A stretch of DNA of 64,000 nt from Aeromicrobium sp. Root472D3 (lineage in GTDB: Bacteria > Actinomycetota > Actinomycetes > Propionibacteriales > Nocardioidaceae), in assembly GCF_001426485.1 (NCBI RefSeq), contig NZ_LMET01000001.1:1974505-2038504 (forward strand), in the 5' to 3' direction. A program made the translations under genes and the position numbers. Shown here in pieces: positions 1 through 64,000 of the stretch. The notes below the pieces were generated by a model. The model made no database searches. It was not told the origin of the DNA and worked only from the letters and a program-made list of their open reading frames with translations. Positions within the stretch are counted from its first letter, which is position 1; each line of letters begins with the position of its first letter.

Positions 1-367
1 CGCGGTGCCGACGGCGCGCAACGGCCTGGCGGTCGACGCGTGGACGATCCGCACCCTGGGCGATCTCGCCGGTGTGGGCCGGGCCCGACGGCTGATGCTG
101 GCGGCGGAGTCGCTGGGACGCGACGAGGCGCTGGCGTGCGGCCTGGCCGATCGTGCGGGCACCGTCGACGACGCGATCGCGTGGGCGCACGAGATCGCCG
201 CCTTCGCGCCGCTGACGCTGGCGCACAACAAGCTCGTCCTGAACGGGACGACCGCCGACGACGCCGCGATCGAGAAGAGCTTCGCCGACGTGTGGGCCAG
301 CGACGACGTGCAGGAGGCCGCCCTGGCCCGCTCCGAGCGCCGCGCGCCGGTCTTCAGGGGGCGTTGA
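1..367 (+). CDS. Enoyl-CoA hydratase/isomerase family protein, C-terminal part (5' end outside window)
   Basis: The reading frame is open from the first bases of the window and ends with TGA at 365-367, so about 121 residues of the C-terminal half are visible. The segment LMLAAESLGRDEALACGLAD is the typical crotonase region after the second oxyanion-hole motif, and PLTLAHNKLVLNG fits the C-terminal helices that pack the trimer. Crotonase-fold enzymes hydrate or isomerise acyl-CoA double bonds in the cytoplasm, usually in fatty-acid or aromatic degradation. The catalytic residues lie upstream of the window, so the exact substrate cannot be judged. Its stop overlaps the next start (TGATG), so the two are probably translated together. 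Confidence 0.8.
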   Translation, partial: AVPTARNGLAVDAWTIRTLGDLAGVGRARRLMLAAESLGRDEALACGLADRAGTVDDAIAWAHEIAAFAPLTLAHNKLVLNGTTADDAAIEKSFADVWASDDVQEAALARSERRAPVFRGR

Positions 368-822
368 TGACGAGCCTGGTGTTCCGCCTCCTCGACCACC
401 ACGTGATCTCCGGGCTGGCCGACGACCTCGCGGTCGCCGACGACCGGGGGACGGTGTCGTACGCCCAGCTGCTGCACGAGTCGGCGTGCATCGCCGCGGG
501 TTTGCACCACATGGGCGTCGACGCCGGCACGGCGATCGTCCTGGACGGCCTCCACGGGCGCGACCTGGTCACCGCGGTGACGGCGTGCGCGCGGATCGGG
601 GCGGTGCCGGCCGCCTCGGGAGACTTCCGCCTGGTGGGGAGCCCCCCGGTGCTGCACGCGCCGGGCACGGAGGTCACCTGGGACGTCCTCGACAAGGCCG
701 GTCGCACCGAACCGCACACGGCCCCCGACCGCGACGAAGAAGGCTACGAACCAACCCTCCGCGCGTCGTACGGCACCATCATCGAGACCCTCGAATCAGG
801 CGGAACCGTGCAGGCACACTGA
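367..822 (+). CDS. Short AMP-binding (ANL superfamily) N-terminal-like protein
   Basis: A 151-residue protein whose start overlaps the upstream stop (TGATG at 365-369). Residues 28-85 (including VSYAQLLHESACIAAGLHHM and TAVTACARIGAVPA) resemble the beginning of acyl-CoA synthetases. The family's P-loop (YTSGTTG-type), adenylate-binding and hinge motifs are absent, and the length is under one third of a normal synthetase. It cannot be an active ligase by itself. It could be a decayed synthetase, a stand-alone regulatory or scaffold domain, or a small actinobacterial family coupled to the enoyl-CoA hydratase. The frame stays intact to a clean stop, which argues against recent random decay. The function is unknown. 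Confidence 0.55.
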   Translation: MTSLVFRLLDHHVISGLADDLAVADDRGTVSYAQLLHESACIAAGLHHMGVDAGTAIVLDGLHGRDLVTAVTACARIGAVPAASGDFRLVGSPPVLHAPGTEVTWDVLDKAGRTEPHTAPDRDEEGYEPTLRASYGTIIETLESGGTVQAH

Positions 823-873
823 ACCCAGCGTCCCGACCAACGGTCGACCGAGCGCAGCGAGGGAGACAGGTGT

Positions 874-888
874 CCGGGCGCAGCCCGG
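874..888. terminator. Small hairpin between convergent genes
   Basis: CCGGGC, a GCA loop and GCCCGG form a 6-bp stem between the AMP-binding fragment (+) and the Lrp gene (-). It has no T tract, so it is only a candidate bidirectional terminator. The surrounding 823-935 spacer also repeats GCGAGGGACGAG-like words but encodes nothing recognisable. Confidence 0.3.
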
Positions 889-935
889 CCGCGCCGAGGG
901 ACGAGGCGCGGGCGAGAACGGCGAGGGACGAGCCG

Positions 936-1415
936 TTATCGCACACCCCAGGCGTACGTCTGCTTCTCGAGCCGCAGGTAGACGAAGGTCTCGGTCGCGA
1001 CGACGCGGTCGAGGGCACCGATCTGGGCCGAGACGATGTCGAGGAGCTCGTCGTCGCTCTCGGCGACGATCTCGGCGAGGATGTCGAAGCGTCCGGTCGT
1101 GATGACGATGTAGTCGAGCTGGTGCATCGTGGCGAGCTCGGCGGCGACCTCGCGGATGTTGCCGTTGACCTTGATGCCGATCATGGCCTGCCGGGCGAAG
1201 CCCATCTGGAGGGGGTCGGTGACGGCGACGACCTGCATGACGCCGCTGTCGATGAGCTTCTGCACGCGGTGGCGGACGGCGGCCTCGGACAGTCCGACGT
1301 CCTTGGCGATCGCCGAGTACGACAGCCGGCCGTCGTCCTGGAGCAGCTCGATGATGCGCTTGGCGGTGTCGTCGAGGCTCTGCCCTCGCGCGGCCACGGG
1401 CTTGCGGTCGGTCAT
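936..1415 (-). CDS. Lrp/AsnC family transcriptional regulator
   Basis: A 159-residue cytoplasmic regulator. Residues 10-65 form the AsnC-type winged helix-turn-helix (DDTAKRIIELLQDDGRLSYS, then LSEAAVRHRVQKLIDSG). The rest is the alpha-beta RAM/ligand domain with the GRFDILAEIVAESDDEL stretch. Family members are octamers that sense amino acids or related amines. The gene is divergent from the polyamine transporter operon, and a spaced inverted repeat lies between them (1468-1513); the same repeat precedes the aminotransferase and amine oxidase, so this is the likeliest local regulator. The start at 1415 is chosen because CACAAT lies 7 bases upstream (leaderless pattern). A start at 1424 would add MSV. 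Confidence 0.85.
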   Translation of the reverse strand: MTDRKPVAARGQSLDDTAKRIIELLQDDGRLSYSAIAKDVGLSEAAVRHRVQKLIDSGVMQVVAVTDPLQMGFARQAMIGIKVNGNIREVAAELATMHQLDYIVITTGRFDILAEIVAESDDELLDIVSAQIGALDRVVATETFVYLRLEKQTYAWGVR

Positions 1416-1422
1416 GACGGAC

Positions 1423-1428
1423 ATTGTG
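1423..1428 (-). promoter_or_regulatory. Leaderless-type -10 hexamer for the Lrp gene
   Basis: CACAAT on the minus strand, 7 bases before the ATG at 1415. No Shine-Dalgarno sequence is seen. Transcription would begin at or next to the start codon. Confidence 0.45.
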
Positions 1429-1467
1429 CCGTACAGGCCGCCGATGAACAGGCCAGCGCGCCGATGG

Positions 1468-1513
1468 CAACGGTTTCGTGAGCGAAACACACTCTTAACA
1501 GCGGAATCCCTTG
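1468..1513. promoter_or_regulatory. Putative operator, inverted repeat shared with 7137-7182
   Basis: The arms are CAACGGTTT (1468-1476) and AATCCCTTG (1505-1513), separated by 28 bases. The intergenic region at 7104-7242 carries CAAGGGATT and AATCCGTTG with the same 28-base gap. The second arm is embedded in CGGAATCC(C/G)TTGT in both. The arms are near reverse complements of each other, as expected for a dimeric or octameric regulator such as the adjacent Lrp protein. A smaller palindrome GTTTCG-TGAG-CGAAAC (1473-1488) overlaps it. Confidence 0.55.
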
Positions 1514-1568
1514 TGCTGAGGCCGCGATGTTGCGAGTATTCGTGAACACGACGAAGTGAGGGTGGCGC

Positions 1569-2729
1569 ATGGCGGGTGTCGACCGGCGGACGGTGCTGAA
1601 GGGTCTCGGTGGAGCGGCGGGCCTGGGGGTCAGCGGATTCCTGCTGACCCGGTTCGACACGCCCGACCAGAAGCAGGATCCCACCCGGCGCATGGCCACG
1701 GACGTCTCGGCCTCCGACCGGTCGCTGGTGTTCAGCAACTGGCCCGAGTACATCGACGAGGACGACGGCGACTACGTCTCGACGCTGACGCAGTTCGAGA
1801 AGGACACCGGCATCTCGGTGCGGTACACCGCCGACGTCAACGACAACAACGAGTTCTTCGCCAAGGTGAAGAACCAGCTCGGCTCGGGCACGTCGTCCAA
1901 GCGCGACCTGTTCGCGCTGACGGACTGGATGGCGGCCCGCATGATCCAGGTGGGGTGGATCCAGAAGCTCGACGCGGCCAAGGTCCCCAACCTGCACGCC
2001 AACATCATCGACTCGCTCAAGTCGCCCGAGTGGGACCCGGGTCGTGACTACTCGGCACCGTGGCAGAGCGGTCTGACCGGCATCGCGTACAACAAGTCCA
2101 AGGTCGGCGAGATCAAGTCGTTCGAGGAGCTGCTGACCCGCAAGGACCTCAAGGGCCGGATCTCCCTGCTGACCGAGATGCGCGACACGATGGGCTTCCT
2201 CGTCATGATCGGCGGGGGAGACCCCGAGAACTTCACCGACGCCGAGTGGCAGGACGCCGTCGAGCTGCTGAAGAAGACGCGACGCGACGGTCAGGTGCGC
2301 TCGTTCTCGGGCAACGAGTACGTCCAGGACCTCGCGTCCGGCAATATCCTGGCGTGCGAGGCGTGGTCGGGCGACATCGCGAACTCCGGTGACGAGAACC
2401 TCGTCTGGATCCCGCCGGAGGAGGGGATCATGATCTGGGCCGACAACATGCTCGTGCCCAACCTCGCGACCCACCAGGACAACGCCGAGGCGTGGATCAA
2501 CTACTACTACGAGCCCGAGGTCGCCGCGAAGCTCGCCGCGTACAACAGCTACATCTGTCCGGTGAAGGGCGCCCAGGAGGCGATGCAGGACGTCGACCCT
2601 GAGCAGGTCGAGAACGAGCTGATCTTCCCGACAGAGGCGACCCTGTCGAAGACCCACCGATTCATGGCGCTCGACGAGGCCACGATGCGAACCTACGAAG
2701 GGGACTACGCCGATGTCACAGGTGCATGA
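1569..2729 (+). CDS. Polyamine-type ABC transporter substrate-binding protein (PotD/PotF-like)
   Basis: A 386-residue extracellular binding protein. The N-terminus has a twin-arginine motif (DRRTVLKGLGG) followed by a hydrophobic stretch, which predicts Tat export of a folded protein. There is no lipobox cysteine. The mature part begins like PotD/PotF proteins (FSNWPEYIDEDD, then the KDTGISVRY region) and continues through WQSGLTGIAYN and ACEAWSGDIA. Family members capture spermidine, putrescine or related compounds and deliver them to a PotBC permease; the exact ligand cannot be read from sequence. GTGAGGG just upstream serves as the ribosome binding site. It overlaps the ATPase gene by 17 bases and heads a four-gene operon. 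Confidence 0.88.
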   Translation: MAGVDRRTVLKGLGGAAGLGVSGFLLTRFDTPDQKQDPTRRMATDVSASDRSLVFSNWPEYIDEDDGDYVSTLTQFEKDTGISVRYTADVNDNNEFFAKVKNQLGSGTSSKRDLFALTDWMAARMIQVGWIQKLDAAKVPNLHANIIDSLKSPEWDPGRDYSAPWQSGLTGIAYNKSKVGEIKSFEELLTRKDLKGRISLLTEMRDTMGFLVMIGGGDPENFTDAEWQDAVELLKKTRRDGQVRSFSGNEYVQDLASGNILACEAWSGDIANSGDENLVWIPPEEGIMIWADNMLVPNLATHQDNAEAWINYYYEPEVAAKLAAYNSYICPVKGAQEAMQDVDPEQVENELIFPTEATLSKTHRFMALDEATMRTYEGDYADVTGA

Positions 2730-3873
2730 GGCCGCGCCGCGCGCCGCTGGGGGGCCCGACGGCTCGCGAGACCTGAAGCTGTCGCAGCTGACCAAGGAGT
2801 ACTCGACCTTCACGGCCGTGAAGTCGCTCGACCTGGTGGTGCCGCAGGGGCAGTTCTTCGCCCTGCTGGGCCCGTCGGGCTGCGGCAAGACCACGACGTT
2901 GCGCATGGTCGCCGGGCTCGACACGCCGACGTCGGGCACGATCCACCTCGGCGACACCGAGATCACGTACGAGAAGCCGTACCGGCGTCCGGTCAACACG
3001 GTGTTCCAGAACTACGCGTTATTCCCGCACCTCAACATCGCCGACAACGTCGCGTTCGGCCTCAAGCGACGCGGCGTCAAGGACGTCAAGCAGCAGGTCG
3101 CCGACATGCTCGAGCTGGTCGAGCTGACGTCGCAGGCGCACAAGAAGCCGACGCAGATGTCAGGCGGTCAGCAGCAGCGCGTCGCGCTGGCGCGGGCGCT
3201 GATCAACAAGCCCGAGGTGCTGCTGCTCGACGAGCCCCTGGGCGCGCTCGACCTGAAGCTGCGGCGCGGCATGCAGCTCGAGCTCAAGCGCATCCAGACC
3301 GAGGTCGGCCTGACGTTCGTGCACGTCACGCACGACCAGGAGGAGGCCATGACGATGGCCGACACGATCGCGGTCATGAACCAGGGCGTCATCGAGCAGA
3401 TGGGGGCGCCGAGCCAGCTGTACGAGAACCCCCGCACGACGTTCGTCGCCAACTTCCTGGGCCAGTCCAACCTCATCGCCGGCGAGATCGAGGGTCGCGA
3501 GGGCGACCACGTGACGGTGCGGGTGCAGGGCGCCCTCGCCTCGGTGCCGGGCGACCGCGCGCACTCCGACTCCGGCAAGGGCTGGCTCGGCATCCGTCCC
3601 GAGAAGGTGCTGATCGCCGAGGCCGGTCACCCGATCGACGCGCCCGGCGACGTCATCACGGGCGGCTACGTCACCGACGTCAGCTTCGTCGGCGTCAGCA
3701 CGCAGTACTCCGTCATGATGCCGTGGGGACAGGAGCTCACGGTCTTCGAGCAGAACACCGGTGCCCGGTCGATGCTCCCGGTCGGCACCAAGGTCGACGT
3801 GTCGTGGCGGCCCGAGTTCGCGTTCCTGCTCGACGCGAGCCAGGACGCCAAGGCCGGGATCGAGGACGACTAG
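2713..3873 (+). CDS. potA: Polyamine-type ABC transporter ATP-binding protein (PotA-like)
   Basis: A 386-residue ATPase that powers uptake through the PotB/PotC-like permeases encoded next to it. Walker A GPSGCGKTT is near residue 54, the signature SGGQQQRVALARAL near 150, and Walker B LLLLDEP near 170. The following GALD and the VTHDQEEAMTM switch histidine are intact. After residue 240 comes a TOBE-type regulatory domain (GIRPEKVLI), normal for this importer family. The start lies inside the binding-protein gene, and the stop TAG overlaps the GTG of the next gene by one base, so the four subunits are translationally coupled. Confidence 0.9.
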   Translation: MSQVHEAAPRAAGGPDGSRDLKLSQLTKEYSTFTAVKSLDLVVPQGQFFALLGPSGCGKTTTLRMVAGLDTPTSGTIHLGDTEITYEKPYRRPVNTVFQNYALFPHLNIADNVAFGLKRRGVKDVKQQVADMLELVELTSQAHKKPTQMSGGQQQRVALARALINKPEVLLLDEPLGALDLKLRRGMQLELKRIQTEVGLTFVHVTHDQEEAMTMADTIAVMNQGVIEQMGAPSQLYENPRTTFVANFLGQSNLIAGEIEGREGDHVTVRVQGALASVPGDRAHSDSGKGWLGIRPEKVLIAEAGHPIDAPGDVITGGYVTDVSFVGVSTQYSVMMPWGQELTVFEQNTGARSMLPVGTKVDVSWRPEFAFLLDASQDAKAGIEDD

Positions 3874-4784
3874 TGGCGACCCTGGACGAGGTGGCCGCCC
3901 CCCAGCGCCGCACCAAGCGCAAGCTGACCGGCTACTGGCTGATCCTGCCCGGTGCCATCTGGCTGCTGGTGTTCTTCGTCGTCCCGTTCTACTCGCTCGT
4001 GGCGTCGAGCCTGTTCGACCCCGACGGCTCGGTGCTGACGGGCTACGAGATGACGTGGCACGTCGGCAACTACTGGGACGCGTTCGACCAGTACAAGGGC
4101 CAGCTCGGCCGCTCGCTGCTGTACGCCGGCATCGCGACGGCCCTGTGCCTGGTGATCGGCTACGTCCTGGCCTACGCGATCGCGTTCAAGGCGGGGCGCT
4201 GGAAGAACCTGATGCTGGTGCTGGTCATCGCACCGTTCTTCACCAGCTTCCTGCTGCGCACCCTGTCGTGGAAGCTGATCCTGGCCGACGACGGCTGGGT
4301 CGTGGGCGTCGCGCAGGCGATCCACCTGACCGACCTGCTGAACCTCGTGGGCCTGACGACGACCGACGACCGTCTGCTCGCGACGCCGTTCGCGGTCATC
4401 GCGGGCCTGACCTACAACTTCCTGCCGTTCATGGTGCTGCCGCTCTACGCGAGCCTCGAGAAGGTCGACGTGCGCCTGATCGAGGCGGCCGGCGACCTCT
4501 ACGCATCCCCCATGCGGGGATTCTTCAAGGTCACGTTCCCGCTGTCGCTGCCCGGCGTCGTGGCCGGCACGCTGCTGACGTTCATCCCGGCGGCCGGCGA
4601 CTACGTCAACGCGCAGCTGCTCGGCAGCACCAACACCAAGATGATCGGCAACTCGATCCAGAGCCTGTTCACGACGCAGCTCGACTACGCCACGGCCGGC
4701 GCGCTGTCGGTCATCCTCATGGTCATCATCGTGGCCGCCGTCATGGCCTACGTCCGCACCGCAGGAACGGAGGAGCTCGTATGA
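3873..4784 (+). CDS. potB: Polyamine-type ABC transporter permease (PotB-like)
   Basis: A 303-residue inner-membrane permease with about six hydrophobic helices; the first (YWLILPGAIWLLVFFVVPFY) is near residue 15. The cytoplasmic EAA loop that docks on the ATPase is visible as EAAGDLYASP followed by FPLSLPG. The GTG start at 3873 overlaps the potA-like stop (TAGTG), so translation is coupled; longer upstream frames would run inside the ATPase gene and are not credible. The stop overlaps the ATG of the second permease (ATGA). Together with its neighbour it forms the heterodimeric channel. Confidence 0.88.
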   Translation: MATLDEVAAPQRRTKRKLTGYWLILPGAIWLLVFFVVPFYSLVASSLFDPDGSVLTGYEMTWHVGNYWDAFDQYKGQLGRSLLYAGIATALCLVIGYVLAYAIAFKAGRWKNLMLVLVIAPFFTSFLLRTLSWKLILADDGWVVGVAQAIHLTDLLNLVGLTTTDDRLLATPFAVIAGLTYNFLPFMVLPLYASLEKVDVRLIEAAGDLYASPMRGFFKVTFPLSLPGVVAGTLLTFIPAAGDYVNAQLLGSTNTKMIGNSIQSLFTTQLDYATAGALSVILMVIIVAAVMAYVRTAGTEELV

Positions 4785-5596
4785 CCCGCGCGCGCCGCTG
4801 GATCGGCGAGCACCTCGTCCTCGGACTCGGGATGCTCGTGCTGGCCTACACGTTCGTGCCGATCGCGATCGTCGTGCTGATGAGCTTCAACGACAGCAGC
4901 CAGTCGCGCAACGTGTACAAGTTCCAGCAGTTCACGTGGGACAACTGGCTGCACCCGGGCGGCTGGGCGGACGGCATGGCCGACTCGGTGTGGCTGAGCA
5001 TCCGCATCGCCCTGCTGGCGACGCTCGCGGCGACGTTCCTCGGCACGCTGGCGGCCTTCGCGCTCGTCCGGCACCGGTTCGCCGGTCGGTCGGCCGCGAA
5101 CCTGATCATCTTCCTGCCGATGGCCTCGCCCGAGATCGTGATGGGGTCGTCGCTGCTGGCGCTGTTCGTGTCGACCAGCATCATCCCGCTGGGGTTCTGG
5201 ACGATCCTGATCGCGCACATCATGTTCTGCCTGTCGTTCGTGATCGTCACGGTCAAGGCCAGGTTGAGCGGCCTCAACGACAACCTCGAGCAGGCCGCGA
5301 TGGACCTGTACGCGACGGAGGCCCAGACGTTCTGGCGGGTGACGTTCCCGCTCGTCCTGCCCGGCATCATCGGTGCGGCGCTGCTGAGCTTCTCGCTGTC
5401 GTTCGACGACTTCATCATCACGAACCTCAACTCCGGCCAGGAGGTGACGTTCCCGATGTTCGTCTACGGCGCCAACCAGCGCGGCGTCCCGATGGAGGTC
5501 AACGTGATCGGCACCGCGATGTTCGTCATCTCCATCGCCTTCGTCCTCGGCAACGAGATCGTGCGCCGGCGCCAGGAGAAGGCCCTCGCCCGCTGA
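4781..5596 (+). CDS. potC: Polyamine-type ABC transporter permease (PotC-like)
   Basis: A 271-residue permease with about six membrane segments. The EAA loop QAAMDLYATE and the SFSLSFDDFIIT segment are characteristic of PotC. It overlaps the PotB-like gene by four bases (ATGA) and has a ribosome binding site (GGAACGGAGGAG) just upstream. It is the last gene of the transporter operon and is followed by three consecutive hairpins before the convergent aminotransferase gene. Confidence 0.88.
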   Translation: MTRARRWIGEHLVLGLGMLVLAYTFVPIAIVVLMSFNDSSQSRNVYKFQQFTWDNWLHPGGWADGMADSVWLSIRIALLATLAATFLGTLAAFALVRHRFAGRSAANLIIFLPMASPEIVMGSSLLALFVSTSIIPLGFWTILIAHIMFCLSFVIVTVKARLSGLNDNLEQAAMDLYATEAQTFWRVTFPLVLPGIIGAALLSFSLSFDDFIITNLNSGQEVTFPMFVYGANQRGVPMEVNVIGTAMFVISIAFVLGNEIVRRRQEKALAR

Positions 5597-5603
5597 CGGG
5601 TCG

Positions 5604-5694
5604 GTCTACCACGGGACCGTGGTAGACACTGTCCGCCCGGGGGATGCTTCCCCCGGGCGGACGCGGTTCACCACGGGACCGTGGTGAACCGCGT
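5604..5694. terminator. Three tandem hairpins between convergent genes
   Basis: The hairpins are 5604-5627 (11-bp arms, GA centre), 5631-5662 (13-bp arms around ATGCTT) and 5661-5694 (16-bp arms, GA centre). The outer two share the palindromic core ACCACGGGACCGTGGT. All stems are perfect. They fill almost the whole space between the PotC-like gene (+) and the aminotransferase (-), so they most likely act as a bidirectional terminator, though the repeated core could also bind a protein. Confidence 0.65.
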
Positions 5695-5702
5695 GGGGCG
5701 GG

Positions 5703-7103
5703 TCAGATCAGGCCCTGGGCCTCGGTGAGGACGCTGCGCAGGATCTGCTCGATCTCGTCGAAGTGCGACTGGTCGGCGATCAGCGGCGGCGCGAGCTGGA
5801 TGACCGGGTCGCCCCGGTCGTCGGCGCGGCAGTACAGGCCGTTGTCGAACAGCGCCCGCGACAGGAACCCGCGCAGCAGCTTCTCGGACTCGACGTCGTC
5901 GAAGGTCTCCTTGGTCGCCTTGTCCTTGACGAGCTCGATGCCGTAGAAGTAGCCGTCGCCGCGGACGTCGCCGACCAGGTCGAGGTCGAGCAGCTTCTCG
6001 AGCGTCGAGCGGAACGCCCCCTCGTTGCGCAGCACGTGCCCGTTGAGGTCCTCGCGCTCGAAGATGTCGAGGTTGGCCATCGCGACGGCTGCCGAGACGG
6101 GGTGGCCGCCGAACGTGTAGCCGTGCGCGAACGACGCGTTGCCCTTCAGGAACGGCTCCATCAGCCGGTCGGACGCGATCATGGCGCCCAGCGGCGAGTA
6201 CCCGGACGTGAGCCCCTTGGCGCACGTGATGATGTCGGGCTGGTAGCCGAACTTGGTCGCGCCGAACATCTCGCCGAGTCGTCCGAACGCGCAGATGACC
6301 TCGTCGGAGACCAGCAGGACGTCGTGCTCGTCGCAGATCTCGCGGACGCGCTCGAAGTACCCCGGCGGGGGCGGGAAGCATCCGCCCGAGTTCTGGACGG
6401 GCTCGAGGAAGACCGCCGCGACGGTGTCGGCGCCCTCGGCGAGGATCGCGTCCTCGATGCGGTTCGCGGCCCAGCGCCCGAACGCCAGCTGCTGCTCCTT
6501 CTCGTCGGAGAAGCCGCCGAGCGACTCGTCGGGGGCGCGGTAGAAGTTGGTGTTGGGGACGTGCGACGTCGACGGCACGAGCGGCTCGAACATCGACTTC
6601 ATCGCCGGGATGCCGGTGATCGACAGGGCTCCGTGCGGCGTCCCGTGGTACGCGACCTGACGGCTGACGACCTTGGTCTTGGTGGGCTTGCCCGTCAGCT
6701 TGAAGTACTGCTTGGCCAGCTTCCACGCCGTCTCGACGGCCTCGCCGCCGCCCGTCGTGAAGAACACGCGGTTGAGGTCGCCCGGCGCGTACGCGGCGAT
6801 GCGCTCGGCGAGACGGATCGCGTGGGGGTGCGCGAACGTCCACAGGGGGAAGAACGCGAGCTCCTTGGCCTGCTTGGCGGCGGCCTCGGCGAGCTCCTCG
6901 CGACCGTGACCTGCCTGGACGACGAACAGCCCGGCCAGCCCGTCGAGGTACTTGCGACCCTGGGCGTCCCAGATGTGCATGCCGTCGCCCTTGACGATGA
7001 TCGGGATGTCGTGGGTGTCGTCGTAGCTCCCGTGACGCGAGAAGTGCATCCACAGGTGCCGCTTGCCGGCCTCCTGCAGGTGGTCGTGGTCGTCGATGCT
7101 CAT
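5703..7103 (-). CDS. Class III (fold type I PLP) aminotransferase, omega-amino acid/putrescine-pyruvate type
   Basis: A 466-residue cytoplasmic PLP enzyme. The PLP-binding motifs are TTGGGEAVETAWKLA near residue 115, SDEVICAFGRLG with the Asp that contacts the pyridine nitrogen, and the Schiff-base lysine in TCAKGLTSGYSPLGA near residue 296. The W-T-F-A-H-P segment and overall length match omega-transaminases (beta-alanine, GABA, putrescine or spermidine donors with pyruvate or oxoglutarate). Context with a polyamine importer and an amine oxidase favours diamine or polyamine catabolism. ATG at 7103 is preceded at 6 bases by GACAAT, so the mRNA is probably leaderless; longer upstream extensions cross the divergent promoter region. 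Confidence 0.85.
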   Translation of the reverse strand: MSIDDHDHLQEAGKRHLWMHFSRHGSYDDTHDIPIIVKGDGMHIWDAQGRKYLDGLAGLFVVQAGHGREELAEAAAKQAKELAFFPLWTFAHPHAIRLAERIAAYAPGDLNRVFFTTGGGEAVETAWKLAKQYFKLTGKPTKTKVVSRQVAYHGTPHGALSITGIPAMKSMFEPLVPSTSHVPNTNFYRAPDESLGGFSDEKEQQLAFGRWAANRIEDAILAEGADTVAAVFLEPVQNSGGCFPPPPGYFERVREICDEHDVLLVSDEVICAFGRLGEMFGATKFGYQPDIITCAKGLTSGYSPLGAMIASDRLMEPFLKGNASFAHGYTFGGHPVSAAVAMANLDIFEREDLNGHVLRNEGAFRSTLEKLLDLDLVGDVRGDGYFYGIELVKDKATKETFDDVESEKLLRGFLSRALFDNGLYCRADDRGDPVIQLAPPLIADQSHFDEIEQILRSVLTEAQGLI

Positions 7104-7109
7104 GGCCCC

Positions 7110-7115
7110 ATTGTC
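7110..7115 (-). promoter_or_regulatory. Leaderless-type -10 hexamer for the aminotransferase
   Basis: GACAAT on the minus strand, 6 bases before the ATG at 7103. No ribosome binding site is present between them. Confidence 0.5.
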
Positions 7116-7136
7116 AGGGGCGCAACGCATCGAAGA

Positions 7137-7182
7137 CAAGGGATTTCGTGGTGTCATCCAATGTTTACTTCGGAATCCGTTG
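7137..7182. promoter_or_regulatory. Putative operator, inverted repeat shared with 1468-1513
   Basis: The arms are CAAGGGATT (7137-7145) and AATCCGTTG (7174-7182), reverse complements except for one base, with a 28-base gap identical to the gap at 1468-1513. It lies between the divergent aminotransferase and amine oxidase genes, 22 bases upstream of the aminotransferase -10. This links both gene pairs to one regulator. Confidence 0.55.
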
Positions 7183-7242
7183 TTCAGTCGCGGTGACTGC
7201 GCTTGGATGGGAGGCTCACGGGGACGTGCGAGGAGGGGTGGG

Positions 7243-8577
7243 ATGGAGCGCTGCGACACCGTCGTGGTCGGGGCCGGGGTCGCGGGCCTGACGGCGGCCC
7301 GTCTGCTGGCGCGCGCGGGCCGGCGCGTCGTGGTGCTCGAGGCACGCGACCGCACCGGTGGACGGCTGTGGACCGATCGGACGGACGGCTCGGTCACCGA
7401 CCTCGGCGCGTCCTGGATCCACGGCGTCACCGACAGCCCGGTGGCAGCCGCGGCCGAAGCCTTCGGCATGCGCCCGACCGAGCTCACGGTCGGCGGCTAC
7501 CAGCCCGACAGCCGTCCGATCGCGTACTACGGACCGGACGGTCGGCGGTTGTCGGACGCCGCGACGAGGCGCTTCGTCGACGACGTCCACGCCGTCGACT
7601 CCCTGCTGCCCGCGGTGGTCGCGGGGTCGGCGCCGGACGCCTCGTACGCCGACGTCACCGAGCAGGTGCTCGCCGCGACGGGGTGGGACGCCGAGCGCAC
7701 CGAGCGCGTGCGCGAGTACCTGCGCCACCGCTCGGAGGAGCAGTACGGCGTGTGGATCGACGACCTCGCCGCCCACGGCCTCGACGACGACCAGATCGAC
7801 GGCGACGAGGTCGTCTTCGCCGACGGGTACGACCGGATGACCGAGCACCTGGCGGCGGGCCTCGACGTCCGCCTCGAGCACGTCGTGTCGCGCATCGAGT
7901 GGGGCGACGCCGGCGTGACCGTCAGCGGCGCGTTCGGGACGGTGGCGGCCGGGACCGCCGTGGTCACGGTGCCGGTGGGCGTGCTGCGCGGCGACGACCT
8001 CACGATCGAGCCGGCGCTGCCGGAGCCCGTCGCCGGCGCGCTCGACCGCCTCGCGATGAACGCCTTCGAGAAGATCGTGCTGCGGTTCCCGACGGCGTTC
8101 TGGGACGACGACGTCTACGCGATCCGGCAGCAGGGGCCGCAGGGGCGGTGGTGGCACTCCTGGTACGACCTGACCCGGCTGCACGGCACACCGACGCTCC
8201 TGACGTTCGCAGCGGGTCCGGCCGCCCGCGAGACGCTCGACTGGGACGAGGCCGACGTCGTCGAGTCGGTGCTCGCGCAGCTGCGACGCCTGTTCGGCGA
8301 CCGGGTCGAGCGGCCGACGTCCGTCCACGTCACGCGCTGGCAGGACGACCCGTTCGCGCGCGGGTCGTACGCGTACATGACGGTCGGCTCGACGACGTCC
8401 GACCACGACGACCTCGCGACGCCCGTGGGCGGCGTGCTGCACCTGGCGGGCGAGGCGACGTGGACCGACGACCCGGCGACCGTCACGGCGGCCCTGTGCT
8501 CGGGCCATCGCGCCGCGGTCGCCGTGCTGGGGCGCGACGTGCCGATCGAGGACGCCTGGGCGTCGCTGCCGGGCTGA
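7243..8577 (+). CDS. Flavin-containing monoamine oxidase family protein
   Basis: A 444-residue FAD enzyme. The N-terminal Rossmann motif is VVVGAGVAGLTAARLLARAG, followed by LEARDRTGGRL and GASWIHG, the classic amine-oxidase FAD signature. The C-terminal LAGEATWTDDPATVTAAL segment closes the flavin site. Members oxidise polyamines, monoamines or amino acids to aldehydes with release of hydrogen peroxide. The start at 7243 is fixed by a perfect AGGAGG at 7231-7236. Divergence from an aminotransferase and a shared operator with the transporter operon suggest a role in polyamine breakdown; the substrate itself is inference. Confidence 0.85.
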   Translation: MERCDTVVVGAGVAGLTAARLLARAGRRVVVLEARDRTGGRLWTDRTDGSVTDLGASWIHGVTDSPVAAAAEAFGMRPTELTVGGYQPDSRPIAYYGPDGRRLSDAATRRFVDDVHAVDSLLPAVVAGSAPDASYADVTEQVLAATGWDAERTERVREYLRHRSEEQYGVWIDDLAAHGLDDDQIDGDEVVFADGYDRMTEHLAAGLDVRLEHVVSRIEWGDAGVTVSGAFGTVAAGTAVVTVPVGVLRGDDLTIEPALPEPVAGALDRLAMNAFEKIVLRFPTAFWDDDVYAIRQQGPQGRWWHSWYDLTRLHGTPTLLTFAAGPAARETLDWDEADVVESVLAQLRRLFGDRVERPTSVHVTRWQDDPFARGSYAYMTVGSTTSDHDDLATPVGGVLHLAGEATWTDDPATVTAALCSGHRAAVAVLGRDVPIEDAWASLPG

Positions 8578-8578
8578 C

Positions 8579-9565
8579 TCAGGCGGGCACGTGGTCGATG
8601 CCGGCGGCGCGGCACACGTACGTCCACACCGACCGGCGCGCGTCGGGGTCGTCGGCCCTGCCCGGCAGGAAGTACGTCGAGCGCGGACGGCGGTCGCTCC
8701 AGAAGCGTCCGCTCGTGCGGGTCGCGAGGGGTGACGCCGTGAGCCACACGATCGTGTCGGCGCCCTGCTCGGCGGTCCGCAGGATCGGTCCGATGACCTT
8801 GGCGAACCGCGGCATCGACTCCGTGACGCCCGGGGTGTCGGCCCAGCCCGGGTGCATGCTGTGCACGACGATGCCGTCGGCGGAGTACCGCTTGGCCATC
8901 AGCTCGGTCATCGTGACCTGGATGCGCTTGGTGCGCGCGTACGCGCGGATGCCCTCGTAGCGCCCGCGCCGGTACTCGATGTCGTCGCCGATCGAGGCGT
9001 CGAGGGGGGCCGAGTACATGCCGCCCGACGACACGATCACGACGCGCGGCGCCTCGGCGGCTGCCAGCGTCTCGCGCAGCAGCTCGGTCAGCAGGAGCGG
9101 TCCGATCGCGTGGGTCGCGAGCGCGAGCTCGTGGCCCTGGTCGGTCTCGGTGCGCTCGGGCGGCATGACGCCGGCGTCGTGGACGATCGCGTGCAGGGCC
9201 CCGACGTCCTTGGTCAGGGCCGCGGCGTAGGCGCGGACCGAGTCGAGGTCGCTGACGTCGCAGACCTCCTCGACGAGCTGCGCGTCGGGCACGTCGCGGC
9301 GGACCAGGTCGGCGGAGTCGCGCAGGCGATCGGCGTCGCGGCCGACGAGGTGGACGGTGGCGCCCAGACGGGCGATGCCGGTCGCGGCGGCGCGTCCGAG
9401 GCCGCTGCTGCCGCCCGTCACGACGACGTGGCGGCCGACCAGGGCCTGCGGGTCGGGGTCGTCGGCCCACCAGCGACGGCGCAGCGCCGGGCCGATCGCC
9501 GAGTAGCCGCCGATGAGGGACTTGTCGAGGACGGTGTCGACGACGGACGTCAGGGGAGAGGCCAT
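8579..9565 (-). CDS. Short-chain dehydrogenase/reductase, extended N-terminus
   Basis: A 328-residue NAD(P)-dependent oxidoreductase. The cofactor motif TGGSSGLG begins near residue 50, after a hydrophilic extension that includes RRRWWADDP. The usual NNAG is replaced by HDAGV, an altered first position. The catalytic serines are in VVIVSSGG, and the YARTK motif supplies the Tyr and Lys. The HPGWADTPG segment resembles eukaryotic DHRS12-like proteins. The substrate is unknown. It is convergent with the amine oxidase, with a single base between the stops. The start at 9565 is supported by TACCGT 6 bases upstream (leaderless). Confidence 0.82.
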   Translation of the reverse strand: MASPLTSVVDTVLDKSLIGGYSAIGPALRRRWWADDPDPQALVGRHVVVTGGSSGLGRAAATGIARLGATVHLVGRDADRLRDSADLVRRDVPDAQLVEEVCDVSDLDSVRAYAAALTKDVGALHAIVHDAGVMPPERTETDQGHELALATHAIGPLLLTELLRETLAAAEAPRVVIVSSGGMYSAPLDASIGDDIEYRRGRYEGIRAYARTKRIQVTMTELMAKRYSADGIVVHSMHPGWADTPGVTESMPRFAKVIGPILRTAEQGADTIVWLTASPLATRTSGRFWSDRRPRSTYFLPGRADDPDARRSVWTYVCRAAGIDHVPA

Positions 9566-9571
9566 GCCCCC

Positions 9572-9577
9572 ACGGTA
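9572..9577 (-). promoter_or_regulatory. Leaderless-type -10 hexamer for the SDR gene
   Basis: TACCGT on the minus strand, 6 bases before the ATG at 9565. Confidence 0.5.
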
Positions 9578-9593
9578 GGCGGGGACGAAAGCA

Positions 9594-9630
9594 GATGCAT
9601 CGTCACCGGCATGTGGTCACGACGCCTCAT
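9594..9630. repeat. Palindromic repeat copy 1 flanking the DUF559-like gene
   Basis: The word GATGCATCGTCACCGG is followed by a pyrimidine and ATGTGGTC. The same string recurs at 10609-10645, on the other side of the gene. The repeat is itself an imperfect palindrome (GATGCATC at one end, GATGC/GACGC at the other). The 3' end of the gene reads through part of it. Confidence 0.6.
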
Positions 9631-10511
9631 GGTCGCGAGGCATCAGGTTTCGTCCAGCCCCGGGCGAGGAAGAGGCGCACGAGCTGGTCGCCGACCTCCG
9701 CCCTCTGGCGTCGCACGGAGAACGACGAGAACGCGAGCAGGCGCCGTCCTCCGATGACGATCTCGTTCGCGCGGGTCAGGTCGGTGCTCCACTGCTCGGC
9801 CTCCAGGTGACCCACGCCGTGCACCTCGACGGCGATGTCCCACTCGTCCCACGTCGCATCGAGGTAGAAGCGGCCGTCAGAGCCCTTCGCCCTCGCCTGA
9901 CGGGTGGGAGCGGGCAGGCCCACCGACCGGCGGACGTCGTCGAAGTCGCGCTCGGGCAACGACTGGATGCCGCCGACGGCGTCGAGGACCGACTCGACGA
10001 TGAGGGCGCGCCGACGGCACGGTCCACGACGCTGCAGTGCCTCCCGCACGGTGCGGGCCGACACGAGGCCCTGCTGGAGCGCGGCGATGACGTAGGTGCG
10101 TGCCGCCCGGTCGCTGGGCGCCCAGCTCGCGGCGTCGACGAGCGACCGAGCCGTGCGAGTGCGGCGTGGTTCGTGGGTCGGGTGCACGTCCTCGTGGTCG
10201 AGTCGCGTCGACCAGTGGAAGACGGCGTCGTGCTGGGGGCGCCGGGCACCTTCGGGCAGCACGACCCAGGTCGTGGTCTGCCCGAAGCCCTTCAGGCGAT
10301 CCCGTTCGAGTGCCGTCAGGCCACCCAGCGCGGACGCCGGTGGTGCGAGGCACAGCGCCAGCTCCTGCTGCTCGCGTCGGTCGAGCTCGCGGTTGTGCGT
10401 GACGACGACACCTCGGGCGGGCCGGCGCCACTGGCCGCGCCGCACGCGCCACCGGACGGTGGCGGCGCCGAAGGCCGTGTCGGCCTCCGCGCTCCGGAAC
10501 ACGGTTCTCAT
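9627..10511 (-). CDS. DUF559-like protein with Vsr/PDDEXK-type C-terminal domain
   Basis: A 294-residue protein of a type common in actinobacterial genomes. The N-terminal part has RRGQWRRPARGVVVTHN, similar to AbiEi-like winged-helix leader regions. The C-terminal third (YLDATWDEWDIAVEVHG, then NEIVIGGRRLLAFSSFSVR) resembles the Vsr/DUF559 nuclease-like core, with a D-x(n)-ExxG pattern. No catalytic activity is proven. The start at 10511 follows CAGCAT at 6 bases (leaderless). Copies of a palindromic repeat lie on both sides, and a second, broken copy of the C-terminus lies at 31090-31290, which suggests a family that moves or duplicates. The biological role is unknown. Confidence 0.6.
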   Translation of the reverse strand: MRTVFRSAEADTAFGAATVRWRVRRGQWRRPARGVVVTHNRELDRREQQELALCLAPPASALGGLTALERDRLKGFGQTTTWVVLPEGARRPQHDAVFHWSTRLDHEDVHPTHEPRRTRTARSLVDAASWAPSDRAARTYVIAALQQGLVSARTVREALQRRGPCRRRALIVESVLDAVGGIQSLPERDFDDVRRSVGLPAPTRQARAKGSDGRFYLDATWDEWDIAVEVHGVGHLEAEQWSTDLTRANEIVIGGRRLLAFSSFSVRRQRAEVGDQLVRLFLARGWTKPDASRP

Positions 10512-10517
10512 GGCGCG

Positions 10518-10523
10518 ATGCTG
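10518..10523 (-). promoter_or_regulatory. Leaderless-type -10 hexamer for the DUF559-like gene
   Basis: CAGCAT on the minus strand, 6 bases before the ATG at 10511. Confidence 0.4.
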
Positions 10524-10601
10524 GCGCGGGCCCCCACCCGACCGCGCCCCTCGTCGTCCCGCCTGAGGACATCTGACGACCCGCGGGGCCCTGTGGACCC
10601 A

Positions 10602-10648
10602 CGAAACCTGATGCATCGTCACCGGTATGTGGTCGTGATGCATCAGCT
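10602..10648. repeat. Palindromic repeat copy 2 flanking the DUF559-like gene
   Basis: CTGATGCATC (10608-10617) and GATGCATCAG (10637-10646) are perfect inverted arms around a 19-base centre. The leading CGAAACCTGATGC also occurs, inverted, at the 3' end of the DUF559-like gene (9640-9652). The copy lies between that gene and the response regulator gene. Confidence 0.6.
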
Positions 10649-10656
10649 CTCGTCGG

Positions 10657-11337
10657 CTAGAGCAGGCCGGCCTCGTGCATCGCGATCGCGACCTGGACGC
10701 GGTTGGTCGCGCCGAGCTTGGTGAACAGGTGCGAGATGTGCGCCTTCACGGTCGCGACGCTCATGTGCAGCGAGACGGCGATCTCGGCGTTCGACGCGCC
10801 GCGGCCGATCGCCACCGCGACCTCGCGCTCGCGGTCGGTCAGGCACGCGACGCGCTCGAGGGCCTGCCCCGCGCGCACGTCGGGCACGGCGTCGGTCACC
10901 TGACGGATCAGCTGCTCGGTGATCGCGGGCGACAGCATCGGCTCGCCGGCGACGACCCGCGCGACGGCATCGACGATGTCGGCGGGCGGCGTGTCCTTCA
11001 GGAGGAAGCCGTTGGCGCCCGCCGCGAGCGCCCGGACGACGTACTCGTCGGCGTCGAACGTCGTCAGCACGATGACCTTCGGCGCGTCGGGCAGCGCGAC
11101 GAGCGCGGCGGTCGCGGCGATGCCGTCCATGACCGGCATGCGGATGTCCATCAGGACGAGGTCGATGCCCCCGGCCCGCACGCGGCGCACCGCCTCCTGG
11201 CCGTCCGAGGCCTCGCCGACGACGTCGATCGTGGAGGAGCCGCCCAGGATCATCGCCAGCCCGGCCCGCACGAGCGCGTCGTCGTCGGCGAGCAGCACCC
11301 GGATCGGTGCGTCCGTGCCCGGCCCCGCTCCCGTCAC
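10657..11337 (-). CDS. NarL/LuxR-family response regulator
   Basis: A 226-residue DNA-binding regulator. The receiver domain (residues 12-130) has the acidic pair DDD near 18-20, the phospho-acceptor Asp64 in LVLMDIRMP, and the LLKD lysine. The C-terminal HTH reads LTDREREVAVAIGRGASNAE followed by SVATVKAHISHLFTKL. GTG at 11337 overlaps the kinase stop (GTGA), which sets the start; the longer frame runs inside the kinase gene. It is the cognate partner of the kinase and most likely controls the divergent ABC exporter. Confidence 0.9.
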   Translation of the reverse strand: MTGAGPGTDAPIRVLLADDDALVRAGLAMILGGSSTIDVVGEASDGQEAVRRVRAGGIDLVLMDIRMPVMDGIAATAALVALPDAPKVIVLTTFDADEYVVRALAAGANGFLLKDTPPADIVDAVARVVAGEPMLSPAITEQLIRQVTDAVPDVRAGQALERVACLTDREREVAVAIGRGASNAEIAVSLHMSVATVKAHISHLFTKLGATNRVQVAIAMHEAGLL

Positions 11338-12491
11338 GTCGGCCACGGCAGCCACGTCTCGAGCACGAACTCGGCAGCGGGGGAGACCTCGTGCGTCAGG
11401 GTGCCGCCCGCCAGCTCGGCCCGTTCGGCCAGCCCTGCGAGCCCGAGCCCCGACCGGGGGGCCGACGCGACCGGCTCGCCGACGCGCAACGGGTTGCGCA
11501 CCTCGATCGTCAGGCCGTCGGCGGGACCGCCCGTGAGCGTCACCGACACCAGCGTGTCGGCGGCGTGCTTGCGGGCGTTGGTCAGCCCCTCCTGGACGAC
11601 CCGGTACGCCGTGCGGCCCAGGGCGTCGGGGACGTCGGCCAGCTCGACCCCGACCCACAGGTCGACGCGCGTGCCCGAGGCGCGCGCCTCGTCGACCAGC
11701 GCCCGCAGGTCGCTCGCCGACGGCTGCGGACGCTCCGGGGCCGAGTCGCCGGGGCCGTCGCGCAGCACGCCCAGCACCTCGCGCAGCTCGACCATCGCGC
11801 GGTGCGAGTTGTCCTGGATGATCCCGGCCGTCGTGCGCACCTCGTCGCGGCTGAGGTCGTCGCGGTACGCCAGCGCACCCGCGTGCATCGTGACGAGCGA
11901 GATGCGGTGGGCCAGGACGTCGTGCATCTCGCGGGCGATGCGCGAGCGCTCGGCGGTGCGCGCCTGCGCGACGCGCGAGGCCTGCTCGACCTCGGCGGTC
12001 TCGGCGCGCTCGCGCAGCGTCGCGATGAGCTCGCGACGCGACCCGATGAACATGCCCCACGCGACGGTGGCGGCGACGACCACCGCGACGAACGGGATCG
12101 TGAACGCGAAGTCCTGCGTGCTGACGGGGTTCATGCGCTCGAGCGCGAGCCCGGCCACCAGACCGAGCGCCGCGACGGGCAGGACCTCGCGCCACCGGCG
12201 CCGCGTCGCGAGGGAGACGAGGGCCAGCGTCGCGGGCCCGCCCGACGACCACGAGACGACCGTGACGGCGTTGACGACCACGGCGACCGCGAACGGGTGC
12301 CGGCGCCGCCAGGCCAGCAGGACCAGCGAGAACACGCCGAGGCCCAGGTCGGTCCAGAACCACCAGCGCCGGTGGTCCCACTGCCACGGGGCGATCTCGA
12401 ACCAGGAGATCGCCGAGATCGCGACGACGAGGACGTACCGCCACGCATGATTCCACCAGCGCAGGGGCGGCTGGTACGTCACGGAGGGCAC
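11334..12491 (-). CDS. Sensor histidine kinase, DesK/HisKA_3 type
   Basis: A 385-residue membrane kinase. The N-terminal 150 residues hold four to five hydrophobic segments with very short loops, so the signal is probably sensed in the membrane. The dimerisation motif AREMHDVLAHRISLVTMHAG carries the phospho-acceptor His near 190. The ATPase domain has NARKHA (N-box) and GLGLAGLAERAEL (G-box). In related systems such kinases respond to membrane fluidity or cell-envelope drugs and control an adjacent ABC exporter, as found here. The second of two adjacent GTG codons (12491) is preferred because TAGCCT lies exactly 6 bases upstream. Confidence 0.88.
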   Translation of the reverse strand: MPSVTYQPPLRWWNHAWRYVLVVAISAISWFEIAPWQWDHRRWWFWTDLGLGVFSLVLLAWRRRHPFAVAVVVNAVTVVSWSSGGPATLALVSLATRRRWREVLPVAALGLVAGLALERMNPVSTQDFAFTIPFVAVVVAATVAWGMFIGSRRELIATLRERAETAEVEQASRVAQARTAERSRIAREMHDVLAHRISLVTMHAGALAYRDDLSRDEVRTTAGIIQDNSHRAMVELREVLGVLRDGPGDSAPERPQPSASDLRALVDEARASGTRVDLWVGVELADVPDALGRTAYRVVQEGLTNARKHAADTLVSVTLTGGPADGLTIEVRNPLRVGEPVASAPRSGLGLAGLAERAELAGGTLTHEVSPAAEFVLETWLPWPT

Positions 12492-12497
12492 CACCCA

Positions 12498-12503
12498 AGG
12501 CTA
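12498..12503 (-). promoter_or_regulatory. Leaderless-type -10 hexamer for the two-component operon
   Basis: TAGCCT on the minus strand, 6 bases before the GTG at 12491. Confidence 0.55.
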
Positions 12504-12607
12504 GGGGCGCGGTGTCCCGTCCACAGCAGCAGAAGGTCTGCGCCGTCTCATACTTTCGGCTAGCGCGACATGGTCCCCGGGTGGATGACTCCGGGCTCCC
12601 GGTGCCC

Positions 12608-12613
12608 CAGAGT
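12608..12613 (+). promoter_or_regulatory. Leaderless-type -10 hexamer for the ABC exporter operon
   Basis: CAGAGT, then GGAGGC, then ATG at 12620. The GGAGG looks like a ribosome binding site, but it sits one base from the ATG, which is too close to work as one. The -10 reading fits the pattern seen at 20 other genes here. Confidence 0.5.
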
Positions 12614-12619
12614 GGAGGC

Positions 12620-13519
12620 ATGATCACAGTTGACCGTCTCACCAAGACCTACGGTGCGTACCGCGCCGTCGACGACGTGTCGTTCACGTGCCGCCCCGGA
12701 GCCGTCACCGGCTTCCTCGGCCCGAACGGTGCCGGCAAGTCGACGACGATGCGCATCATCGCCGGCCTCACGCCCGCCACGTCCGGCACCGCGCACGTCA
12801 GCGGTGTCAACTACCTCGACATCCCCAACCCGGGCACGCAGATCGGCGTCCTGCTCGACGCCTCGGCCCAGCACGCGGGCCGCACCGGCCGCGAGATCCT
12901 GATGCTGAGCGCGCTCACGATGGGCCTGCCCACGTCGCGCGTCGACCAGATGCTCGAGCTCGTCAGCCTGACGCCGGCCGAGTCCAAGCGCCGCGTCAAG
13001 AACTACTCGCTCGGCATGCGCCAGCGGCTCGGCATCGCCAACGCGCTGATGGGCGATCCCAAGATCCTGATGCTCGACGAGCCGGCCAACGGCCTCGACC
13101 CCGCCGGCATCCACTGGATGCGCAGCCTGCTGCGCGACTACGCCAACCGCGGCGGCACGGTCCTGCTGTCGTCGCACCTGCTGCACGAGATCGAGGTCAT
13201 CGCCGACGAGATCATCGTCATCGGCCAGGGCAAGATCGTCGCCGAGGGCACCAAGGCCGAGCTGCTGCAGACCGCCGGCACGTTCGTCAAGGCCGGTGAC
13301 GCCTCGGCGCTGGCCAACGCGCTGACCGCGGCCGGCATCTCGTCCGGTCCGTCCGGCGACGGGGGACTGCGCACCGAGACCGACCCGGCCACGGTCGGCA
13401 AGGCCGCCGCGGCAGCCGGCGTCGCGCTCGTCGAGCTGCGCCCCGCCGACGGCGCCGGCCTGGAGGAGATGTTCCTCCAGCTGACGTCGACCACCCAGCG
13501 CGAAGGAGCCTCCTCATGA
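12620..13519 (+). CDS. ABC-2 type transporter ATP-binding protein
   Basis: A 299-residue ATPase of the drug/lipid exporter class. Walker A is GPNGAGKST, the signature is NYSLGMRQRLGIANAL, and Walker B is ILMLDEPANGLDP. The switch His follows in LLSSHLLHEIEVIAD. The last 80 residues form the variable C-terminal extension seen in BcrA/NatA-like ATPases. It is coupled to the permease gene by an ATGA overlap and is divergent from the two-component system that probably regulates it. The exported substrate is not readable. Confidence 0.88.
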   Translation: MITVDRLTKTYGAYRAVDDVSFTCRPGAVTGFLGPNGAGKSTTMRIIAGLTPATSGTAHVSGVNYLDIPNPGTQIGVLLDASAQHAGRTGREILMLSALTMGLPTSRVDQMLELVSLTPAESKRRVKNYSLGMRQRLGIANALMGDPKILMLDEPANGLDPAGIHWMRSLLRDYANRGGTVLLSSHLLHEIEVIADEIIVIGQGKIVAEGTKAELLQTAGTFVKAGDASALANALTAAGISSGPSGDGGLRTETDPATVGKAAAAAGVALVELRPADGAGLEEMFLQLTSTTQREGASS

Positions 13520-14310
13520 GCACGACCACCGCACCCGTCACGATCGACACGAGCCGTCCGGGAGTTCCCCTGGGCCGTCTGGTCAAGGTCGAGCTCCGCA
13601 AGATGTTCAACACCCGGTCGGGCTTCTGGCTCATGATGAGCATCGCGATCGTGGCCCTGCTGGCGACGATCGGCTGCATCCTGTTCGTGCCGGACGACCA
13701 GCTCGAGTACGCGGTGTTCGCCGGGGCGATCGGCTTCCCGATGGCGCTGCTGCTGCCGGTCATCGCGATCCTGTCGGTCACGGGCGAGTGGAGCCAGCGC
13801 ACGGGTCTGATCACGTTCACGCTGGTGCCGCACCGTGGCAGCGTCATCGCGGCCAAGGCGATCGCAGCCGTCATCGTCGGCGTCGTCGGCATGTCGGTCG
13901 CGCTGCTGATCGGCGTCGTCGGCAACCTCGCGGCCGCCGCGATCAACGGCGTCGACGTCGTCTGGAACTTCGGCGCGTCCGACGTCATCGGCCTGCTGGT
14001 CGCGAACGTCCTGGGCCTGCTCGTCGGCTTCATGCTCGGCGTCCTGATCCGCAACACCCCCGGCGCGATCGTCGGGTACGTCGTGTACTCGTTCCTGCTG
14101 CCGGTGATCTTCCAGCTCCTGGCGAGCCTGCAGGAGTGGTTCAGCGACCTGCGTCCGTGGGTCGACTTCAACTTCTCGCAGGCGCCGCTGCTCGACGGCA
14201 ACGGACCCTCCGGCGAGGAGTGGGCCCAGCTGGGCACCTCGGGCCTGATCTGGCTCATCATCCCGATGAGCGTGGGCGTCTGGGCGGTGCTCCGCTCCGA
14301 GGTCAAGTAG
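13516..14310 (+). CDS. ABC-2 type transporter permease
   Basis: A 264-residue membrane protein with about six hydrophobic helices after a soluble N-terminus of about 35 residues (ending LGRLVKVELRKMFNTRSGFW, the usual coupling helix of ABC-2 permeases). It overlaps the ATPase gene by four bases (ATGA). It forms the membrane channel of the exporter with the preceding ATPase. A strong hairpin lies 86 bases after its stop. Confidence 0.85.
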   Translation: MSTTTAPVTIDTSRPGVPLGRLVKVELRKMFNTRSGFWLMMSIAIVALLATIGCILFVPDDQLEYAVFAGAIGFPMALLLPVIAILSVTGEWSQRTGLITFTLVPHRGSVIAAKAIAAVIVGVVGMSVALLIGVVGNLAAAAINGVDVVWNFGASDVIGLLVANVLGLLVGFMLGVLIRNTPGAIVGYVVYSFLLPVIFQLLASLQEWFSDLRPWVDFNFSQAPLLDGNGPSGEEWAQLGTSGLIWLIIPMSVGVWAVLRSEVK

Positions 14311-14396
14311 ACCCCGGCGACACAGACCTCCGGGGCGCGAGGCGGCGACAGGACATCTCCGCCGGGCGTCCCGGACAGCCGGCCCGGCCGGTGACG

Positions 14397-14426
14397 GTGG
14401 CGGCGTGCTCCTGAGCACGTCGCCAC
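14397..14426 (+). terminator. Hairpin after the ABC exporter operon
   Basis: GTGGCGGCGTGCT, loop CCTG, and AGCACGTCGCCAC: a 13-bp stem with one G-T pair, between the permease gene and dxr. There is no T tract, as is common in high-GC actinobacteria. Confidence 0.55.
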
Positions 14427-14462
14427 TCGTCGTCGGCGGACGGTCGCACGCCAGCCGGGTGC

Positions 14463-14468
14463 CACAAT
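14463..14468 (+). promoter_or_regulatory. Leaderless-type -10 hexamer for dxr
   Basis: CACAAT, 6 bases before the ATG at 14475. Confidence 0.5.
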
Positions 14469-14474
14469 GGCCCC

Positions 14475-15677
14475 ATGCGCACGCGTGTGGCCGTCCTCGG
14501 CTCGACCGGATCGATCGGCACCCAGGCCCTCGAGGTCGTCGCCGCCAACCCCGACCGGTTCGAGGTCGTGGCGCTCGCCGCGGGCGGGGCCAACCCGCGG
14601 CTGCTCGCCGAGCAGGCGATCGCCTTCGACGTCCCGCTGGTGGGGGTCGCCCGCGCCAGCGCCGCCGAGGACGTCCAGCTCGCGCTGTACGCCGAGGCGC
14701 AGCGCAACGGCTACGCCCATGGCGACCACCGCGTGCCGCGCCTGCTGGCGGGCCCCGACGCGGCCAGCCAGATCGCGCGCACGCCGTGCGACGTCGTGCT
14801 CAACGGCATGACGGGAGCCGTCGGCCTGCTGCCCACGCTCGCTGCGCTCGAGACCGGCACGACGCTCGCGCTGGCCAACAAGGAGTCGCTGATCATCGGC
14901 GGATCGCTCGTGATCGACGCCGCCGCCCCCGGGCAGCTCGTCCCGGTCGACTCCGAGCACTCGGCGCTGGCGCAGGCGATGCGCGGCGAGAGGCCCGACG
15001 ACGTCCGCCGGCTGGTCGTCACGGCCAGCGGCGGTCCGTTCCGCGGACGCACGCGGGCCGAGCTGGCCGACGTCACGCCCGAGCAGGCCATGGCCCACCC
15101 GACGTGGGACATGGGCCCGGTCATCACGATCAACTCCGCGACCCTCGTCAACAAGGGCCTCGAGGTCATCGAGGCGCACCTGCTGTTCGGCATCGGCTTC
15201 GACCGCATCGAGGTCGTGGTGCACCCGCCGTCGATCGTCCACTCGATGGTCGAGTTCGTCGACGGCGCCACGATGCTGCAGGCGTCGCCGCCCGACATGA
15301 AGCTACCGATCGCGCTGGGGCTGTCGTGGCCCGACCGCGTCCCGGACGCCGCGGCCGGCTGCGACTGGTCCAGCCCCGCGACGTGGGAGTTCTTCCCCCT
15401 CGACGAGGAGGCCTTCCCGGCCGTCTCCCTCGCGCGGCGCGCCGGCGAGTTCGGTCGCACGGGTCCGGCGGTCTTCAACGCCGCCAACGAGGTGTGCGTC
15501 GAGGCGTTCGTCGACGGACGGTTGGACTTCCTCGGCATAGTGGACACGGTGGGCGCAGTCCTCGACGAGCACGTCTCCGACCCGGACGCCGCCCGCCAGG
15601 AGATGAGCCTCGACGGCGTGCTGGGCGCCGACGCGTGGGCCCGCGAGCGGGCCGGAGAACTGGTGGGACAGAGATGA
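14475..15677 (+). CDS. dxr: 1-deoxy-D-xylulose 5-phosphate reductoisomerase
   Basis: A 400-residue enzyme that converts DXP to 2-C-methyl-D-erythritol 4-phosphate with NADPH, the first committed step of the MEP isoprenoid pathway. The NADPH loop [12 protein letters not shown] is at the N-terminus. [10 protein letters not shown] and [10 protein letters not shown] (with the metal-binding Asp and Glu) mark the catalytic region, and the C-terminal [13 protein letters not shown] is typical. Its stop overlaps the rseP start (ATGA), and ispG follows, so two enzymes of one pathway flank a membrane protease, as in Mycobacterium. Confidence 0.95.
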
Positions 15678-16975
15678 TGAACGCACTGATCTACACGCTC
15701 GGTGTGGTCGTGTTCGTGATCGGCGTGGTGCTGTCGATCGCGCTGCACGAGATGGGCCACATGTACCCGGCCAAGAAGTTCGGGATCAAGGTCACGCAGT
15801 TCTTCGTCGGCTTCGGCAACACGGTGTGGTCGACCAAGCGGGGCGAGACCGAGTACGGCTTCAAGAGCATCCCGCTCGGCGGCTACGTCAAGCTCGTCGG
15901 CATGCTGCCGCCCGCCAAGGACGCCGATCCGCACGAGGTGCGCACGACCAACACCGGCCTGTTCACGCAGCTGATCTCCGACGCCCGCAACGCCGAGTAC
16001 GAGCACGTCGAGGACCGAGACCTCGACCGGCTGTTCTACCGCAGGCCGTGGTGGCAGAAGCTCATCGTCATGGCCGGCGGGCCCATGGTGAACATCGTGA
16101 TCGCGGTGTTCCTGTTCGCGGTCGTGTTCATGGGCTTCGGGGCCATGACGCCCACGACGACGGTCCAGGCCGTCTCCGACTGCGCCATCACCGACGCCGA
16201 GGCAGGTCGCACCTGCACGTCGTCCGATCCCGAGACGCCCGCGAGCAAGGCCGGCCTCGAGGCCGGCGACCGCATCACGGCCTTCAACGGCAAGCCGATC
16301 GACGACTGGGACGAGCTGTCCCAGATCATCCGCGCCAACGGCTCGCGCGAGGCGACGATCGACTACGTCCGCGACGGGCGCACCCTGAGCGCGACGGTCG
16401 CGACGTCGGTGCTGGCCCGCGCCGACCTCGACGACCCCACCAAGACCGTCGAGGTCGGCTTCCTGGGCGTCCAGCCGACCCAGGAGATGCAGCGCCAGGG
16501 GCCCGTCTACGTCGCGCAGGTGATGGGCGACTACGTCGAGGGCACCGCGAAGGCGATCTGGCACCTGCCCGTCCGCATGGTCGACGTCACGAAGGCCGCC
16601 TTCGGCGCCGACCGCGATCCCGAGGGGCCCATCAGCGTCGTCGGCGCGAGCCGCGTCGCGGGGGAGTCGTTCACGATCGACGACCCGACGTGGGCCGAGC
16701 GGGCCCAGCGGGTGCTGGTGCTCCTCGCGGGCCTCAACCTCTTCCTCGCGATGTTCAACTTCATCCCGCTGCTGCCGCTCGACGGCGGGCACATCGCCGG
16801 GGCCCTGTGGGAGGCCGTGCGGCGCGGCGTCGCGAAGCTGCGCGGGGCCCCCGATCCGGGCTACGTCGACGTCGCGAAGATGCTGCCCGTCGCGTACGCC
16901 ATGGGTGCGCTCCTTATGCTGATGAGTGTGATCCTGATCTACGCAGACATCGTCAACCCGGTATCGCTCTCATGA
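15674..16975 (+). CDS. rseP: Site-2 protease family zinc metallopeptidase (RseP/Rip1-like)
   Basis: A 433-residue intramembrane protease of family M50. The zinc motif HEMGH is at residues 25-29 in the first membrane helix, and the second active-site motif LPLDGGHI is near 367. A PDZ domain (residues about 190-275) recognises cleaved membrane substrates. It has four predicted membrane segments. In Mycobacterium the orthologue between dxr and ispG cleaves anti-sigma factors and cell-envelope proteins; the same role is inferred. ATG at 15674 overlaps the dxr stop; ATG at 15677 is an equally possible start. Confidence 0.92.
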
Positions 16976-17051
16976 CCGAGCGCCAGCGAGGGAATCATCA
17001 GGTGCTCATGACGACGCCGTCGTTCGGTGCTCTTCTCAGGACGGTGGAGTC

Positions 17052-18197
17052 ATGACAGATCTCGGTCTGCCCGCCATGCCGCCGCCGGTGCTCGCGCCGC
17101 GCCGCAAGACCCGCAAGATCAAGGTCGGCTCGGTCGACGTCGGCGGCGACGCCCCGGTGTCGGTGCAGTCGATGACGACGACCCTGACGTCCGACGTCAA
17201 CACGACGCTGCAGCAGATCGCCGAGCTCACCGCCGCGGGCTGCGACATCGTCCGTGTCGCGTGCCCGAGCCAGGACGACGCCGACGCGCTGCCCGAGATC
17301 GCCCGGCACTCCAACATCCCGGTCATCGCCGACATCCACTTCCAGCCCAAGTACGTGTTCGCCGCGATCGACGCCGGCTGCGCCGCCGTCCGCGTCAACC
17401 CGGGCAACATCCGCAAGTTCGACGACCAGGTCGGCGCGATCGCCCGCGCGGCCAAGGACGCCGGCACGTCGATCCGCATCGGCGTCAACGCCGGCTCGCT
17501 CGACAAGCGCATCTTCGACAAGTACGGCTCCGCGACGCCCGAGGCGCTCGTCGAGTCCGCGGTGTGGGAGGCGTCCCTGTTCGAGGAGCACGACTTCCAC
17601 GACTTCAAGATCTCGGTCAAGCACAACGACCCCGTCATCATGGTGCGGGCGTACGAGCTGCTGTCGGAGGCCGGCGACTGGCCGCTGCACCTCGGCGTCA
17701 CCGAGGCCGGCCCCGCCTTCCAGGGCACGATCAAGAGCTCCGTCGCGTTCGGCTCGCTGCTCAGCAAGGGCATCGGCGACACGATCCGCGTCTCGCTGTC
17801 GGCTCCTCCCGTCGAGGAGGTCAAGGTCGGCATCCAGATCCTGCAGTCGCTCAACCTGCGTCCCCGCAAGCTCGAGATCGTGTCGTGCCCGTCGTGCGGA
17901 CGCGCGCAGGTCGACGTCTACACGCTGGCCGAGCAGGTGACGGCGGGCCTCGAGGGCATGGAGGTGCCGCTGCGCGTCGCCGTCATGGGCTGCGTCGTCA
18001 ACGGTCCCGGCGAGGCGCGCGAGGCCGACCTCGGCGTCGCGTCCGGCAACGGCAAGGGCCAGATCTTCGTCAAGGGCGAGGTCATCAAGACCGTCCCCGA
18101 GGCCAAGATCGTCGAGACCCTGATCGAGGAGGCCCTGCGCCTCGCCGAGGACATGGAGCCCGTCGAGGGCGGCTCGGCCTCGGTCTCGATCAGCTGA
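17052..18197 (+). CDS. ispG: 4-hydroxy-3-methylbut-2-enyl diphosphate synthase (flavodoxin/ferredoxin)
   Basis: A 381-residue 4Fe-4S enzyme of the MEP pathway that reduces the cyclic diphosphate MEcPP to HMBPP. The TIM-barrel part starts with [12 protein letters not shown]. The cluster cysteines are C279 and C282 in SCPSCGR and one near 313 in [10 protein letters not shown], with the conserved Glu near 320 completing the cluster. GGTGGAG upstream of 17052 is the ribosome binding site. It probably shares the transcript with dxr and rseP (76-base gap). Confidence 0.95.
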
Positions 18198-18253
18198 GGC
18201 CCGCCGGCCACGTCCCGGACGGACTCGGCAGCGTCGGCGCCACCGGTGCGCCG

Positions 18254-18259
18254 TAGGCT
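18254..18259 (+). promoter_or_regulatory. -10-like hexamer TAGGCT upstream of the GNAT gene
   Basis: It lies 31 bases before the GTG at 18291, and a clear GGGAGGAAGA ribosome binding site lies between. This gene therefore has a normal short leader, unlike many neighbours. Confidence 0.4.
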
Positions 18260-18290
18260 GTCAGGACCGCGTCGGGACAGGGGAGGAAGA

Positions 18291-19133
18291 GTGCTGAAGA
18301 CCACGCCGCACCTCCGTGCCCTGACGCCCGACGACCTGCCCGAGCTGCACGGGCTGCTCGATCGCGACCCCCTGGTGAACCTGTTCGTGCGCAACCGGGT
18401 CGACGCGACCCGGCTGCAGGCCCGCTGGCTGGGCGGGCAGGTGTGGGGCTACTTCGAGGACGACGTGCTGGTGTCGGCCTGCCACGCGGGTGCCAACGTC
18501 GTCCCGGTGCAGGCGACGCGCAAGGCGCTCGCGGCCTTCGCCGAGCGGGTGCTGGCCGACAACGTCCGCCCGTCCTCGATCGTGGGCCTGCGCGACGCCG
18601 TCCTGCCGTTCTGGGAGATGCTCGAGCCGCGCTGGGGCCCCGCACGGTCGCCGCGGCTGTCGCAGCCGTTCATGACCCTGCGGCGTGACAGCCGGGTCGC
18701 CCCCGACCCGCGGGTGCGTCCCGTGCTGATCGACGAGTTCGACGTGCTCTACCCGGCGAGCGTCGCGATGTTCACCGAGGAGGTCGGCGTCGACCCCGAG
18801 GTCGGCAACCGGACGGGCTACCGGGCCCGTGTCGCCCAGCTCATCTCGCAGGGGTGGTCGTTCGCGATCATCGAGGACGGCCGGGTGCTGTTCAAGACCG
18901 AGGTCGGGGCCGCGACGACCGAGGCGTGCCAGCTGCAGGGCGTCTACATCCACCCCGAGCTGCGCGGGCGCGGTCTGGCCGTCCCCGCCATGGCCGCGGT
19001 CGTGCAGCAGGTGCGGCGCACCGTGGCGCCGGTCGTCACGCTGTACGTCAACGACCACAACACCGCGGCGCGGCGCACGTACGAGCGGGTCGGCTTCGAG
19101 CACACCGCGACGTTCGCGTCGGTCCTGCTCTGA
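18291..19133 (+). CDS. GNAT acetyltransferase with DUF4081-type N-terminal domain
   Basis: A 280-residue cytoplasmic protein. The first half (residues 1-120) resembles DUF4081, and the C-terminal half (140-280) is a GNAT fold with the acetyl-CoA loop ELRGRGLAVPAMAAV and the YVNDHNTAARRTYERVGF end segment. The orthologous position next to ispG is conserved in Actinobacteria (Rv2867c in M. tuberculosis). The acceptor is unknown. GTG at 18291 is chosen for the GGGAGGAAGA site immediately upstream. Confidence 0.82.
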   Translation: MLKTTPHLRALTPDDLPELHGLLDRDPLVNLFVRNRVDATRLQARWLGGQVWGYFEDDVLVSACHAGANVVPVQATRKALAAFAERVLADNVRPSSIVGLRDAVLPFWEMLEPRWGPARSPRLSQPFMTLRRDSRVAPDPRVRPVLIDEFDVLYPASVAMFTEEVGVDPEVGNRTGYRARVAQLISQGWSFAIIEDGRVLFKTEVGAATTEACQLQGVYIHPELRGRGLAVPAMAAVVQQVRRTVAPVVTLYVNDHNTAARRTYERVGFEHTATFASVLL

Positions 19134-19155
19134 GCCCACGCACCGGGCCCGGGGC

Positions 19156-19161
19156 TAGGGT
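19156..19161 (+). promoter_or_regulatory. Leaderless-type -10 hexamer for the DoxX-like gene
   Basis: TAGGGT, 6 bases before the ATG at 19168. Confidence 0.55.
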
Positions 19162-19167
19162 GCGTGC

Positions 19168-19530
19168 ATGACTCGCGACATCACCATCATGGGCGGCGCC
19201 TTCATCGGCATGGGCCTCCTGCACTTCGTCAGGCCCGCCCCGTTCGAGAACATCGTCCCGAAGGCGCTGCCCCGCAAGAAGGAGCTCGTGTACGCGTCGG
19301 GCGTCGTCGAGATCGCGACCGGCGCGATGATGCTGCACCCGCGCACGCGTCGCCTGGGCGGACTCGGCGCCGTGGGCCTGCTTGCGGGCGTGTTCCCCGC
19401 GAACCTGCAGATGACGGCCGACGCGCTGCGCAGCTCGCGGGCCCCCGGCTACTACAAGGTCGGCACGGTCCTGCGCCTCCCGCTGCAGGCGCCGATGATC
19501 CGCGTCGCGCTGAGGGCCGCCCGCGCCTGA
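19168..19530 (+). CDS. DoxX-family small membrane protein
   Basis: A 120-residue protein with three to four hydrophobic segments. The pattern GLLHFVRPAPFENIVPKALP, then YASGVVEIATGAMM and LLAGVFPANLQM, is the hallmark of a DoxX/DoxX-like subfamily. Members are membrane proteins of poorly defined function, sometimes linked to thiol stress or quinone chemistry. The gene stands alone between the GNAT and proS genes with its own leaderless-type promoter. Confidence 0.75.
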   Translation: MTRDITIMGGAFIGMGLLHFVRPAPFENIVPKALPRKKELVYASGVVEIATGAMMLHPRTRRLGGLGAVGLLAGVFPANLQMTADALRSSRAPGYYKVGTVLRLPLQAPMIRVALRAARA

Positions 19531-19552
19531 CGTCCGCCGCGAGGGGGGCCGA

Positions 19553-19558
19553 TAGGCT
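19553..19558 (+). promoter_or_regulatory. Leaderless-type -10 hexamer for proS
   Basis: TAGGCT, 6 bases before the ATG at 19565, which supports that start over the ATG at 19571. Confidence 0.55.
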
Positions 19559-19564
19559 CGCGGC

Positions 19565-21310
19565 ATGCGCATGACCAAGCTCTTCCTCCGCACGCTCCGC
19601 GACGACCCCGCCGACGCCGAGGTGCCCAGCCACAAGCTCCTGGTGCGGGCCGGCTACGTCCGTCGCGTGGCCCCCGGCATCTACTCGTGGCTGCCGCTGG
19701 GCCTGAAGGTGCTCGCCAAGGTCGAGCGGATCATCCGCGAGGAGATGGGCGAGATCGGCTCCCAGGAGGTGCGGTTCCCCGCGCTGCTCCCGCGCGAGCC
19801 CTACGAGGCGTCGAACCGCTGGACGGAGTACGGCCCCAACCTCTTCCGGCTCAAGGACCGTCGCGGCAACGACATGCTGCTCGGGCCCACGCACGAGGAG
19901 ATGTTCGCGCTGCTGGTCAAGGACCTCTACTCGTCCTACAAGGACCTGCCGCTGAGCCTGTTCCAGATCCAGACCAAGTACCGGGACGAGGCGCGCCCCC
20001 GCGCCGGCATCCTGCGCGGTCGCGAGTTCATCATGAAGGACTCGTACTCGTTCGACGTCGACGACGCGGGCCTCGAGGCGTCCTACCAGGCGCACCGGGC
20101 GGCGTACGTCCGCATCTTCGACCGGCTGGGCTTCGAGTACGTCATCGTGCACGCCGACTCGGGCGCAATGGGCGGCTCGGCGAGCGAGGAGTTCCTCGCC
20201 GTCTCCGAGACGGGGGAGGACACGTTCGTCCGCTCGCCGGGCGGCTACGCCGCGAACGTCGAGGCGGTCACGACGATCGCGCCCGATCCCGTCCCGTTCG
20301 ACGGCCTGCCGGCCGCGCACGCCGAGCAGACCCCCGACACCCCCACGATCGCGACGCTCGTGACGCACCTCGACGACGCGTTCCCGCGTGACGACCGGCC
20401 GTGGCAGGCGTCCGACACGCTCAAGAACGTGCTGGTCGTCCTGCGCCACCCCGACGGCACGCGCGAGCCGCTCGCGATCGGGGTGCCCGGTGACCGCGAG
20501 GTCGACGCCAAGCGTCTCGAGGCCGCGGTGTCGCCGGCCGAGGTCGAGCCGTTCGACGAGAAGGACTTCGCGGCCCACCCCGCGCTCGTGAAGGGGTACA
20601 TCGGACCCGGCGTGCTCGGCGCCGAGAGCGAGTCCGGCATCCGCTACCTGACCGACCCGCGGGTCGTCGACGGCACCCGGTGGGTCACGGGCGCCAATCA
20701 GCAGGGCTCGCACGTCATCGACCTGGTCGCGGGCCGTGACTTCACCTCCGACGGCACGATCGAGGCCGCCGAGGTGCGCGCCGGCGACCCCGCTCCCGAC
20801 GGCTCCGGCCCGCTCGAGCTCGCCCGCGGCATCGAGATGGGACACATCTTCCAGCTCGGCCGCAAGTACGCCGAGGTGCTCGACCTGAAGGTGCTCGACG
20901 AGAACGGCAAGCTCGTGACGGTCACGATGGGCTCGTACGGCGTCGGTGTGTCACGGGCCGTCGCCGCCGTGGCCGAGTACGCGCACGACGACGCGGGCCT
21001 GGTGTGGCCCAAGGAGCTCGCGCCGTTCGACGTCCACCTGATCGTCGCCGGCAAGGACGAGTCGGTCGTCGCGGGCGCCGAGCAGGTCTACGCCGATCTC
21101 GTCGGCGAGGGCTTCGACGTGCTGTTCGACGACCGCCCCGGCAAGGTCTCGCTGGGCGTCAAGTTCAAGGACGCCGAGCTCGTGGGCGTCCCGACGATCG
21201 TGGTCGTCGGCAAGGGCTTCGTCGACGGCGTCGTCGAGGTCAAGGACCGCGCGACGGGCGAGCGTCAGGACGTCGCCCTCGGCGATCTCGTGGCGGCACT
21301 GCGCGCCTGA
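19565..21310 (+). CDS. proS: Proline--tRNA ligase
   Basis: A 581-residue class II aminoacyl-tRNA synthetase of the bacterial type. The catalytic core starts with [15 protein letters not shown] and includes [10 protein letters not shown] and the motif 2 loop [17 protein letters not shown]. Residues about 220-400 form the INS editing domain that clears Ala-tRNAPro. The C-terminal anticodon-binding domain begins near DVHLIVAG. The length is normal. It is convergent with the ferritin-like gene, with a 6-base gap. Confidence 0.95.
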
Positions 21311-21316
21311 GCCGGG

Positions 21317-21718
21317 TCAGGGCAGGCCGGGGAAGGCCGTCGGGGCCGCACCCCAGACCTGGGCCGCCAGGGCGGACGTCCGCAGGGCCGTGACGGCCAG
21401 CTCGCGGACGTCGCCCTCGGCCGTCCCCGCCAGGGTCAGCACGGCCGCGCACACGCGGTCCTCGAGCGACCGGGACGCCGCGCGCGCCTCGTCGGCGGTC
21501 GTGAGGGGCCCGACGGCGTAGCCGAGGGCCGCCGAGACGGGCTCGACGCCGCGGGTGCGCAGGCGGACCACCAGGTCGTCGCGGACGTCGCGGTGCGCCT
21601 CGAACGACGTCGTCGCGCGGTCGCGCAGCGCGTCGAGGCGGGCCCCGACGACGGGGTAGAGCCAGACGGCCTCGTGCTCGAGCGCGAGCCAGGCCTGCAG
21701 CGCCTCGGTCGGCGTCAT
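21317..21718 (-). CDS. DUF4439 ferritin-like protein
   Basis: A 133-residue alpha-helical protein. The N-terminal WLALEHEAVWLYPVVGARLD has the helix and E/H pattern of the DUF4439 ferritin-like family, and EAHRDVRDDL supplies a second E-x2-H-like element. Metal binding is plausible but not shown. It overlaps the preceding exported-protein gene by four bases (ATGA on the minus strand). The pair sits antisense between proS and rimP, the arrangement known from M. tuberculosis (Rv2843-Rv2844), so the order is ancient in Actinobacteria. Confidence 0.7.
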   Translation of the reverse strand: MTPTEALQAWLALEHEAVWLYPVVGARLDALRDRATTSFEAHRDVRDDLVVRLRTRGVEPVSAALGYAVGPLTTADEARAASRSLEDRVCAAVLTLAGTAEGDVRELAVTALRTSALAAQVWGAAPTAFPGLP

Positions 21719-22197
21719 CGCAGGCCCCTCACGGCCCGCACGCCCTGCGCGTGACCGGCCGACATCGACGCGAGCACCCGCACCAGCGCCGGCGACCCCG
21801 CGGCGAGGGCGTCGCGCCGACGGTCCGTGCGGGCCGCGTCGAGCGCCGTCGCCAGGGCGTCGACGGCGGCCGCGACGTCGGCCGGGGGAGCGGGGGACGC
21901 AGGAGGCGTGGCCCCGCCCAGCGCGGCCAGCTGCTCGCGCACGATCGCGGCCACGGGGTCCAACGCCAGCTCGGGGTGCGCGGCAGCCGTCGACTCGACG
22001 CCCGCCAGCAGGGCCGCCGTCGCCGTCGCCGCGCGCCGCAGGATGCGGGTGTCGCCCGGATCGGGCTCGGGCCTCGGGTCGAGGCCGACCGCGTCGGCGA
22101 CGTCGTCCAGACGTCCCGTGGCCTCGGCCGCGACCAGGAGCCCGCCGGCACCCACCACGGCGACACCCGTGCCGATCAGCACGCGGCGAGTCATCAC
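21715..22197 (-). CDS. Predicted exported alanine-rich protein, partner of the DUF4439 protein
   Basis: A 160-residue protein with MMTRRVLIGTGVAVVGAGG at its N-terminus: two arginines followed by a hydrophobic stretch, either a Tat-like signal or a membrane anchor. The rest is Ala-rich and helical, with no known domain. Overlap with the DUF4439 gene suggests the two products act together, possibly at the membrane. The function is unknown. Confidence 0.65.
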   Translation of the reverse strand: MMTRRVLIGTGVAVVGAGGLLVAAEATGRLDDVADAVGLDPRPEPDPGDTRILRRAATATAALLAGVESTAAAHPELALDPVAAIVREQLAALGGATPPASPAPPADVAAAVDALATALDAARTDRRRDALAAGSPALVRVLASMSAGHAQGVRAVRGLR

Positions 22198-22267
22198 CCC
22201 GGCAGGCTATCCGACGCCCGGGAGGCCCCCGCACGTCGCGACGTCCGGAGCACCCTCCGCCACCCGA

Positions 22268-22273
22268 TAGGGT
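22268..22273 (+). promoter_or_regulatory. -10-like hexamer TAGGGT upstream of rimP
   Basis: It lies 62 bases before the rimP ATG and would give a leader of about 55 bases with a GGAGGAC ribosome binding site. It is the candidate start of the rimP-nusA-ylxR transcript. Confidence 0.4.
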
Positions 22274-22335
22274 GGAGCGACGCATCACGGCCGGAGGACA
22301 TCACCCGGCCGACAACCGAAGACGGAGGACGTACC

Positions 22336-22800
22336 ATGACGGACAGTCTGGAGACCCTCGTCGAGAGCACCGTGACGTCGCTGGGGCTCGACCTCGAAGC
22401 CCTCGACCTCACCCCCGCCGGCAACAAGCGCGTCCTGCGCATCGCGGTCGACCGCGACGGCGGGGTCGGCATCGACCACATCACCGACGCGACCCGCGCC
22501 CTGTCCGAGGTGCTCGACTCCTCGGACGTCATGGGCGAGCAGCCCTACACGCTCGAGGTCACCTCGCGGGGCGTCGACCGTCCGCTCACGCTGCCGCGCC
22601 ACTGGCGTCGCAACGAGGGCCGCCTGGTCCGCCTGCGGCTGGCGGGCGACGACGTCGTGGACGAGACCTCGGTCGACGGACGCATCGGTGCCAGCGACGA
22701 CACCGGCGTCGAGATCGTCGGACGCTCGACGACCCGCTACGCCTACACCGACATCACCTCAGCGCTCGTGCAGGTCGAGCTCAACCGGAAGGACGCCTGA
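22336..22800 (+). CDS. rimP: Ribosome maturation factor RimP
   Basis: A 154-residue protein that assists 30S subunit maturation. The N-terminal domain has LRIAVDRDGGVGIDHITDAT, then LEVTSRGVDRPL, the RimP core signature. The C-terminal SH3-like domain follows. A GACGGAGGAC site precedes the ATG at 22336. The stop shares a base with the nusA start (TGATG), so the two are coupled. Confidence 0.93.
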   Translation: MTDSLETLVESTVTSLGLDLEALDLTPAGNKRVLRIAVDRDGGVGIDHITDATRALSEVLDSSDVMGEQPYTLEVTSRGVDRPLTLPRHWRRNEGRLVRLRLAGDDVVDETSVDGRIGASDDTGVEIVGRSTTRYAYTDITSALVQVELNRKDA

Positions 22801-23837
22801 TGGACATCGACATGGCCGCCCTGCGCGCCCTCGAGCGCGAGAAGGAGATCCCCTTCGCGGCGATCTGCGAGGCGATCGAGACCGCGCTGCTCTCGGCGTA
22901 CCACAAGACGGGCGTCGCGAAGCAGCACGCGCGTGTCGAGCTCGACCGGACGTCCGGCCACGTGACGGTCTGGGCCAAGGAGCGCATCGAGGTGCCTCCT
23001 GCCCCCGAGCCCGCCGAGGGCGAGGAGCCCGCGCCGCGCCCCGAGCCGTCGTTCACGCCCGAGTTCGACGACACGCCGGACGACTTCGGCCGGTTCGCGG
23101 CGACGATCGCCCGCCAGCTCATCATGCAGAAGATCCGCGACGCCGAGGACGAGTCGAAGTACGGCGAGTTCTCCGGCAAGGTCGGCGACATCGTGTCGGG
23201 CGTCATCCAGCAGGGTCGCAACCCGCAGGACGTCATGCTCGACCTGGGTCGCGTCGAGGCCGTCCTGACCGGCACCGAGCGCGTCCCGGAGGAGAAGTAC
23301 GCCCACGGCGAGCGCCTGAAGGCGTACGTGTACGAGGTCGAGAAGGGCCTGCGGGGGCCGCGCGTCAAGGTCTCGCGCACCCACCCCAACCTCGTCAAGC
23401 TGCTGTTCGCGCTCGAGGTGCCCGAGATCGCCGACGGCTCGGTCGAGATCTTCGCGATCGCCCGCGAGGCCGGCCACCGCACCAAGATCGCGGTGCGCGC
23501 CAACGTCGCCGGCGTCAACGCCAAGGGCTCCTGCATCGGTCCGATGGGCCAGCGCGTGCGCAACGTCATGCACGAGCTGCACGGCGAGAAGATCGACATC
23601 GTCGACTTCAGCGACGACCCGGCCGAGTTCATCGGCCACGCGCTGTCGCCGTCGCAGGTCCGCAGCGTCACGATCGTCGACGAGTCGACCCGGTCGGCGC
23701 GGGTCGTCGTCCCCGACTTCCAGCTGTCGCTCGCGATCGGCAAGGAGGGCCAGAACGCCCGGCTCGCCGCCAAGCTGACGGGGTGGCGCATCGACATCCG
23801 CTCCGACACCGAGGCGCCGCGCGCCGAGGCCGACTGA
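22800..23837 (+). CDS. nusA: Transcription termination/antitermination protein NusA
   Basis: A 345-residue RNA polymerase-binding factor. The N-terminal domain (1-120) has an acidic/proline insertion (residues about 60-85). Then come the S1 domain (GDIVSGVIQQGRNPQDVMLDLG), KH1 (CIGPMGQRVRNVMHEL) and KH2 (LAIGKEGQNARLAAKLTGW). There are no C-terminal acidic repeats, which is normal outside Proteobacteria. The start overlaps the rimP stop. Confidence 0.95.
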   Translation: MDIDMAALRALEREKEIPFAAICEAIETALLSAYHKTGVAKQHARVELDRTSGHVTVWAKERIEVPPAPEPAEGEEPAPRPEPSFTPEFDDTPDDFGRFAATIARQLIMQKIRDAEDESKYGEFSGKVGDIVSGVIQQGRNPQDVMLDLGRVEAVLTGTERVPEEKYAHGERLKAYVYEVEKGLRGPRVKVSRTHPNLVKLLFALEVPEIADGSVEIFAIAREAGHRTKIAVRANVAGVNAKGSCIGPMGQRVRNVMHELHGEKIDIVDFSDDPAEFIGHALSPSQVRSVTIVDESTRSARVVVPDFQLSLAIGKEGQNARLAAKLTGWRIDIRSDTEAPRAEAD

Positions 23838-23840
23838 CCG

Positions 23841-24146
23841 ATGGCGCAACCGTCAGCCCAAACGGGTAGACTGGGTGAGGTCGTCCGGACGTGCATCGGT
23901 TGCAGGCAGCGTTCGGACAAGACCGATCTGGTGCGAGTCGTCGCAGTTCAGGGGCCCACGACAGTCGTCGTGACTCCCGATCCGCGCGGCGCGCTGCCGG
24001 GACGAGGGGCGCACCTGCACCCCACGGCCCGGTGCCTGGATCTGGCGACGCGCCGCAAGGCGTTCGGTCGGGCCCTTCGAGTCGAGGGGCCGCTCGACCT
24101 GGACGTCCTGAGATCCGTCGTGGCCGGTCCGGACACCACTGCATGA
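23841..24146 (+). CDS. ylxR: YlxR family RNA-binding protein (RnpM)
   Basis: A 101-residue protein of the DUF448/YlxR family, with the signature VRTCIGCRQR and the later GRGAHLHPTARCL and RKAFGRALR segments. YlxR binds RNA and, in Firmicutes, modulates RNase P. It lies 3 bases after nusA and before infB, its universal place. The N-terminal 14 residues are poorly conserved, so translation might start internally. Confidence 0.85.
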   Translation: MAQPSAQTGRLGEVVRTCIGCRQRSDKTDLVRVVAVQGPTTVVVTPDPRGALPGRGAHLHPTARCLDLATRRKAFGRALRVEGPLDLDVLRSVVAGPDTTA

Positions 24147-24220
24147 CCACGAGGAGCGCAACAGCGTTCCCTGACCGAAATCGGAGCACTCGCTCATGTC
24201 ACACATGAATGGCCTCGGCC

Positions 24221-24258
24221 GATGAGTACTGCGCGATGAGTACTGCGCAATGAGCACG
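24221..24258 (+). repeat. Short tandem repeat in the infB leader
   Basis: GATGAGTACTGCGC occurs twice back to back (24221-24234 and 24235-24248), followed by a partial third copy, AATGAGCACG. Each unit contains an ATGAGTAC or ATGAGCAC word. No ORF of note uses it. Confidence 0.6.
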
Positions 24259-24271
24259 TTCGTCAACTAGT

Positions 24272-24310
24272 GGTCTGATCCTCCTTCGGGGTCGGACCCC
24301 CCTGAAGGAG
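24272..24310 (+). promoter_or_regulatory. Two competing hairpins in the infB leader, one masking the ribosome binding site
   Basis: Hairpin A pairs 24272-24281 with 24289-24298 (10 bp including two G-T pairs). Hairpin B pairs CTCCTTC (24281-24287) exactly with GAAGGAG (24304-24310), the infB ribosome binding site, and adds GGGGT/ACCCC (24288-24292 with 24296-24300). A and B share bases and exclude each other. The layout is that of a translational switch; the trigger is unknown. Confidence 0.5.
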
Positions 24311-24314
24311 AAAA

Positions 24315-27116
24315 GTGGCTGTCAGAGTCCACGAGCTCGCACGCGAGTTCGGCGTCGAGAGCAAGGTCGTCCTGTCCACCCTGAAAGACATGGGTGAGTA
24401 CGTGAAGTCGGCCTCCTCGACCGTAGAAGCCCCCGTCGTCCGGCGCCTCAACGAGGAGCACGGCGACGCCCTGCGCGCGCAGGGCGCCAAGAAGTCCGGC
24501 GGCAAGAAGGCCGCCGCACCCCAGCCGTCCGCCCCGGCCGCCGCAGCACCCGCTGCTCCGGCCGCCGACGCCCCGGCGCCCGCGGCACCCCCCGCCGCGG
24601 CCACGCCCGCCCCGGCGGCGCCCGCGCGCACCCCCGGGCCTGTGCCCGGACCGCGCAAGGTCGTCCCCGATCCCGAGCCGGCGCCCGTCAAGGAGGCCCC
24701 GGCTCCTGCCGCCGAGGCTCCTGCCGCGGCGACGCCCGCGGCCCCCGCCGCCAGGGCGACCCCCGGCCCCACGCCCGGACCCCGTCCGGCCGCGCCGGGG
24801 GGTGCCCGTCCCGGCAACAACCCGTTCTCGTCGACGCAGGGCATGCAGCGCAACACGCCGCGTCCGCCCGCCGCTCGTGAGGGCGGCGGCACCGGCGCCG
24901 CACCCACCCCGGGCGCCGGTGGCGGCGGCATGCCGCGTCCGAACCCGGCCATGATGCCGCGCCAGTCGGGTCTTCCGGGCCCGTCGGCCGGTCGCGGCGG
25001 CCCCGGAGGCCGTCCCGGCGGCGCTCCCGGTCGTCCCGGCGGCGGTGCTCCCGGTCGTCCCGGTGGCGGTGGCGGCGGCTTCGCCGGTCGCCCCGGCGGC
25101 GGTGGCGGAGCCCCCGGCCGTCCCGGTGGCGGCGGCTTCAGCGGTCCTCCCCGCACGGGTGGTCCCGCGGGTCGCAACACCCGTGGTGGCACGCAGGGCG
25201 CGTTCGGTCGCGCCGGCGGCCCCGTGCGTCGTGGACGCAAGAGCAAGCGCGCGAAGCGTCAGGAATTCGACCAGATGCAGGCGCCCGCGATCGGCGGCGT
25301 CCGCGTCCGCAAGGGCAACGGCGAGACCGTCCGCCTGACGCGCGGCTCGTCGCTGGCCGACTTCGCCGACAAGATCGGCGCGGACTCCGCGTCGCTCGTC
25401 GAGGTGCTGTTCCACCTCGGCGAGGTCGTCACGGCCACGCAGTCGGCCAACGACGAGACGCTGCTGCTGCTCGGCGAGGAGCTCAACTACACCGTCGAGG
25501 TCATCTCGCCCGAGGACGAGGACCGTGAGCTGCTCGAGTCGTTCGACATCGAGTTCGGCGAGGACGAGGGCAGCGAGGACGACCTCATCGCCCGTCCGCC
25601 CGTCGTCACGGTCATGGGTCACGTCGACCACGGAAAGACCAAGCTCCTCGACGCGCTGCGCAGCAGCAACGTCGTCGACAAGGAGGCCGGCGGCATCACC
25701 CAGACGATCGGCGCCTACCAGGTCTCGACCGAGGTCGACGGCACCGAGCGTCGCATCACCCTGATCGACACCCCCGGTCACGAGGCGTTCACCGCCATGC
25801 GTGCCCGTGGTGCCCAGGCGACCGACATCGCGATCCTCGTGGTCGCGGCCGACGACGGCGTCATGCCGCAGACGGTCGAGGCGCTCAACCACGCCAAGGC
25901 CGCGGGCGTCCCGATCGTCGTCGCGGTCAACAAGGTCGACAAGCCCGACGCCGACCCGACCAAGGCACGGGGCCAGCTCACCGAGTACGGCCTGGTGCCC
26001 GAGGAGTACGGCGGCGACACGATGTTCGTCGACGTCTCGGCCAAGGCCGGACTCGGCCTGGACGACCTCCTCGAGGCCATCGTCCTGACCGCCGACGCGT
26101 CGCTCGACCTGCGGGCCAACCCCACGCAGAACGCCGAGGGTCTCGTCATCGAGGCGCACCTCGACCGCGGTCGAGGCCCCGTCGCGACGGTGCTGGTGCA
26201 CCGTGGAACCCTCAAGGTCGGCGACTCGATCGTCGCCGGACCGGCCTTCGGTCGTGTCCGCGCGATGCTCGACGAGCACGGCAACAACATCGAGGAGGCG
26301 ACCCCGTCGCGTCCCGCCCTGGTGCTCGGCCTCACCGCCGTGCCCGGTGCCGGTGACAACTTCATGGTCGTGTCCGACGACCGGCTGGCGCGTCAGATCG
26401 CCGAGAAGCGCGAGGCGCGCGAGCGCAACGCCCTCCTGGCCCAGCGCACCGGCCGCCGCACCCTCGAGGACTTCATGTCGTCGATGGAGAAGGGCGAGAC
26501 CGACGAGCTGCTGCTCATCCTGAAGGGCGACGGATCGGGCTCGGTCGAGGCGCTCGAGGACGCACTGGCCCAGATCGACGTCGGCGACGAGGTCGCGCTG
26601 CGGGTCATCGACCGCGGTGTCGGTGCGATCACCGAGACCAACGTCATGCTGGCCGCGGCGTCCAACGCCGTGATCATCGGCTTCAACGTCCGCCCGCAGG
26701 GCAAGGCGACGGAGCTGGCCGACCGCGAGGGTGTCGAGATCAAGTACTACTCGGTCATCTACAACGCGATCGAGGAGATCGAGGCGTCCCTCAAGGGTCT
26801 GCTCAAGCCGGAGTTCGAGGAGGCGCAGCTCGGTACCGCCGAGATCCGCGACATCTTCCGCTCCAGCAAGATCGGCAACATCGCCGGTTGCATGGTCACC
26901 AGCGGCACGATCAAGCGCAATGCGAAGGCCCGACTGCTCCGCGACGGCTCCGTCGTCTCGGACAACCTCGACTTCAGCAGCCTGCGTCGCGAGAAGGACG
27001 ATGTGTCCGAGGTGCGTGAAGGCTTCGAGTGCGGTCTCGTGCTCCGTGGCTACAACGACATCAAGATCGGCGACATCGTCGAGACGTTCGAGCTGCGCGA
27101 GAAGCCTCGCGCGTAG
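24315..27116 (+). CDS. infB: Translation initiation factor IF-2
   Basis: A 933-residue GTPase that places initiator tRNA on the ribosome. An IF2_N domain ([18 protein letters not shown]) is at the start, followed by a long Ala/Pro then Gly/Pro/Arg-rich linker (about 60-310) and a second IF2_N. The G domain has GHVDHGKT (near 435), [16 protein letters not shown] and [10 protein letters not shown]. Beta-barrel domains and the C2 domain complete the protein. The linker is long and low in complexity, as usual in actinobacterial IF-2. GTG at 24315 follows GAAGGAG at a 4-base spacing, and that site can be masked by a leader hairpin. Confidence 0.96.
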
Positions 27117-27129
27117 TCAGCACCGCCCA

Positions 27130-27177
27130 GGACGTCATACCGGGCGTGGCCCCCGTGCCACGCCCGGTATGACGTCC
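27130..27177 (+). terminator. Perfect 21-bp hairpin between infB and rbfA
   Basis: The arms 27130-27150 and 27157-27177 are exact reverse complements around a CCCCGT loop, 14 bases after the infB stop. There is no T tract. It is the strongest stem in the translation block and probably terminates or attenuates transcription before rbfA. Confidence 0.65.
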
Positions 27178-27201
27178 GACTGATTCCGGGAGAGACAGAA
27201 C

Positions 27202-27648
27202 ATGGCAGGACCCCGCAACGCCAAGGTCGGCGACCGCATCAAGGTCATCGTGGCCCAGATGCTCGAGCGTCGCGTCAAGGACCCTCGACTGGGCTTCGTG
27301 ACGATCACGGACGTCCGCATGACCGGAGACGGTCAGCAGGCGTCGGTGTTCTACACCGTGATGGGCGACGAGCGTCAGCGCGACGACACCGCCGCGGCCC
27401 TGCGCAGCGCCACGGGCCTCATCCGGTCCGAGGTCGGCAAGCAGCTCGGCACCCGCATCACCCCCTCGATCACGTTCTTCCTCGACTCGGTCCCCGAGAC
27501 CGCCAAGGAGATCGAGGAGCTCCTCGCGAAGGTCAAGGCCTCCGACGACGAGGTGCTGTCGCGCACCGCCGGGGCGCAGTACGCCGGCGACGCCGACCCG
27601 TACAAGAAGCCCGTCACCGTCACCGACACCGACGAGGACGACGAGTGA
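27202..27648 (+). CDS. rbfA: 30S ribosome-binding factor RbfA
   Basis: A 148-residue KH-fold protein for late 30S assembly and cold adaptation. RIKVIVAQMLERRVKDPRLG and the FVTITDVRMTGDGQQASVFY strand region are typical. The acidic tail (TDTDEDDE) is common in actinobacteria. A GGGAGAGA site precedes ATG 27202. The stop overlaps the truB GTG (GTGA). Confidence 0.93.
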   Translation: MAGPRNAKVGDRIKVIVAQMLERRVKDPRLGFVTITDVRMTGDGQQASVFYTVMGDERQRDDTAAALRSATGLIRSEVGKQLGTRITPSITFFLDSVPETAKEIEELLAKVKASDDEVLSRTAGAQYAGDADPYKKPVTVTDTDEDDE

Positions 27649-28523
27649 CGGGAGTCGGATCGGGTCTGGTCATCGTCGACAAGCCGGCGGGCTGGACGTC
27701 GCACGACGTCGTCGGTCGCATGCGCCGTCTGGCGCAGACCAAGAAGGTCGGCCACGCGGGCACGCTCGACCCCATGGCCACGGGCGTGCTCGTGCTCGGC
27801 GTCAACCGGGCCACGCGCCTGCTGGGCTACCTGACGCACGCCGACAAGGAGTACGTCGCCACGATCCGCCTCGGTCAGTCGACCGTCACCGACGACGCCG
27901 AGGGCGAGCTGACGGCGTCGACGTCGGCGGCCCACCTCGACAAGCAGGCCGTCCGGTCGGTGCTGCCGGCGTACACCGGTGACATCCAGCAGGTGCCCTC
28001 GTCGGTCTCGGCGATCAAGGTCGACGGCGTGCGCTCGTACGCCAAGGTGCGGGCCGGCGAGGAGGTCGCGCTGAAGGCGCGGCCCGTCACGGTGTCGACG
28101 TTCGACCTCGACGCCGTCCGGGCCGAGGGCGAGGTGCTGGACGTCGACGTCCGCGTCGTCTGCTCCAGCGGTACCTACATCCGCGCCCTGGCCCGCGACG
28201 TCGGCAACGACCTCGGCGTCGGGGGACACCTGACGATGCTGCGTCGTACCCGTGTCGGCGGGTTCCCGCTGCGGCTGGCCCGCACGCTCGAGGAGCTCGA
28301 GAACGAGCTGCACGTCATCGGCCTCGACGACGTCGCACGCGCGAGCTTCGACTCGTACGACCTGCCGGAGCGCGAGGCCAACGACGTCCGGTACGGGCGT
28401 GCCCTGACCGGCATCGACCTCGGCGCGCCCCGTGCGGTCGCGATGTTCGACCCCGCAGGCGAGTTCCTGGCGCTGTACGAGCAGCGGGGCGGTGTGGCCA
28501 AGCCCGTCGCGGTGTTCGTCTAG
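27645..28523 (+). CDS. truB: tRNA pseudouridine(55) synthase TruB
   Basis: A 292-residue enzyme that isomerises U55 in the T-loop of tRNAs. It starts with the family motif LVIVDKPAGWTSHDVV, and the catalytic Asp is in HAGTLDPMATGVL. The YIRALARDVG motif follows. The C-terminal region lies in the actinobacterial TruB extension. GTG at 27645 overlaps the rbfA stop (GTGA). Its own TAG stop forms the first half of the TAGGGT -10 of the next gene. Confidence 0.94.
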   Translation: MTGVGSGLVIVDKPAGWTSHDVVGRMRRLAQTKKVGHAGTLDPMATGVLVLGVNRATRLLGYLTHADKEYVATIRLGQSTVTDDAEGELTASTSAAHLDKQAVRSVLPAYTGDIQQVPSSVSAIKVDGVRSYAKVRAGEEVALKARPVTVSTFDLDAVRAEGEVLDVDVRVVCSSGTYIRALARDVGNDLGVGGHLTMLRRTRVGGFPLRLARTLEELENELHVIGLDDVARASFDSYDLPEREANDVRYGRALTGIDLGAPRAVAMFDPAGEFLALYEQRGGVAKPVAVFV

Positions 28524-28526
28524 GGT
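28521..28526 (+). promoter_or_regulatory. Leaderless-type -10 hexamer for the PLD-like gene
   Basis: TAGGGT, 6 bases before the ATG at 28533. Its first three bases are the stop codon of truB. Confidence 0.55.
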
Positions 28527-28532
28527 CGACCC

Positions 28533-29774
28533 ATGTCACTGCGAGACTCGACCCGCCGCCTCGTCCGCCAGGGTCTGCTCGCGGTGCTGGCCGCCCAGGT
28601 GGCCGCCGTCGCGTCGCTGATGGGGGCAGACCGCCTCCGCCGGCTCCTGCGCGGTCGCAGGATCCCCGAGCTCGAGCCGTCCCAGCCCGTGTCGCACCGC
28701 ATCGGCGACGGCAGCACCGCCACGACGTACACGTACGGCGAGGTGCTGTTCGACGACATGCTCGCCGCGATCGAGGGCGCGTCCCGGCGCATCCTGCTCG
28801 AGACGTACATCCTCAAGGGCGACGACATGGGGCGGCGCTTCAAGCGGGCGCTGATCGACGCCGCCGAGCGCGGCGTCGAGGTCTACGTCGTGTACGACCA
28901 GTTCGCCAACCTCGTGGTCAAGCCGAGCTTCCTGACGTTCCCCGAGCCCGTTCAGGTGCTGCGGTACCCGCTGATCTCGTCGTGGAAGCTGCTGAGCCCC
29001 CGGCACCTCGGCCGTGACCACCGCAAGATCCTCGTCGTCGACGACGCCGTCGCGTACGTCGGCGGCTACAACATCGGCTCGACGTACGCGACGGAGTGGC
29101 GCGACACCCACCTGCGGATCGAGGGGCCCGCGGTGTGGGACCTCGACAACGCGTTCGTCGACTTCTGGAACACCCACCCGCGGCGGACGACCGACCGTCT
29201 CCCGCAGATGCCGGCGGCCAGCTGGCGTCCCGAGATCCGCGCGCACCGCAACGTGCCGAGACAGCTGATGTACCCGATCCGCGGCATGTACCTCGAGGCG
29301 ATCGACCGCGCGCACGTCAGCATCAGCATCACGGCGGCCTACTTCATCCCCGACCGCGACATCCTCGACGCCCTGCTCGACGCCCGACGCCGCGGGGTGC
29401 AGGTGCGGATCATCGTGCCGAAGGTCTCCAACCACGTCGTGACCGACTGGCTGTCGCGCGGCTTCTACGGACAGCTGCTGCGCGCCGGCGTCGAGATCCA
29501 CCGCTACGCCGATCACATGGTGCACGCCAAGACCGCGACGATCGACGGCGAGTGGACGACGATCGGCACCGCGAACATCGACCGCCTGAGCCTGCTCGGC
29601 AACTACGAGATCAACCTCGAGATCCTCGACCGGGGCCTGGCCGAGGGCATGGAGAAGGTCTTCGCCGACGACTGCGCGAAGTGCGAGCGGCTGAGCCTCG
29701 ACGAGTGGATGGAGCGACCGGTCCTGGCGCGCGTCTACGAGGCCATCCTCAAGCCCCTGGGCCCTCTGCTCTGA
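28533..29774 (+). CDS. Phospholipase D-like protein, cardiolipin synthase type
   Basis: A 413-residue protein with two HKD catalytic motifs: HRKILVVDD near residue 165 followed by GGYNIG, and HAKTATIDG near 330 followed by GTANID. An N-terminal hydrophobic stretch (residues 14-30) anchors it to the membrane. The arrangement matches bacterial cardiolipin synthases (ClsB-like), which join phosphatidyl groups of two phospholipids. Other PLD-family transferases cannot be excluded. A hairpin follows the gene. Confidence 0.82.
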   Translation: MSLRDSTRRLVRQGLLAVLAAQVAAVASLMGADRLRRLLRGRRIPELEPSQPVSHRIGDGSTATTYTYGEVLFDDMLAAIEGASRRILLETYILKGDDMGRRFKRALIDAAERGVEVYVVYDQFANLVVKPSFLTFPEPVQVLRYPLISSWKLLSPRHLGRDHRKILVVDDAVAYVGGYNIGSTYATEWRDTHLRIEGPAVWDLDNAFVDFWNTHPRRTTDRLPQMPAASWRPEIRAHRNVPRQLMYPIRGMYLEAIDRAHVSISITAAYFIPDRDILDALLDARRRGVQVRIIVPKVSNHVVTDWLSRGFYGQLLRAGVEIHRYADHMVHAKTATIDGEWTTIGTANIDRLSLLGNYEINLEILDRGLAEGMEKVFADDCAKCERLSLDEWMERPVLARVYEAILKPLGPLL

Positions 29775-29780
29775 CCTCTC

Positions 29781-29804
29781 GCGCATGAGAGGTGTCTCAT
29801 GCGC
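29781..29804 (+). terminator. Hairpin after the PLD-like gene
   Basis: GCGCATGAGA, loop GGTG, and TCTCATGCGC: a perfect 10-bp stem, 6 bases after the stop. A probable terminator that isolates the next two-gene unit. Confidence 0.55.
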
Positions 29805-29871
29805 GGCTCACGCGGGCCTCACCCCCCGCGACGAGTCTTGCCCCTGTCAGCACACCGACAGAGGAGACACC

Positions 29872-30228
29872 ATGAACACCTTCATCCGCGCCGGCATCGT
29901 CACGGTCGCCGCCACGGTGGGGCTCGGCACCGCCGGCTTCGCCGTCGCCACCGCCAGCACGTCGTCCGACACGCCGGAGCCCGTCGTCGTCAAGCGGGAG
30001 GACACCTCGACGTCCTGGACGCAGTCGACCGATCTCGACGACGACGTGCGCGACGACGTCGACGACGACTCGCCGACCGTCGACACGGCCGGCACCGTCG
30101 CGACGAGGAACACGACGGTCACGAAGAACACGGCCCCGACCCAGGACCAGCCGACCCAGAACACCGTCAAGACGGTCAAGACCGCGCCGACGAAGAACAC
30201 CGCGCCGACCGCGAACACCGCCGGCTGA
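29872..30228 (+). CDS. Small exported or membrane-anchored Thr/Asp-rich protein
   Basis: A 118-residue protein. After MNTFIRAGIV a hydrophobic segment (TVAATVGLGTAGFAVATAS) forms a signal peptide or anchor. Next is an Asp-rich stretch (DLDDDVRDDVDDD), and then a Thr/Asn/Lys-rich tail in which TKNTAPT appears twice. No known domain was found. GAGGAG just upstream fixes the start at 29872. The stop shares a base with the kinase start (TGATG), so both products are made together; the Thr-rich tail is a conceivable kinase target if it faces the cytoplasm, but that is speculation. Confidence 0.6.
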   Translation: MNTFIRAGIVTVAATVGLGTAGFAVATASTSSDTPEPVVVKREDTSTSWTQSTDLDDDVRDDVDDDSPTVDTAGTVATRNTTVTKNTAPTQDQPTQNTVKTVKTAPTKNTAPTANTAG

Positions 30229-31079
30229 TGTCCGACACCTGGGACCTGGCCGGGGGCGACGCGATCGCCCCCGGCCTGACGGCCGTCCGGCCGGTCGGCG
30301 GCGGTGACGTGTTCGAGGCGTGGTCGGCCTTCGACGAGCGGCTGCACGCGCCGGTCGTGGTCAAGATCGTGCGGCCGGGCCACGTCGACGTCGAGAGCTC
30401 GCGGGCCGGCCTGCTGCGCGAGGTCGAGATGCTGTCGCGGCTGAACCACCCCGGCGTGGTCCGGCTCTTCGCCTACGACGACGAGGGGCCCCGCCCGTAC
30501 CTCGTGCTCGAGAACGTCGACGGCCCGAACCTGTCGTCGCTGATCTCGCGGCACGGTCACCTGCCGCTGCACCAGCTGCTGCCGCTGGGCCTCGAGCTCG
30601 CCTCGGCCCTGCACTACCTGCGGCACGAGGGCGTGTGCCACCTCGACGTCAAGCCCAGCAACGTCATCATGGGCGCTCCTGCGAAGCTCATCGACCTCAG
30701 CGTCGCGATGGACGTCGCCGACGCCCGGGCCCTCGACCACCCCGTCGGCAGCGACGAGTACATGGCGCCCGAGCAGTGCGAGCCGGGGGAGCGGGGTGCC
30801 GTCGACCACGCGAGCGACGTGTGGGGGTTCGGCGCGACGATGTTCCGCGCGGCCGCCGGCCACCGTGCCTTCGACCGCGAGCCCCGCTGGCAGCAGCTGA
30901 CGCACGGGCCCGCCGCGCTGCCGCACTTCGTCCCGCACGAGCTCGGCGACCTGATCACGTCCTGCCTGGCCCCCGACCCGGCCGACCGGCCCCTGCCGTC
31001 CGAGATCGCCCTCGCGATCGAGCCGATGATGGACCGCCTGCCCACGGCCCGGCTCTCGGGCTTCAAGATCTCCCTCTGA
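30228..31079 (+). CDS. Serine/threonine protein kinase, soluble
   Basis: A 283-residue Hanks-type kinase without a C-terminal membrane helix or sensor domain. The ATP lysine is in VVVKIVRPG (near 45), the glutamate in REVEMLSRL, and the catalytic loop is HLDVKPSNVI (near 138). The DFG motif is altered to DLS (LIDLSVAMD); the metal-binding Asp is kept. SDEYMAPEQ marks the activation-loop end. The glycine-rich loop is short (PVGGGDVFEAW). Translation is coupled to the small exported protein. The target is unknown. It is convergent with the OmpR-type two-component operon. Confidence 0.83.
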   Translation: MSDTWDLAGGDAIAPGLTAVRPVGGGDVFEAWSAFDERLHAPVVVKIVRPGHVDVESSRAGLLREVEMLSRLNHPGVVRLFAYDDEGPRPYLVLENVDGPNLSSLISRHGHLPLHQLLPLGLELASALHYLRHEGVCHLDVKPSNVIMGAPAKLIDLSVAMDVADARALDHPVGSDEYMAPEQCEPGERGAVDHASDVWGFGATMFRAAAGHRAFDREPRWQQLTHGPAALPHFVPHELGDLITSCLAPDPADRPLPSEIALAIEPMMDRLPTARLSGFKISL

Positions 31080-31089
31080 GTCGTCCGTC

Positions 31090-31290
31090 CCAGCCGGCGC
31101 TGCGGAGCAGGCGGGTGAGCTGGTCGGCGACCCGCGCCTGCTCGTGACGGGTCGAGCACGACGTGAACGCGACGAGTCGCGGGCCGGTGATGACGACCTC
31201 GTTGCACACCACGCTGTGGACACGACGGACCCTGAGACAAGAGGGTCGCCCTGGCGACCCGAATGCCTCAGGCTTCGTCACGCCCCGGGC
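31090..31290 (-). pseudogene. Broken copy of the DUF559-like gene C-terminus
   Basis: On the minus strand, codons 31090-31203 encode NEVVITGPRLVAFTSCSTR and continue to SAGW. They align without gaps to the end of the protein at 9627-10511, with 21 of 38 residues identical by my count. A second short match (CTCGCCCGGGGC, then TGACGAAGCCTGA) at 31266-31293 mirrors the extreme 3' end of that gene, so two C-terminal pieces lie in tandem. The N-terminal two thirds are absent. This is the remnant of an earlier insertion or duplication of the same family. Confidence 0.55.
31243..31260. terminator. Hairpin between convergent kinase and response regulator genes
   Basis: GGGTCGCC, CT, GGCGACCC: 8-bp perfect arms. 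Located 35 bases after the regulator stop on the minus strand. Confidence 0.4.
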
Positions 31291-31295
31291 GAGGG

Positions 31296-31955
31296 TCAGT
31301 CGACGCGGTAGCCGAGGCCGCGGACGGTCGTGACGAGCTCGGCGCCGAGCTTGCGGCGCAGGTAGCCCACGTAGACGTCGACGACGTTCGAGCCCGGGTC
31401 GAAGTCGTAGCCCCACACCTGCGACAGCAGCTGCTCGCGCGACAGCACGAGCCCGCGGTTGCGCAGCAGCACCTCGGCCAGGGCCAGCTCGCGCGCCGAC
31501 AGGTCGACCTCGCGCTCTCCGACGAAGGCGCGTCGACGGCGCAGGTCCAGACGCACCGGCCCGACCACGAGCTCGTCGTCCGGCGGTGCCTCGCCCGGCG
31601 AGCGCAGCCGCAGCCGCACGCGGGCCAGCAGCTCGCCGAAGCGGAACGGCTTCGACATGTAGTCGGCGGCACCGCCCTCCAGCGCCGCGATCGTGTCGGT
31701 GACCGAGTCGCGCGCCGTCAGCACGATGACCGGCAGGGCGGGCCGCTCCGCCGTCACGCGCTCGAGGATCGTGAACCCGTCCATGCCCGGCAGCCCGATG
31801 TCGAGCACCATCAGGTCGAACTCGCCGGTCAGCGCGTAGTCGAGCCCCGTCACGCCGTCCGAGACGACCGTCGGGGTGAAGCCCTCGGCCTTCAGGCCCT
31901 TGGCCACGAACGACGAGATGCGGTCCTCGTCCTCGACGATGAGGATGCGGTTCAC
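31296..31955 (-). CDS. OmpR/PhoB-family response regulator
   Basis: A 219-residue regulator. The receiver domain has the acidic pair near 8-11, phospho-acceptor Asp52 in LMVLDIGLPGMDG, and LTARDSV. The winged-helix effector domain ends in VDVYVGYLRRKLGAELVTTVRGLGYRVD-type sequence (VRGLGYRVD visible). GTG at 31955 overlaps the kinase stop (GTGA) and so is the start. It probably autoregulates and controls envelope functions, but no target site was identified. Confidence 0.9.
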   Translation of the reverse strand: MNRILIVEDEDRISSFVAKGLKAEGFTPTVVSDGVTGLDYALTGEFDLMVLDIGLPGMDGFTILERVTAERPALPVIVLTARDSVTDTIAALEGGAADYMSKPFRFGELLARVRLRLRSPGEAPPDDELVVGPVRLDLRRRRAFVGEREVDLSARELALAEVLLRNRGLVLSREQLLSQVWGYDFDPGSNVVDVYVGYLRRKLGAELVTTVRGLGYRVD

Positions 31956-33370
31956 GGGGTGGCTCCTGTCGGGATGCGGATGCGGAACGTGGCGCCGGGC
32001 GACGCGGCGCGGTCGGACGGGGCGTCGAGGACGACGTCGCCGTGATGGGCCTCGGCGATCGCGCTGACGATCGACAGCCCGAGGCCGAACCCGTCGTCGG
32101 AGTCGTCGCCGCGGGAGAACCGGTCGAAGATGTCGACCGCGATCGCGGGGTCGACCCCCGTGCCGGTGTCGCGGACCCACAGCTCGACGCGCCCCTCGTG
32201 CAGCCGTGAGCCGATGCCGATCTCGTCGCCGGGCGACGTGTGGCGGGCCGCGTTGGCCGACAGCTGCAGCAGCGCCTGGGTGACGCGCTGGCCGTCGAGC
32301 GGCGCGGACGTGCGGGCGACGGCGTCGAGCACCCACCGGCGGTCGGCGAGGGCACGCGCGCGGTCGATCGCACCGTGGGTCAGCGACTCGACGTCGGCGG
32401 CGTGCGGGCGGACGAAGTCGGGCCGGCGTGCCTTCGCCAGCATCAGCAGGTCGTCGACCAGCCGGGCCATGCGGTCGATCTCGTCGAGCAGCAGCTCACG
32501 GGTCGCCGCGACGTCGTCGGGGTCGTCGAGGTCGAGCACCTCGAGGTGGCCGCGCAGCACCGTCAGCGGGGTGCGCAGCTCGTGCCCCGCGTCGTCCAGG
32601 AGCTGTCGCTGCGTCACGAAGGACGACTCGAGGCGGTCGAGCATGTCGTTGAACGTCCGCTGGAGGTCGGAGAGGTCGTCATGACCCGTGACCTCGAGCC
32701 GTCCGCCGAGGTCGCCGTCGCTGATGCCCTGGGCCGTCTCGCGCAGCCGGCGCACCGGACGCAGCAGGCGGCCGGCGCTCCACGAGGCGAGCCCGGCGAT
32801 CAGCACGACCGACAGCGCCGCCAGCAGCGCGTACGTCGTCATGAGCTCGTGCAGGTCGTCGCGGCTGCCGCCGACATCGTGGACGACCACGAACGCGGCG
32901 CGCTGGGAGCCGGCGGTCACGGGGAGCACGGCGACGCGGTACTCACGACCCGCGAGGTCGAGCGTGCGTGACCCGCCGGACGTCGACAGGTCGGCCACCA
33001 AAGCGGGGAACTCGGACGACTGCTGCAGCGTGGGGTTCGGGTCGCCCTGGTAGGTCGGCGTGCCGACGCTGGGGAACGCGAACAGCTGCTCGTTCGCGTC
33101 GGGCAGGTTGCGCTCGAGGAAGACCTCGAGGAGCCGGTCGGCCGACGCGAACGGCTCGCGCGTCTGCGGGTCGACCTCGTTCTGCTGCAGGGCCCGGAAC
33201 TCGCCGAGCTCCTGGCTCAGGCTCGACTCGATGGAGCGGTCGATGCGGCTCGACTCGATCGCGTAGAGCGTGAGGCCGACGGCCACGAGCGCGAGTGTCG
33301 TCAGCAGCGCGATCGTGCCGGTGAGGCGCTGCCGCACCGACAGGCGCGAGAGGGGTGAGGTCACGTACAT
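31952..33370 (-). CDS. Sensor histidine kinase with HAMP domain
   Basis: A 472-residue membrane kinase. TM1 (residues 18-38) and TM2 (about 178-198) flank an extracellular sensor of about 140 residues. A HAMP linker (RLLRPVRRLRETAQGI) leads to the HisKA box DDAGHELRTPLTVLRGH with the phospho-acceptor near His263. HATPase motifs follow: NAARHT, DTGTGVDP, and FGLGLSIVSAIAEAH. It is the cognate partner of the OmpR-type regulator. A short Asp-rich membrane protein gene lies 12 bases upstream and is probably in the same operon. Confidence 0.9.
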   Translation of the reverse strand: MYVTSPLSRLSVRQRLTGTIALLTTLALVAVGLTLYAIESSRIDRSIESSLSQELGEFRALQQNEVDPQTREPFASADRLLEVFLERNLPDANEQLFAFPSVGTPTYQGDPNPTLQQSSEFPALVADLSTSGGSRTLDLAGREYRVAVLPVTAGSQRAAFVVVHDVGGSRDDLHELMTTYALLAALSVVLIAGLASWSAGRLLRPVRRLRETAQGISDGDLGGRLEVTGHDDLSDLQRTFNDMLDRLESSFVTQRQLLDDAGHELRTPLTVLRGHLEVLDLDDPDDVAATRELLLDEIDRMARLVDDLLMLAKARRPDFVRPHAADVESLTHGAIDRARALADRRWVLDAVARTSAPLDGQRVTQALLQLSANAARHTSPGDEIGIGSRLHEGRVELWVRDTGTGVDPAIAVDIFDRFSRGDDSDDGFGLGLSIVSAIAEAHHGDVVLDAPSDRAASPGATFRIRIPTGATP

Positions 33371-33382
33371 CGAGGTCAGTCG

Positions 33383-33700
33383 TCAGTCGTCGTCGTCGAG
33401 GTCGTCGCGGTCGTCCGGGTCGTCGTCATCGTCGTCGTAGTCTCGCGGAGACGGCACGGTGCGGTCGAACCGGTCGTCGTCGTCATCGTCGTCGTCCGCG
33501 GGCGCCGGAGCCGGCGCCGGCGCGGGCGACGACCCCGGGGACGGGTCGGGCGCCGGGGTGGCGGTCGGCGTGATGACGACGGGGGTCGTGTCCTGCGGCT
33601 CGGGGTCGGCCCCGGCCGCGATCCGGGCGACGACGACGATCGCGAGCGCGACCGCGACGACCGCGATCACGATCGTGACGACACGGCGTGGCTCGAGCAT
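33383..33700 (-). CDS. Single-pass membrane protein with Pro-rich linker and poly-Asp tail
   Basis: A 105-residue protein. Residues 7-30 (VVTIVIAVVAVALAIVVVAR) form a membrane helix or uncleaved signal. A Pro/Ala/Thr-rich linker of about 40 residues follows, then a C-terminal tail in which Asp dominates (DDDDDDDD, later DYDDDDDDP). The tail could bind cations at the cell surface. Its place directly upstream of the sensor kinase suggests a link to the sensed signal. No family was recognised. The ATG at 33700 has CAGGCT 6 bases upstream. Confidence 0.6.
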   Translation of the reverse strand: MLEPRRVVTIVIAVVAVALAIVVVARIAAGADPEPQDTTPVVITPTATPAPDPSPGSSPAPAPAPAPADDDDDDDDRFDRTVPSPRDYDDDDDDPDDRDDLDDDD

Positions 33701-33706
33701 GCTCCC

Positions 33707-33712
33707 AGCCTG
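33707..33712 (-). promoter_or_regulatory. Leaderless-type -10 hexamer for the Asp-rich protein and two-component operon
   Basis: CAGGCT on the minus strand, 6 bases before the ATG at 33700. Confidence 0.45.
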
Positions 33713-33796
33713 CCCGACGCGGTCCCGCGGATCGATGAGGAGGCGATGAGAGACTTCTTAGGTTCGGCCCGCCACGGCACGGCCGCCGTCGTGTGG

Positions 33797-33802
33797 CACA
33801 GT
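33797..33802 (+). promoter_or_regulatory. Leaderless-type -10 hexamer for ribF
   Basis: CACAGT, 6 bases before the GTG at 33809. Confidence 0.45.
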
Positions 33803-33808
33803 TTTCCC

Positions 33809-34744
33809 GTGACGATCTGGCGCGACTTCCCCGGGGCATCGACCGTCGCACGCGTCGAGCCCGCCGCCGTGACGGTCGGAAACTTCGACGGCGTCCACCG
33901 CGGCCACCAGCACGTCATCGAGCGCACGCGCGAGCTCTCGCGGGGTCTGCCGGTCATCGCCGTGACGTTCGAGCCCCACCCGCTGGCCGTCGTCGCGCCC
34001 GACCACGCGCCCAAGCGGCTCGCGACGACCGAGCGCCGCGTCGAGCTGCTGCACGCCGCCGGGGCCGACGAGATCCGCATCCTCGACTTCACCCGGGCGA
34101 TGGCGGCGTGGACGCCGCAGGAGTTCGTCGACCGCGTGCTGCGCGACGAGCTGCGCGCCTCGCTCGTCGCGGTCGGCGAGAACTTCCGCTTCGGCCACCG
34201 CGCCCAGGGCGACACGACGTTCCTGCGCCGGGCGGGCGAGCAGGCCGGCTTCACGGTCGACGCCCTCGACCTCGACGGCGGCACCGAGCCGTACTCATCG
34301 ACGCTGGTGCGGGCTCACGTCGCCGCCGGCCGGATGCGCGAGGCGGCCGACGTCCTGGGCCGTCCGCACGAGGTCTCCGGCATCGTCCGCAAGGGCGACC
34401 AGCGCGGACGCGACCTGGGGTATCCCACGGCCAACGTGCCGGTCGACGAGGCGTACGCCGTGCCGCCCGACGGCGTGTACGCCGGATGGCTGGTGCGCGA
34501 CGGTGGCACCGGCGAGCGGCTGCCGGCCGCGATCTCGGTCGGCACGAACCCGACGTTCGACGGCGTCGAGCGGAGGGTCGAGTCGTACGTCCTCGACCGC
34601 ACCGACCTCGACCTGTACGGCGAGGCGATCCGCGTCGAGTTCGTCGACCTGCTGCGCGGCATGGAGAAGTTCGACGGCATCGACGACCTGATCGTGCAGA
34701 TGGCCGACGACGTCGTGCGCACCCGCTCGGCCCTCGGCCTGTAG
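33809..34744 (+). CDS. ribF: Bifunctional riboflavin kinase/FAD synthetase
   Basis: A 311-residue enzyme that makes FMN and FAD from riboflavin. The N-terminal FMN adenylyltransferase half has [14 protein letters not shown] and [10 protein letters not shown], then [10 protein letters not shown]. The C-terminal kinase half has the [18 protein letters not shown] nucleotide/flavin loop and the [12 protein letters not shown] motif. GTG at 33809 is chosen over an ATG at 33746 because the upstream extension is not family-like and a -10 hexamer sits 6 bases before the GTG. It stands between the truB and rpsO regions, its usual place. Confidence 0.92.
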
Positions 34745-34764
34745 CCGCCCCGGGGCGACGCGGG

Positions 34765-35646
34765 TCAGCGCACCGCCGCGGCCACCAGGTCGGCCACGGC
34801 CGTCATGCCGCGGGCGGTGGGGTGGAACACGATGCCGTCGCCGGCCTTCGGCGACACGCCGTTGGTCCAGGCCTCGTCGCCGGCGCACGCGTCGTGACCC
34901 TCGGACGGCCCCCGCAGCGACACGTAGGCGACGCCCGCCTGCTCGGCGGCCCTCGCCAGCGCGGCGTCGAGCGCGGTCTCGGCCGTGACGACCGAGGTGA
35001 CGTCGCCCGCGACGATGCCGGCGGCCTCGCACGTGCCGGAGGCCGGCATGATCCGCGGGTAGCCCACCAGGACGACCCGGGCGCCGGGCGCGGTCGTGCC
35101 GGCCTTCTCGAGCAGGGACACGAGGTCTCCGGTCGTCCGCTCGAGGATCGCCGGCGCCTCGTCGTCGACGTAGGAGCTGCACTGCTGGGCGCTGACGGTG
35201 CACGCCTGGATCAGCGACAGGAAGAGCCCGCCGTCGTTGCCGCCGGCGCTGACGGTCACGAGGCCGGCGTCGGCCGGGACGGTGCCGGAGCCGAGCGTCG
35301 TCGACAGGTCGGCCGTCGTCGCCCCCGAGCAGCTGAGGTCGGTCAGGGTCAGGTCGAGCGAGGCGGCCAGGCGTGTGGGCCAGTTGGCCGACGACCGGCC
35401 GCACAGCCCGGCGTTGGCCTGCTCCGGCGCGATGCCGGGACCGGCGGTGTAGGAGTCGCCCAGCGCGACGTACGTCGAGGCGTCGGCCGACGAGGGCACC
35501 GGGGCCGTGGGGGAGGACGTCGCGGGGCTCGGCCCGGCGGCGTCGGACGACCCGCCCGCGCTGCACCCCGCCACGAGGACGAGGAGTGCGGACAGTGCCG
35601 TGACGGCGGAGCCGATCGTGCCAAGTCGTCGCGGCGGTGTGTGCAT
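34765..35646 (-). CDS. SGNH/GDSL-type lipase or esterase, lipoprotein
   Basis: A 293-residue secreted hydrolase. The signal peptide ends in LVLVAGC, a lipobox, so Cys28 or so is lipidated and the protein is tethered outside. After a Ser/Pro/Ala-rich spacer, block [10 protein letters not shown] carries the catalytic Ser, the oxyanion Gly and Asn lie in SAGGND, and the C-terminal FHPTARGM supplies the catalytic His. It resembles the SGNH_hydro_2 lipases of actinobacteria (Streptomyces-type). The lipid or polysaccharide-ester substrate is unknown. TAGCCT 6 bases upstream supports the start. Confidence 0.85.
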
Positions 35647-35652
35647 GCAGCG

Positions 35653-35658
35653 AGGCTA
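35653..35658 (-). promoter_or_regulatory. Leaderless-type -10 hexamer for the lipase lipoprotein gene
   Basis: TAGCCT on the minus strand, 6 bases before the ATG at 35646. Confidence 0.5.
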
Positions 35659-35697
35659 GCGACCGCTGCCACGCGGCGGGGACGTGCCGCGCGGCGA

Positions 35698-35728
35698 TTG
35701 GCCCTGGGAACACCGCCGCTGATAGTCT
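35698..35728 (+). promoter_or_regulatory. Probable rpsO promoter
   Basis: TTGGCC (35698-35703) and TAGTCT (35723-35728) with a 19-base spacer. It gives an rpsO leader of about 80 bases, one of the few clearly leadered transcripts here, in which S15 autoregulation could operate. Confidence 0.4.
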
Positions 35729-35815
35729 GGTCGCTGCCGTGTGATCGGCCACGGATCGATAGTGCCCCGGTGGATGTGCCCGGGCGCGCCGTGCAACGGA
35801 ACCTCAAGGAGAAAC

Positions 35816-36106
35816 GTGTCGAAGAAGACTGCTGCGCCCACAGTTGCGGGCGTCGCCAAGGAAGACATCATCAAGCAGTACGCGCTCAGCGACGGCGACA
35901 CCGGATCCCCCGAGGTCCAGATCGCCCTGCTCACCGCGCGCATCGCGCACCTGACGGGTCACCTGCAGGAGCACAAGCACGACCACCACAGCCGTCGTGG
36001 CCTGCTGCTGCTGGTCGGACAGCGTCGTCGCCTGCTCAACTACCTGCAGAACAACGACATCGAGCGCTACCGCGGGCTCATCGAGCGTCTCGGTCTGCGC
36101 CGCTAG
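35816..36106 (+). CDS. rpsO: 30S ribosomal protein S15
   Basis: A 96-residue ribosomal protein that binds 16S rRNA at the central domain. [16 protein letters not shown], then [19 protein letters not shown] and [15 protein letters not shown] are the S15 signature. The N-terminus is longer by a few residues than E. coli S15 ([13 protein letters not shown]). GTG at 35816 follows AAGGAG at a 4-base gap. A strong terminator hairpin follows the stop. Confidence 0.96.
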
Positions 36107-36114
36107 CACCCCCG

Positions 36115-36145
36115 GAGGCGGTCACTTCTTCGAAGTGGCCGCCTC
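36115..36145 (+). terminator. rpsO terminator
   Basis: GAGGCGGTCACTTC, loop TTC, and GAAGTGGCCGCCTC: a 14-bp stem with one G-T pair, followed by TT, 8 bases after the rpsO stop. Confidence 0.7.
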
Positions 36146-36310
36146 TTGCACAACTCCACAGCACCACCCCGAAACACTCCAGACGAGAGCCGCGGCACGC
36201 GCGCTCGGTCCTCGGTAGTGGCCGTCGGGACGCTCGCAGCACGTGGGCTCCCCGCAGGCCTCGATCGAAGACCGGCATGGTTCACCGCCGTTCGGCGCTC
36301 GTCCCAACAG

Positions 36311-36326
36311 GCAGGCTCCCGCCTGC
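36311..36326 (+). promoter_or_regulatory. Hairpin directly upstream of the pnp ribosome binding site
   Basis: GCAGGC, TCCC, GCCTGC: 6-bp perfect stem ending one base before GGAAGGGA (36327-36334), the pnp ribosome binding site. The pnp leader is a known autoregulatory target in other bacteria, so this element may take part; that role is inference. Confidence 0.35.
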
Positions 36327-36339
36327 GGAAGGGACTTCC

Positions 36340-38562
36340 ATGTCCGAACTCCACTCCGTCGAGACAGTCATCGACAACGGTGCCTTCGGCACCCGCAGCA
36401 TCCGCTTCGAGACGGGCGTCCTCGCCCAGCAGGCCGCCGGCTCGGTGTCGGCGTTCCTCGACGACGACACGATGCTGCTGTCGGCCACGACGGCCGGCAA
36501 GCACCCCAAGGACCACTTCGACTTCTTCCCCCTGACGATCGACGTCGAGGAGCGGATGTACGCCGCCGGTCGCATCCCGGGCTCGTTCTTCCGTCGCGAG
36601 GGCCGTCCCTCCGAGGACGCGATCCTCACGTGCCGCCTGATCGACCGCCCCCTGCGCCCGACCTTCAAGAAGGGTCTGCGCAACGAGGTCCAGGTCGTCA
36701 TCACGGTCCTGGCGCTCAACCCCGACACCCCGTACGACGTCCTCGCGATCAACGCCGCCTCGGCGTCCACCCAGATCTCGGGCCTGCCGTTCACCGGCCC
36801 GGTCGGCGCCACGCGCGTCGCCCTGATCGACGGCCAGTGGGTCGGCTTCCCGACGCACAGCCAGCTCGAGAACGCGGTGTTCGACATGGTCGTCGCCGGC
36901 CGCATCACCGCCGACGGCGACGTCGCGATCATGATGGTCGAGGCCGAGAGCACCGAGGTCACGTGGGACCTCGTCCAGAGCGGCGTCCAGGCGCCGACCG
37001 AGGAGATCGTCGCGGGTGGCCTCGAGGCCGCCAAGGCGTTCATCAAGCAGCTGTGCGCGGCGCAGATCGAGCTCGCGTCGACCGCCGCCAAGCCGGTCCG
37101 CGACTTCCCGATCTTCCTCGACTACGAGGACGACGCGTTCGAGGCCGTCGAGGCCATCGCGAAGGCCCCGCTCGCCGAGGCCGCGACGATCCTGCACAAG
37201 GCCGAGCGCGAGGACCGCGAGGCCGAGATCAAGGCCGACGTCATCGACCAGCTCGGCGAGAAGTTCGCCGGACGCGAGAAGGAGCTCGGCGCCGCCGTCC
37301 GCTCCGTCCTCAAGTCGGTCATCCGCGAGCGCGTCCTGCGCGACAAGGTCCGCATCGACGGCCGTGGCCTCGAGGACATCCGTGCCCTCAGCGCCGAGGT
37401 CGGCATCGTCCCCCGCGTGCACGGCTCGGCGCTGTTCCAGCGCGGCGAGACCCAGATCATGGGCATCACGACGCTGAACATGCTGGGCCTGGAGCAGAAG
37501 CTCGACACCCTCTCGCCCGAGACGTCGCGCCGCTACATGCACAACTACAACTTCCCGCCCTACTCGACCGGTGAGACCGGCCGGGTCGGTTCGCCGAAGC
37601 GTCGCGAGATCGGTCACGGCGCCCTCGCGGGCCGTGCGCTGCTGCCCGTGCTGCCGACGCGCGAGGAGTTCCCCTACGCGATCCGTCAGGTCTCCGAGGC
37701 GCTGAGCTCGAACGGCTCGACGTCGATGGGCTCGGTCTGCGCGTCGACGCTGGGCCTGCTCAACGCTGGCGTCCCGCTGCGCGCGCCGGTCGCCGGCATC
37801 GCGATGGGTCTGATCTCCGGTGAGGTCGACGGCCAGCAGACGTTCGTGACGCTGACCGACATCCTCGGAGCCGAGGACGCCTTCGGCGACATGGACTTCA
37901 AGGTCGCCGGAACGCGCGAGTTCGTCACGGCCCTGCAGCTCGACACCAAGCTCGACGGCATCCCCGCCGACGTGCTGGCCGGTGCCCTGCAGCAGGCCTA
38001 CGGCGCCCGCGTCGCGATCCTCGACGTCATGGCCGAGGCCATCGACGAGCCCGACGAGATGAGCCCCTACGCGCCGCGGATCATCACGATCAAGATCCCC
38101 GTCGACAAGATCGGCGAGGTCATCGGCCCCAAGGGCAAGATCATCAACCAGATCCAGGACGAGACGGGCGCCAACATCTCGCTCGAGGACGACGGCACGG
38201 TCTACGTCGGTGCCGAGAACGGCGAGGCCGCCGAGGCCGCGCGCGACGCGATCAACGCGATCGCCAACCCGACGATGCCCGAGGTCGGCGAGCGCTACCT
38301 CGGCACCGTCGTCAAGACGGTCGACTTCGGCGCGTTCGTGTCGCTGGCGCCGGGCCGTGACGGACTGCTGCACATCAGCAAGCTGCGCGACCTCAACGGT
38401 GGCCAGCGCGTCAACAACGTCGAGGACGTCGTCAAGGTCGGCCAGAAGATCCAGGTCGAGATCGCCGAGCTCGGCGACCGCGGCAAGCTCTCGCTGATCC
38501 CGGTCATCGAGAAGTCGGACGAGCCCGAGGCCGTTGCGGCCGAGGAGCCGGCCGACGCCTGA
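36340..38562 (+). CDS. pnp: Polyribonucleotide nucleotidyltransferase (PNPase)
   Basis: A 740-residue 3'-to-5' phosphorolytic exonuclease that also makes RNA tails in actinobacteria. Two RNase PH domains (the second with [17 protein letters not shown] and [17 protein letters not shown]), a helical linker, then KH ([18 protein letters not shown]) and S1 ([18 protein letters not shown]) are all present. The length is normal. ATG at 36340 has GGAAGGGA upstream. It ends before a perfect hairpin terminator. Confidence 0.96.
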
Positions 38563-38571
38563 TCGTCGCTC

Positions 38572-38609
38572 CAGAAGGGCCCCGCTGCCACGGCAGCGGG
38601 GCCCTTCTG
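38572..38609 (+). terminator. pnp terminator
   Basis: The arms 38572-38589 and 38592-38609 are 18-base perfect reverse complements (CAGAAGGGCCCCGCTGCC and its partner), 9 bases after the pnp stop. Confidence 0.7.
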
Positions 38610-38619
38610 CGTCCCATGA

Positions 38620-38625
38620 CAGGAT
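38620..38625 (+). promoter_or_regulatory. Leaderless-type -10 hexamer for kynU
   Basis: CAGGAT, 6 bases before the ATG at 38632 and 11 bases after the pnp terminator. Confidence 0.45.
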
Positions 38626-38631
38626 CGGCGC

Positions 38632-39831
38632 ATGACGACGCCCCCCGACGAGCTCGACGCCGCCGACCCGCTCGCCCCGTTCCGTGACCGCTTCGTGATC
38701 GACGACGACCTCGTCGCCTACCTCGACGGCAACTCGCTGGGACGCCTGCCGCGGGCGACGCTCGACCGGCTGGCCGCGTTCGTGCGTGAGGAGTGGGGTG
38801 GGCGACTGATCCGCGGGTGGTCCGAGGGGTGGGTCGACCTGCCGGTCGAGGTGGGCGACGAGCTCGGCGCGGCCCTCCTCGGTGCCGCGGCGGGCCAGAC
38901 CGTCGTGGCCGACTCGACGTCGGTGTGCATCTACAAGCTGCTGCACGCCGCGGTCGGCCTGCGTCCGGGGCGCGACCAGATCGTGATCGACGCGACGAAC
39001 TTCCCGACCGACCGCTACCTCGTCGAGTCCGTCGCCTCGGCACGCGGCATGGAGGTGCGGTGGCTCGAGCCCGACCTCGTCGAGAACGTCACGGCCGACG
39101 TGCTCGCGGCGGCGCTCGGCGACCGCACCGCGGTGGTGCTGCTCAGCCACGTCGACTACCGGTCCGGCACGCTGCTCGACCTGCCGGGGCTGACGCGGCA
39201 GGTGCACGGGGCCGGGGCGGTCGTGATCTGGGACCTGTGCCACTCGGCGGGCGCCGTGCCGATCGACCTGGACGCGGCCGAGGTCGACCTCGCCGTCGGC
39301 TGCACCTACAAGTACGTCAACGCCGGCCCGGGCGCGCCGGCGTACGTCTACGTCGCGCAGCGCCACCTGGCCGACGCCGCCCAGCCCATCGCGGGGTGGT
39401 GGAGCGCCGCCGACCTGTTCGCGATGTCCGACACCTACGAGCCGTCGGGCTCGGTGCGCCGGATGCTCAGCGGCACGCCGCCGGTCGCCGGCATCCTCGC
39501 CGTGCAGGAGGGGGTGCGGCTCATCGCCGAGGCAGGGGTCGACGCCGTCCGCACCAAGTCCGAGCAGCTGACGGCGTACGCCGTCGAGCTCGTCGACGAG
39601 CTGGGGCTCGAGGTCGTCACGCCGCGCGACCCGGCGCGGCGGGGGAGCCACGTGACGGTGCGCCACCCCGACGCCCGCGCGGTGACCGAGCGCCTCGTCG
39701 AGCGAGGCGTCGTGCCCGACTTCCGCGAGCCCGACCTCATCCGCCTGGGCCTGTCTCCGCTGACGACGTCGTACGCCGAGGTGGCCGCGGCGGCGCGCAT
39801 CCTGGGCGAGGTGACCGCGCCGATAGGCTGA
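38632..39831 (+). CDS. kynU: Kynureninase
   Basis: A 399-residue fold type I PLP enzyme that cleaves kynurenine to anthranilate and alanine. Family landmarks are YLDGNSLGRLP near the start, NFPTDRYLVE, VIWDLCHSAGA with the PLP-contacting Asp, and CTYKYVNAGPGAPA with the Schiff-base Lys near 227. Other kynurenine-pathway genes (tdo, kynB) are not in the window, so it may act alone or with distant genes. It has its own leaderless-type promoter. Confidence 0.88.
   Translation: MTTPPDELDAADPLAPFRDRFVIDDDLVAYLDGNSLGRLPRATLDRLAAFVREEWGGRLIRGWSEGWVDLPVEVGDELGAALLGAAAGQTVVADSTSVCIYKLLHAAVGLRPGRDQIVIDATNFPTDRYLVESVASARGMEVRWLEPDLVENVTADVLAAALGDRTAVVLLSHVDYRSGTLLDLPGLTRQVHGAGAVVIWDLCHSAGAVPIDLDAAEVDLAVGCTYKYVNAGPGAPAYVYVAQRHLADAAQPIAGWWSAADLFAMSDTYEPSGSVRRMLSGTPPVAGILAVQEGVRLIAEAGVDAVRTKSEQLTAYAVELVDELGLEVVTPRDPARRGSHVTVRHPDARAVTERLVERGVVPDFREPDLIRLGLSPLTTSYAEVAAAARILGEVTAPIG
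39824..39829 (+). promoter_or_regulatory. Leaderless-type -10 hexamer for dapB
   Basis: TAGGCT, 7 bases before the ATG at 39837. It overlaps the last codons of kynU. Confidence 0.45.
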
Positions 39832-39836
39832 GCGGC

Positions 39837-40580
39837 ATGACACGGGTCGCAGTGCTGGGCGCCAAGGGGCGCATGGGGTCGGAGTCGGTGCGGGCCATCG
39901 GTGCCGCCGACGGGCTCGAGGTCGTCGCCGAGATCGACCAGGGCGACCCGCTCGACCTCATCACGTCGTCGGGCGCCGACGTCGCGCTCGACTTCACGCA
40001 GCCGGCGGCCGCGCTCGACAACGTCACGTGGTGCGTCGAGCACGGCGTGCACGTCGTCGTCGGGACCTCCGGCTTCGACGACGAGCGCATCGCGGCGGTG
40101 CGGTCGTTGCTGGGCGAGGCGCCGACGACCGGCGCCCTGATCGTCCCGAACTTCTCGATCGGCGCGATCCTGATGATGCGGTTCGCCGAGACGGCGGCGC
40201 CGTTCTTCGAGTCGATCGAGGTCATCGAGATGCACCACCCCGACAAGATCGACGCCCCCTCCGGCACGGCCGTGCGCACCGCCGAGGTCATGGCGGCGGC
40301 CCGGGCGGCTGCCGGTTCCGCGCCACTGCCCGACGCGACGACGTCCGACCCCGACGGGGCCAGGGGCGCGCGGGTGTCCGGCATCCCCGTGCACGCGGTG
40401 CGTGCGCGCGGGTTCGTCGCGTCGCAGGAGGTGCTGTTCGGCGGCGTCGGCGAGACGTTCTCGATCCGGCACGACTCGCACGACCGCGGCTCGTTCATGC
40501 CGGGCGTCGTGGCCGCGGTGGCCGGCGTCGCGGAGCGTCCGGGCGTGACGGTGGGTCTCGACGCCGTCCTCGGCCTCTGA
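39837..40580 (+). CDS. dapB: 4-hydroxy-tetrahydrodipicolinate reductase
   Basis: A 247-residue NAD(P)H enzyme of the lysine/diaminopimelate pathway. The nucleotide loop VAVLGAKGRMG begins the protein. EMHHPDKIDAPSGTA carries the catalytic His and Lys, and NFSIGAILMM matches the substrate-domain start. The product feeds peptidoglycan and lysine synthesis together with dapA at 46997. It is convergent with azlD, with an 8-base gap. Confidence 0.95.
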   Translation: MTRVAVLGAKGRMGSESVRAIGAADGLEVVAEIDQGDPLDLITSSGADVALDFTQPAAALDNVTWCVEHGVHVVVGTSGFDDERIAAVRSLLGEAPTTGALIVPNFSIGAILMMRFAETAAPFFESIEVIEMHHPDKIDAPSGTAVRTAEVMAAARAAAGSAPLPDATTSDPDGARGARVSGIPVHAVRARGFVASQEVLFGGVGETFSIRHDSHDRGSFMPGVVAAVAGVAERPGVTVGLDAVLGL

Positions 40581-40588
40581 TCCCTCGG

Positions 40589-40894
40589 TCAGAGCTGGCG
40601 GACGAGCGCGGCGACCAGCGCCGCCGCGACGACCATCGGCAGGAACGGCACCCGCAGGGCCAGCAGCAGGGCCGCGACGCCCAGGGCCAGCAGGCGGGCG
40701 TCGACCTGCACCGACGACCCGTCGGCGAGCACCTGCACCGCGATCAGCGCCCCGAGCAGCCCGGCGGGGATGAGCTCGACGGCCCGGACGGTCAGCGGGT
40801 GCTGCAGCACGGTCGGCGGCACCGACAGCCCGGCGTACTTCAGCGCGAAGCACCCGACCACCATGATCGCGATGCCCGCCCAGACGGTCGTCAC
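40589..40894 (-). CDS. azlD: AzlD-family branched-chain amino acid export subunit
   Basis: A 101-residue membrane protein with about four hydrophobic helices. The length and sequence (FALKYAGLSVPPTV, then IPAGLLGALIAVQVL) match AzlD, the small partner of AzlC permeases that export branched-chain amino acids. GTG at 40894 overlaps the azlC stop (GTGA). It is the last gene of a four-gene minus-strand operon. Confidence 0.82.
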   Translation of the reverse strand: MTTVWAGIAIMVVGCFALKYAGLSVPPTVLQHPLTVRAVELIPAGLLGALIAVQVLADGSSVQVDARLLALGVAALLLALRVPFLPMVVAAALVAALVRQL

Positions 40895-41562
40895 GCGGCC
40901 GCCCTCGGCCGCCACAGCAGCCCGAGCAGCACCGCGACGCCACCCCCGAGGACGATCGGCAGCCCTGCGCTCGTGACGGGCACGAGCCCGAGCGCGACAG
41001 CGGCACCCACGAACGCCACGAGGCGTCCGGTCCACGACGACAGGCGGGGCCACAGCAGCCCGAGGAACGCGGCCCCCACCGCCGCGTCGAGGCCGTACGT
41101 GCGGGGGTCGCCGATCGCGTCGCCGGCGAGGGCACCCGCGAACGTCGTGGCGTTCCAGAGCACGAAGATCGAGATGCCGGTCCAGTAGAAGCCGAGTCGC
41201 GCCTGTCGCCGGGTCTCGCGCGTCACGCCCATCGCGGTCGACTCGTCGATCACGAAGTGCGCCGAGGCGAGCCGAGCACGCGGGTCGAGGTCGAGCCGCG
41301 GGGCCATGCTGACGCCGTAGAACAGGTTGCGGCTGCCCAGCAGCACCGCGGTCAGCGCGCCCGTCAGCGGGTTGCCGCCCGACGCGACGATGCCGACGAA
41401 CGCGAACTGCGACGCCCCCGTGAACACCAGCAGCGAGATCAGGCACGTCTGCAGCACCGACAGTCCCGACGCCGTCGAGATCGCCCCGAACGAGACGCCG
41501 TACGCACCCGTCGCGAGGCCGACGCCGAGGGAGTCGACGACGATGCTGCGATCGGTCGTCAT
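40891..41562 (-). CDS. azlC: AzlC-family branched-chain amino acid permease
   Basis: A 223-residue membrane protein with six to seven helices. VGLATGAYGVSFGAIS, FTGASQFAFVGIVASG and LLGSRNLFYGVSMAP are conserved AzlC segments. With AzlD it exports leucine, isoleucine, valine or analogues. ATG at 41562 overlaps the GNAT stop (ATGA), so all four operon genes are coupled. Confidence 0.87.
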   Translation of the reverse strand: MTTDRSIVVDSLGVGLATGAYGVSFGAISTASGLSVLQTCLISLLVFTGASQFAFVGIVASGGNPLTGALTAVLLGSRNLFYGVSMAPRLDLDPRARLASAHFVIDESTAMGVTRETRRQARLGFYWTGISIFVLWNATTFAGALAGDAIGDPRTYGLDAAVGAAFLGLLWPRLSSWTGRLVAFVGAAVALGLVPVTSAGLPIVLGGGVAVLLGLLWRPRAAA

Positions 41563-42101
41563 GCCAGGCTGGTGTGCAGCCGCACCTGCTTGATCGTCGC
41601 CCCGGTCGCGGAGCCGAGCTCGCGGTGGGCCCCGTCGGCCGCCCACCCCGACTCGGTCACGAAGGCCCGCAGCGCGTCGTCGGCGGCATTGACCCACCAC
41701 ACGGCGCGGGTGAACCGGTCGGCAGCCAGCGTGTCCATCGCGGCCTGCAGCAGGCGTGAGCCGTGCCCGGCCCGCTGGTGCCCGGCGTCGACGACGAACT
41801 CGCCGACCTCGCCGTCGGCCACGCGGTCGCTGTCGGGGTCGAACGAGGGGTGCACCAGCGCGAACCCACGGACGTCCGCGCGCTCGAGCGCCACCAGCAC
41901 GCGCAGGCGGGCGTCCTGCGGCGTCGTGATGGTCGAGATCCACCGCTCGGTCAGCGCGGCCGGGTCGAGTGCGTCGAGCTCGGCCGCGGGGATCAGGTGC
42001 GCGTAGCTCGTGCGCCAGGACGCGAGCTGCACGCGCACGATCGCGGCGGCGTCGTCGGGCCACGCCAGGCGGGCGCTGACGTCGGCGGTGGGGCCGCTCA
42101 C
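41559..42101 (-). CDS. GNAT family N-acetyltransferase
   Basis: A 180-residue protein with the GNAT fold: an N-terminal substrate segment (VQLASWRTSYAHLIP, common in RimI-like enzymes), a central strand GEFVVDAGHQRAGHGSRLLQ with the acetyl-CoA loop RAGHGS, and a C-terminal AFVTESGWAADGAHREL. GTG at 42101 overlaps the slipin stop (GTGA). The acceptor is unknown; operon position suggests an amino acid or drug exported by AzlCD, but this is speculative. Confidence 0.78.
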   Translation of the reverse strand: MSGPTADVSARLAWPDDAAAIVRVQLASWRTSYAHLIPAAELDALDPAALTERWISTITTPQDARLRVLVALERADVRGFALVHPSFDPDSDRVADGEVGEFVVDAGHQRAGHGSRLLQAAMDTLAADRFTRAVWWVNAADDALRAFVTESGWAADGAHRELGSATGATIKQVRLHTSLA

Positions 42102-42751
42102 GACGTCGTCCGATCGGCCGGACGCTCGACGACGACGGTGCCGCCGTGGCGCGCGGCCGTCTCGACCAGGCGGATCGAGGCGAGGAGCGGGTGGTCCTCG
42201 AGGACCTTCGCGCCGTTGGCGAGGGCGCGGGTGACGGCGACCTCGCCGCGGGCGCGCTCGAGGCCGATCTGGGCCTGCTGGCGCGCCGTGACGAGCTCCT
42301 CGGCGGCCCGCCGGATCTCGGCGGGCACGATCACGTCGCGCACCGCGAAGTCGGTGACGGCGTAGCCGGTGGCGGCCGCGGCGGCGGCGACGGCAGGGGG
42401 CACGGTCTCGACGACGATCCCGGTCAGCACCTGCTCGAGCGTGTGCTGGCGCACCGTGTCGCGCAGCCACGCCTTGACCGCGTCGTAGACGACCGCGTGG
42501 GGGTCGACGGCGTGCTCGACGTGCGCGACGGGGTCGACGACGGCGACGAGCGCGTTCGCGCCGACCTTGACGCTGATGCCGTCGGAGGTGGGGGTCTCCT
42601 GGGGGCGCACGTCGAAGACCTGCACCCGCGTGTCGACCCGGGTGAACGTGTGGCCCGTCGTCCAGAACCGGTACCGGCCCGGCTCGAGGACGTCGACGAG
42701 TGCGCCGTGCCGGTGGTGGACGACTCGTTCGTGCGTCATGACGGTGACCAT
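42098..42751 (-). CDS. SPFH/Band 7 domain protein (slipin-like), short form
   Basis: A 217-residue protein. The core matches the prohibitin-homology domain: VVHHRHGALVDVLEPGRYRF, TRVDTRVQVFDVRPQE, and an Arg/Glu/Ala-rich coiled-coil region (ARQQAQIGLERARGEVAV). The usual N-terminal membrane hairpin is missing, so it may lie in the cytoplasm or bind membranes indirectly. SPFH proteins scaffold membrane domains. It starts the operon with GNAT, azlC and azlD. GGAG lies 8 bases before the ATG. An internal start at MTHERVV is possible. Confidence 0.72.
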   Translation of the reverse strand: MVTVMTHERVVHHRHGALVDVLEPGRYRFWTTGHTFTRVDTRVQVFDVRPQETPTSDGISVKVGANALVAVVDPVAHVEHAVDPHAVVYDAVKAWLRDTVRQHTLEQVLTGIVVETVPPAVAAAAAATGYAVTDFAVRDVIVPAEIRRAAEELVTARQQAQIGLERARGEVAVTRALANGAKVLEDHPLLASIRLVETAARHGGTVVVERPADRTTS

Positions 42752-42995
42752 GGGGGACTCTCCTCGATCGGGTCCGGCCGCAGGTCGGTCACGTCCGGCG
42801 GGCGGGGGACCCGGAGTCCCGCAGAGCCCGGCACACGCTGCCCCGAGGGGCCGACCGACCCACGACCGGTTGCATGTTCCATTCCACAGATGGTTCCTCG
42901 GGGGTACGACGCGTGGACCGTCCGGCTACCGCGTTGGGCCCACTGATCCCCGAGGGCATCAGTCTGTCACGGCGGACGGTCGACGTCCGGCCCGG

Positions 42996-43496
42996 TCAGA
43001 CCTCGAGGAAGCTCTCGACCAGGCGCGACTCGGCGCCCTGCGAGTCGAGCATCGCCGCGGACAGCGACGTGTTGCGCGGGCTCGGCCAGACCTCCCAGGT
43101 CAGGACGAGCATGCCCGGGAAGCCCGCGACGACGATCGGCCAGCCGCCGTGGTCGGTCACGAACGAGACGACGACCGCGACCAGCAGGGGCGTCTCGGCG
43201 TAGATCAGCTTGCGGACCGTCTGGGCCGCGAAGATGCCGACGGCCTCGCGCTGCGTGTCGGCAGGGTCGCCGGCGGCGGGCAGCGGCGAGGCGCTGAGCC
43301 ACACCCGCTCGGCCAGGAAGGCGCCGGCGGCGACGAGGGCGAGCAGGACGACGGTCAGCCAGATCGGCGGGAACGGCTGGTCGGTCGCACCGAGCATGAA
43401 GAACAGGAGCACCAGGAACACACCGGTGAGGACGATCTGGAGGAGGGCGAAGCTGCGGACCTCCCGCGGGGTCGCGTCGTACTCAACACTCGGCAT
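42996..43496 (-). CDS. Hypothetical membrane protein next to thyA
   Basis: A 166-residue protein with about four hydrophobic segments (ALLQIVLTGVFLVLLFFML, then IWLTVVLLALVAAGAFLAE, two more near 105-145). There is no recognised domain. Residues VRKLIYAETPLLVAVVVS and LTWEVWPSPRNT fit small actinobacterial membrane proteins of unknown function found beside thyA. The start at 43496 (MPSVEYDATP) is preferred because CAAACT is 6 bases upstream; the longer frame would overlap the thyA promoter. Divergent from thyA. Confidence 0.65.
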   Translation of the reverse strand: MPSVEYDATPREVRSFALLQIVLTGVFLVLLFFMLGATDQPFPPIWLTVVLLALVAAGAFLAERVWLSASPLPAAGDPADTQREAVGIFAAQTVRKLIYAETPLLVAVVVSFVTDHGGWPIVVAGFPGMLVLTWEVWPSPRNTSLSAAMLDSQGAESRLVESFLEV

Positions 43497-43502
43497 GGAC
43501 CG

Positions 43503-43508
43503 AGTTTG
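43503..43508 (-). promoter_or_regulatory. Leaderless-type -10 hexamer for the membrane protein gene
   Basis: CAAACT on the minus strand, 6 bases before the ATG at 43496. Confidence 0.4.
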
Positions 43509-43536
43509 GCATACCGTCGGCACGCTCCCGGATTGA

Positions 43537-43542
43537 TAGGGT
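43537..43542 (+). promoter_or_regulatory. Leaderless-type -10 hexamer for thyA
   Basis: TAGGGT, 6 bases before the ATG at 43549. Confidence 0.55.
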
Positions 43543-43548
43543 GACGAC

Positions 43549-44343
43549 ATGCGGGCCTACCTCGATCTCGTCCAGCGCATCCTCGACGAAGGGGTCGCCA
43601 AGGGCGATCGCACCGGCACCGGCACGCGCAGCGTCTTCGGCCACCAGATGCGGTTCGACCTGTCGCAGGGCTTTCCGCTCGTGACGACCAAGAAGGTGCA
43701 CGTCCGGTCGGTCGTCGCCGAGCTGCTGTGGTTCATCAAGGGCGACACCAACACCGCCTACCTGCGCGAGCACGGCGTCACGATCTGGGACGAGTGGGCC
43801 GACGGCAACGGCGACCTCGGGCCCGTCTACGGCTACCAGTGGCGCACGTGGCCGACGCCCGACGGCGAGCACGTCGACCAGCTGGCCCGGGTCATCGACG
43901 ACATCAGGGCCAACCCCGACTCGCGACGCCACGTCGTCAGCGCGTGGAACGTGGCCGACCTCGACGCGATGGCGCTCATGCCGTGCCACGCGTTCTTCCA
44001 GTTCTACGTCGCCGACGGCAGGCTGTCGTGCCAGATGTACCAGAGGTCGGCCGACGTCTTCCTCGGCGTGCCGTTCAACATCGCCTCCTACGCGCTCCTG
44101 ACGCACATGGTCGCGCAGGTCACGGGGCTCGAGGTCGGCGACTTCGTCCACACGCTCGGCGACGCGCACCTCTACGTCAACCACCTCGACCAGGCCCGCG
44201 AGCAGCTGACCCGCGAGCCGCGCGCCCTGCCCGAGCTGTGGCTCGACCCCGCGATCACCTCGATCGACGACTTCACGCTCGACTCGATCAAGGTCACCGG
44301 CTACGACCCGCACCCGGCGATCAAGGCCCCCATCGCGGTATGA
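43549..44343 (+). CDS. thyA: Thymidylate synthase
   Basis: A 264-residue enzyme that methylates dUMP to dTMP using methylene-tetrahydrofolate. The E. coli-type short form is recognised by [20 protein letters not shown] and the catalytic Cys near 146 in [28 protein letters not shown] follows. Its stop overlaps the dfrA start (ATGA); dihydrofolate formed here is recycled by that enzyme, so the pair is functionally coupled. Confidence 0.96.
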
Positions 44344-44813
44344 GCGTCACGATCGTCGTCGCGATCGGCGACAACGGCGTCATCGGCCGCGACGGCGCGC
44401 TCCCGTGGCCGCCGACGGGCGACCTGTCGCACTTCAAGGCGCTGACGATGGGCCACCCGATGGTCATGGGGCGGGCGACGTTCGAGTCGATCGGACGGCC
44501 GCTGCCCGGGCGCACCTCGATCGTCCTGACCCGCGACGCCGGGTGGTCGGCCGGGGGTGTCGAGGTGGCGCACGACCTGGAGTCCGCGCTCGCCGCGGCA
44601 GCGACGCTGGACGACGAGGTGTTCCTGATCGGAGGGGCCCAGGTCTACGCCGCGGCGCTCGCGGCCGGCTCGGTCGACCGGATGGTCGTCACCCGGGTGC
44701 ACCAGTCGCCGGACGGTGACGCCTGGTTCCCGGACGTCGACTGGTCGCGCTGGCCCGAGACGTCCCGCGAGGCCCACGACGGATTCGACATCGTCACCCA
44801 CGACCGCACCTGA
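44340..44813 (+). CDS. dfrA: Dihydrofolate reductase
   Basis: A 157-residue NADPH enzyme that regenerates tetrahydrofolate. [18 protein letters not shown] and [16 protein letters not shown] are typical, and [15 protein letters not shown] is the C-terminal nucleotide segment. It overlaps thyA by four bases. It is convergent with the MscS-like gene. Confidence 0.95.
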
Positions 44814-44859
44814 GCGGTGTCGTGCGACCCCGCTCCTCCGAGTCCTGGGACCAGCCCGC

Positions 44860-46026
44860 TCAGCCCGCGCGCTCGGTCGGGGCGTCGGTGACGGGGGTCT
44901 GGGTCGTCAGGCGGGCGGCGCGCTCGTCGGCGTCGTCGTCGCCCGAGTAGAGGCCGCTCGGCTCGACCGTGCTGCCGCGGCGGGGCGGAACCCGCTCGAC
45001 GGTCTCGACGCGGTGGCGGGGGAGGCCGCCCTCGTTCGACGACTGCAGCCAGTCGATCATCCGCTCGCGGACGTGGCAGCGCAGGTCGAACAGCGTCGGG
45101 GCGTCGCGGGCCGTCACGAGGATACGGACGTGGACGAACCCGCCGACCGCGTCGGTCACCTGCAGCACCTTGACGCGTCCGTCCCACAGGTCGGTGAGCG
45201 GCAGGATGCGGTCGAGCTCGGCGCGCATCCCGTCGGGACTGACCCGCCAGTCGAGGTCGAACTCGACCGCGCCCAGCAGCTCGGAGTGGTTGCGCGTCCA
45301 GTTCTGGAACGGGGTCGTCGTGAAGTACGTCGACGGCAGCACCATGCGGCGGTCGTCCCACAGCCGCACCACCACGTAGCTCAGCGTGATCTCCTCGACC
45401 CAGCCCCACTCGCCCTCGACGATCACGGCGTCGTCGTACCGGATCGAGTCGCTGAACGCGATCTGGATGCCGGCGATGACGTTGCCGAGCGTCGACTGCG
45501 CCGCGAGGGCCGCCACGATGCTGATGACGCCGGCCGAGGCCAGCACGCTCGCGCCGATCGCCCCGGCCCCCGGGAAGCTCAGCAGGATCGCCCCGATCGC
45601 CAGCACGACCACGACCATCAGGGTCAGCCGGCGGATGACCAGCACCTGGGTGCGGGCGCGGCGGGCGTTGCGGTTGTCGGCGACGTCGATGCGGTAGCGC
45701 CGCAGGCTGAGGTCCTCGACGAACAACGCGATCGAGGCCACGAGCCACGCGACTGCCACGATCGTCGCGATGCGGCACACCAGGTTCAACGGCTCCCACG
45801 CCTCGTTGGTCGGTCCTCCGGGCAGCGTCGACCTGATCGACACCCACACCGCGACGACGAGCAGCAGCGCCCGGACGGGCAGGCGGGCGGAGTGGTGCAG
45901 CGCCGCGGCCGACGACGAGCGTCGCGCCGCCAGCCGGATCAGCAGCGCCAGCACGCCCAGCAGCACCGCCGCGACGACGACCGCGCCGCCCAGGGTCAGC
46001 AGGAAGTCGGTCCAGGAATCGGTCAT
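44860..46026 (-). CDS. MscS-family mechanosensitive channel
   Basis: A 388-residue membrane channel. About five membrane segments occupy the first 190 residues. The pore helix region reads GAIGASVLASAGVISIVAAL, followed by AQSTLGNVIAGIQIAFSDSI, the MscS TM3-beta boundary. The beta domain and C-terminal cytoplasmic part follow, with a polar tail of 60 residues. It releases solutes on hypo-osmotic shock. CAGAGT 6 bases upstream supports the start. Confidence 0.87.
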   Translation of the reverse strand: MTDSWTDFLLTLGGAVVVAAVLLGVLALLIRLAARRSSSAAALHHSARLPVRALLLVVAVWVSIRSTLPGGPTNEAWEPLNLVCRIATIVAVAWLVASIALFVEDLSLRRYRIDVADNRNARRARTQVLVIRRLTLMVVVVLAIGAILLSFPGAGAIGASVLASAGVISIVAALAAQSTLGNVIAGIQIAFSDSIRYDDAVIVEGEWGWVEEITLSYVVVRLWDDRRMVLPSTYFTTTPFQNWTRNHSELLGAVEFDLDWRVSPDGMRAELDRILPLTDLWDGRVKVLQVTDAVGGFVHVRILVTARDAPTLFDLRCHVRERMIDWLQSSNEGGLPRHRVETVERVPPRRGSTVEPSGLYSGDDDADERAARLTTQTPVTDAPTERAG

Positions 46027-46032
46027 CCGTCC

Positions 46033-46038
46033 ACTCTG
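46033..46038 (-). promoter_or_regulatory. Leaderless-type -10 hexamer for the MscS-like gene
   Basis: CAGAGT on the minus strand, 6 bases before the ATG at 46026. Confidence 0.5.
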
Positions 46039-46153
46039 GCAACCCGGGCCCCCGGGACAAACCTCTGAGGACGTGAGTCGAGTCTCGTTCGCCCGGGAGC
46101 ACCAGCAACGAGGCGGACGTCGGTGACCGGGGAACGGGGGGGGGCGGAGCCTG

Positions 46154-46942
46154 CTACAGCAGGATGCCGAGCTGTCGGCTCTGCGCGACGAGGTGGCCGT
46201 CCTCGTCCCACAGCTCGCAGTCCTCCTCGTGGAAGCCGTTGACGACGTGGCGCGTCGACAGCCTCGTCGCGATCCACCCGGGGCGCGGCAGGCGGTGCAG
46301 GTGCACCGTGAGCTGCACGGTCATGGACTGCTGGTGCCCCTCGCCGAGCTCGAGCACGGGGGGAGCGAACGAGTCGCACAGCAGCGCGAGCGCCGGGAAG
46401 TCGATCTCGCGGCCGCCCTGCAGGCGCTGCCACAGGTCGATCGACGGGTCGCCGCTGGGTGCGCCGGCCGCCCACCCGGGCATCGACGCGAGCCGGTAGT
46501 CGACGCGGCCGAACAGGCCGTCGGCCGGCATGCCGTGGTCGAGCGGGTCGGCGCAGCGGTCGGGCGCCGGGAGGGCGGGGGGCGCGCCGAGCTCGGACGA
46601 CGGCCCGTCGCCGCGCGGACCGAAGCTCGCGGTCATCGTGGCGACCTGCCGCTCGCCCTGCCACAGCGAGGCGCTGCCGGTCTGGACGCGACGCCCCATG
46701 CGGACCGTGGCGGTGCGCAGCTCGGCCGGCCCGGCGACGGGCGGCGACACGTACGTGACGGCCGCGACCATCGGGTCGTCGGCGCCCATCTCGTCGCGCA
46801 GGCCGCGCAGCATCGTCGCGAGGATGTAGCCGCCGTTGGGCGTGCCGAGGGGCGTGTGCCAGCGATCGGTCAGCTCGACGTCGCGCACGCCGTCGCCGCG
46901 CGGGACCGACGTCGTGTCGGCGTCGTAGATGTCTGGGGCCAT
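46154..46942 (-). CDS. Acyl-CoA thioesterase family protein (TesB-like double hotdog)
   Basis: A 262-residue protein with two hotdog halves. The first has WHTPLGTPNGGYILATMLRG (helix wrapped by the sheet) and TVRMGRRVQTGSASLWQGER; the second has SMTVQLTVHLHRLPRPGWI and DEDGHLVAQSRQLGILL. This matches the thioesterase family of actinobacteria that hydrolyses acyl-CoAs. The chain length preferred is not readable. Divergent from dapA, with a leaderless-type -10 hexamer on each strand. Confidence 0.82.
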   Translation of the reverse strand: MAPDIYDADTTSVPRGDGVRDVELTDRWHTPLGTPNGGYILATMLRGLRDEMGADDPMVAAVTYVSPPVAGPAELRTATVRMGRRVQTGSASLWQGERQVATMTASFGPRGDGPSSELGAPPALPAPDRCADPLDHGMPADGLFGRVDYRLASMPGWAAGAPSGDPSIDLWQRLQGGREIDFPALALLCDSFAPPVLELGEGHQQSMTVQLTVHLHRLPRPGWIATRLSTRHVVNGFHEEDCELWDEDGHLVAQSRQLGILL

Positions 46943-46948
46943 GCCGCC

Positions 46949-46954
46949 ATCCTG
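46949..46954 (-). promoter_or_regulatory. Leaderless-type -10 hexamer for the thioesterase gene
   Basis: CAGGAT on the minus strand, 6 bases before the ATG at 46942. Confidence 0.45.
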
Positions 46955-46983
46955 CCGGTAGCGGGGGACAGGTCGCCAAGCGG

Positions 46984-46989
46984 TAGCCT
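46984..46989 (+). promoter_or_regulatory. Leaderless-type -10 hexamer for dapA
   Basis: TAGCCT, 7 bases before the ATG at 46997. Confidence 0.5.
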
Positions 46990-46996
46990 CGTGGGT

Positions 46997-47914
46997 ATGA
47001 CGTCGCCCCTCGCTTCCGACGCCGCGCCCTTCGGGCGCGTGCTGACGGCCATGGTCACGCCGTTCACCCGCGAGGGCGGGCTCGACCTGGACGCGGCCCA
47101 GAAGGTGGCCTCCTACCTGGTCGACCAGGGCAACGACGGTCTCGTCGTCAGCGGCACGACGGGCGAGTCGCCCACCACGACGGTGGCCGAGGACGGACGT
47201 CTGCTGGCGGCCGTGCTCGAGGCCGTCGGCGACCGCGCCACCGTCATCGGCGGGGTCGGCACCAACGACACGCGCCACTCCGTCGAGCTGGCCCAGCAGG
47301 CCAAGAAGCTCGGCGCCCACGGCCTGCTGATCGTCACGCCGTACTACAGCAAGCCCCCGCAGGCGGGTCTGCTCGCGCACTTCACCGACGTCGCGCGAGC
47401 CGGCGACGACACCCCCGTGATGCTCTACGACATCCCGGGCCGCAGCAGCATCACGATCGCCGACGAGACCTACCTCGCGATGGCCGACGACCCCCTGATC
47501 GTCGCGATGAAGGACGCCACGGGCGACCTCGACCGCGGCGTGTGGCTCATGAACGAGACCGGCATCGCCATCTACTCCGGCGACGACCCGGCCAACCTCG
47601 CCTGGCTCGCCCTCGGTGCCGCCGGCATCGTCAGCGTGGTCAGCCACGCCGCCAGCCGCCAGTACGCCGACATGGTCGCCGCGGTCGACGCCGGCGACCT
47701 GCCGGCCGCCCGCGCGATCAACATCAGACTTCAGCCCGCCGTCCGGGCGTTGATGAACCACACGCAAGGTGCGATCACGGCCAAGGCTGCCCTGCAGCTG
47801 CTCGGCGTGCTCGACCACCGCACGATGCGTGCCCCCCTGCCGGCCGCGACCGAGGAAGAGGTCGCGATCGTTCGCGACGGTCTCGTCGCTGCCGGCCTCC
47901 TCCAGCACCACTGA
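46997..47914 (+). CDS. dapA: 4-hydroxy-tetrahydrodipicolinate synthase
   Basis: A 305-residue TIM-barrel aldolase that condenses pyruvate with aspartate semialdehyde, the entry to lysine and diaminopimelate. VVSGTTGESPT binds pyruvate, YYSKPPQ and VMLYDIPGRSS carry the conserved tyrosines, and the Schiff-base Lys is in IVAMKDATGD near 172. It is followed 20 bases later by rnj, as in other actinobacteria. Confidence 0.95.
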   Translation: MTSPLASDAAPFGRVLTAMVTPFTREGGLDLDAAQKVASYLVDQGNDGLVVSGTTGESPTTTVAEDGRLLAAVLEAVGDRATVIGGVGTNDTRHSVELAQQAKKLGAHGLLIVTPYYSKPPQAGLLAHFTDVARAGDDTPVMLYDIPGRSSITIADETYLAMADDPLIVAMKDATGDLDRGVWLMNETGIAIYSGDDPANLAWLALGAAGIVSVVSHAASRQYADMVAAVDAGDLPAARAINIRLQPAVRALMNHTQGAITAKAALQLLGVLDHRTMRAPLPAATEEEVAIVRDGLVAAGLLQHH

Positions 47915-47934
47915 CTCGAAAGCTGAACATCTCG

Positions 47935-49614
47935 ATGAGCCACATGCACCTGGAGCTCAATGCTCCGCCCGCACTGCCCGAAGGCGGTCTCCGCGTCATC
48001 CCCCTGGGAGGACTCGGCGAGATCGGCCGCAACATGACGTCGTTCGAGTACGGCGGCAAGATCGTCATCGTCGACTGCGGCGTCCTCTTCCCGGAGGAGA
48101 CCCAGCCCGGCGTCGACCTGATCCTGCCCGACTTCGGACCCATCCGCGACCGGCTCAAGGACGTCGTCGGCATCGTGCTGACGCACGGCCACGAGGACCA
48201 CATCGGCGGCGTCCCGTACCTGCTGCGCGAGCGGGGCAACATCCCCGTCATCGGCTCCAAGCTGACGCTGGCGTTCCTCGACCCCAAGCTCAAGGAGCAC
48301 AAGCTCAAGGACGCCCCCAAGTACGAGGTCTCCGAGGGCGACATCATGGACCTCGGGCCGTTCGAGCTCGAGTTCGTCGCGGTCAACCACTCGATCCCCG
48401 ACGCCCTGGCGGTCGCGATCAAGACCCCCGCCGGCGTCGCGCTGCACACCGGCGACTTCAAGATGGACCAGCTGCCGCTCGACGGCCGCATCACCGACCT
48501 GCGGGCGTTCGCCCGTCTCGGCGAGGAGGGGGTCGACCTCTTCCTGACCGACTCGACCAACGCCGAGGTGCCGGGCTTCACGACGTCCGAGCGCAACATC
48601 ACGCCGGCGATCGACGCGGTCTTCCAGAACAGCACGGGCCGCATCATCGTCGCGTCGTTCGCCTCGCACATCCACCGCGTCCAGCAGGTCATCGACGCCG
48701 CCGCCAAGCACGGTCGCAAGGTCGCGTACGTCGGACGCTCGATGGTCCGCAACATGCAGATCGCCCGCGAGCTCGGCTACCTGCACGTCCCCGACGGCGT
48801 CGTGGTCGACAAGATCGACGCCGCACCGCCGAACAAGATGGTGCTGATGTCGACCGGCTCGCAGGGCGAGCCGATGGCGGCGCTGTCGCGCATGGCCAAC
48901 AACAGCCACCAGCAGGTCAGCCTCGAGCCCGGCGACACCGTGCTGATGGCGTCGTCGCTGATCCCCGGCAACGAGAACGCGATCTACCGCGTCATCGACG
49001 GCCTCACCAAGCTTGGCGCCAACGTCGTCCACAAGGGCAACGCCCTGGTGCACGTGTCGGGCCACGCCTCGGCCGGCGAGCTGCTCTACTGCTACAACAT
49101 CGTGCAGCCCACCAACGTGCTGCCGGTGCACGGCGAGATCCGCCACCTGCACGCCAACGCCAAGCTCGCGACCAAGACGGGCGTCCCCAACGTCCTGCTG
49201 GCCGAGGACGGCTACGTCATCGACCTGGTCGACGGCCACGCGTCCATCACGGGTGCGGTCGACGTCGGCTACGTGTACGTCGACGGCTCGTCGGTCGGCG
49301 ACCTGACCGACTCCGAGCTCAAGGACCGTCGCGTGCTGGCCGAGGAGGGCTTCGTCTCGGTCGTCGTCGTCATCGACTCGGCCACCGGCAAGATCCTGAC
49401 GGGCCCCGAGATCCACGCCCGCGGCATCGCCGAGGACGACTCGGCGTTCGACGAGATCGTGCCGAAGATCGTCGCGGCCCTCGAGGAGGCGCTTTCGGAC
49501 GGCACGCGCGACAATCGCCAGCTGCAGCAGGTCATCCGCCGCGTGCTGGGCTCGTTCGTCGGACGTCGCCTGCGTCGCCGCCCGATGATCCTGCCCGTCG
49601 TCGTCGAGGCGTAG
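47935..49614 (+). CDS. rnj: Ribonuclease J
   Basis: A 559-residue metallo-beta-lactamase/beta-CASP ribonuclease with endo- and 5'-exonuclease activity. IPLGGLGEIGRNMTSFEYGG starts the catalytic domain, the zinc motif LTHGHEDHIGG is near 84, and SFASHIHRVQQ, SMVRNMQIARELGY and the VHVSGHASAGEL region belong to the beta-CASP and return domains. It acts with PNPase (36340) in RNA decay. No clear ribosome binding site precedes ATG 47935; ATG 47944 is an alternative, and coupling to dapA is possible. Confidence 0.94.
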   Translation: MSHMHLELNAPPALPEGGLRVIPLGGLGEIGRNMTSFEYGGKIVIVDCGVLFPEETQPGVDLILPDFGPIRDRLKDVVGIVLTHGHEDHIGGVPYLLRERGNIPVIGSKLTLAFLDPKLKEHKLKDAPKYEVSEGDIMDLGPFELEFVAVNHSIPDALAVAIKTPAGVALHTGDFKMDQLPLDGRITDLRAFARLGEEGVDLFLTDSTNAEVPGFTTSERNITPAIDAVFQNSTGRIIVASFASHIHRVQQVIDAAAKHGRKVAYVGRSMVRNMQIARELGYLHVPDGVVVDKIDAAPPNKMVLMSTGSQGEPMAALSRMANNSHQQVSLEPGDTVLMASSLIPGNENAIYRVIDGLTKLGANVVHKGNALVHVSGHASAGELLYCYNIVQPTNVLPVHGEIRHLHANAKLATKTGVPNVLLAEDGYVIDLVDGHASITGAVDVGYVYVDGSSVGDLTDSELKDRRVLAEEGFVSVVVVIDSATGKILTGPEIHARGIAEDDSAFDEIVPKIVAALEEALSDGTRDNRQLQQVIRRVLGSFVGRRLRRRPMILPVVVEA

Positions 49615-49641
49615 GCCACCGGTCCGCCGGTCCGTCCCCTC

Positions 49642-50265
49642 ATGGACACCGCTCCCCGCGCGTACGACGCGATCGTGCTCGCGGGGGGACGTTCGGCCCG
49701 CATGGGCGACGTCGACAAGCTGCAGGTCGTGGTCGACGGTGCGACGCTCCTGACGCACGCCCTCGCGGCGGTGGCCGACGCCCGCCGCGTCGTCGTGGTC
49801 GCGCCCGACGGCACGGCCGGGCTGCCGCCCGGGGTCGACCGCGTGCAGGAGGAGCCGCCGTTCTCCGGCCCGGCCGCCGCGATGGGGGCGGGCCTCACGG
49901 CCCTGCGGCGCCACGGCGACGCCGCCGACCACGTGGTGGTGGTCGCGGCCGACGTCCCGCGCATCGGCGACGTCGTCGACGCGCTGCTGGCGGGGCTCGC
50001 GGCCCATCCCGGACGTGACGGCGTCGTGGCGTCGGGGGTCGACGGACGCCGCCAGCCCCTGCTGGCGGCCCACCGCGTCGCACCGCTGCGCGCCGCGCTC
50101 GACGCGCACGCGCCCCTCGCGCACCTGTCGGCGACCCGCGTGACGAGCGGTCTCGACCTGGCCGAGATCGACCTGGCCGAGGTCGCCGACGACGTCGACA
50201 CCCCCGACGACCTCGACCGGCTCGCCCGCCGGGGCGACCACGACGAAGGAGACCACGATGGATGA
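49642..50265 (+). CDS. mobA: Molybdenum cofactor guanylyltransferase-like NTP transferase
   Basis: A 207-residue nucleotidyltransferase. AIVLAGGRSARMGDVDKLQV is the GTP-binding P-loop region of MobA, and VVVAADVPRIGD holds the metal-binding Asp. The enzyme would attach GMP to molybdopterin to make the MGD cofactor needed by the nitrate reductase encoded 2 kb downstream. Other NTP transferases of the same fold remain possible. The gene overlaps the next by 8 bases. Confidence 0.82.
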   Translation: MDTAPRAYDAIVLAGGRSARMGDVDKLQVVVDGATLLTHALAAVADARRVVVVAPDGTAGLPPGVDRVQEEPPFSGPAAAMGAGLTALRRHGDAADHVVVVAADVPRIGDVVDALLAGLAAHPGRDGVVASGVDGRRQPLLAAHRVAPLRAALDAHAPLAHLSATRVTSGLDLAEIDLAEVADDVDTPDDLDRLARRGDHDEGDHDG

Positions 50266-50512
50266 GTCCGCCCTCGCCGCATGGGCCGCGGGCCTCGCGG
50301 CCGACCTCGGCGTCGACCAGGTGCTCGACGTCGACGCCGTCCTCGACCTGGCGTCCGACGCGGCCCACGGCGTCGTGCGGCCCGCCGCGCCCCTGACGAC
50401 CTACCTGGTCGGCCTCGCGATCGGCCGCGCCGGGGGAGACCCGGACCGGGTCGCCGAGGTGCTCGAGCACGTCCGCGCCGCGATCGAGGCCTGGGACGCG
50501 CCCGATCCCTGA
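50258..50512 (+). CDS. DUF6457-type small protein
   Basis: An 84-residue helical protein (LAAWAAGLAADLGVDQVLDV, then VRPAAPLTTYLVGLAIGRAG). The size and sequence fit the DUF6457 family, which regularly follows mobA in actinobacteria. GAAGGAG 6 bases before the ATG and overlap with mobA indicate co-translation. A role in molybdenum cofactor handling is inferred only from context. Confidence 0.7.
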   Translation: MDESALAAWAAGLAADLGVDQVLDVDAVLDLASDAAHGVVRPAAPLTTYLVGLAIGRAGGDPDRVAEVLEHVRAAIEAWDAPDP

Positions 50513-50688
50513 CGGCGACGCGCCGCCAGGTTGTTACCCCGACGGTTCTCACAGTGGCGCCCCCGCGACCGTGCGCGAACTGTTACGCGTCGCTGACGTC
50601 GTGACACGTCCGGTCGAAACACGCGCTCCCTAGGTTCGGTCGCACGAGATCCGGCACGCCGCCGGGTCGCCGACCTCCGGAGCGTCCC

Positions 50689-52242
50689 ATGACCAGCACC
50701 GTCACCAGCCCTCCCGACCAGCAGTCGGCCCCGCCTCCCGCGACGCGACGCCGCACCGGTCGCTGGATCGACGAGTGGGACCCGGAGGACCCCGCCCAGT
50801 GGCAGGCCGGGGGCCACCGGGTCGCCCGCCGCAACCTCGTCTGGTCGGTGTTCGGCGAGCACCTCGGCTTCTCGGTCTGGCTGCTGTGGAGCGCGGCTGC
50901 GGCGCTGCTGGCCAAGGTGGGCTTCGCGTTCTCGCCGCTGCAGCTGTTCTGGCTCATCGCGGTGCCGAACCTCGTCGGCTCGCTGCTGCGTCTGCCCTAC
51001 ACGTTCGCGGTCCCGAAGTTCGGCGGGCGCAACTTCGCGGTGTTCAGCGCCCTGATGCTCGTGGTGCCGACGCTGCTGTTCGCGTACTTCGTGCAGCGGC
51101 CCGAGACGCCCTACTGGGTCTTCGTCGTCATCGCGGCGACCGCCGGCGTCGGCGGCGGCAACTTCGCGTCGTCGATGGCCAGCATCAACTTCTTCTTCCC
51201 GGCACGGCTCAAGGGCACGGCGCTGGGCCTCAACGCCGCGGGCGGCAACCTCGGCGTCGCGGTGATCCAGTTCTTCCTGCCGATCATCGTGGGCGGAGCA
51301 GGCGCGTTCGGCCTGGTGAAGGCCAGCGAGAGCGGCATCGTGCTGGAGCGTGTCGGCTACCTCTACGCGGCGCTGGCCGTCGTCGCGGCCCTGACCGCGT
51401 ACTTCTTCATGAACAACCTGTCGGCGGCGTACTCGAGGCCGCGCGAGCAGCTCGCGGTCGTCCGCTACCGGCACACGTGGGTCATGTCGTTCCTGTACAT
51501 CGGCACGTTCGGCTCGTTCATCGGCTACTCCGCCGCCATGCCGCTGCTGATCAAGATCAACTTCTTCAACCAGCCGGTCCCCACGATCCCCGGCATCGGC
51601 ATCAACTTCGCGTTCTACGGCTTCCTCGGGGCACTCGTGGGCTCGCTGATGCGTCCGCTGGGCGGCTGGATGGCCGACCGGCTCGGCGGGGCGCGCGTCA
51701 CCCTGCTCGCGTTCGTCGGGATGATCGTCGGCACCGTGCTCGTCATGGTGTCGCTCGCGGCGCTCGACCCGGTGCCGAAGGCTCCTGCCGGCGCCCCCGC
51801 GCCCGATCCGGCGACGTTCCAGTACTCCGACGCGGTCCGCGCGGCCGTCGACCACAACTCCGACGTCTTCCCGTGGTTCCTGGCCGCGTTCCTGCTGGTG
51901 TTCGCGGCGACGGGCATCGGCAACGGCTCGACGTACCGCATGATCCCGCTGATCTGGAAGGCGTACGCGACGCAGGCCGGTCCCGACGGGTCGCCCGAGC
52001 GCGTGGCGGCCGAGCGTCGCACCACCAAGGAGGCCTCCGCCGTCATCGGCATCGCCGGGGCGATCGGGGCCCTCGGCGGCTTCCTGATCCCGATCACGTT
52101 CAGCGCCCCGTGGATCTCGGACCCCGTGGACGCCGTCAAGAGCGCCTTCGTGGTGTTCACGGTCTTCTACGTCGTGTGCCTCGCGGTCACCTGGGTGTTC
52201 TACCTGCGGCCGCGCTCGGTCATGGCGAAGGCGGGGGTCTAG
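50689..52242 (+). CDS. narK: Nitrate/nitrite MFS transporter
   Basis: A 517-residue, 12-helix major facilitator protein. An N-terminal hydrophilic tail of about 40 residues ends with RWIDEWDPEDPAQW, a NarK-specific feature. The two nitrate signatures appear as GVGGGNFASSMASINFFFP and LNAAGGNLGVAVIQ. The second nitrate signature copy is less clear: GNGSTYRMIPLIW sits in the C-terminal half. It imports nitrate or exchanges it for nitrite for the reductases encoded directly downstream. CCGGAG lies upstream of the ATG. Confidence 0.92.
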   Translation: MTSTVTSPPDQQSAPPPATRRRTGRWIDEWDPEDPAQWQAGGHRVARRNLVWSVFGEHLGFSVWLLWSAAAALLAKVGFAFSPLQLFWLIAVPNLVGSLLRLPYTFAVPKFGGRNFAVFSALMLVVPTLLFAYFVQRPETPYWVFVVIAATAGVGGGNFASSMASINFFFPARLKGTALGLNAAGGNLGVAVIQFFLPIIVGGAGAFGLVKASESGIVLERVGYLYAALAVVAALTAYFFMNNLSAAYSRPREQLAVVRYRHTWVMSFLYIGTFGSFIGYSAAMPLLIKINFFNQPVPTIPGIGINFAFYGFLGALVGSLMRPLGGWMADRLGGARVTLLAFVGMIVGTVLVMVSLAALDPVPKAPAGAPAPDPATFQYSDAVRAAVDHNSDVFPWFLAAFLLVFAATGIGNGSTYRMIPLIWKAYATQAGPDGSPERVAAERRTTKEASAVIGIAGAIGALGGFLIPITFSAPWISDPVDAVKSAFVVFTVFYVVCLAVTWVFYLRPRSVMAKAGV

Positions 52243-52248
52243 CACCGC

Positions 52249-54332
<2,084 letters not shown>

Positions 54333-54336
<4 letters not shown>

Positions 54337-55811
54337 GCGGCACGCGGGTCGTCGTGGTCGGCGCCGGCATGGTCGGCAACCGGTTCGCCGACGAGCTGGG
54401 CCGTCTCGCGCCGCACGTCGAGGTCGACGTGCTGGGCGACGAGTCGTACGAGCCGTACAACCGCGTCATGCTGACCGAGCTGGTGGCCGGCCGGATCGAC
54501 CTGGCGGGCCTGACGCTCCCGACCCCCGACAGCGGGCGCGTGCGGGTGCGCGCGGGGGTGCGGGCGCTCGGGATCGACCGCGCGCGACGCACCGTCGTGA
54601 CCGCCGACGGCGACTTCGACTACGACGTGCTGGTGCTCGCGACGGGGGCGCGCGCCCGTGTCGTGGACGTCGCGGGGCTGCGCGACGGGCTGCCGCGGGG
54701 CGTGCACGTGGTGCGCCGGCTCGACGACGCGCGCGACATCACCGCCGCCGCGCTCAACGCGTCCCACGCCGTCGTCGTCGGCGCGGGTCCGCTGGGCCTC
54801 GAGACGGCGTGCGCCCTGCGCCACCGCGGTGTCGGCGTCGCGCTCGTCGCCTCGTCGGCCGGCGTGCTGGGACGCGACCTCGACCCCGAGGTCGCCCGGG
54901 TCGTCGCCGACCACGCCGGGACGCTCGGCATCGACGTCGTGACGGGCGCGGCCCTCGCCTCGGTCGGGGTGCGGGAGGGGCGCGTCGACGCCGTGCGCCT
55001 CGACGACGGACGCGGCCTGCCGGCCGAGCTGGTCGTGCTGGCCTGCGGATCGGCCCCCGACACGGCGCTGGCCGCCGAGGCCGGCCTCGAGACGAACGTG
55101 GGCGTCGTCGTCGACGACGGCCTGCGCACCAGCGACCCGTCCGTGTTCGCGATCGGCGACTGCGCCGAGACGCCCGCCGGCGTCAGCGGACTCGTCGCGC
55201 CCGGGTGGGACCAGGCCCGTGCGCTCGCCCGGAGCATCGCCCGCGGCGAGGAGGTCGGCCTTCCCCCGATCGCGGGGTCCGCGATGCGTCTGAAGGCCGT
55301 CGGCATGAGCGTCGTGACGATGGGCGTGCGGTCGTCGACGGCCGGTCCCGACGACCGGGTGGTCTCGCTGTCGGACCGGCGGGCGCACCGGCACGTCGAG
55401 CTCGTGACGCGCGGCGACACCCTCGTCGGCGTGACGTGCGTCGGCTCGCCCGACCTCGCGTCGTACCTGTCGACGCAGTTCGACCGCCCCGGCATGCTGC
55501 CGGCCGACCCGATGCAGCTGCTGATGGGTGCCTCGACGTCCGGGGCCGCCGAGAGCTCCTCGCCGACCACGATGCCGGCGGCGACGACGGTGTGCCGGTG
55601 CAACGGCGTCACGAAGGGCGACCTCGTGCGCGCCTGGGACACCGGAGCGACGTCGGTCGCGTCGCTGGCGGGCGCGACGCTCGCGACGACGGGCTGCGGC
55701 GGCTGCACGCAGCTCGTCTGCGGCATCGTCGACTGGTTGCGGACGACCGATCCCGCACCCGTCTCACACGGGTCCGACGAGGTCCGTGAGACAAACGTTC
55801 CGACGAGGTAA
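54333..55811 (+). CDS. nasB: FAD/NAD(P)-dependent oxidoreductase with BFD-type 2Fe-2S domain, nitrate reductase electron donor
   Basis: A 492-residue flavoprotein resembling the N-terminal part of NirB and the B. subtilis NasB electron-transfer subunit. FAD motif VVVVGAGMVGNRFADELG, NAD(P) motif VVVGAGPLGLETACALRHRG, and FAIGDCAETP are seen. The C-terminus carries a BFD-like 2Fe-2S module (VCRCNGVTKGD and TTGCGGCTQLVC). It probably passes electrons from NAD(P)H to the molybdenum subunit. GTG at 54333 overlaps the preceding stop. Confidence 0.82.
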
Positions 55812-55812
55812 C
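55786..55812. promoter_or_regulatory. GlnR-like binding site upstream of nirB
   Basis: Boxes GTGAG (55786), GTTCC (55797) and GTAAC (55808) are each separated by 6 bases, matching the inverse of the gTnAC-n6-GaAAC repeat known for actinobacterial GlnR, with one mismatch in each of the first two. It lies 45 bases upstream of the nirB start, over the end of the previous gene. Confidence 0.45.
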
Positions 55813-55856
55813 ACGCGCATCGCCGTCATGACACACGCCGTTCCTACCGTCGGGAC

Positions 55857-58463
55857 ATGACGATCGATCAGCACGCCTCGCGAGGCGCCAAGCAGAAGCT
55901 CGCCGTCGTCGGAGCGGGCATGGTCGCCCACCGGCTCGTCGAGGCCCTCGTCGAGCGCGGGGCCGACCGGACGTGGGACATCGAGGTGTTCGGCGACGAG
56001 ACGCGTCCGCCGTACGACCGCGTCGCCCTGACGTCGTTCTTCTCGGACCGCGACCCCGAGGACCTCCTGCTGGGCGATGGCAGCCTGTGGCGCCGTCCCG
56101 GAGTGCGCCTGTACCGCGGCTCGGTCGTCAGCCGCATCGACCGCGAGGCCAAGCAGCTGCACGCCCGCGGCACGACGTTCGACTACGACCGGCTCGTGCT
56201 GGCCACGGGCTCGTACGCCACGGTGCCACCCGTCGACGGCGCCGACCTGCCGGGCTGCTTCGTGTACCGGACGGTCGACGACGTCGCCGAGCTGCGGCAG
56301 TGGGTGCTCGACCGGGAGGCCGCCCTCGGCCGGAAGGTCAGGGGAGCCGTCGTCGGCGGGGGCCTGCTGGGTCTCGAGGCGGCCGGGGCCCTGACGGCGC
56401 TCGGCGCCGACACGACGGTCGTCGAGTTCGCCGAGTGGCTCATGCCGCTGCAGGTCGATCGCGCCGGTGGCGGCGCGCTGCGCCGCATCATCGAGCAGCT
56501 GGGCGTCTCGGTGCGCACCTCGACGGCGACCTCCAGGCTCAAGGCGGGCCGTGACGGCAAGGTGGCGCGCATGCAGTTCGCCGACGGCGAGCGGATCGCC
56601 GCCGACGTCGTCGTGTTCGCGACCGGCGTGCGGCCGCGCGACGAGCTGGCCCGGTCGAGCGGGCTCGAGGTGGGGGAGCGGGGCGGCGTGGTGGCCGATC
56701 CCGGCTGCCTGACGAGCGACGACTCGATCTTCGCGATCGGCGAGGTCGCGCAGATCGCCGGACGTGTGTGGGGGCTGGTCGGCCCGGGCTACACGATGGC
56801 CGAGGTCGTCGCCGACCGCCTGCTCGGCGGTACCGCGACGTTCGACGGAGCCGACCTCTCGACCAAGCTCAAGCTGCTCGGCGTCGACGTCGCGAGCTTC
56901 GGCGACGCGTTCGCGGCGACCAGCGGCAGCCTCGAGGTCGTCTACGCCGACCCGACGGCGGGCGTCTACAAGAAGCTCGTCATGAGCGACGACGCGCAGA
57001 CGCTGCTGGGCGGCATGCTGGTCGGCGACGCCGGCGCGTACACGAACCTGCGGCCCATGGTGGGTCGCGCGCTGGGCAGCGACCCGACGGGTTGGCTCCT
57101 GCCCGAGGGCACGGAGGCGCCGGGGGCGGGCGCGGCGCTGCCCGACGACGTCACCGTCTGCTCGTGCAACAACGTCACGGCCGGTCAGGTCCGCTGCGCC
57201 GTCACCGAGCAGGGCTGCACCGACCTGGCCGGCGTCAAGGCCTGCACCAAGGCCGGCACGAGCTGCGGGTCGTGCGTGTCGCTGGTCAAGAAGCTCGTCG
57301 ACGTCCAGCTCGCCGAAGCCGGCATCGAGGTCAGCAACGCCCTGTGCGAGCACTTCGCGGTCACCCGTGCCCAGCTGTTCGACATCGTCCGGGTCAGCGA
57401 GATCTCGACGTTCAGCGAGCTCGTCGCCCAGCACGGCACGGGCCAGGGCTGCGACATCTGCCGTCCCGTCGCGGCCTCGATCCTGTCGACCCTGCGCCAC
57501 GGGCACGTGCTCGACGGCGAGAACGCGGCGCTGCAGGACACCAACGACCACGTCATGGCCAACCTGCAGAAGGACGGCACGTACTCGGTGGTCCCGCGCA
57601 TCCCCGGGGGCGAGGTGACGCCGGAGGGGCTCGTCGCGATCGGGCAGGTCGCGGTCGAATACGGCCTGTACACCAAGATCACGGGCGGTCAGCGCATCGA
57701 CCTGTTCGGCGCGCGCATCGAGCAGCTGCCCGCGATCTGGAAGCGGCTCGTCGACGCGGGGTTCGAGTCGGGCCAGGCGTACGGCAAGTCGTTGCGCACC
57801 GTGAAGTCGTGCGTCGGTCAGTCGTGGTGCCGCTACGGGGTGCAGGACTCCACGACGCTCGCGATCGACCTCGAGCTGCGCTACCGCGGGCTGCGGTCGC
57901 CGCACAAGATCAAGCTGGGCGTCTCGGGCTGCGCGCGCGAGTGCGCCGAGGCCCGCGGCAAGGACGTCGGCGTCATCGCGACCGACCGGGGCTGGAACAT
58001 GTACGTCGGCGGCAACGGGGGGTTCACGCCCCGGCACGCCCAGCTGTTCGCCGAGGACCTGACGACCGACGAGCTGGTCCGGGCCATCGACCGCTTCCTG
58101 ATGTACTACGTGCGCACCGCCGACCGGCTGCAGCGCACCGCGCCGTGGCTCGAGTCGGTCGAGGGGGGCATCGACGCGGTCCGCGCCGTGGTGCTCGACG
58201 ACAGCCTCGGCATCGGAGCCGACCTCGACGCCGCGATGGCCTCGCACGTCGACGACTACGAGGACGAGTGGGCCGCGACGCTCGCCGACGAGCAGAAGCT
58301 GCAGCGGTTCGCGTCGTTCGTGAACGCCCCCGACACGCCGGATCCCGACCTCGCCTATGTTGAGGAGCGCGGCCAGCGACGTCCGGCCGACGAGGCGGAG
58401 CGTGCCGTGCTGATCGCCGGCGCGAGCATCCCGGTGCGGACCACGACGGAGGTGACGGCATGA
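55857..58463 (+). CDS. nirB: Nitrite reductase [NAD(P)H], large subunit
   Basis: An 868-residue siroheme/4Fe-4S flavoenzyme that reduces nitrite to ammonium. FAD domain (VVGAGMVAHRLVEALVERG), NAD(P) domain (AVVGGGLLGLEAAGAL), a BFD 2Fe-2S motif near 434 (VCSCNNVTAGQV, then CGSCV), the ferredoxin-like half-domain, and the siroheme motif SCVGQSWCRYG near 650 with GCARECAEARGKDVG (C-x5-C and C-x3-C) are present. The order and length are normal. It overlaps nirD by four bases. The GlnR-like site upstream predicts nitrogen control. Confidence 0.96.
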   Translation: MTIDQHASRGAKQKLAVVGAGMVAHRLVEALVERGADRTWDIEVFGDETRPPYDRVALTSFFSDRDPEDLLLGDGSLWRRPGVRLYRGSVVSRIDREAKQLHARGTTFDYDRLVLATGSYATVPPVDGADLPGCFVYRTVDDVAELRQWVLDREAALGRKVRGAVVGGGLLGLEAAGALTALGADTTVVEFAEWLMPLQVDRAGGGALRRIIEQLGVSVRTSTATSRLKAGRDGKVARMQFADGERIAADVVVFATGVRPRDELARSSGLEVGERGGVVADPGCLTSDDSIFAIGEVAQIAGRVWGLVGPGYTMAEVVADRLLGGTATFDGADLSTKLKLLGVDVASFGDAFAATSGSLEVVYADPTAGVYKKLVMSDDAQTLLGGMLVGDAGAYTNLRPMVGRALGSDPTGWLLPEGTEAPGAGAALPDDVTVCSCNNVTAGQVRCAVTEQGCTDLAGVKACTKAGTSCGSCVSLVKKLVDVQLAEAGIEVSNALCEHFAVTRAQLFDIVRVSEISTFSELVAQHGTGQGCDICRPVAASILSTLRHGHVLDGENAALQDTNDHVMANLQKDGTYSVVPRIPGGEVTPEGLVAIGQVAVEYGLYTKITGGQRIDLFGARIEQLPAIWKRLVDAGFESGQAYGKSLRTVKSCVGQSWCRYGVQDSTTLAIDLELRYRGLRSPHKIKLGVSGCARECAEARGKDVGVIATDRGWNMYVGGNGGFTPRHAQLFAEDLTTDELVRAIDRFLMYYVRTADRLQRTAPWLESVEGGIDAVRAVVLDDSLGIGADLDAAMASHVDDYEDEWAATLADEQKLQRFASFVNAPDTPDPDLAYVEERGQRRPADEAERAVLIAGASIPVRTTTEVTA

Positions 58464-58825
58464 CGACCACGGCGACCACGACGGCGACGACGACGGGCTG
58501 GACGCGGATCTGCCGGCTCGACGCGCTCGTGCCCGACCGCGGCGCCGCGGCGCTCGTCGACGGCCACCAGGTCGCGGTGTTCCGGCTCGGCGGCTCCGGC
58601 GACGTCCACGCCGTCGACCACCACGACCCGTTCAGCGGCGCCAACGTCATGGCCCGAGGGCTCGTCGGCAGCCGCGGGGGCGTCCCGACGGTCGCGTCGC
58701 CGATGCACAAGCAGACGTTCGACCTCGCGACGGGGCACTGCCTCGACGACGCGTCGGTCGCCCTGCGCTCGTGGCCCGTGCGGGTCGTCGACGGCTGGGT
58801 CGAGATCGGGAGCGGGACGGCGTGA
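58460..58825 (+). CDS. nirD: Nitrite reductase [NAD(P)H], small subunit
   Basis: A 121-residue Rieske-fold protein that lacks the Cys/His cluster ligands, as is normal for NirD. DHHDPFSGANVMARGLVGSR and VASPMHKQTFDLATGHCLDD are the family signature. A run of Thr at the N-terminus (TTTATTTATTTG) is unusual and low in complexity. It pairs with NirB. Its stop overlaps the hemD-like gene (GTGA). Confidence 0.92.
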   Translation: MTTTATTTATTTGWTRICRLDALVPDRGAAALVDGHQVAVFRLGGSGDVHAVDHHDPFSGANVMARGLVGSRGGVPTVASPMHKQTFDLATGHCLDDASVALRSWPVRVVDGWVEIGSGTA

Positions 58826-59943
58826 CGGCTCTCGGGCCGGTGCTCGCCGGCACCCGGGTCCTCGTGACGGCGCAGCGCCGGGCGTCCGACCTGTCGCTGG
58901 CCCTCGGCCGCCGGGGAGCCGAAGTCACGGTGGCGGCGTCGCTCGGCGTCGAGTCGCACATCGACGAGGACACGCTGCTGGCCCAGACCCGACAGATGAT
59001 CGCGACGGGCACCGACGTGGTCGTCGTGACGACGGGCATCGGGTTCCGCGGCTGGCTCGACACCGCCGAGGCCGCGGGCATCGGCCACGAGCTGGTCGAG
59101 GCACTGCAGGGCGTGCGTCTCGTGGCCCGAGGGCCCAAGGCACGTGGTGCCCTGCAGGCCGCGGGCCTGACCCCCGACTGGGTCGCGGAGTCCGAGACCT
59201 CGGCCGAGATCGCCGACTTCCTGGTCGCCGAGGGCGTCGACGGCCTGTCGATCGCGGTGCAGCACCACGGGGCCGGCGACGACGGGCTCGAGAAGCGGCT
59301 CGCGGCGGCGGGCGGACGTCCGTTCGGCCTGGTCGTCTACCGCTGGGGCCCGCCGCCCGACCCGGCCGCGGTCGAGCGGTCGGTCCGCGACGCGGCGGCC
59401 GGAACCTACGACTCGGTTGTGTTCACGTCCGCGCCGGGTGCCTCGGCGTGGTTGTCGGCGGTGCGCGCGAGCGGGGTCGAGGACGACCTCAAGCGGCTCG
59501 AGCAGGAGCGACGCCTCGTGCTCGCCGCCGTCGGGCACGTCACGGCCGATCCGTTGAGGAGCGCCGGGTTCAACCCGCTGCTGCCCGAGCGCGCGCGGCT
59601 CGGCGCGCTCGTGCGCCTGCTCGTGATGCACCTCGGCGACGCCTCGGTGGGGGTGGCCACGGCGTCCGGCGCCCTGCGGGTGCGGGCGACCGCCGCGACG
59701 CTCGACCACGTCGTGCTGCCGGTGTCGCCCAGCGGCATGGCGATCCTGCGGCTGCTGGTCTGTGAGCCGGGCGTGGTCCGGTCGCGCGAGGAGCTCCTGG
59801 CCGTCCTGCCGGGGGAGTCGGACGACCCGCACTCGGCCGAGGTCGCCGTCGCACGGCTGCGCGAGGCCGCCGGACGTCCGCTCGTCCAGACCGTCGTCAA
59901 GCGCGGCTACCGCCTCGCCGTCAGCGAGGAGGTCACGCCATGA
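58822..59943 (+). CDS. Uroporphyrinogen-III synthase fused to a winged-helix DNA-binding domain
   Basis: A 373-residue fusion. Residues 1-260 follow the HemD fold (GTRVLVTAQRRASDLSLALG, VVVVTTGIGFRGWLD, YDSVVFTSAPGASAWLSAV). Residues 280-373 are an OmpR-type winged helix (LPVSPSGMAILRLLVCEPG, then SREELLAVLPGESDD and VVKRGYRLAV). The architecture matches Rv0260c of M. tuberculosis, which is also near nirBD and narK3. It may supply uroporphyrinogen III for siroheme, regulate the cluster, or both. GTG at 58822 overlaps nirD. Confidence 0.8.
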   Translation: MTALGPVLAGTRVLVTAQRRASDLSLALGRRGAEVTVAASLGVESHIDEDTLLAQTRQMIATGTDVVVVTTGIGFRGWLDTAEAAGIGHELVEALQGVRLVARGPKARGALQAAGLTPDWVAESETSAEIADFLVAEGVDGLSIAVQHHGAGDDGLEKRLAAAGGRPFGLVVYRWGPPPDPAAVERSVRDAAAGTYDSVVFTSAPGASAWLSAVRASGVEDDLKRLEQERRLVLAAVGHVTADPLRSAGFNPLLPERARLGALVRLLVMHLGDASVGVATASGALRVRATAATLDHVVLPVSPSGMAILRLLVCEPGVVRSREELLAVLPGESDDPHSAEVAVARLREAAGRPLVQTVVKRGYRLAVSEEVTP

Positions 59944-60695
59944 CGACCATCGCCCTGGTGGCCACGAGCCACGGGACCGACGTCGCGGCGGCCCAGAGCG
60001 CGATCACGGCGCTCGTCGACGCGGTGGGCGAGGCGGCGCCGCACCTCGACGTGCGCGAGGCGTTCGTCGACGTCCAGCTGCCACGTGTCGACACGGCCCT
60101 TGACCTCGTCGACGGCCTGGCGGTCGTCGTCCCGCTCCTGCTCGCACCCGGCTTCCACGTGCGCGTCGACATCAACGGCGCGGCCCGGCGCGAGTGGGTC
60201 GTCGCGGCGGGCACCCTCGGCGCCGACGACCGCCTGACGGACGTCATGCTGCGTCGCCTGGCGCAGGTCGGGGCCACGCGCGACGACGTCGTCCTGCTCG
60301 GTTCGGCCGGCTCGACCGACGCCGACGCCCTAGGCAGCATCGACGAGGCGGCCGAGCGGCTCGCCGCCGCCTGGGGCGCCCCGGTGGCGGTCGGCCACGT
60401 CGGCGGCTCCGGCACGCCCATGGCCGACGTGGTCCGCGCGGCGACCCGCGAACGGCCCGGGCGGAGGGTCGTCATCGTCTCGTACCTCATGGCGCCGGGC
60501 TTCTTCCAGGGCCGCATGCAACGGTGCGGCGCCGACCTCGTGACGGGGCCCCTGCTCGACGGCGGGCCCGTCGCCGACGAGCTCGTCTCGCTCGTCCTCG
60601 ACCGGTTCGCCGAGGCGGCCGAGGGCCTCGACTGGTCGGCCGGCGGACCGCCGCGCGCGTCCGCGGACCCAGTTGTAACCAAATCCGGCACCTGA
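59940..60695 (+). CDS. CbiX/SirB-type sirohydrochlorin chelatase
   Basis: A 251-residue two-domain chelatase. VATSHGTDVAAAQ holds the N-terminal metal-binding His, and LLLAPGFHVRVDI the second His. A matching half follows (VVIVSYLMAPGFFQGRM). It would insert iron into sirohydrochlorin to give the siroheme needed by NirB. It overlaps the hemD-like gene by four bases (ATGA). A GlnR-like site overlaps its 3' end. Confidence 0.82.
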   Translation: MTTIALVATSHGTDVAAAQSAITALVDAVGEAAPHLDVREAFVDVQLPRVDTALDLVDGLAVVVPLLLAPGFHVRVDINGAARREWVVAAGTLGADDRLTDVMLRRLAQVGATRDDVVLLGSAGSTDADALGSIDEAAERLAAAWGAPVAVGHVGGSGTPMADVVRAATRERPGRRVVIVSYLMAPGFFQGRMQRCGADLVTGPLLDGGPVADELVSLVLDRFAEAAEGLDWSAGGPPRASADPVVTKSGT

Positions 60696-60712
60696 GTTAA
60701 CGACCTCGAAAC
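60675..60712. promoter_or_regulatory. GlnR-like binding site between the two chelatase genes
   Basis: Boxes at 11-base spacing: GTAAC (60675), CGGCA (60686), TTAAC (60697), GAAAC (60708). Three of four fit gTnAC-n6-GaAAC-n6-gTnAC-n6-GaAAC. It overlaps the end of the first chelatase gene and lies upstream of the small ORF and second chelatase. Confidence 0.5.
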
Positions 60713-60775
60713 AGCCGTCGGTGAGGCTGGAGGTGCTGGTGGGGAGACACCGGTCCGACGGTCGAGGGGGTGCAC

Positions 60776-60988
60776 ATGCTGGTCGATGTGACCCCGACGG
60801 CCCCGGCCCGATCGGACGCCGTTCACGCAACGGCGCCGCACCTCGGGCGACCGGTCGCCACCAGCGGGGTGCGAGCTGCCGGCGGAACCAACGGGGGTGT
60901 TCCGTCGGCAGCTGCGCATCCGTGCGGCACGGTGACCACCGCGGACGTCTCGGGTTCCGCGGTCGGCCGGCTGCGGGGGAGCGTGTGA
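60776..60988 (+). CDS. Hypothetical small ORF coupled to the second chelatase
   Basis: A 70-residue frame starting at ATG 60776 after a G-rich GAGGGGG stretch. It ends with a TGA that overlaps the GTG of the downstream gene (GTGTGA), which suggests translational coupling. It is Ala/Gly/Val/Thr-rich with a single Cys (AAHPCGTVTTADV), and no domain is recognised. It could be a leader peptide, a small subunit or a non-coding stretch that stays open because of high GC. Confidence 0.35.
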   Translation: MLVDVTPTAPARSDAVHATAPHLGRPVATSGVRAAGGTNGGVPSAAAHPCGTVTTADVSGSAVGRLRGSV

Positions 60989-61710
60989 ATCGCCGACTCG
61001 TCCTGTGCGCCCACGGCTCGCAGGATCCCCGCGGGCGCTCGGCGCTCGCGGGGCTCGTCAACGCCGTGCGGCGCGAGGCGAGCGACCTCGACGTCGTCGA
61101 CGCGTTCGTCGACGTCCAGGAGCCCGGCATCGCCGAGGTGATCGGCGAGACCGCGGGCCCACGCGCCGTCGTGCCGCTGATGCTGGCCTACGACCGTCCC
61201 GTCGGGGTCACGATCGTCCAGGCCTCGCACCTCGACCCCGCCGTGGCGGTGACGGCACCGCTCGGACCGGACTGGGTGCTCGCCGAGGTCGGCGTGCGGC
61301 GGCTCTTCGAGGCCGGCGCCCGCTCGGACGACACGATCGTCCTGGCGGCCGACCTCGCCACCGACGCCCGCGCGATCTCCGACGTCGGCAAGGCCGCGCG
61401 GCTGCTGAGCGCCGTCTGGGGCGGGCGGGTGCACGTCGGGACGCTCGGCGGCCCCGACACGCCACTGGCCGACGCGGTCGACGTGGCGAGGGCGTACGGG
61501 CGGCGCGTCGTGGTGTCGAGCTACGTCCTCACGCGGGGGGCCGCCCACGACCGCATGGTCGACGCGGGTGCCGACGTCGTCACCGTCCCGCTGCTCGACG
61601 CGGGCCCGGCCGATCCGCGCCTGGTCTCGCTCGTGCTGGCCCGGGCGCGCTCGCGGGGCGGCTGGACGTCCGCCGATCCGGCGCCGCGCAGCCGCCTCGC
61701 CAGCTCCTGA
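60985..61710 (+). CDS. CbiX-like chelatase paralogue lacking one metal-binding His
   Basis: A 241-residue protein of the same two-domain family as the gene at 59940. VLCAHGSQDPRGRSAL keeps the N-terminal His. In the second motif the other protein's LLLAPGFHVRVDI is replaced by LMLAYDRPVGVTI, so the second His is lost. It may act as an inactive or altered-metal partner. GTG at 60985 follows GGGGGA at a 4-base gap. Confidence 0.72.
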   Translation: MNRRLVLCAHGSQDPRGRSALAGLVNAVRREASDLDVVDAFVDVQEPGIAEVIGETAGPRAVVPLMLAYDRPVGVTIVQASHLDPAVAVTAPLGPDWVLAEVGVRRLFEAGARSDDTIVLAADLATDARAISDVGKAARLLSAVWGGRVHVGTLGGPDTPLADAVDVARAYGRRVVVSSYVLTRGAAHDRMVDAGADVVTVPLLDAGPADPRLVSLVLARARSRGGWTSADPAPRSRLASS

Positions 61711-61770
61711 GCCCACCGGTCGGCTGGAACCCGTTCCGCGTGCCTGCGGCGCAACCTTCGACCTGTGCTT

Positions 61771-61776
61771 TACCCT
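61771..61776 (+). promoter_or_regulatory. Leaderless-type -10 hexamer for ftsK
   Basis: TACCCT, 7 bases before the ATG at 61784. No ribosome binding site is present. Confidence 0.45.
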
Positions 61777-61783
61777 TTGGACC

Positions 61784-64000
61784 ATGGCGACCCGAACGAC
61801 TTCCCCGCCGCGCAAGCGGCCGTCCGGCAGCCAGGCCCGCAAGAAGCCGACCACGAGCAAGCGCAAGCCGCAGGCCCGCAAGCCTGCCGCCCGCAAGCCC
61901 GCGGCCAAGACCGGGCCTGGTCCCTTTGCCGTTGTCCTCACCGCGCTCCTGCGCGCCTCGACCGCCCTGTGGCTCGGCCTGGCCGGCATGGTCGGTGCCG
62001 TCGCGCGCAGCATCGGGCACGGCGCGCGCGACCTCGATCCCGAGCAGCGGCGTGACGGCATCGGCTTCGCCCTGCTCGCCCTCGGCATCGTCGCGGCGGG
62101 CTCGGTGTGGTCCGACATGCCCGGCGCGATCGGCAACGTCGTGCGCGACGTCACCGGCAGCGCCGTCGGCCTGCTGGCCTGGGCCGTCCCGATCCTGCTG
62201 ATCGTCGTCGCGTGGCGCACCCTGCGCCACCCCGACCGCAACGGCCCCGTCGGCCGTCAGGTCATCGGGTGGGGCGCCATGAGCGGAGGCATCCTCGGGC
62301 TCGTCCACATCGCCCACGGCGTGCCGCGTCCCAGCGACCCCGACCCCGACGCGATGCGCGAGGCCGGTGGAGCCATCGGCTTCCTGTTCTCCGCGATCCC
62401 CATGGACCTGCTCAAGAGCGGCTACGTCGTGTCGCCGATCCTCGTGCTGGTCGTGGCCTTCGGCGTGCTGGTGGTCACCAACACCCCCGTCTACGCCGTG
62501 CCCGACCGCCTGCGCGAGCTGCGCGACCTCGCCGTGGGGCGCAGGGCCGACGCGGAGGAGTCCGAGCCGGCCGTCGAGCCCGCCAAGCGTCGTCACCCGC
62601 GCACGACCCCCGACGAGCCCTACGACAACCCGCTGGTCGACGGCCCCGACGACGTGCGGACCGAGCCCGCGCCCGCCCGCGTCTTCGAGCCCGAGCCCGT
62701 CGCGCCGTTCGTGCCCGACCTCGACGCCTACGACGACGAGCCGGAGCCCGAGGCCGAGGTCGAGCTGCCGCCCATGGAGCCGATCCCGGCGCGCGCCGAG
62801 CAGCTGGCCCTGTCGGGCGACGTCGTCTACTCCCTGCCCGACAGCACGATGCTGCGCGAGGGCTCGCCGCACAAGGCGCGCTCCAAGGCGTCCGACGACG
62901 TCGTCGCGCGCCTCACCGAGGTGCTCGAGCAGTTCCAGATCGACGCCGCCGTGACGGGCTACACGCGCGGCCCGACCGTCACCCGCTACGAGGTCGAGCT
63001 CGGCCCCGCGGTCAAGGTCGAGAAGGTCACGGCGCTGAGCAAGAACATCGCGTACGCCGTGGCGTCCAACGAGGTGCGGATCCTCAGCCCGATCCCCGGC
63101 AAGTCGGCGATCGGCGTCGAGATCCCCAACGTCGACAAGGAGATGGTCTCGCTCGGCGACGTCCTGCGCTCCGCCAAGGCGCGCAGCGACCACCACCCCA
63201 TGGTCATCGGCCTCGGCAAGGACGTCGAGGGCGGCTACGTCGTGGCCAACCTCGCCAAGATGCCCCACCTGCTGGTCGCCGGCGCGACGGGCTCGGGCAA
63301 GTCGAGCTTCGTCAACTCGATGATCTCGTCGATCCTGATGCGCTCGACCCCCGAGGAGGTGCGCATGATCATGGTCGACCCCAAGCGGGTCGAGCTGACG
63401 GCGTACGAGGGCGTCCCGCACCTGATCACGCCGATCATCACCAACCCCAAGAAGGCTGCCGAGGCGCTGCAGTGGGTCGTGCGCGAGATGGACATGCGCT
63501 ACGACGACCTCGCGAACTTCGGCTACCGGCACATCGACGACTTCAACAAGGCCGTGCGCGCCGGCAAGGTGCAGCTGCCGCCGATGAGCGAGCGCGTGCT
63601 GGCGCCCTACCCGTACCTGTTGGTGGTGGTCGACGAGCTCGCCGACCTCATGATGGTCGCCCCCCGCGACGTCGAGGACTCGATCGTCCGCATCACGCAG
63701 CTCGCGCGAGCCGCCGGCATCCACCTGATCCTCGCGACGCAGCGGCCGTCCGTCGACGTCGTGACGGGCCTGATCAAGGCCAACGTCCCGAGCCGTCTGG
63801 CGTTCGCGACGTCGTCGCTGGCCGACAGCCGGGTCATCCTCGACCAGCCCGGCGCCGAGAAGCTCGTCGGGCAGGGCGACGGACTGTTCCTGCCGATGGG
63901 CCAGAACAAGGCGATGCGCATGCAGGGCGCGTGGGTCACCGAGGCCGAGATCCAGACGATCGTCGAGCACTGCAAGACGCAGCTGCAGCCGACGTACCGC
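61784..64000 (+). CDS. ftsK: DNA translocase FtsK (3' end outside window)
   Basis: The first 739 residues of a DNA pump that moves chromosome ends through the division septum. A Lys/Arg/Pro-rich cytoplasmic start (1-45) precedes about four membrane helices (48-240), then an acidic, Pro/Glu-rich linker (250-350). The motor domain shows Walker A VAGATGSGKSSF near 503, Walker B LLVVVDELADLMM near 613, and ATQRPSVDVVTG. The C-terminal DNA-orienting gamma domain is beyond the window. In many actinobacteria ftsK follows rnj closely; here 12 kb of nitrate genes separate them. Confidence 0.95.
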   Translation, partial: MATRTTSPPRKRPSGSQARKKPTTSKRKPQARKPAARKPAAKTGPGPFAVVLTALLRASTALWLGLAGMVGAVARSIGHGARDLDPEQRRDGIGFALLALGIVAAGSVWSDMPGAIGNVVRDVTGSAVGLLAWAVPILLIVVAWRTLRHPDRNGPVGRQVIGWGAMSGGILGLVHIAHGVPRPSDPDPDAMREAGGAIGFLFSAIPMDLLKSGYVVSPILVLVVAFGVLVVTNTPVYAVPDRLRELRDLAVGRRADAEESEPAVEPAKRRHPRTTPDEPYDNPLVDGPDDVRTEPAPARVFEPEPVAPFVPDLDAYDDEPEPEAEVELPPMEPIPARAEQLALSGDVVYSLPDSTMLREGSPHKARSKASDDVVARLTEVLEQFQIDAAVTGYTRGPTVTRYEVELGPAVKVEKVTALSKNIAYAVASNEVRILSPIPGKSAIGVEIPNVDKEMVSLGDVLRSAKARSDHHPMVIGLGKDVEGGYVVANLAKMPHLLVAGATGSGKSSFVNSMISSILMRSTPEEVRMIMVDPKRVELTAYEGVPHLITPIITNPKKAAEALQWVVREMDMRYDDLANFGYRHIDDFNKAVRAGKVQLPPMSERVLAPYPYLLVVVDELADLMMVAPRDVEDSIVRITQLARAAGIHLILATQRPSVDVVTGLIKANVPSRLAFATSSLADSRVILDQPGAEKLVGQGDGLFLPMGQNKAMRMQGAWVTEAEIQTIVEHCKTQLQPTYR

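Follow-up and report, generated by a model that had tools for sequence, protein, structure and literature searches.

A palindrome-flanked gene for a predicted AbiEi-nuclease fusion protein in Aeromicrobium: a candidate REP/RAYT-like cassette family

Background

Does a single nuclease-like gene that lies between two copies of a palindrome constitute a small mobile unit, or is it an ordinary gene with hairpins at its ends? The question is raised by a locus of Aeromicrobium sp. Root472D3, which was analysed within a stretch of 64,000 nucleotides (contig NZ_LMET01000001.1, positions 1,974,505 to 2,038,504), hereafter called the window. An earlier note on this DNA had described a DUF559-like gene bracketed by palindromic repeats and likened the arrangement to REP/RAYT-type or homing systems. 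The cassette, the encoded protein, the relatives of both and the palindromes found away from genes are considered in turn below, and window coordinates are given unless a locus or contig is named.

The cassette in the window

The whole cassette (palindrome, gene, box, palindrome) occupies positions 9583-10656. The gene, which is supported by the homolog alignment, is located at 9627-10511 on the minus strand and encodes a protein of 294 aa. Its neighbours are a gene for a short-chain dehydrogenase and a gene for a LuxR-type response regulator, the latter followed by a histidine kinase gene. The claim that the gene lies between two copies of one palindrome was borne out by three observations. 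An exact 25-mer, GATGCATCGTCACCGGNATGTGGTC, is present at 9594-9618 and at 10610-10634 and has exactly two occurrences in the 3.7 Mb genome; a direct repeat of 45 nt (9585-9629 and 10601-10645) is 84% identical; and the single-stranded DNA of both elements folds better than shuffled sequence, with z of -4.26 for 9583-9655 and, for 10598-10656, of -3.98 on one strand and -4.89 on the other. The arms CTGATGCATC (10608-10617) and GATGCATCAG (10637-10646) are, on direct reading, the perfect ten-base complements that had been reported, and the palindrome sequence was also rightly said to form the 3' end of the gene, where it is present as an inverted copy. The extent of the elements had to be revised: the element placed at 10602-10648 is present, but its bounds are 10598-10656, ending beside the stop codon of the response regulator gene, and those of the left element are 9583-9655, with arms of 25 nt that are 80% complementary and a course that overlaps the stop codon of the cassette gene. 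When up to three mismatches were allowed, the 25-mer was found at one further place in the genome, C1:2047879, about 9 kb past the end of the window, which by eye is a solo palindrome. An Rfam search gave a single match, to a microRNA family, with a score well under the gathering threshold.

A box, GTCCACAG, stands upstream of the gene at 10591-10598 on the minus strand, on the gene side of the upstream palindrome, and was assigned from its position and from the enrichment of CTGTGGAC across related loci. This sequence or its complement was found within 160 nt upstream of the gene at 40 of 81 loci, compared with 12 of 1000 stretches in one control set and 2 of 640 in another. The shorter motif TCCACA is present upstream in 29/29 selected Aeromicrobium loci, with 40 of its 45 instances at -85 to -88 or -56 to -59, and cassettes of this genus have one or two TCCACAG boxes, often two about 29 nt apart, that separate the gene from its upstream palindrome. 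The box is constant across loci whose palindromes differ. Its TCCACAG core presumably resembles the actinobacterial DnaA box, and expression of the gene could conceivably be linked to replication through it.

The encoded protein

The protein is predicted to consist of an AbiEi-type unit fused to a nuclease of the Vsr/EDxHD/DUF559 kind. An AlphaFold2 model was computed from 36 aligned homologs and had a mean pLDDT of 89.6 and a pTM of 0.66. In this model, residues 1-180 (9972-10511, minus strand) form a predicted DNA-binding part that resembles the AbiEi antitoxin 6y8q_A (Z 12.2, rmsd 3.6, 171 aligned residues; Foldseek E 1.1e-5) and Rv2827c (Z 9.0, rmsd 4.4, 177 aligned residues). The PADLOC AbiEi profile matched the protein with an E of 1.7e-7, and the only Pfam match for the protein was AbiEi_4, below its cut-off (E 0.011).

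The predicted nuclease domain spans residues 172-288 (9648-9998, minus strand). The C-terminal part was also modelled alone (pLDDT 82.6), and this model resembles the catalytic domain of I-Bth0305I (Z 11.3, rmsd 2.8, 96 aligned residues), the endonuclease-like protein 3hrl (Z 11.3, rmsd 2.5, 92 aligned residues), which was matched by profile as well (E 4.2e-4), and Vsr 1cw0 (Z 9.9, rmsd 3.2, 109 aligned residues). The DUF559-like label is therefore kept for the predicted C-terminal fold, which matches a DUF559 protein, but not for the Pfam assignment: DUF559 was not matched over its Pfam cut-off by the window protein, and was matched at E <=0.01 by 7 of the 36 aligned relatives. Residues E187, D218, E229, H235, D244 and R247 are among 11 columns that are invariant in 36/36 homologs, and the first five of these would correspond to the EDxHD letters of a putative active site. 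The dN/dS ratio was 0.06-0.28 in 13 chosen homolog pairs, so the gene is under purifying selection.

Distribution of the family and of its flanking palindromes

Of 58 genomes, 38 contained homologs, as did 6 of 12 further same-genus genomes. A wider set of 45 loci includes Mumia, Nocardioides, Micromonospora, Janibacter, Ruania and Phycicoccus, together with one record labelled Spirochaetaceae that is perhaps a misbinned contig. For each locus the upstream flank was compared with the downstream flank by a similarity score with a threshold of 20. A repeat on both sides of the gene (score of at least 20) was obtained at 64 of 82 loci, a count that leaves out 12 of the 45 wider loci, taken as duplicates on the basis of contig and length, and that includes one pair (L168 and L174) with shared DNA. 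The same threshold was reached at 1 of 400 control positions in the window and at 0 of 119 positions in the same loci, and the control positions with the highest scores, around 60 kb, fall within two similar stretches resembling a duplicated coding domain. Six of the 18 misses scored 18 to 19.5, and when 16 of the 18 were rescored with longer flanks, two passed (L163 and L175). Among 12 extra loci from the further same-genus genomes, 10 reached 20; only 6 of these 12 are new DNA, of which 5 passed. Of 21 upstream hairpins at hand-picked loci, 14 had their start at -135 to -150 relative to the start codon, and downstream hairpins often overlap or abut the stop codon.

The pairing of gene and palindrome is cognate. 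The median repeat similarity was 0.57 for proteins with at least 75% identity, 0.17 for those with 60-75% and 0.11-0.12 below that. Over 2145 pairs, which drew on 66 of 78 loci, the correlation between protein and repeat similarity was weak (Spearman 0.149) and was reached in 0 of 999 permutations. Repeat similarity thus tracks protein identity, and a palindrome is common to close proteins only. Gene copies within one genome are distinct, the highest identity among 35 within-genome pairs being 69%; the gene is not amplified inside individual genomes, which disfavours an ordinary transposon.

It had been suggested that other DUF559-like genes be checked for the same flanks. Relatives usually carry palindromes of their own, as the flank test shows, and so does L001, a DUF559 gene of the window's genome (G000:C2, about 335.5 kb). 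This locus scored 31.5, and the other Pfam-DUF559 gene of that genome scored 11.0. L001 is flanked by a direct repeat of 39 nt (L001 positions 1430-1490 and 2470-2510), the left copy of which lies within a palindrome, ...GCGGAGAAGCGGAC...GTCCGCTTCTCCGC. Because of this palindrome and score, the two Pfam-DUF559 genes of the window's genome are not clean negatives. At least one more distant DUF559 gene also has a palindrome, so the limits of the family are provisional.

Gene-free sites and cassette turnover

The DNA of the dehydrogenase gene was matched to some degree in 45 genomes, and the best 23 regions were compared. The gene is present in two of them (the window's genome and G003); in 19 both neighbours are kept and there is no gene, and the remaining two have another neighbour and no gene. 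Empty sites in relatives, which the earlier note had proposed to look for, were therefore found in 19 of 23 orthologous regions, and the gene is not at the same place in all relatives. Three of the 19 gene-free regions hold another hairpin, as judged by eye. In the intergenic DNA between the dehydrogenase (SDR) and regulator genes of G034 and G008 (L037 and L038), a hairpin of the form GTGACG...CGTCAC was seen by eye at the site of the window's cassette.

A second locus is bounded by ndk and a gene of unknown function. There a cassette is present in all four genomes of a related group, and the cassettes differ between close species. The flanks of this locus are 97% identical between G005 and G029; on the left the identity reaches the stop codon of the neighbouring gene, and on the other side it comes within a few bases of the ndk stop codon. 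The cassettes between these flanks differ. One gene type, with CTGCGTTC palindromes, is present in G005 and G019, and another, with palindromes of the CTTCTTCC/CTTCTCCC type, in G029 and G065. In the gene tree L022 pairs with L024 (support 100/94) and L026 with L248 (98/88), contrary to the similarities of the flanks; for L026 and L248 the gene dS is 0.88, and the flanks are 94-95% identical. From these comparisons the locus is read here as a probable case of cassette exchange. A conceivable alternative is that the two types descend from an old tandem pair by differential loss.

A relic of another family cassette was recognised by sequence comparison at 31083-31281 of the window (minus strand). 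It retains roughly the last 41 codons of a gene of the L066 type together with a CTGTGGAC box (31214) and one palindrome (31225-31281), and it adjoins a response-regulator gene. An intact cassette, L066, is located beside the same regulator gene in G008. Four dispersed palindrome sites in other genomes were also aligned, and the element was present in some species and absent or divergent in others. At two of the four, the element is present in one species and the corresponding intergenic DNA of the rest is unalignable; at the third, a part of it occurs in a second species and a different palindrome in another; at the fourth, the element is common to the three aligned genomes. No match for two query proteins was found in 72,556 plasmid records, and 1 of 50,697 phage records was matched, weakly and partially.

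Palindromes dispersed outside the gene

Two palindrome families were counted in 49 same-genus genomes. For the first, the pattern GACNGANGATGAGGGTTNNNGGNNGC was searched with one mismatch allowed; its matches represent half-sites, and gene flanks are included. It was matched in 12 of the 49 genomes, and the reversed pattern gave 0 matches in all 49. The counts were 60 in G012, 20 in G035, 19 in G030, 17 in G003, 15 in G008, 12 in G015, 6 in G011, 5 each in G021 and G013, and 1 each in G026, G002 and G064; all five matches in G021 are the gene's own flanks. The gene clade that has this palindrome (6 rows, support 99/98) is found in G035, G021, G012, G030, G008 and G003. At least five matches were present in all 6 clade carriers and in 3 of the 43 non-carriers (Fisher p 6e-6, without correction for relatedness). 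Among these three non-carriers, G011 has a gene, L016, with a near variant of the palindrome, and in G013 and G015, both fragmented assemblies, copies of the pattern are present and no homolog was found.

The second family, CTGCGTTC...GGATCC, gave 38, 44, 34 and 58 matches in G005, G019, G029 and G065, respectively, a single match in each of G013 and G064, and none in the remaining 43 genomes; with two mismatches, 73 to 106 matches were obtained in each of the first four. These four are related genomes, and the family is abundant in these 4 of 49 only. G029 and G065 have many copies, yet their gene at the shared ndk locus is of the other type. The dispersed unit of this family looks composite by eye, with outer half-arms GACGCA..TTCTGCGTTC around an inner palindrome and a length of about 130 nt, as seen at L186, L192 and L193 (locus positions of about 1440-1600; G019, G065 and G005).

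The window's own palindrome family is sparse, with one remote copy in its own genome and three other places in G003. One more match in the window's genome, at C1:2820792, resembles matches in three other genomes and was regarded as unrelated sequence. The palindrome copies are non-coding: coding periodicity was detected in 0 of 60 palindrome segments, which include 10 gene-flanking copies and several overlapping pairs, versus 83% of 180 control segments. Only 5 of 14 solo copies best matched the gene flanks of their own genome, and 6 further solo copies, outside these 14, are in genomes without that gene clade.

Dispersal thus occurs mainly with the gene clade. Wide occurrence of the repeat without a DUF559 neighbour, which had been named as evidence against a mobile unit, applies in part: gene-distant copies exist, but in both tested families they come mostly from genomes that carry the cognate clade or from near kin. 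The Y1 transposase profile PF01797 was matched in 0 of 49 same-genus genomes versus 5 of 14 control genomes, which disfavours RAYT-driven REPs as the source of these palindromes.

Proposed mechanism and alternatives

The reading preferred here, to which an even chance is given, is a nuclease-based system that resembles REP/RAYT, in which the protein would bind and cut its palindrome and repair would spread palindromes and swap cassettes. The family consists of cassettes with one gene between two copies of a cognate palindrome, each about 50-60 nt long. Dimers of the protein would bind its own palindrome by means of the AbiEi-like part, and the Vsr/EDxHD domain would cut at or near the palindrome. 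Repair that copies from another palindrome or cassette would carry palindromes to intergenic sites, and would also exchange whole cassettes at a locus, whereby palindromes and gene would persist together. Since the AbiEi-nuclease fusion is usually found beside a palindrome of 50-60 nt, dimer binding and cutting at that place would be the simplest interpretation. One report describes AbiEi as binding an inverted repeat upstream of its own gene, with arms of up to 23 bp and 4 mismatches (PMC3985639), and another describes I-Bth0305I as dimerising on a target of nearly 60 bp (PMC3943268). Several results weigh against the preferred reading: the 18 of 82 loci below the flank threshold, the single remote copy in the window's genome, the first-family copies in G013 and G015, the many second-family copies in G029 and G065 despite their other gene type at ndk, the restriction of the G021 matches to gene flanks, the low share of solo copies (5 of 14) that best match the gene flanks of their own genome, and the weak overall correlation between protein and repeat similarity.

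The comparison with a REP/RAYT- or homing-like unit is partly supported. For such a unit built on a predicted nuclease, gene-free sites, own palindromes at 64 of 82 loci, two dispersed families and the cassette difference at the ndk locus give good support in outline, and the enzyme may be what mobilises the palindromes. A more general proposal, rated somewhat below even, is that actinobacteria harbour a form of selfish DNA in which a single AbiEi-EDxHD nuclease, acting without a transposase, has as its target a cognate palindrome of about 55 bp, propagates this palindrome outside genes in the manner of REPINs and causes rival cassettes at shared loci to be replaced, the specificities of protein and palindrome changing together.

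Among the alternatives, the one that survives best, though it is unlikely, treats the palindromes as operators. They would be sites for autorepression by the AbiEi-like part, solo copies would be operators of a regulon, and the nuclease would have a separate task. The start of the upstream palindrome at -135 to -150 in 14 of 21 hand-picked hairpins would suit such a role, as would the autoregulation of AbiEi through an inverted repeat upstream of its gene (PMC3985639). The second copy at the 3' end of the gene in most loci, the tandem clusters, the tens of copies per genome and the joint replacement of gene and palindromes at the ndk locus are poorly accommodated by it.

Decidedly less probable is a role in defence or addiction, whereby the nuclease would attack foreign or unmarked DNA and the palindromes would mark self, or trigger or control the nuclease. 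It is consistent with the PADLOC AbiEi matches, with the variation of gene and palindromes between constant flanks at one locus, as defence genes can vary, and with the place of AbiEi as half of an abortive-infection toxin-antitoxin pair (PMC3985639). The neighbours of the window gene, a dehydrogenase and a response regulator, include no toxin partner, however, and neither defence nor addiction by itself accounts for the dispersal of the palindromes.

Equally improbable in our estimate is mobilisation by some other transposase, in which case the palindromes would be non-autonomous elements and the nuclease gene cargo or a hitch-hiker between two copies. Copies without the cognate gene type in some genomes agree with this, and among mobile elements the search covered Y1 transposases only; against it stand the own palindrome of each gene clade and the same layout in several genera. 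That the elements are terminators or chance hairpins beside a fast-evolving gene is very improbable: they do lie at gene ends, and some unrelated hairpins are present in the flanks too, but the same sequence on both sides far above controls (64 of 82 loci), the clade-specific dispersal and the lack of any T-tract terminator in 9400-10900 of the window disfavour both chance repeats and simple terminators.

Relation to known systems and significance

The nuclease-based reading invites comparison with REPINs and RAYTs, with which the family shares a gene flanked by palindromes (64 of 82 loci) that are also dispersed outside genes (two families), distinct gene copies in a genome, each with its own palindrome class, and rarity on plasmids and phages (two plasmid queries; one weak phage match). 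RAYTs are described as distinct and as single-copy in each genome (PMC3116915). The family differs in the enzyme, which here is an unrelated predicted AbiEi-nuclease fusion; as the Y1 transposase that defines RAYTs was matched in none of the 49 genomes (PF01797), the family is not a member of REPIN/RAYT.

The likeness to AbiEi antitoxins of type IV toxin-antitoxin systems lies in the predicted fold of residues 1-180 and in the AbiEi profile matches, and AbiEi itself is described as binding a long inverted repeat (PMC3985639). Here, in contrast, a nuclease is predicted to be fused to this unit, the palindromes are on both sides and dispersed, and no nucleotidyltransferase toxin AbiEii is adjacent at the window locus. 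With I-Bth0305I, Vsr and DUF559 nucleases the protein shares the predicted fold of the catalytic domain, the 3hrl profile match and the conserved acidic and histidine residues; it differs in having cognate palindromes and an AbiEi-like part, and its gene is not in an intron or in another gene. We know of no palindrome partner for I-Bth0305I, Vsr or DUF559 nucleases. The gene-free sites and the cassette difference within constant flanks are compatible with a homing endonuclease gene and do not amount to proof of one. Among the papers listed in searches of an open-access library, which holds few subscription papers or preprints, none was seen to pair a DUF559, AbiEi or EDxHD gene with its own palindromes.

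The only dedicated partner enzyme for dispersed bacterial palindromes of which we are aware is the Y1 transposase RAYT. If the proposal is true, a second, unrelated enzyme would have palindrome families of its own, and such repeat populations would have arisen more than once. Dozens of natural protein-palindrome pairs would then be at hand for studying the joint change of a nuclease and its target, and a role would be found for the AbiEi/DUF559 genes and hairpins whose recurrence in actinobacterial genomes has had no explanation. Should the nuclease prove to mobilise the palindromes, the family would form a class of its own.
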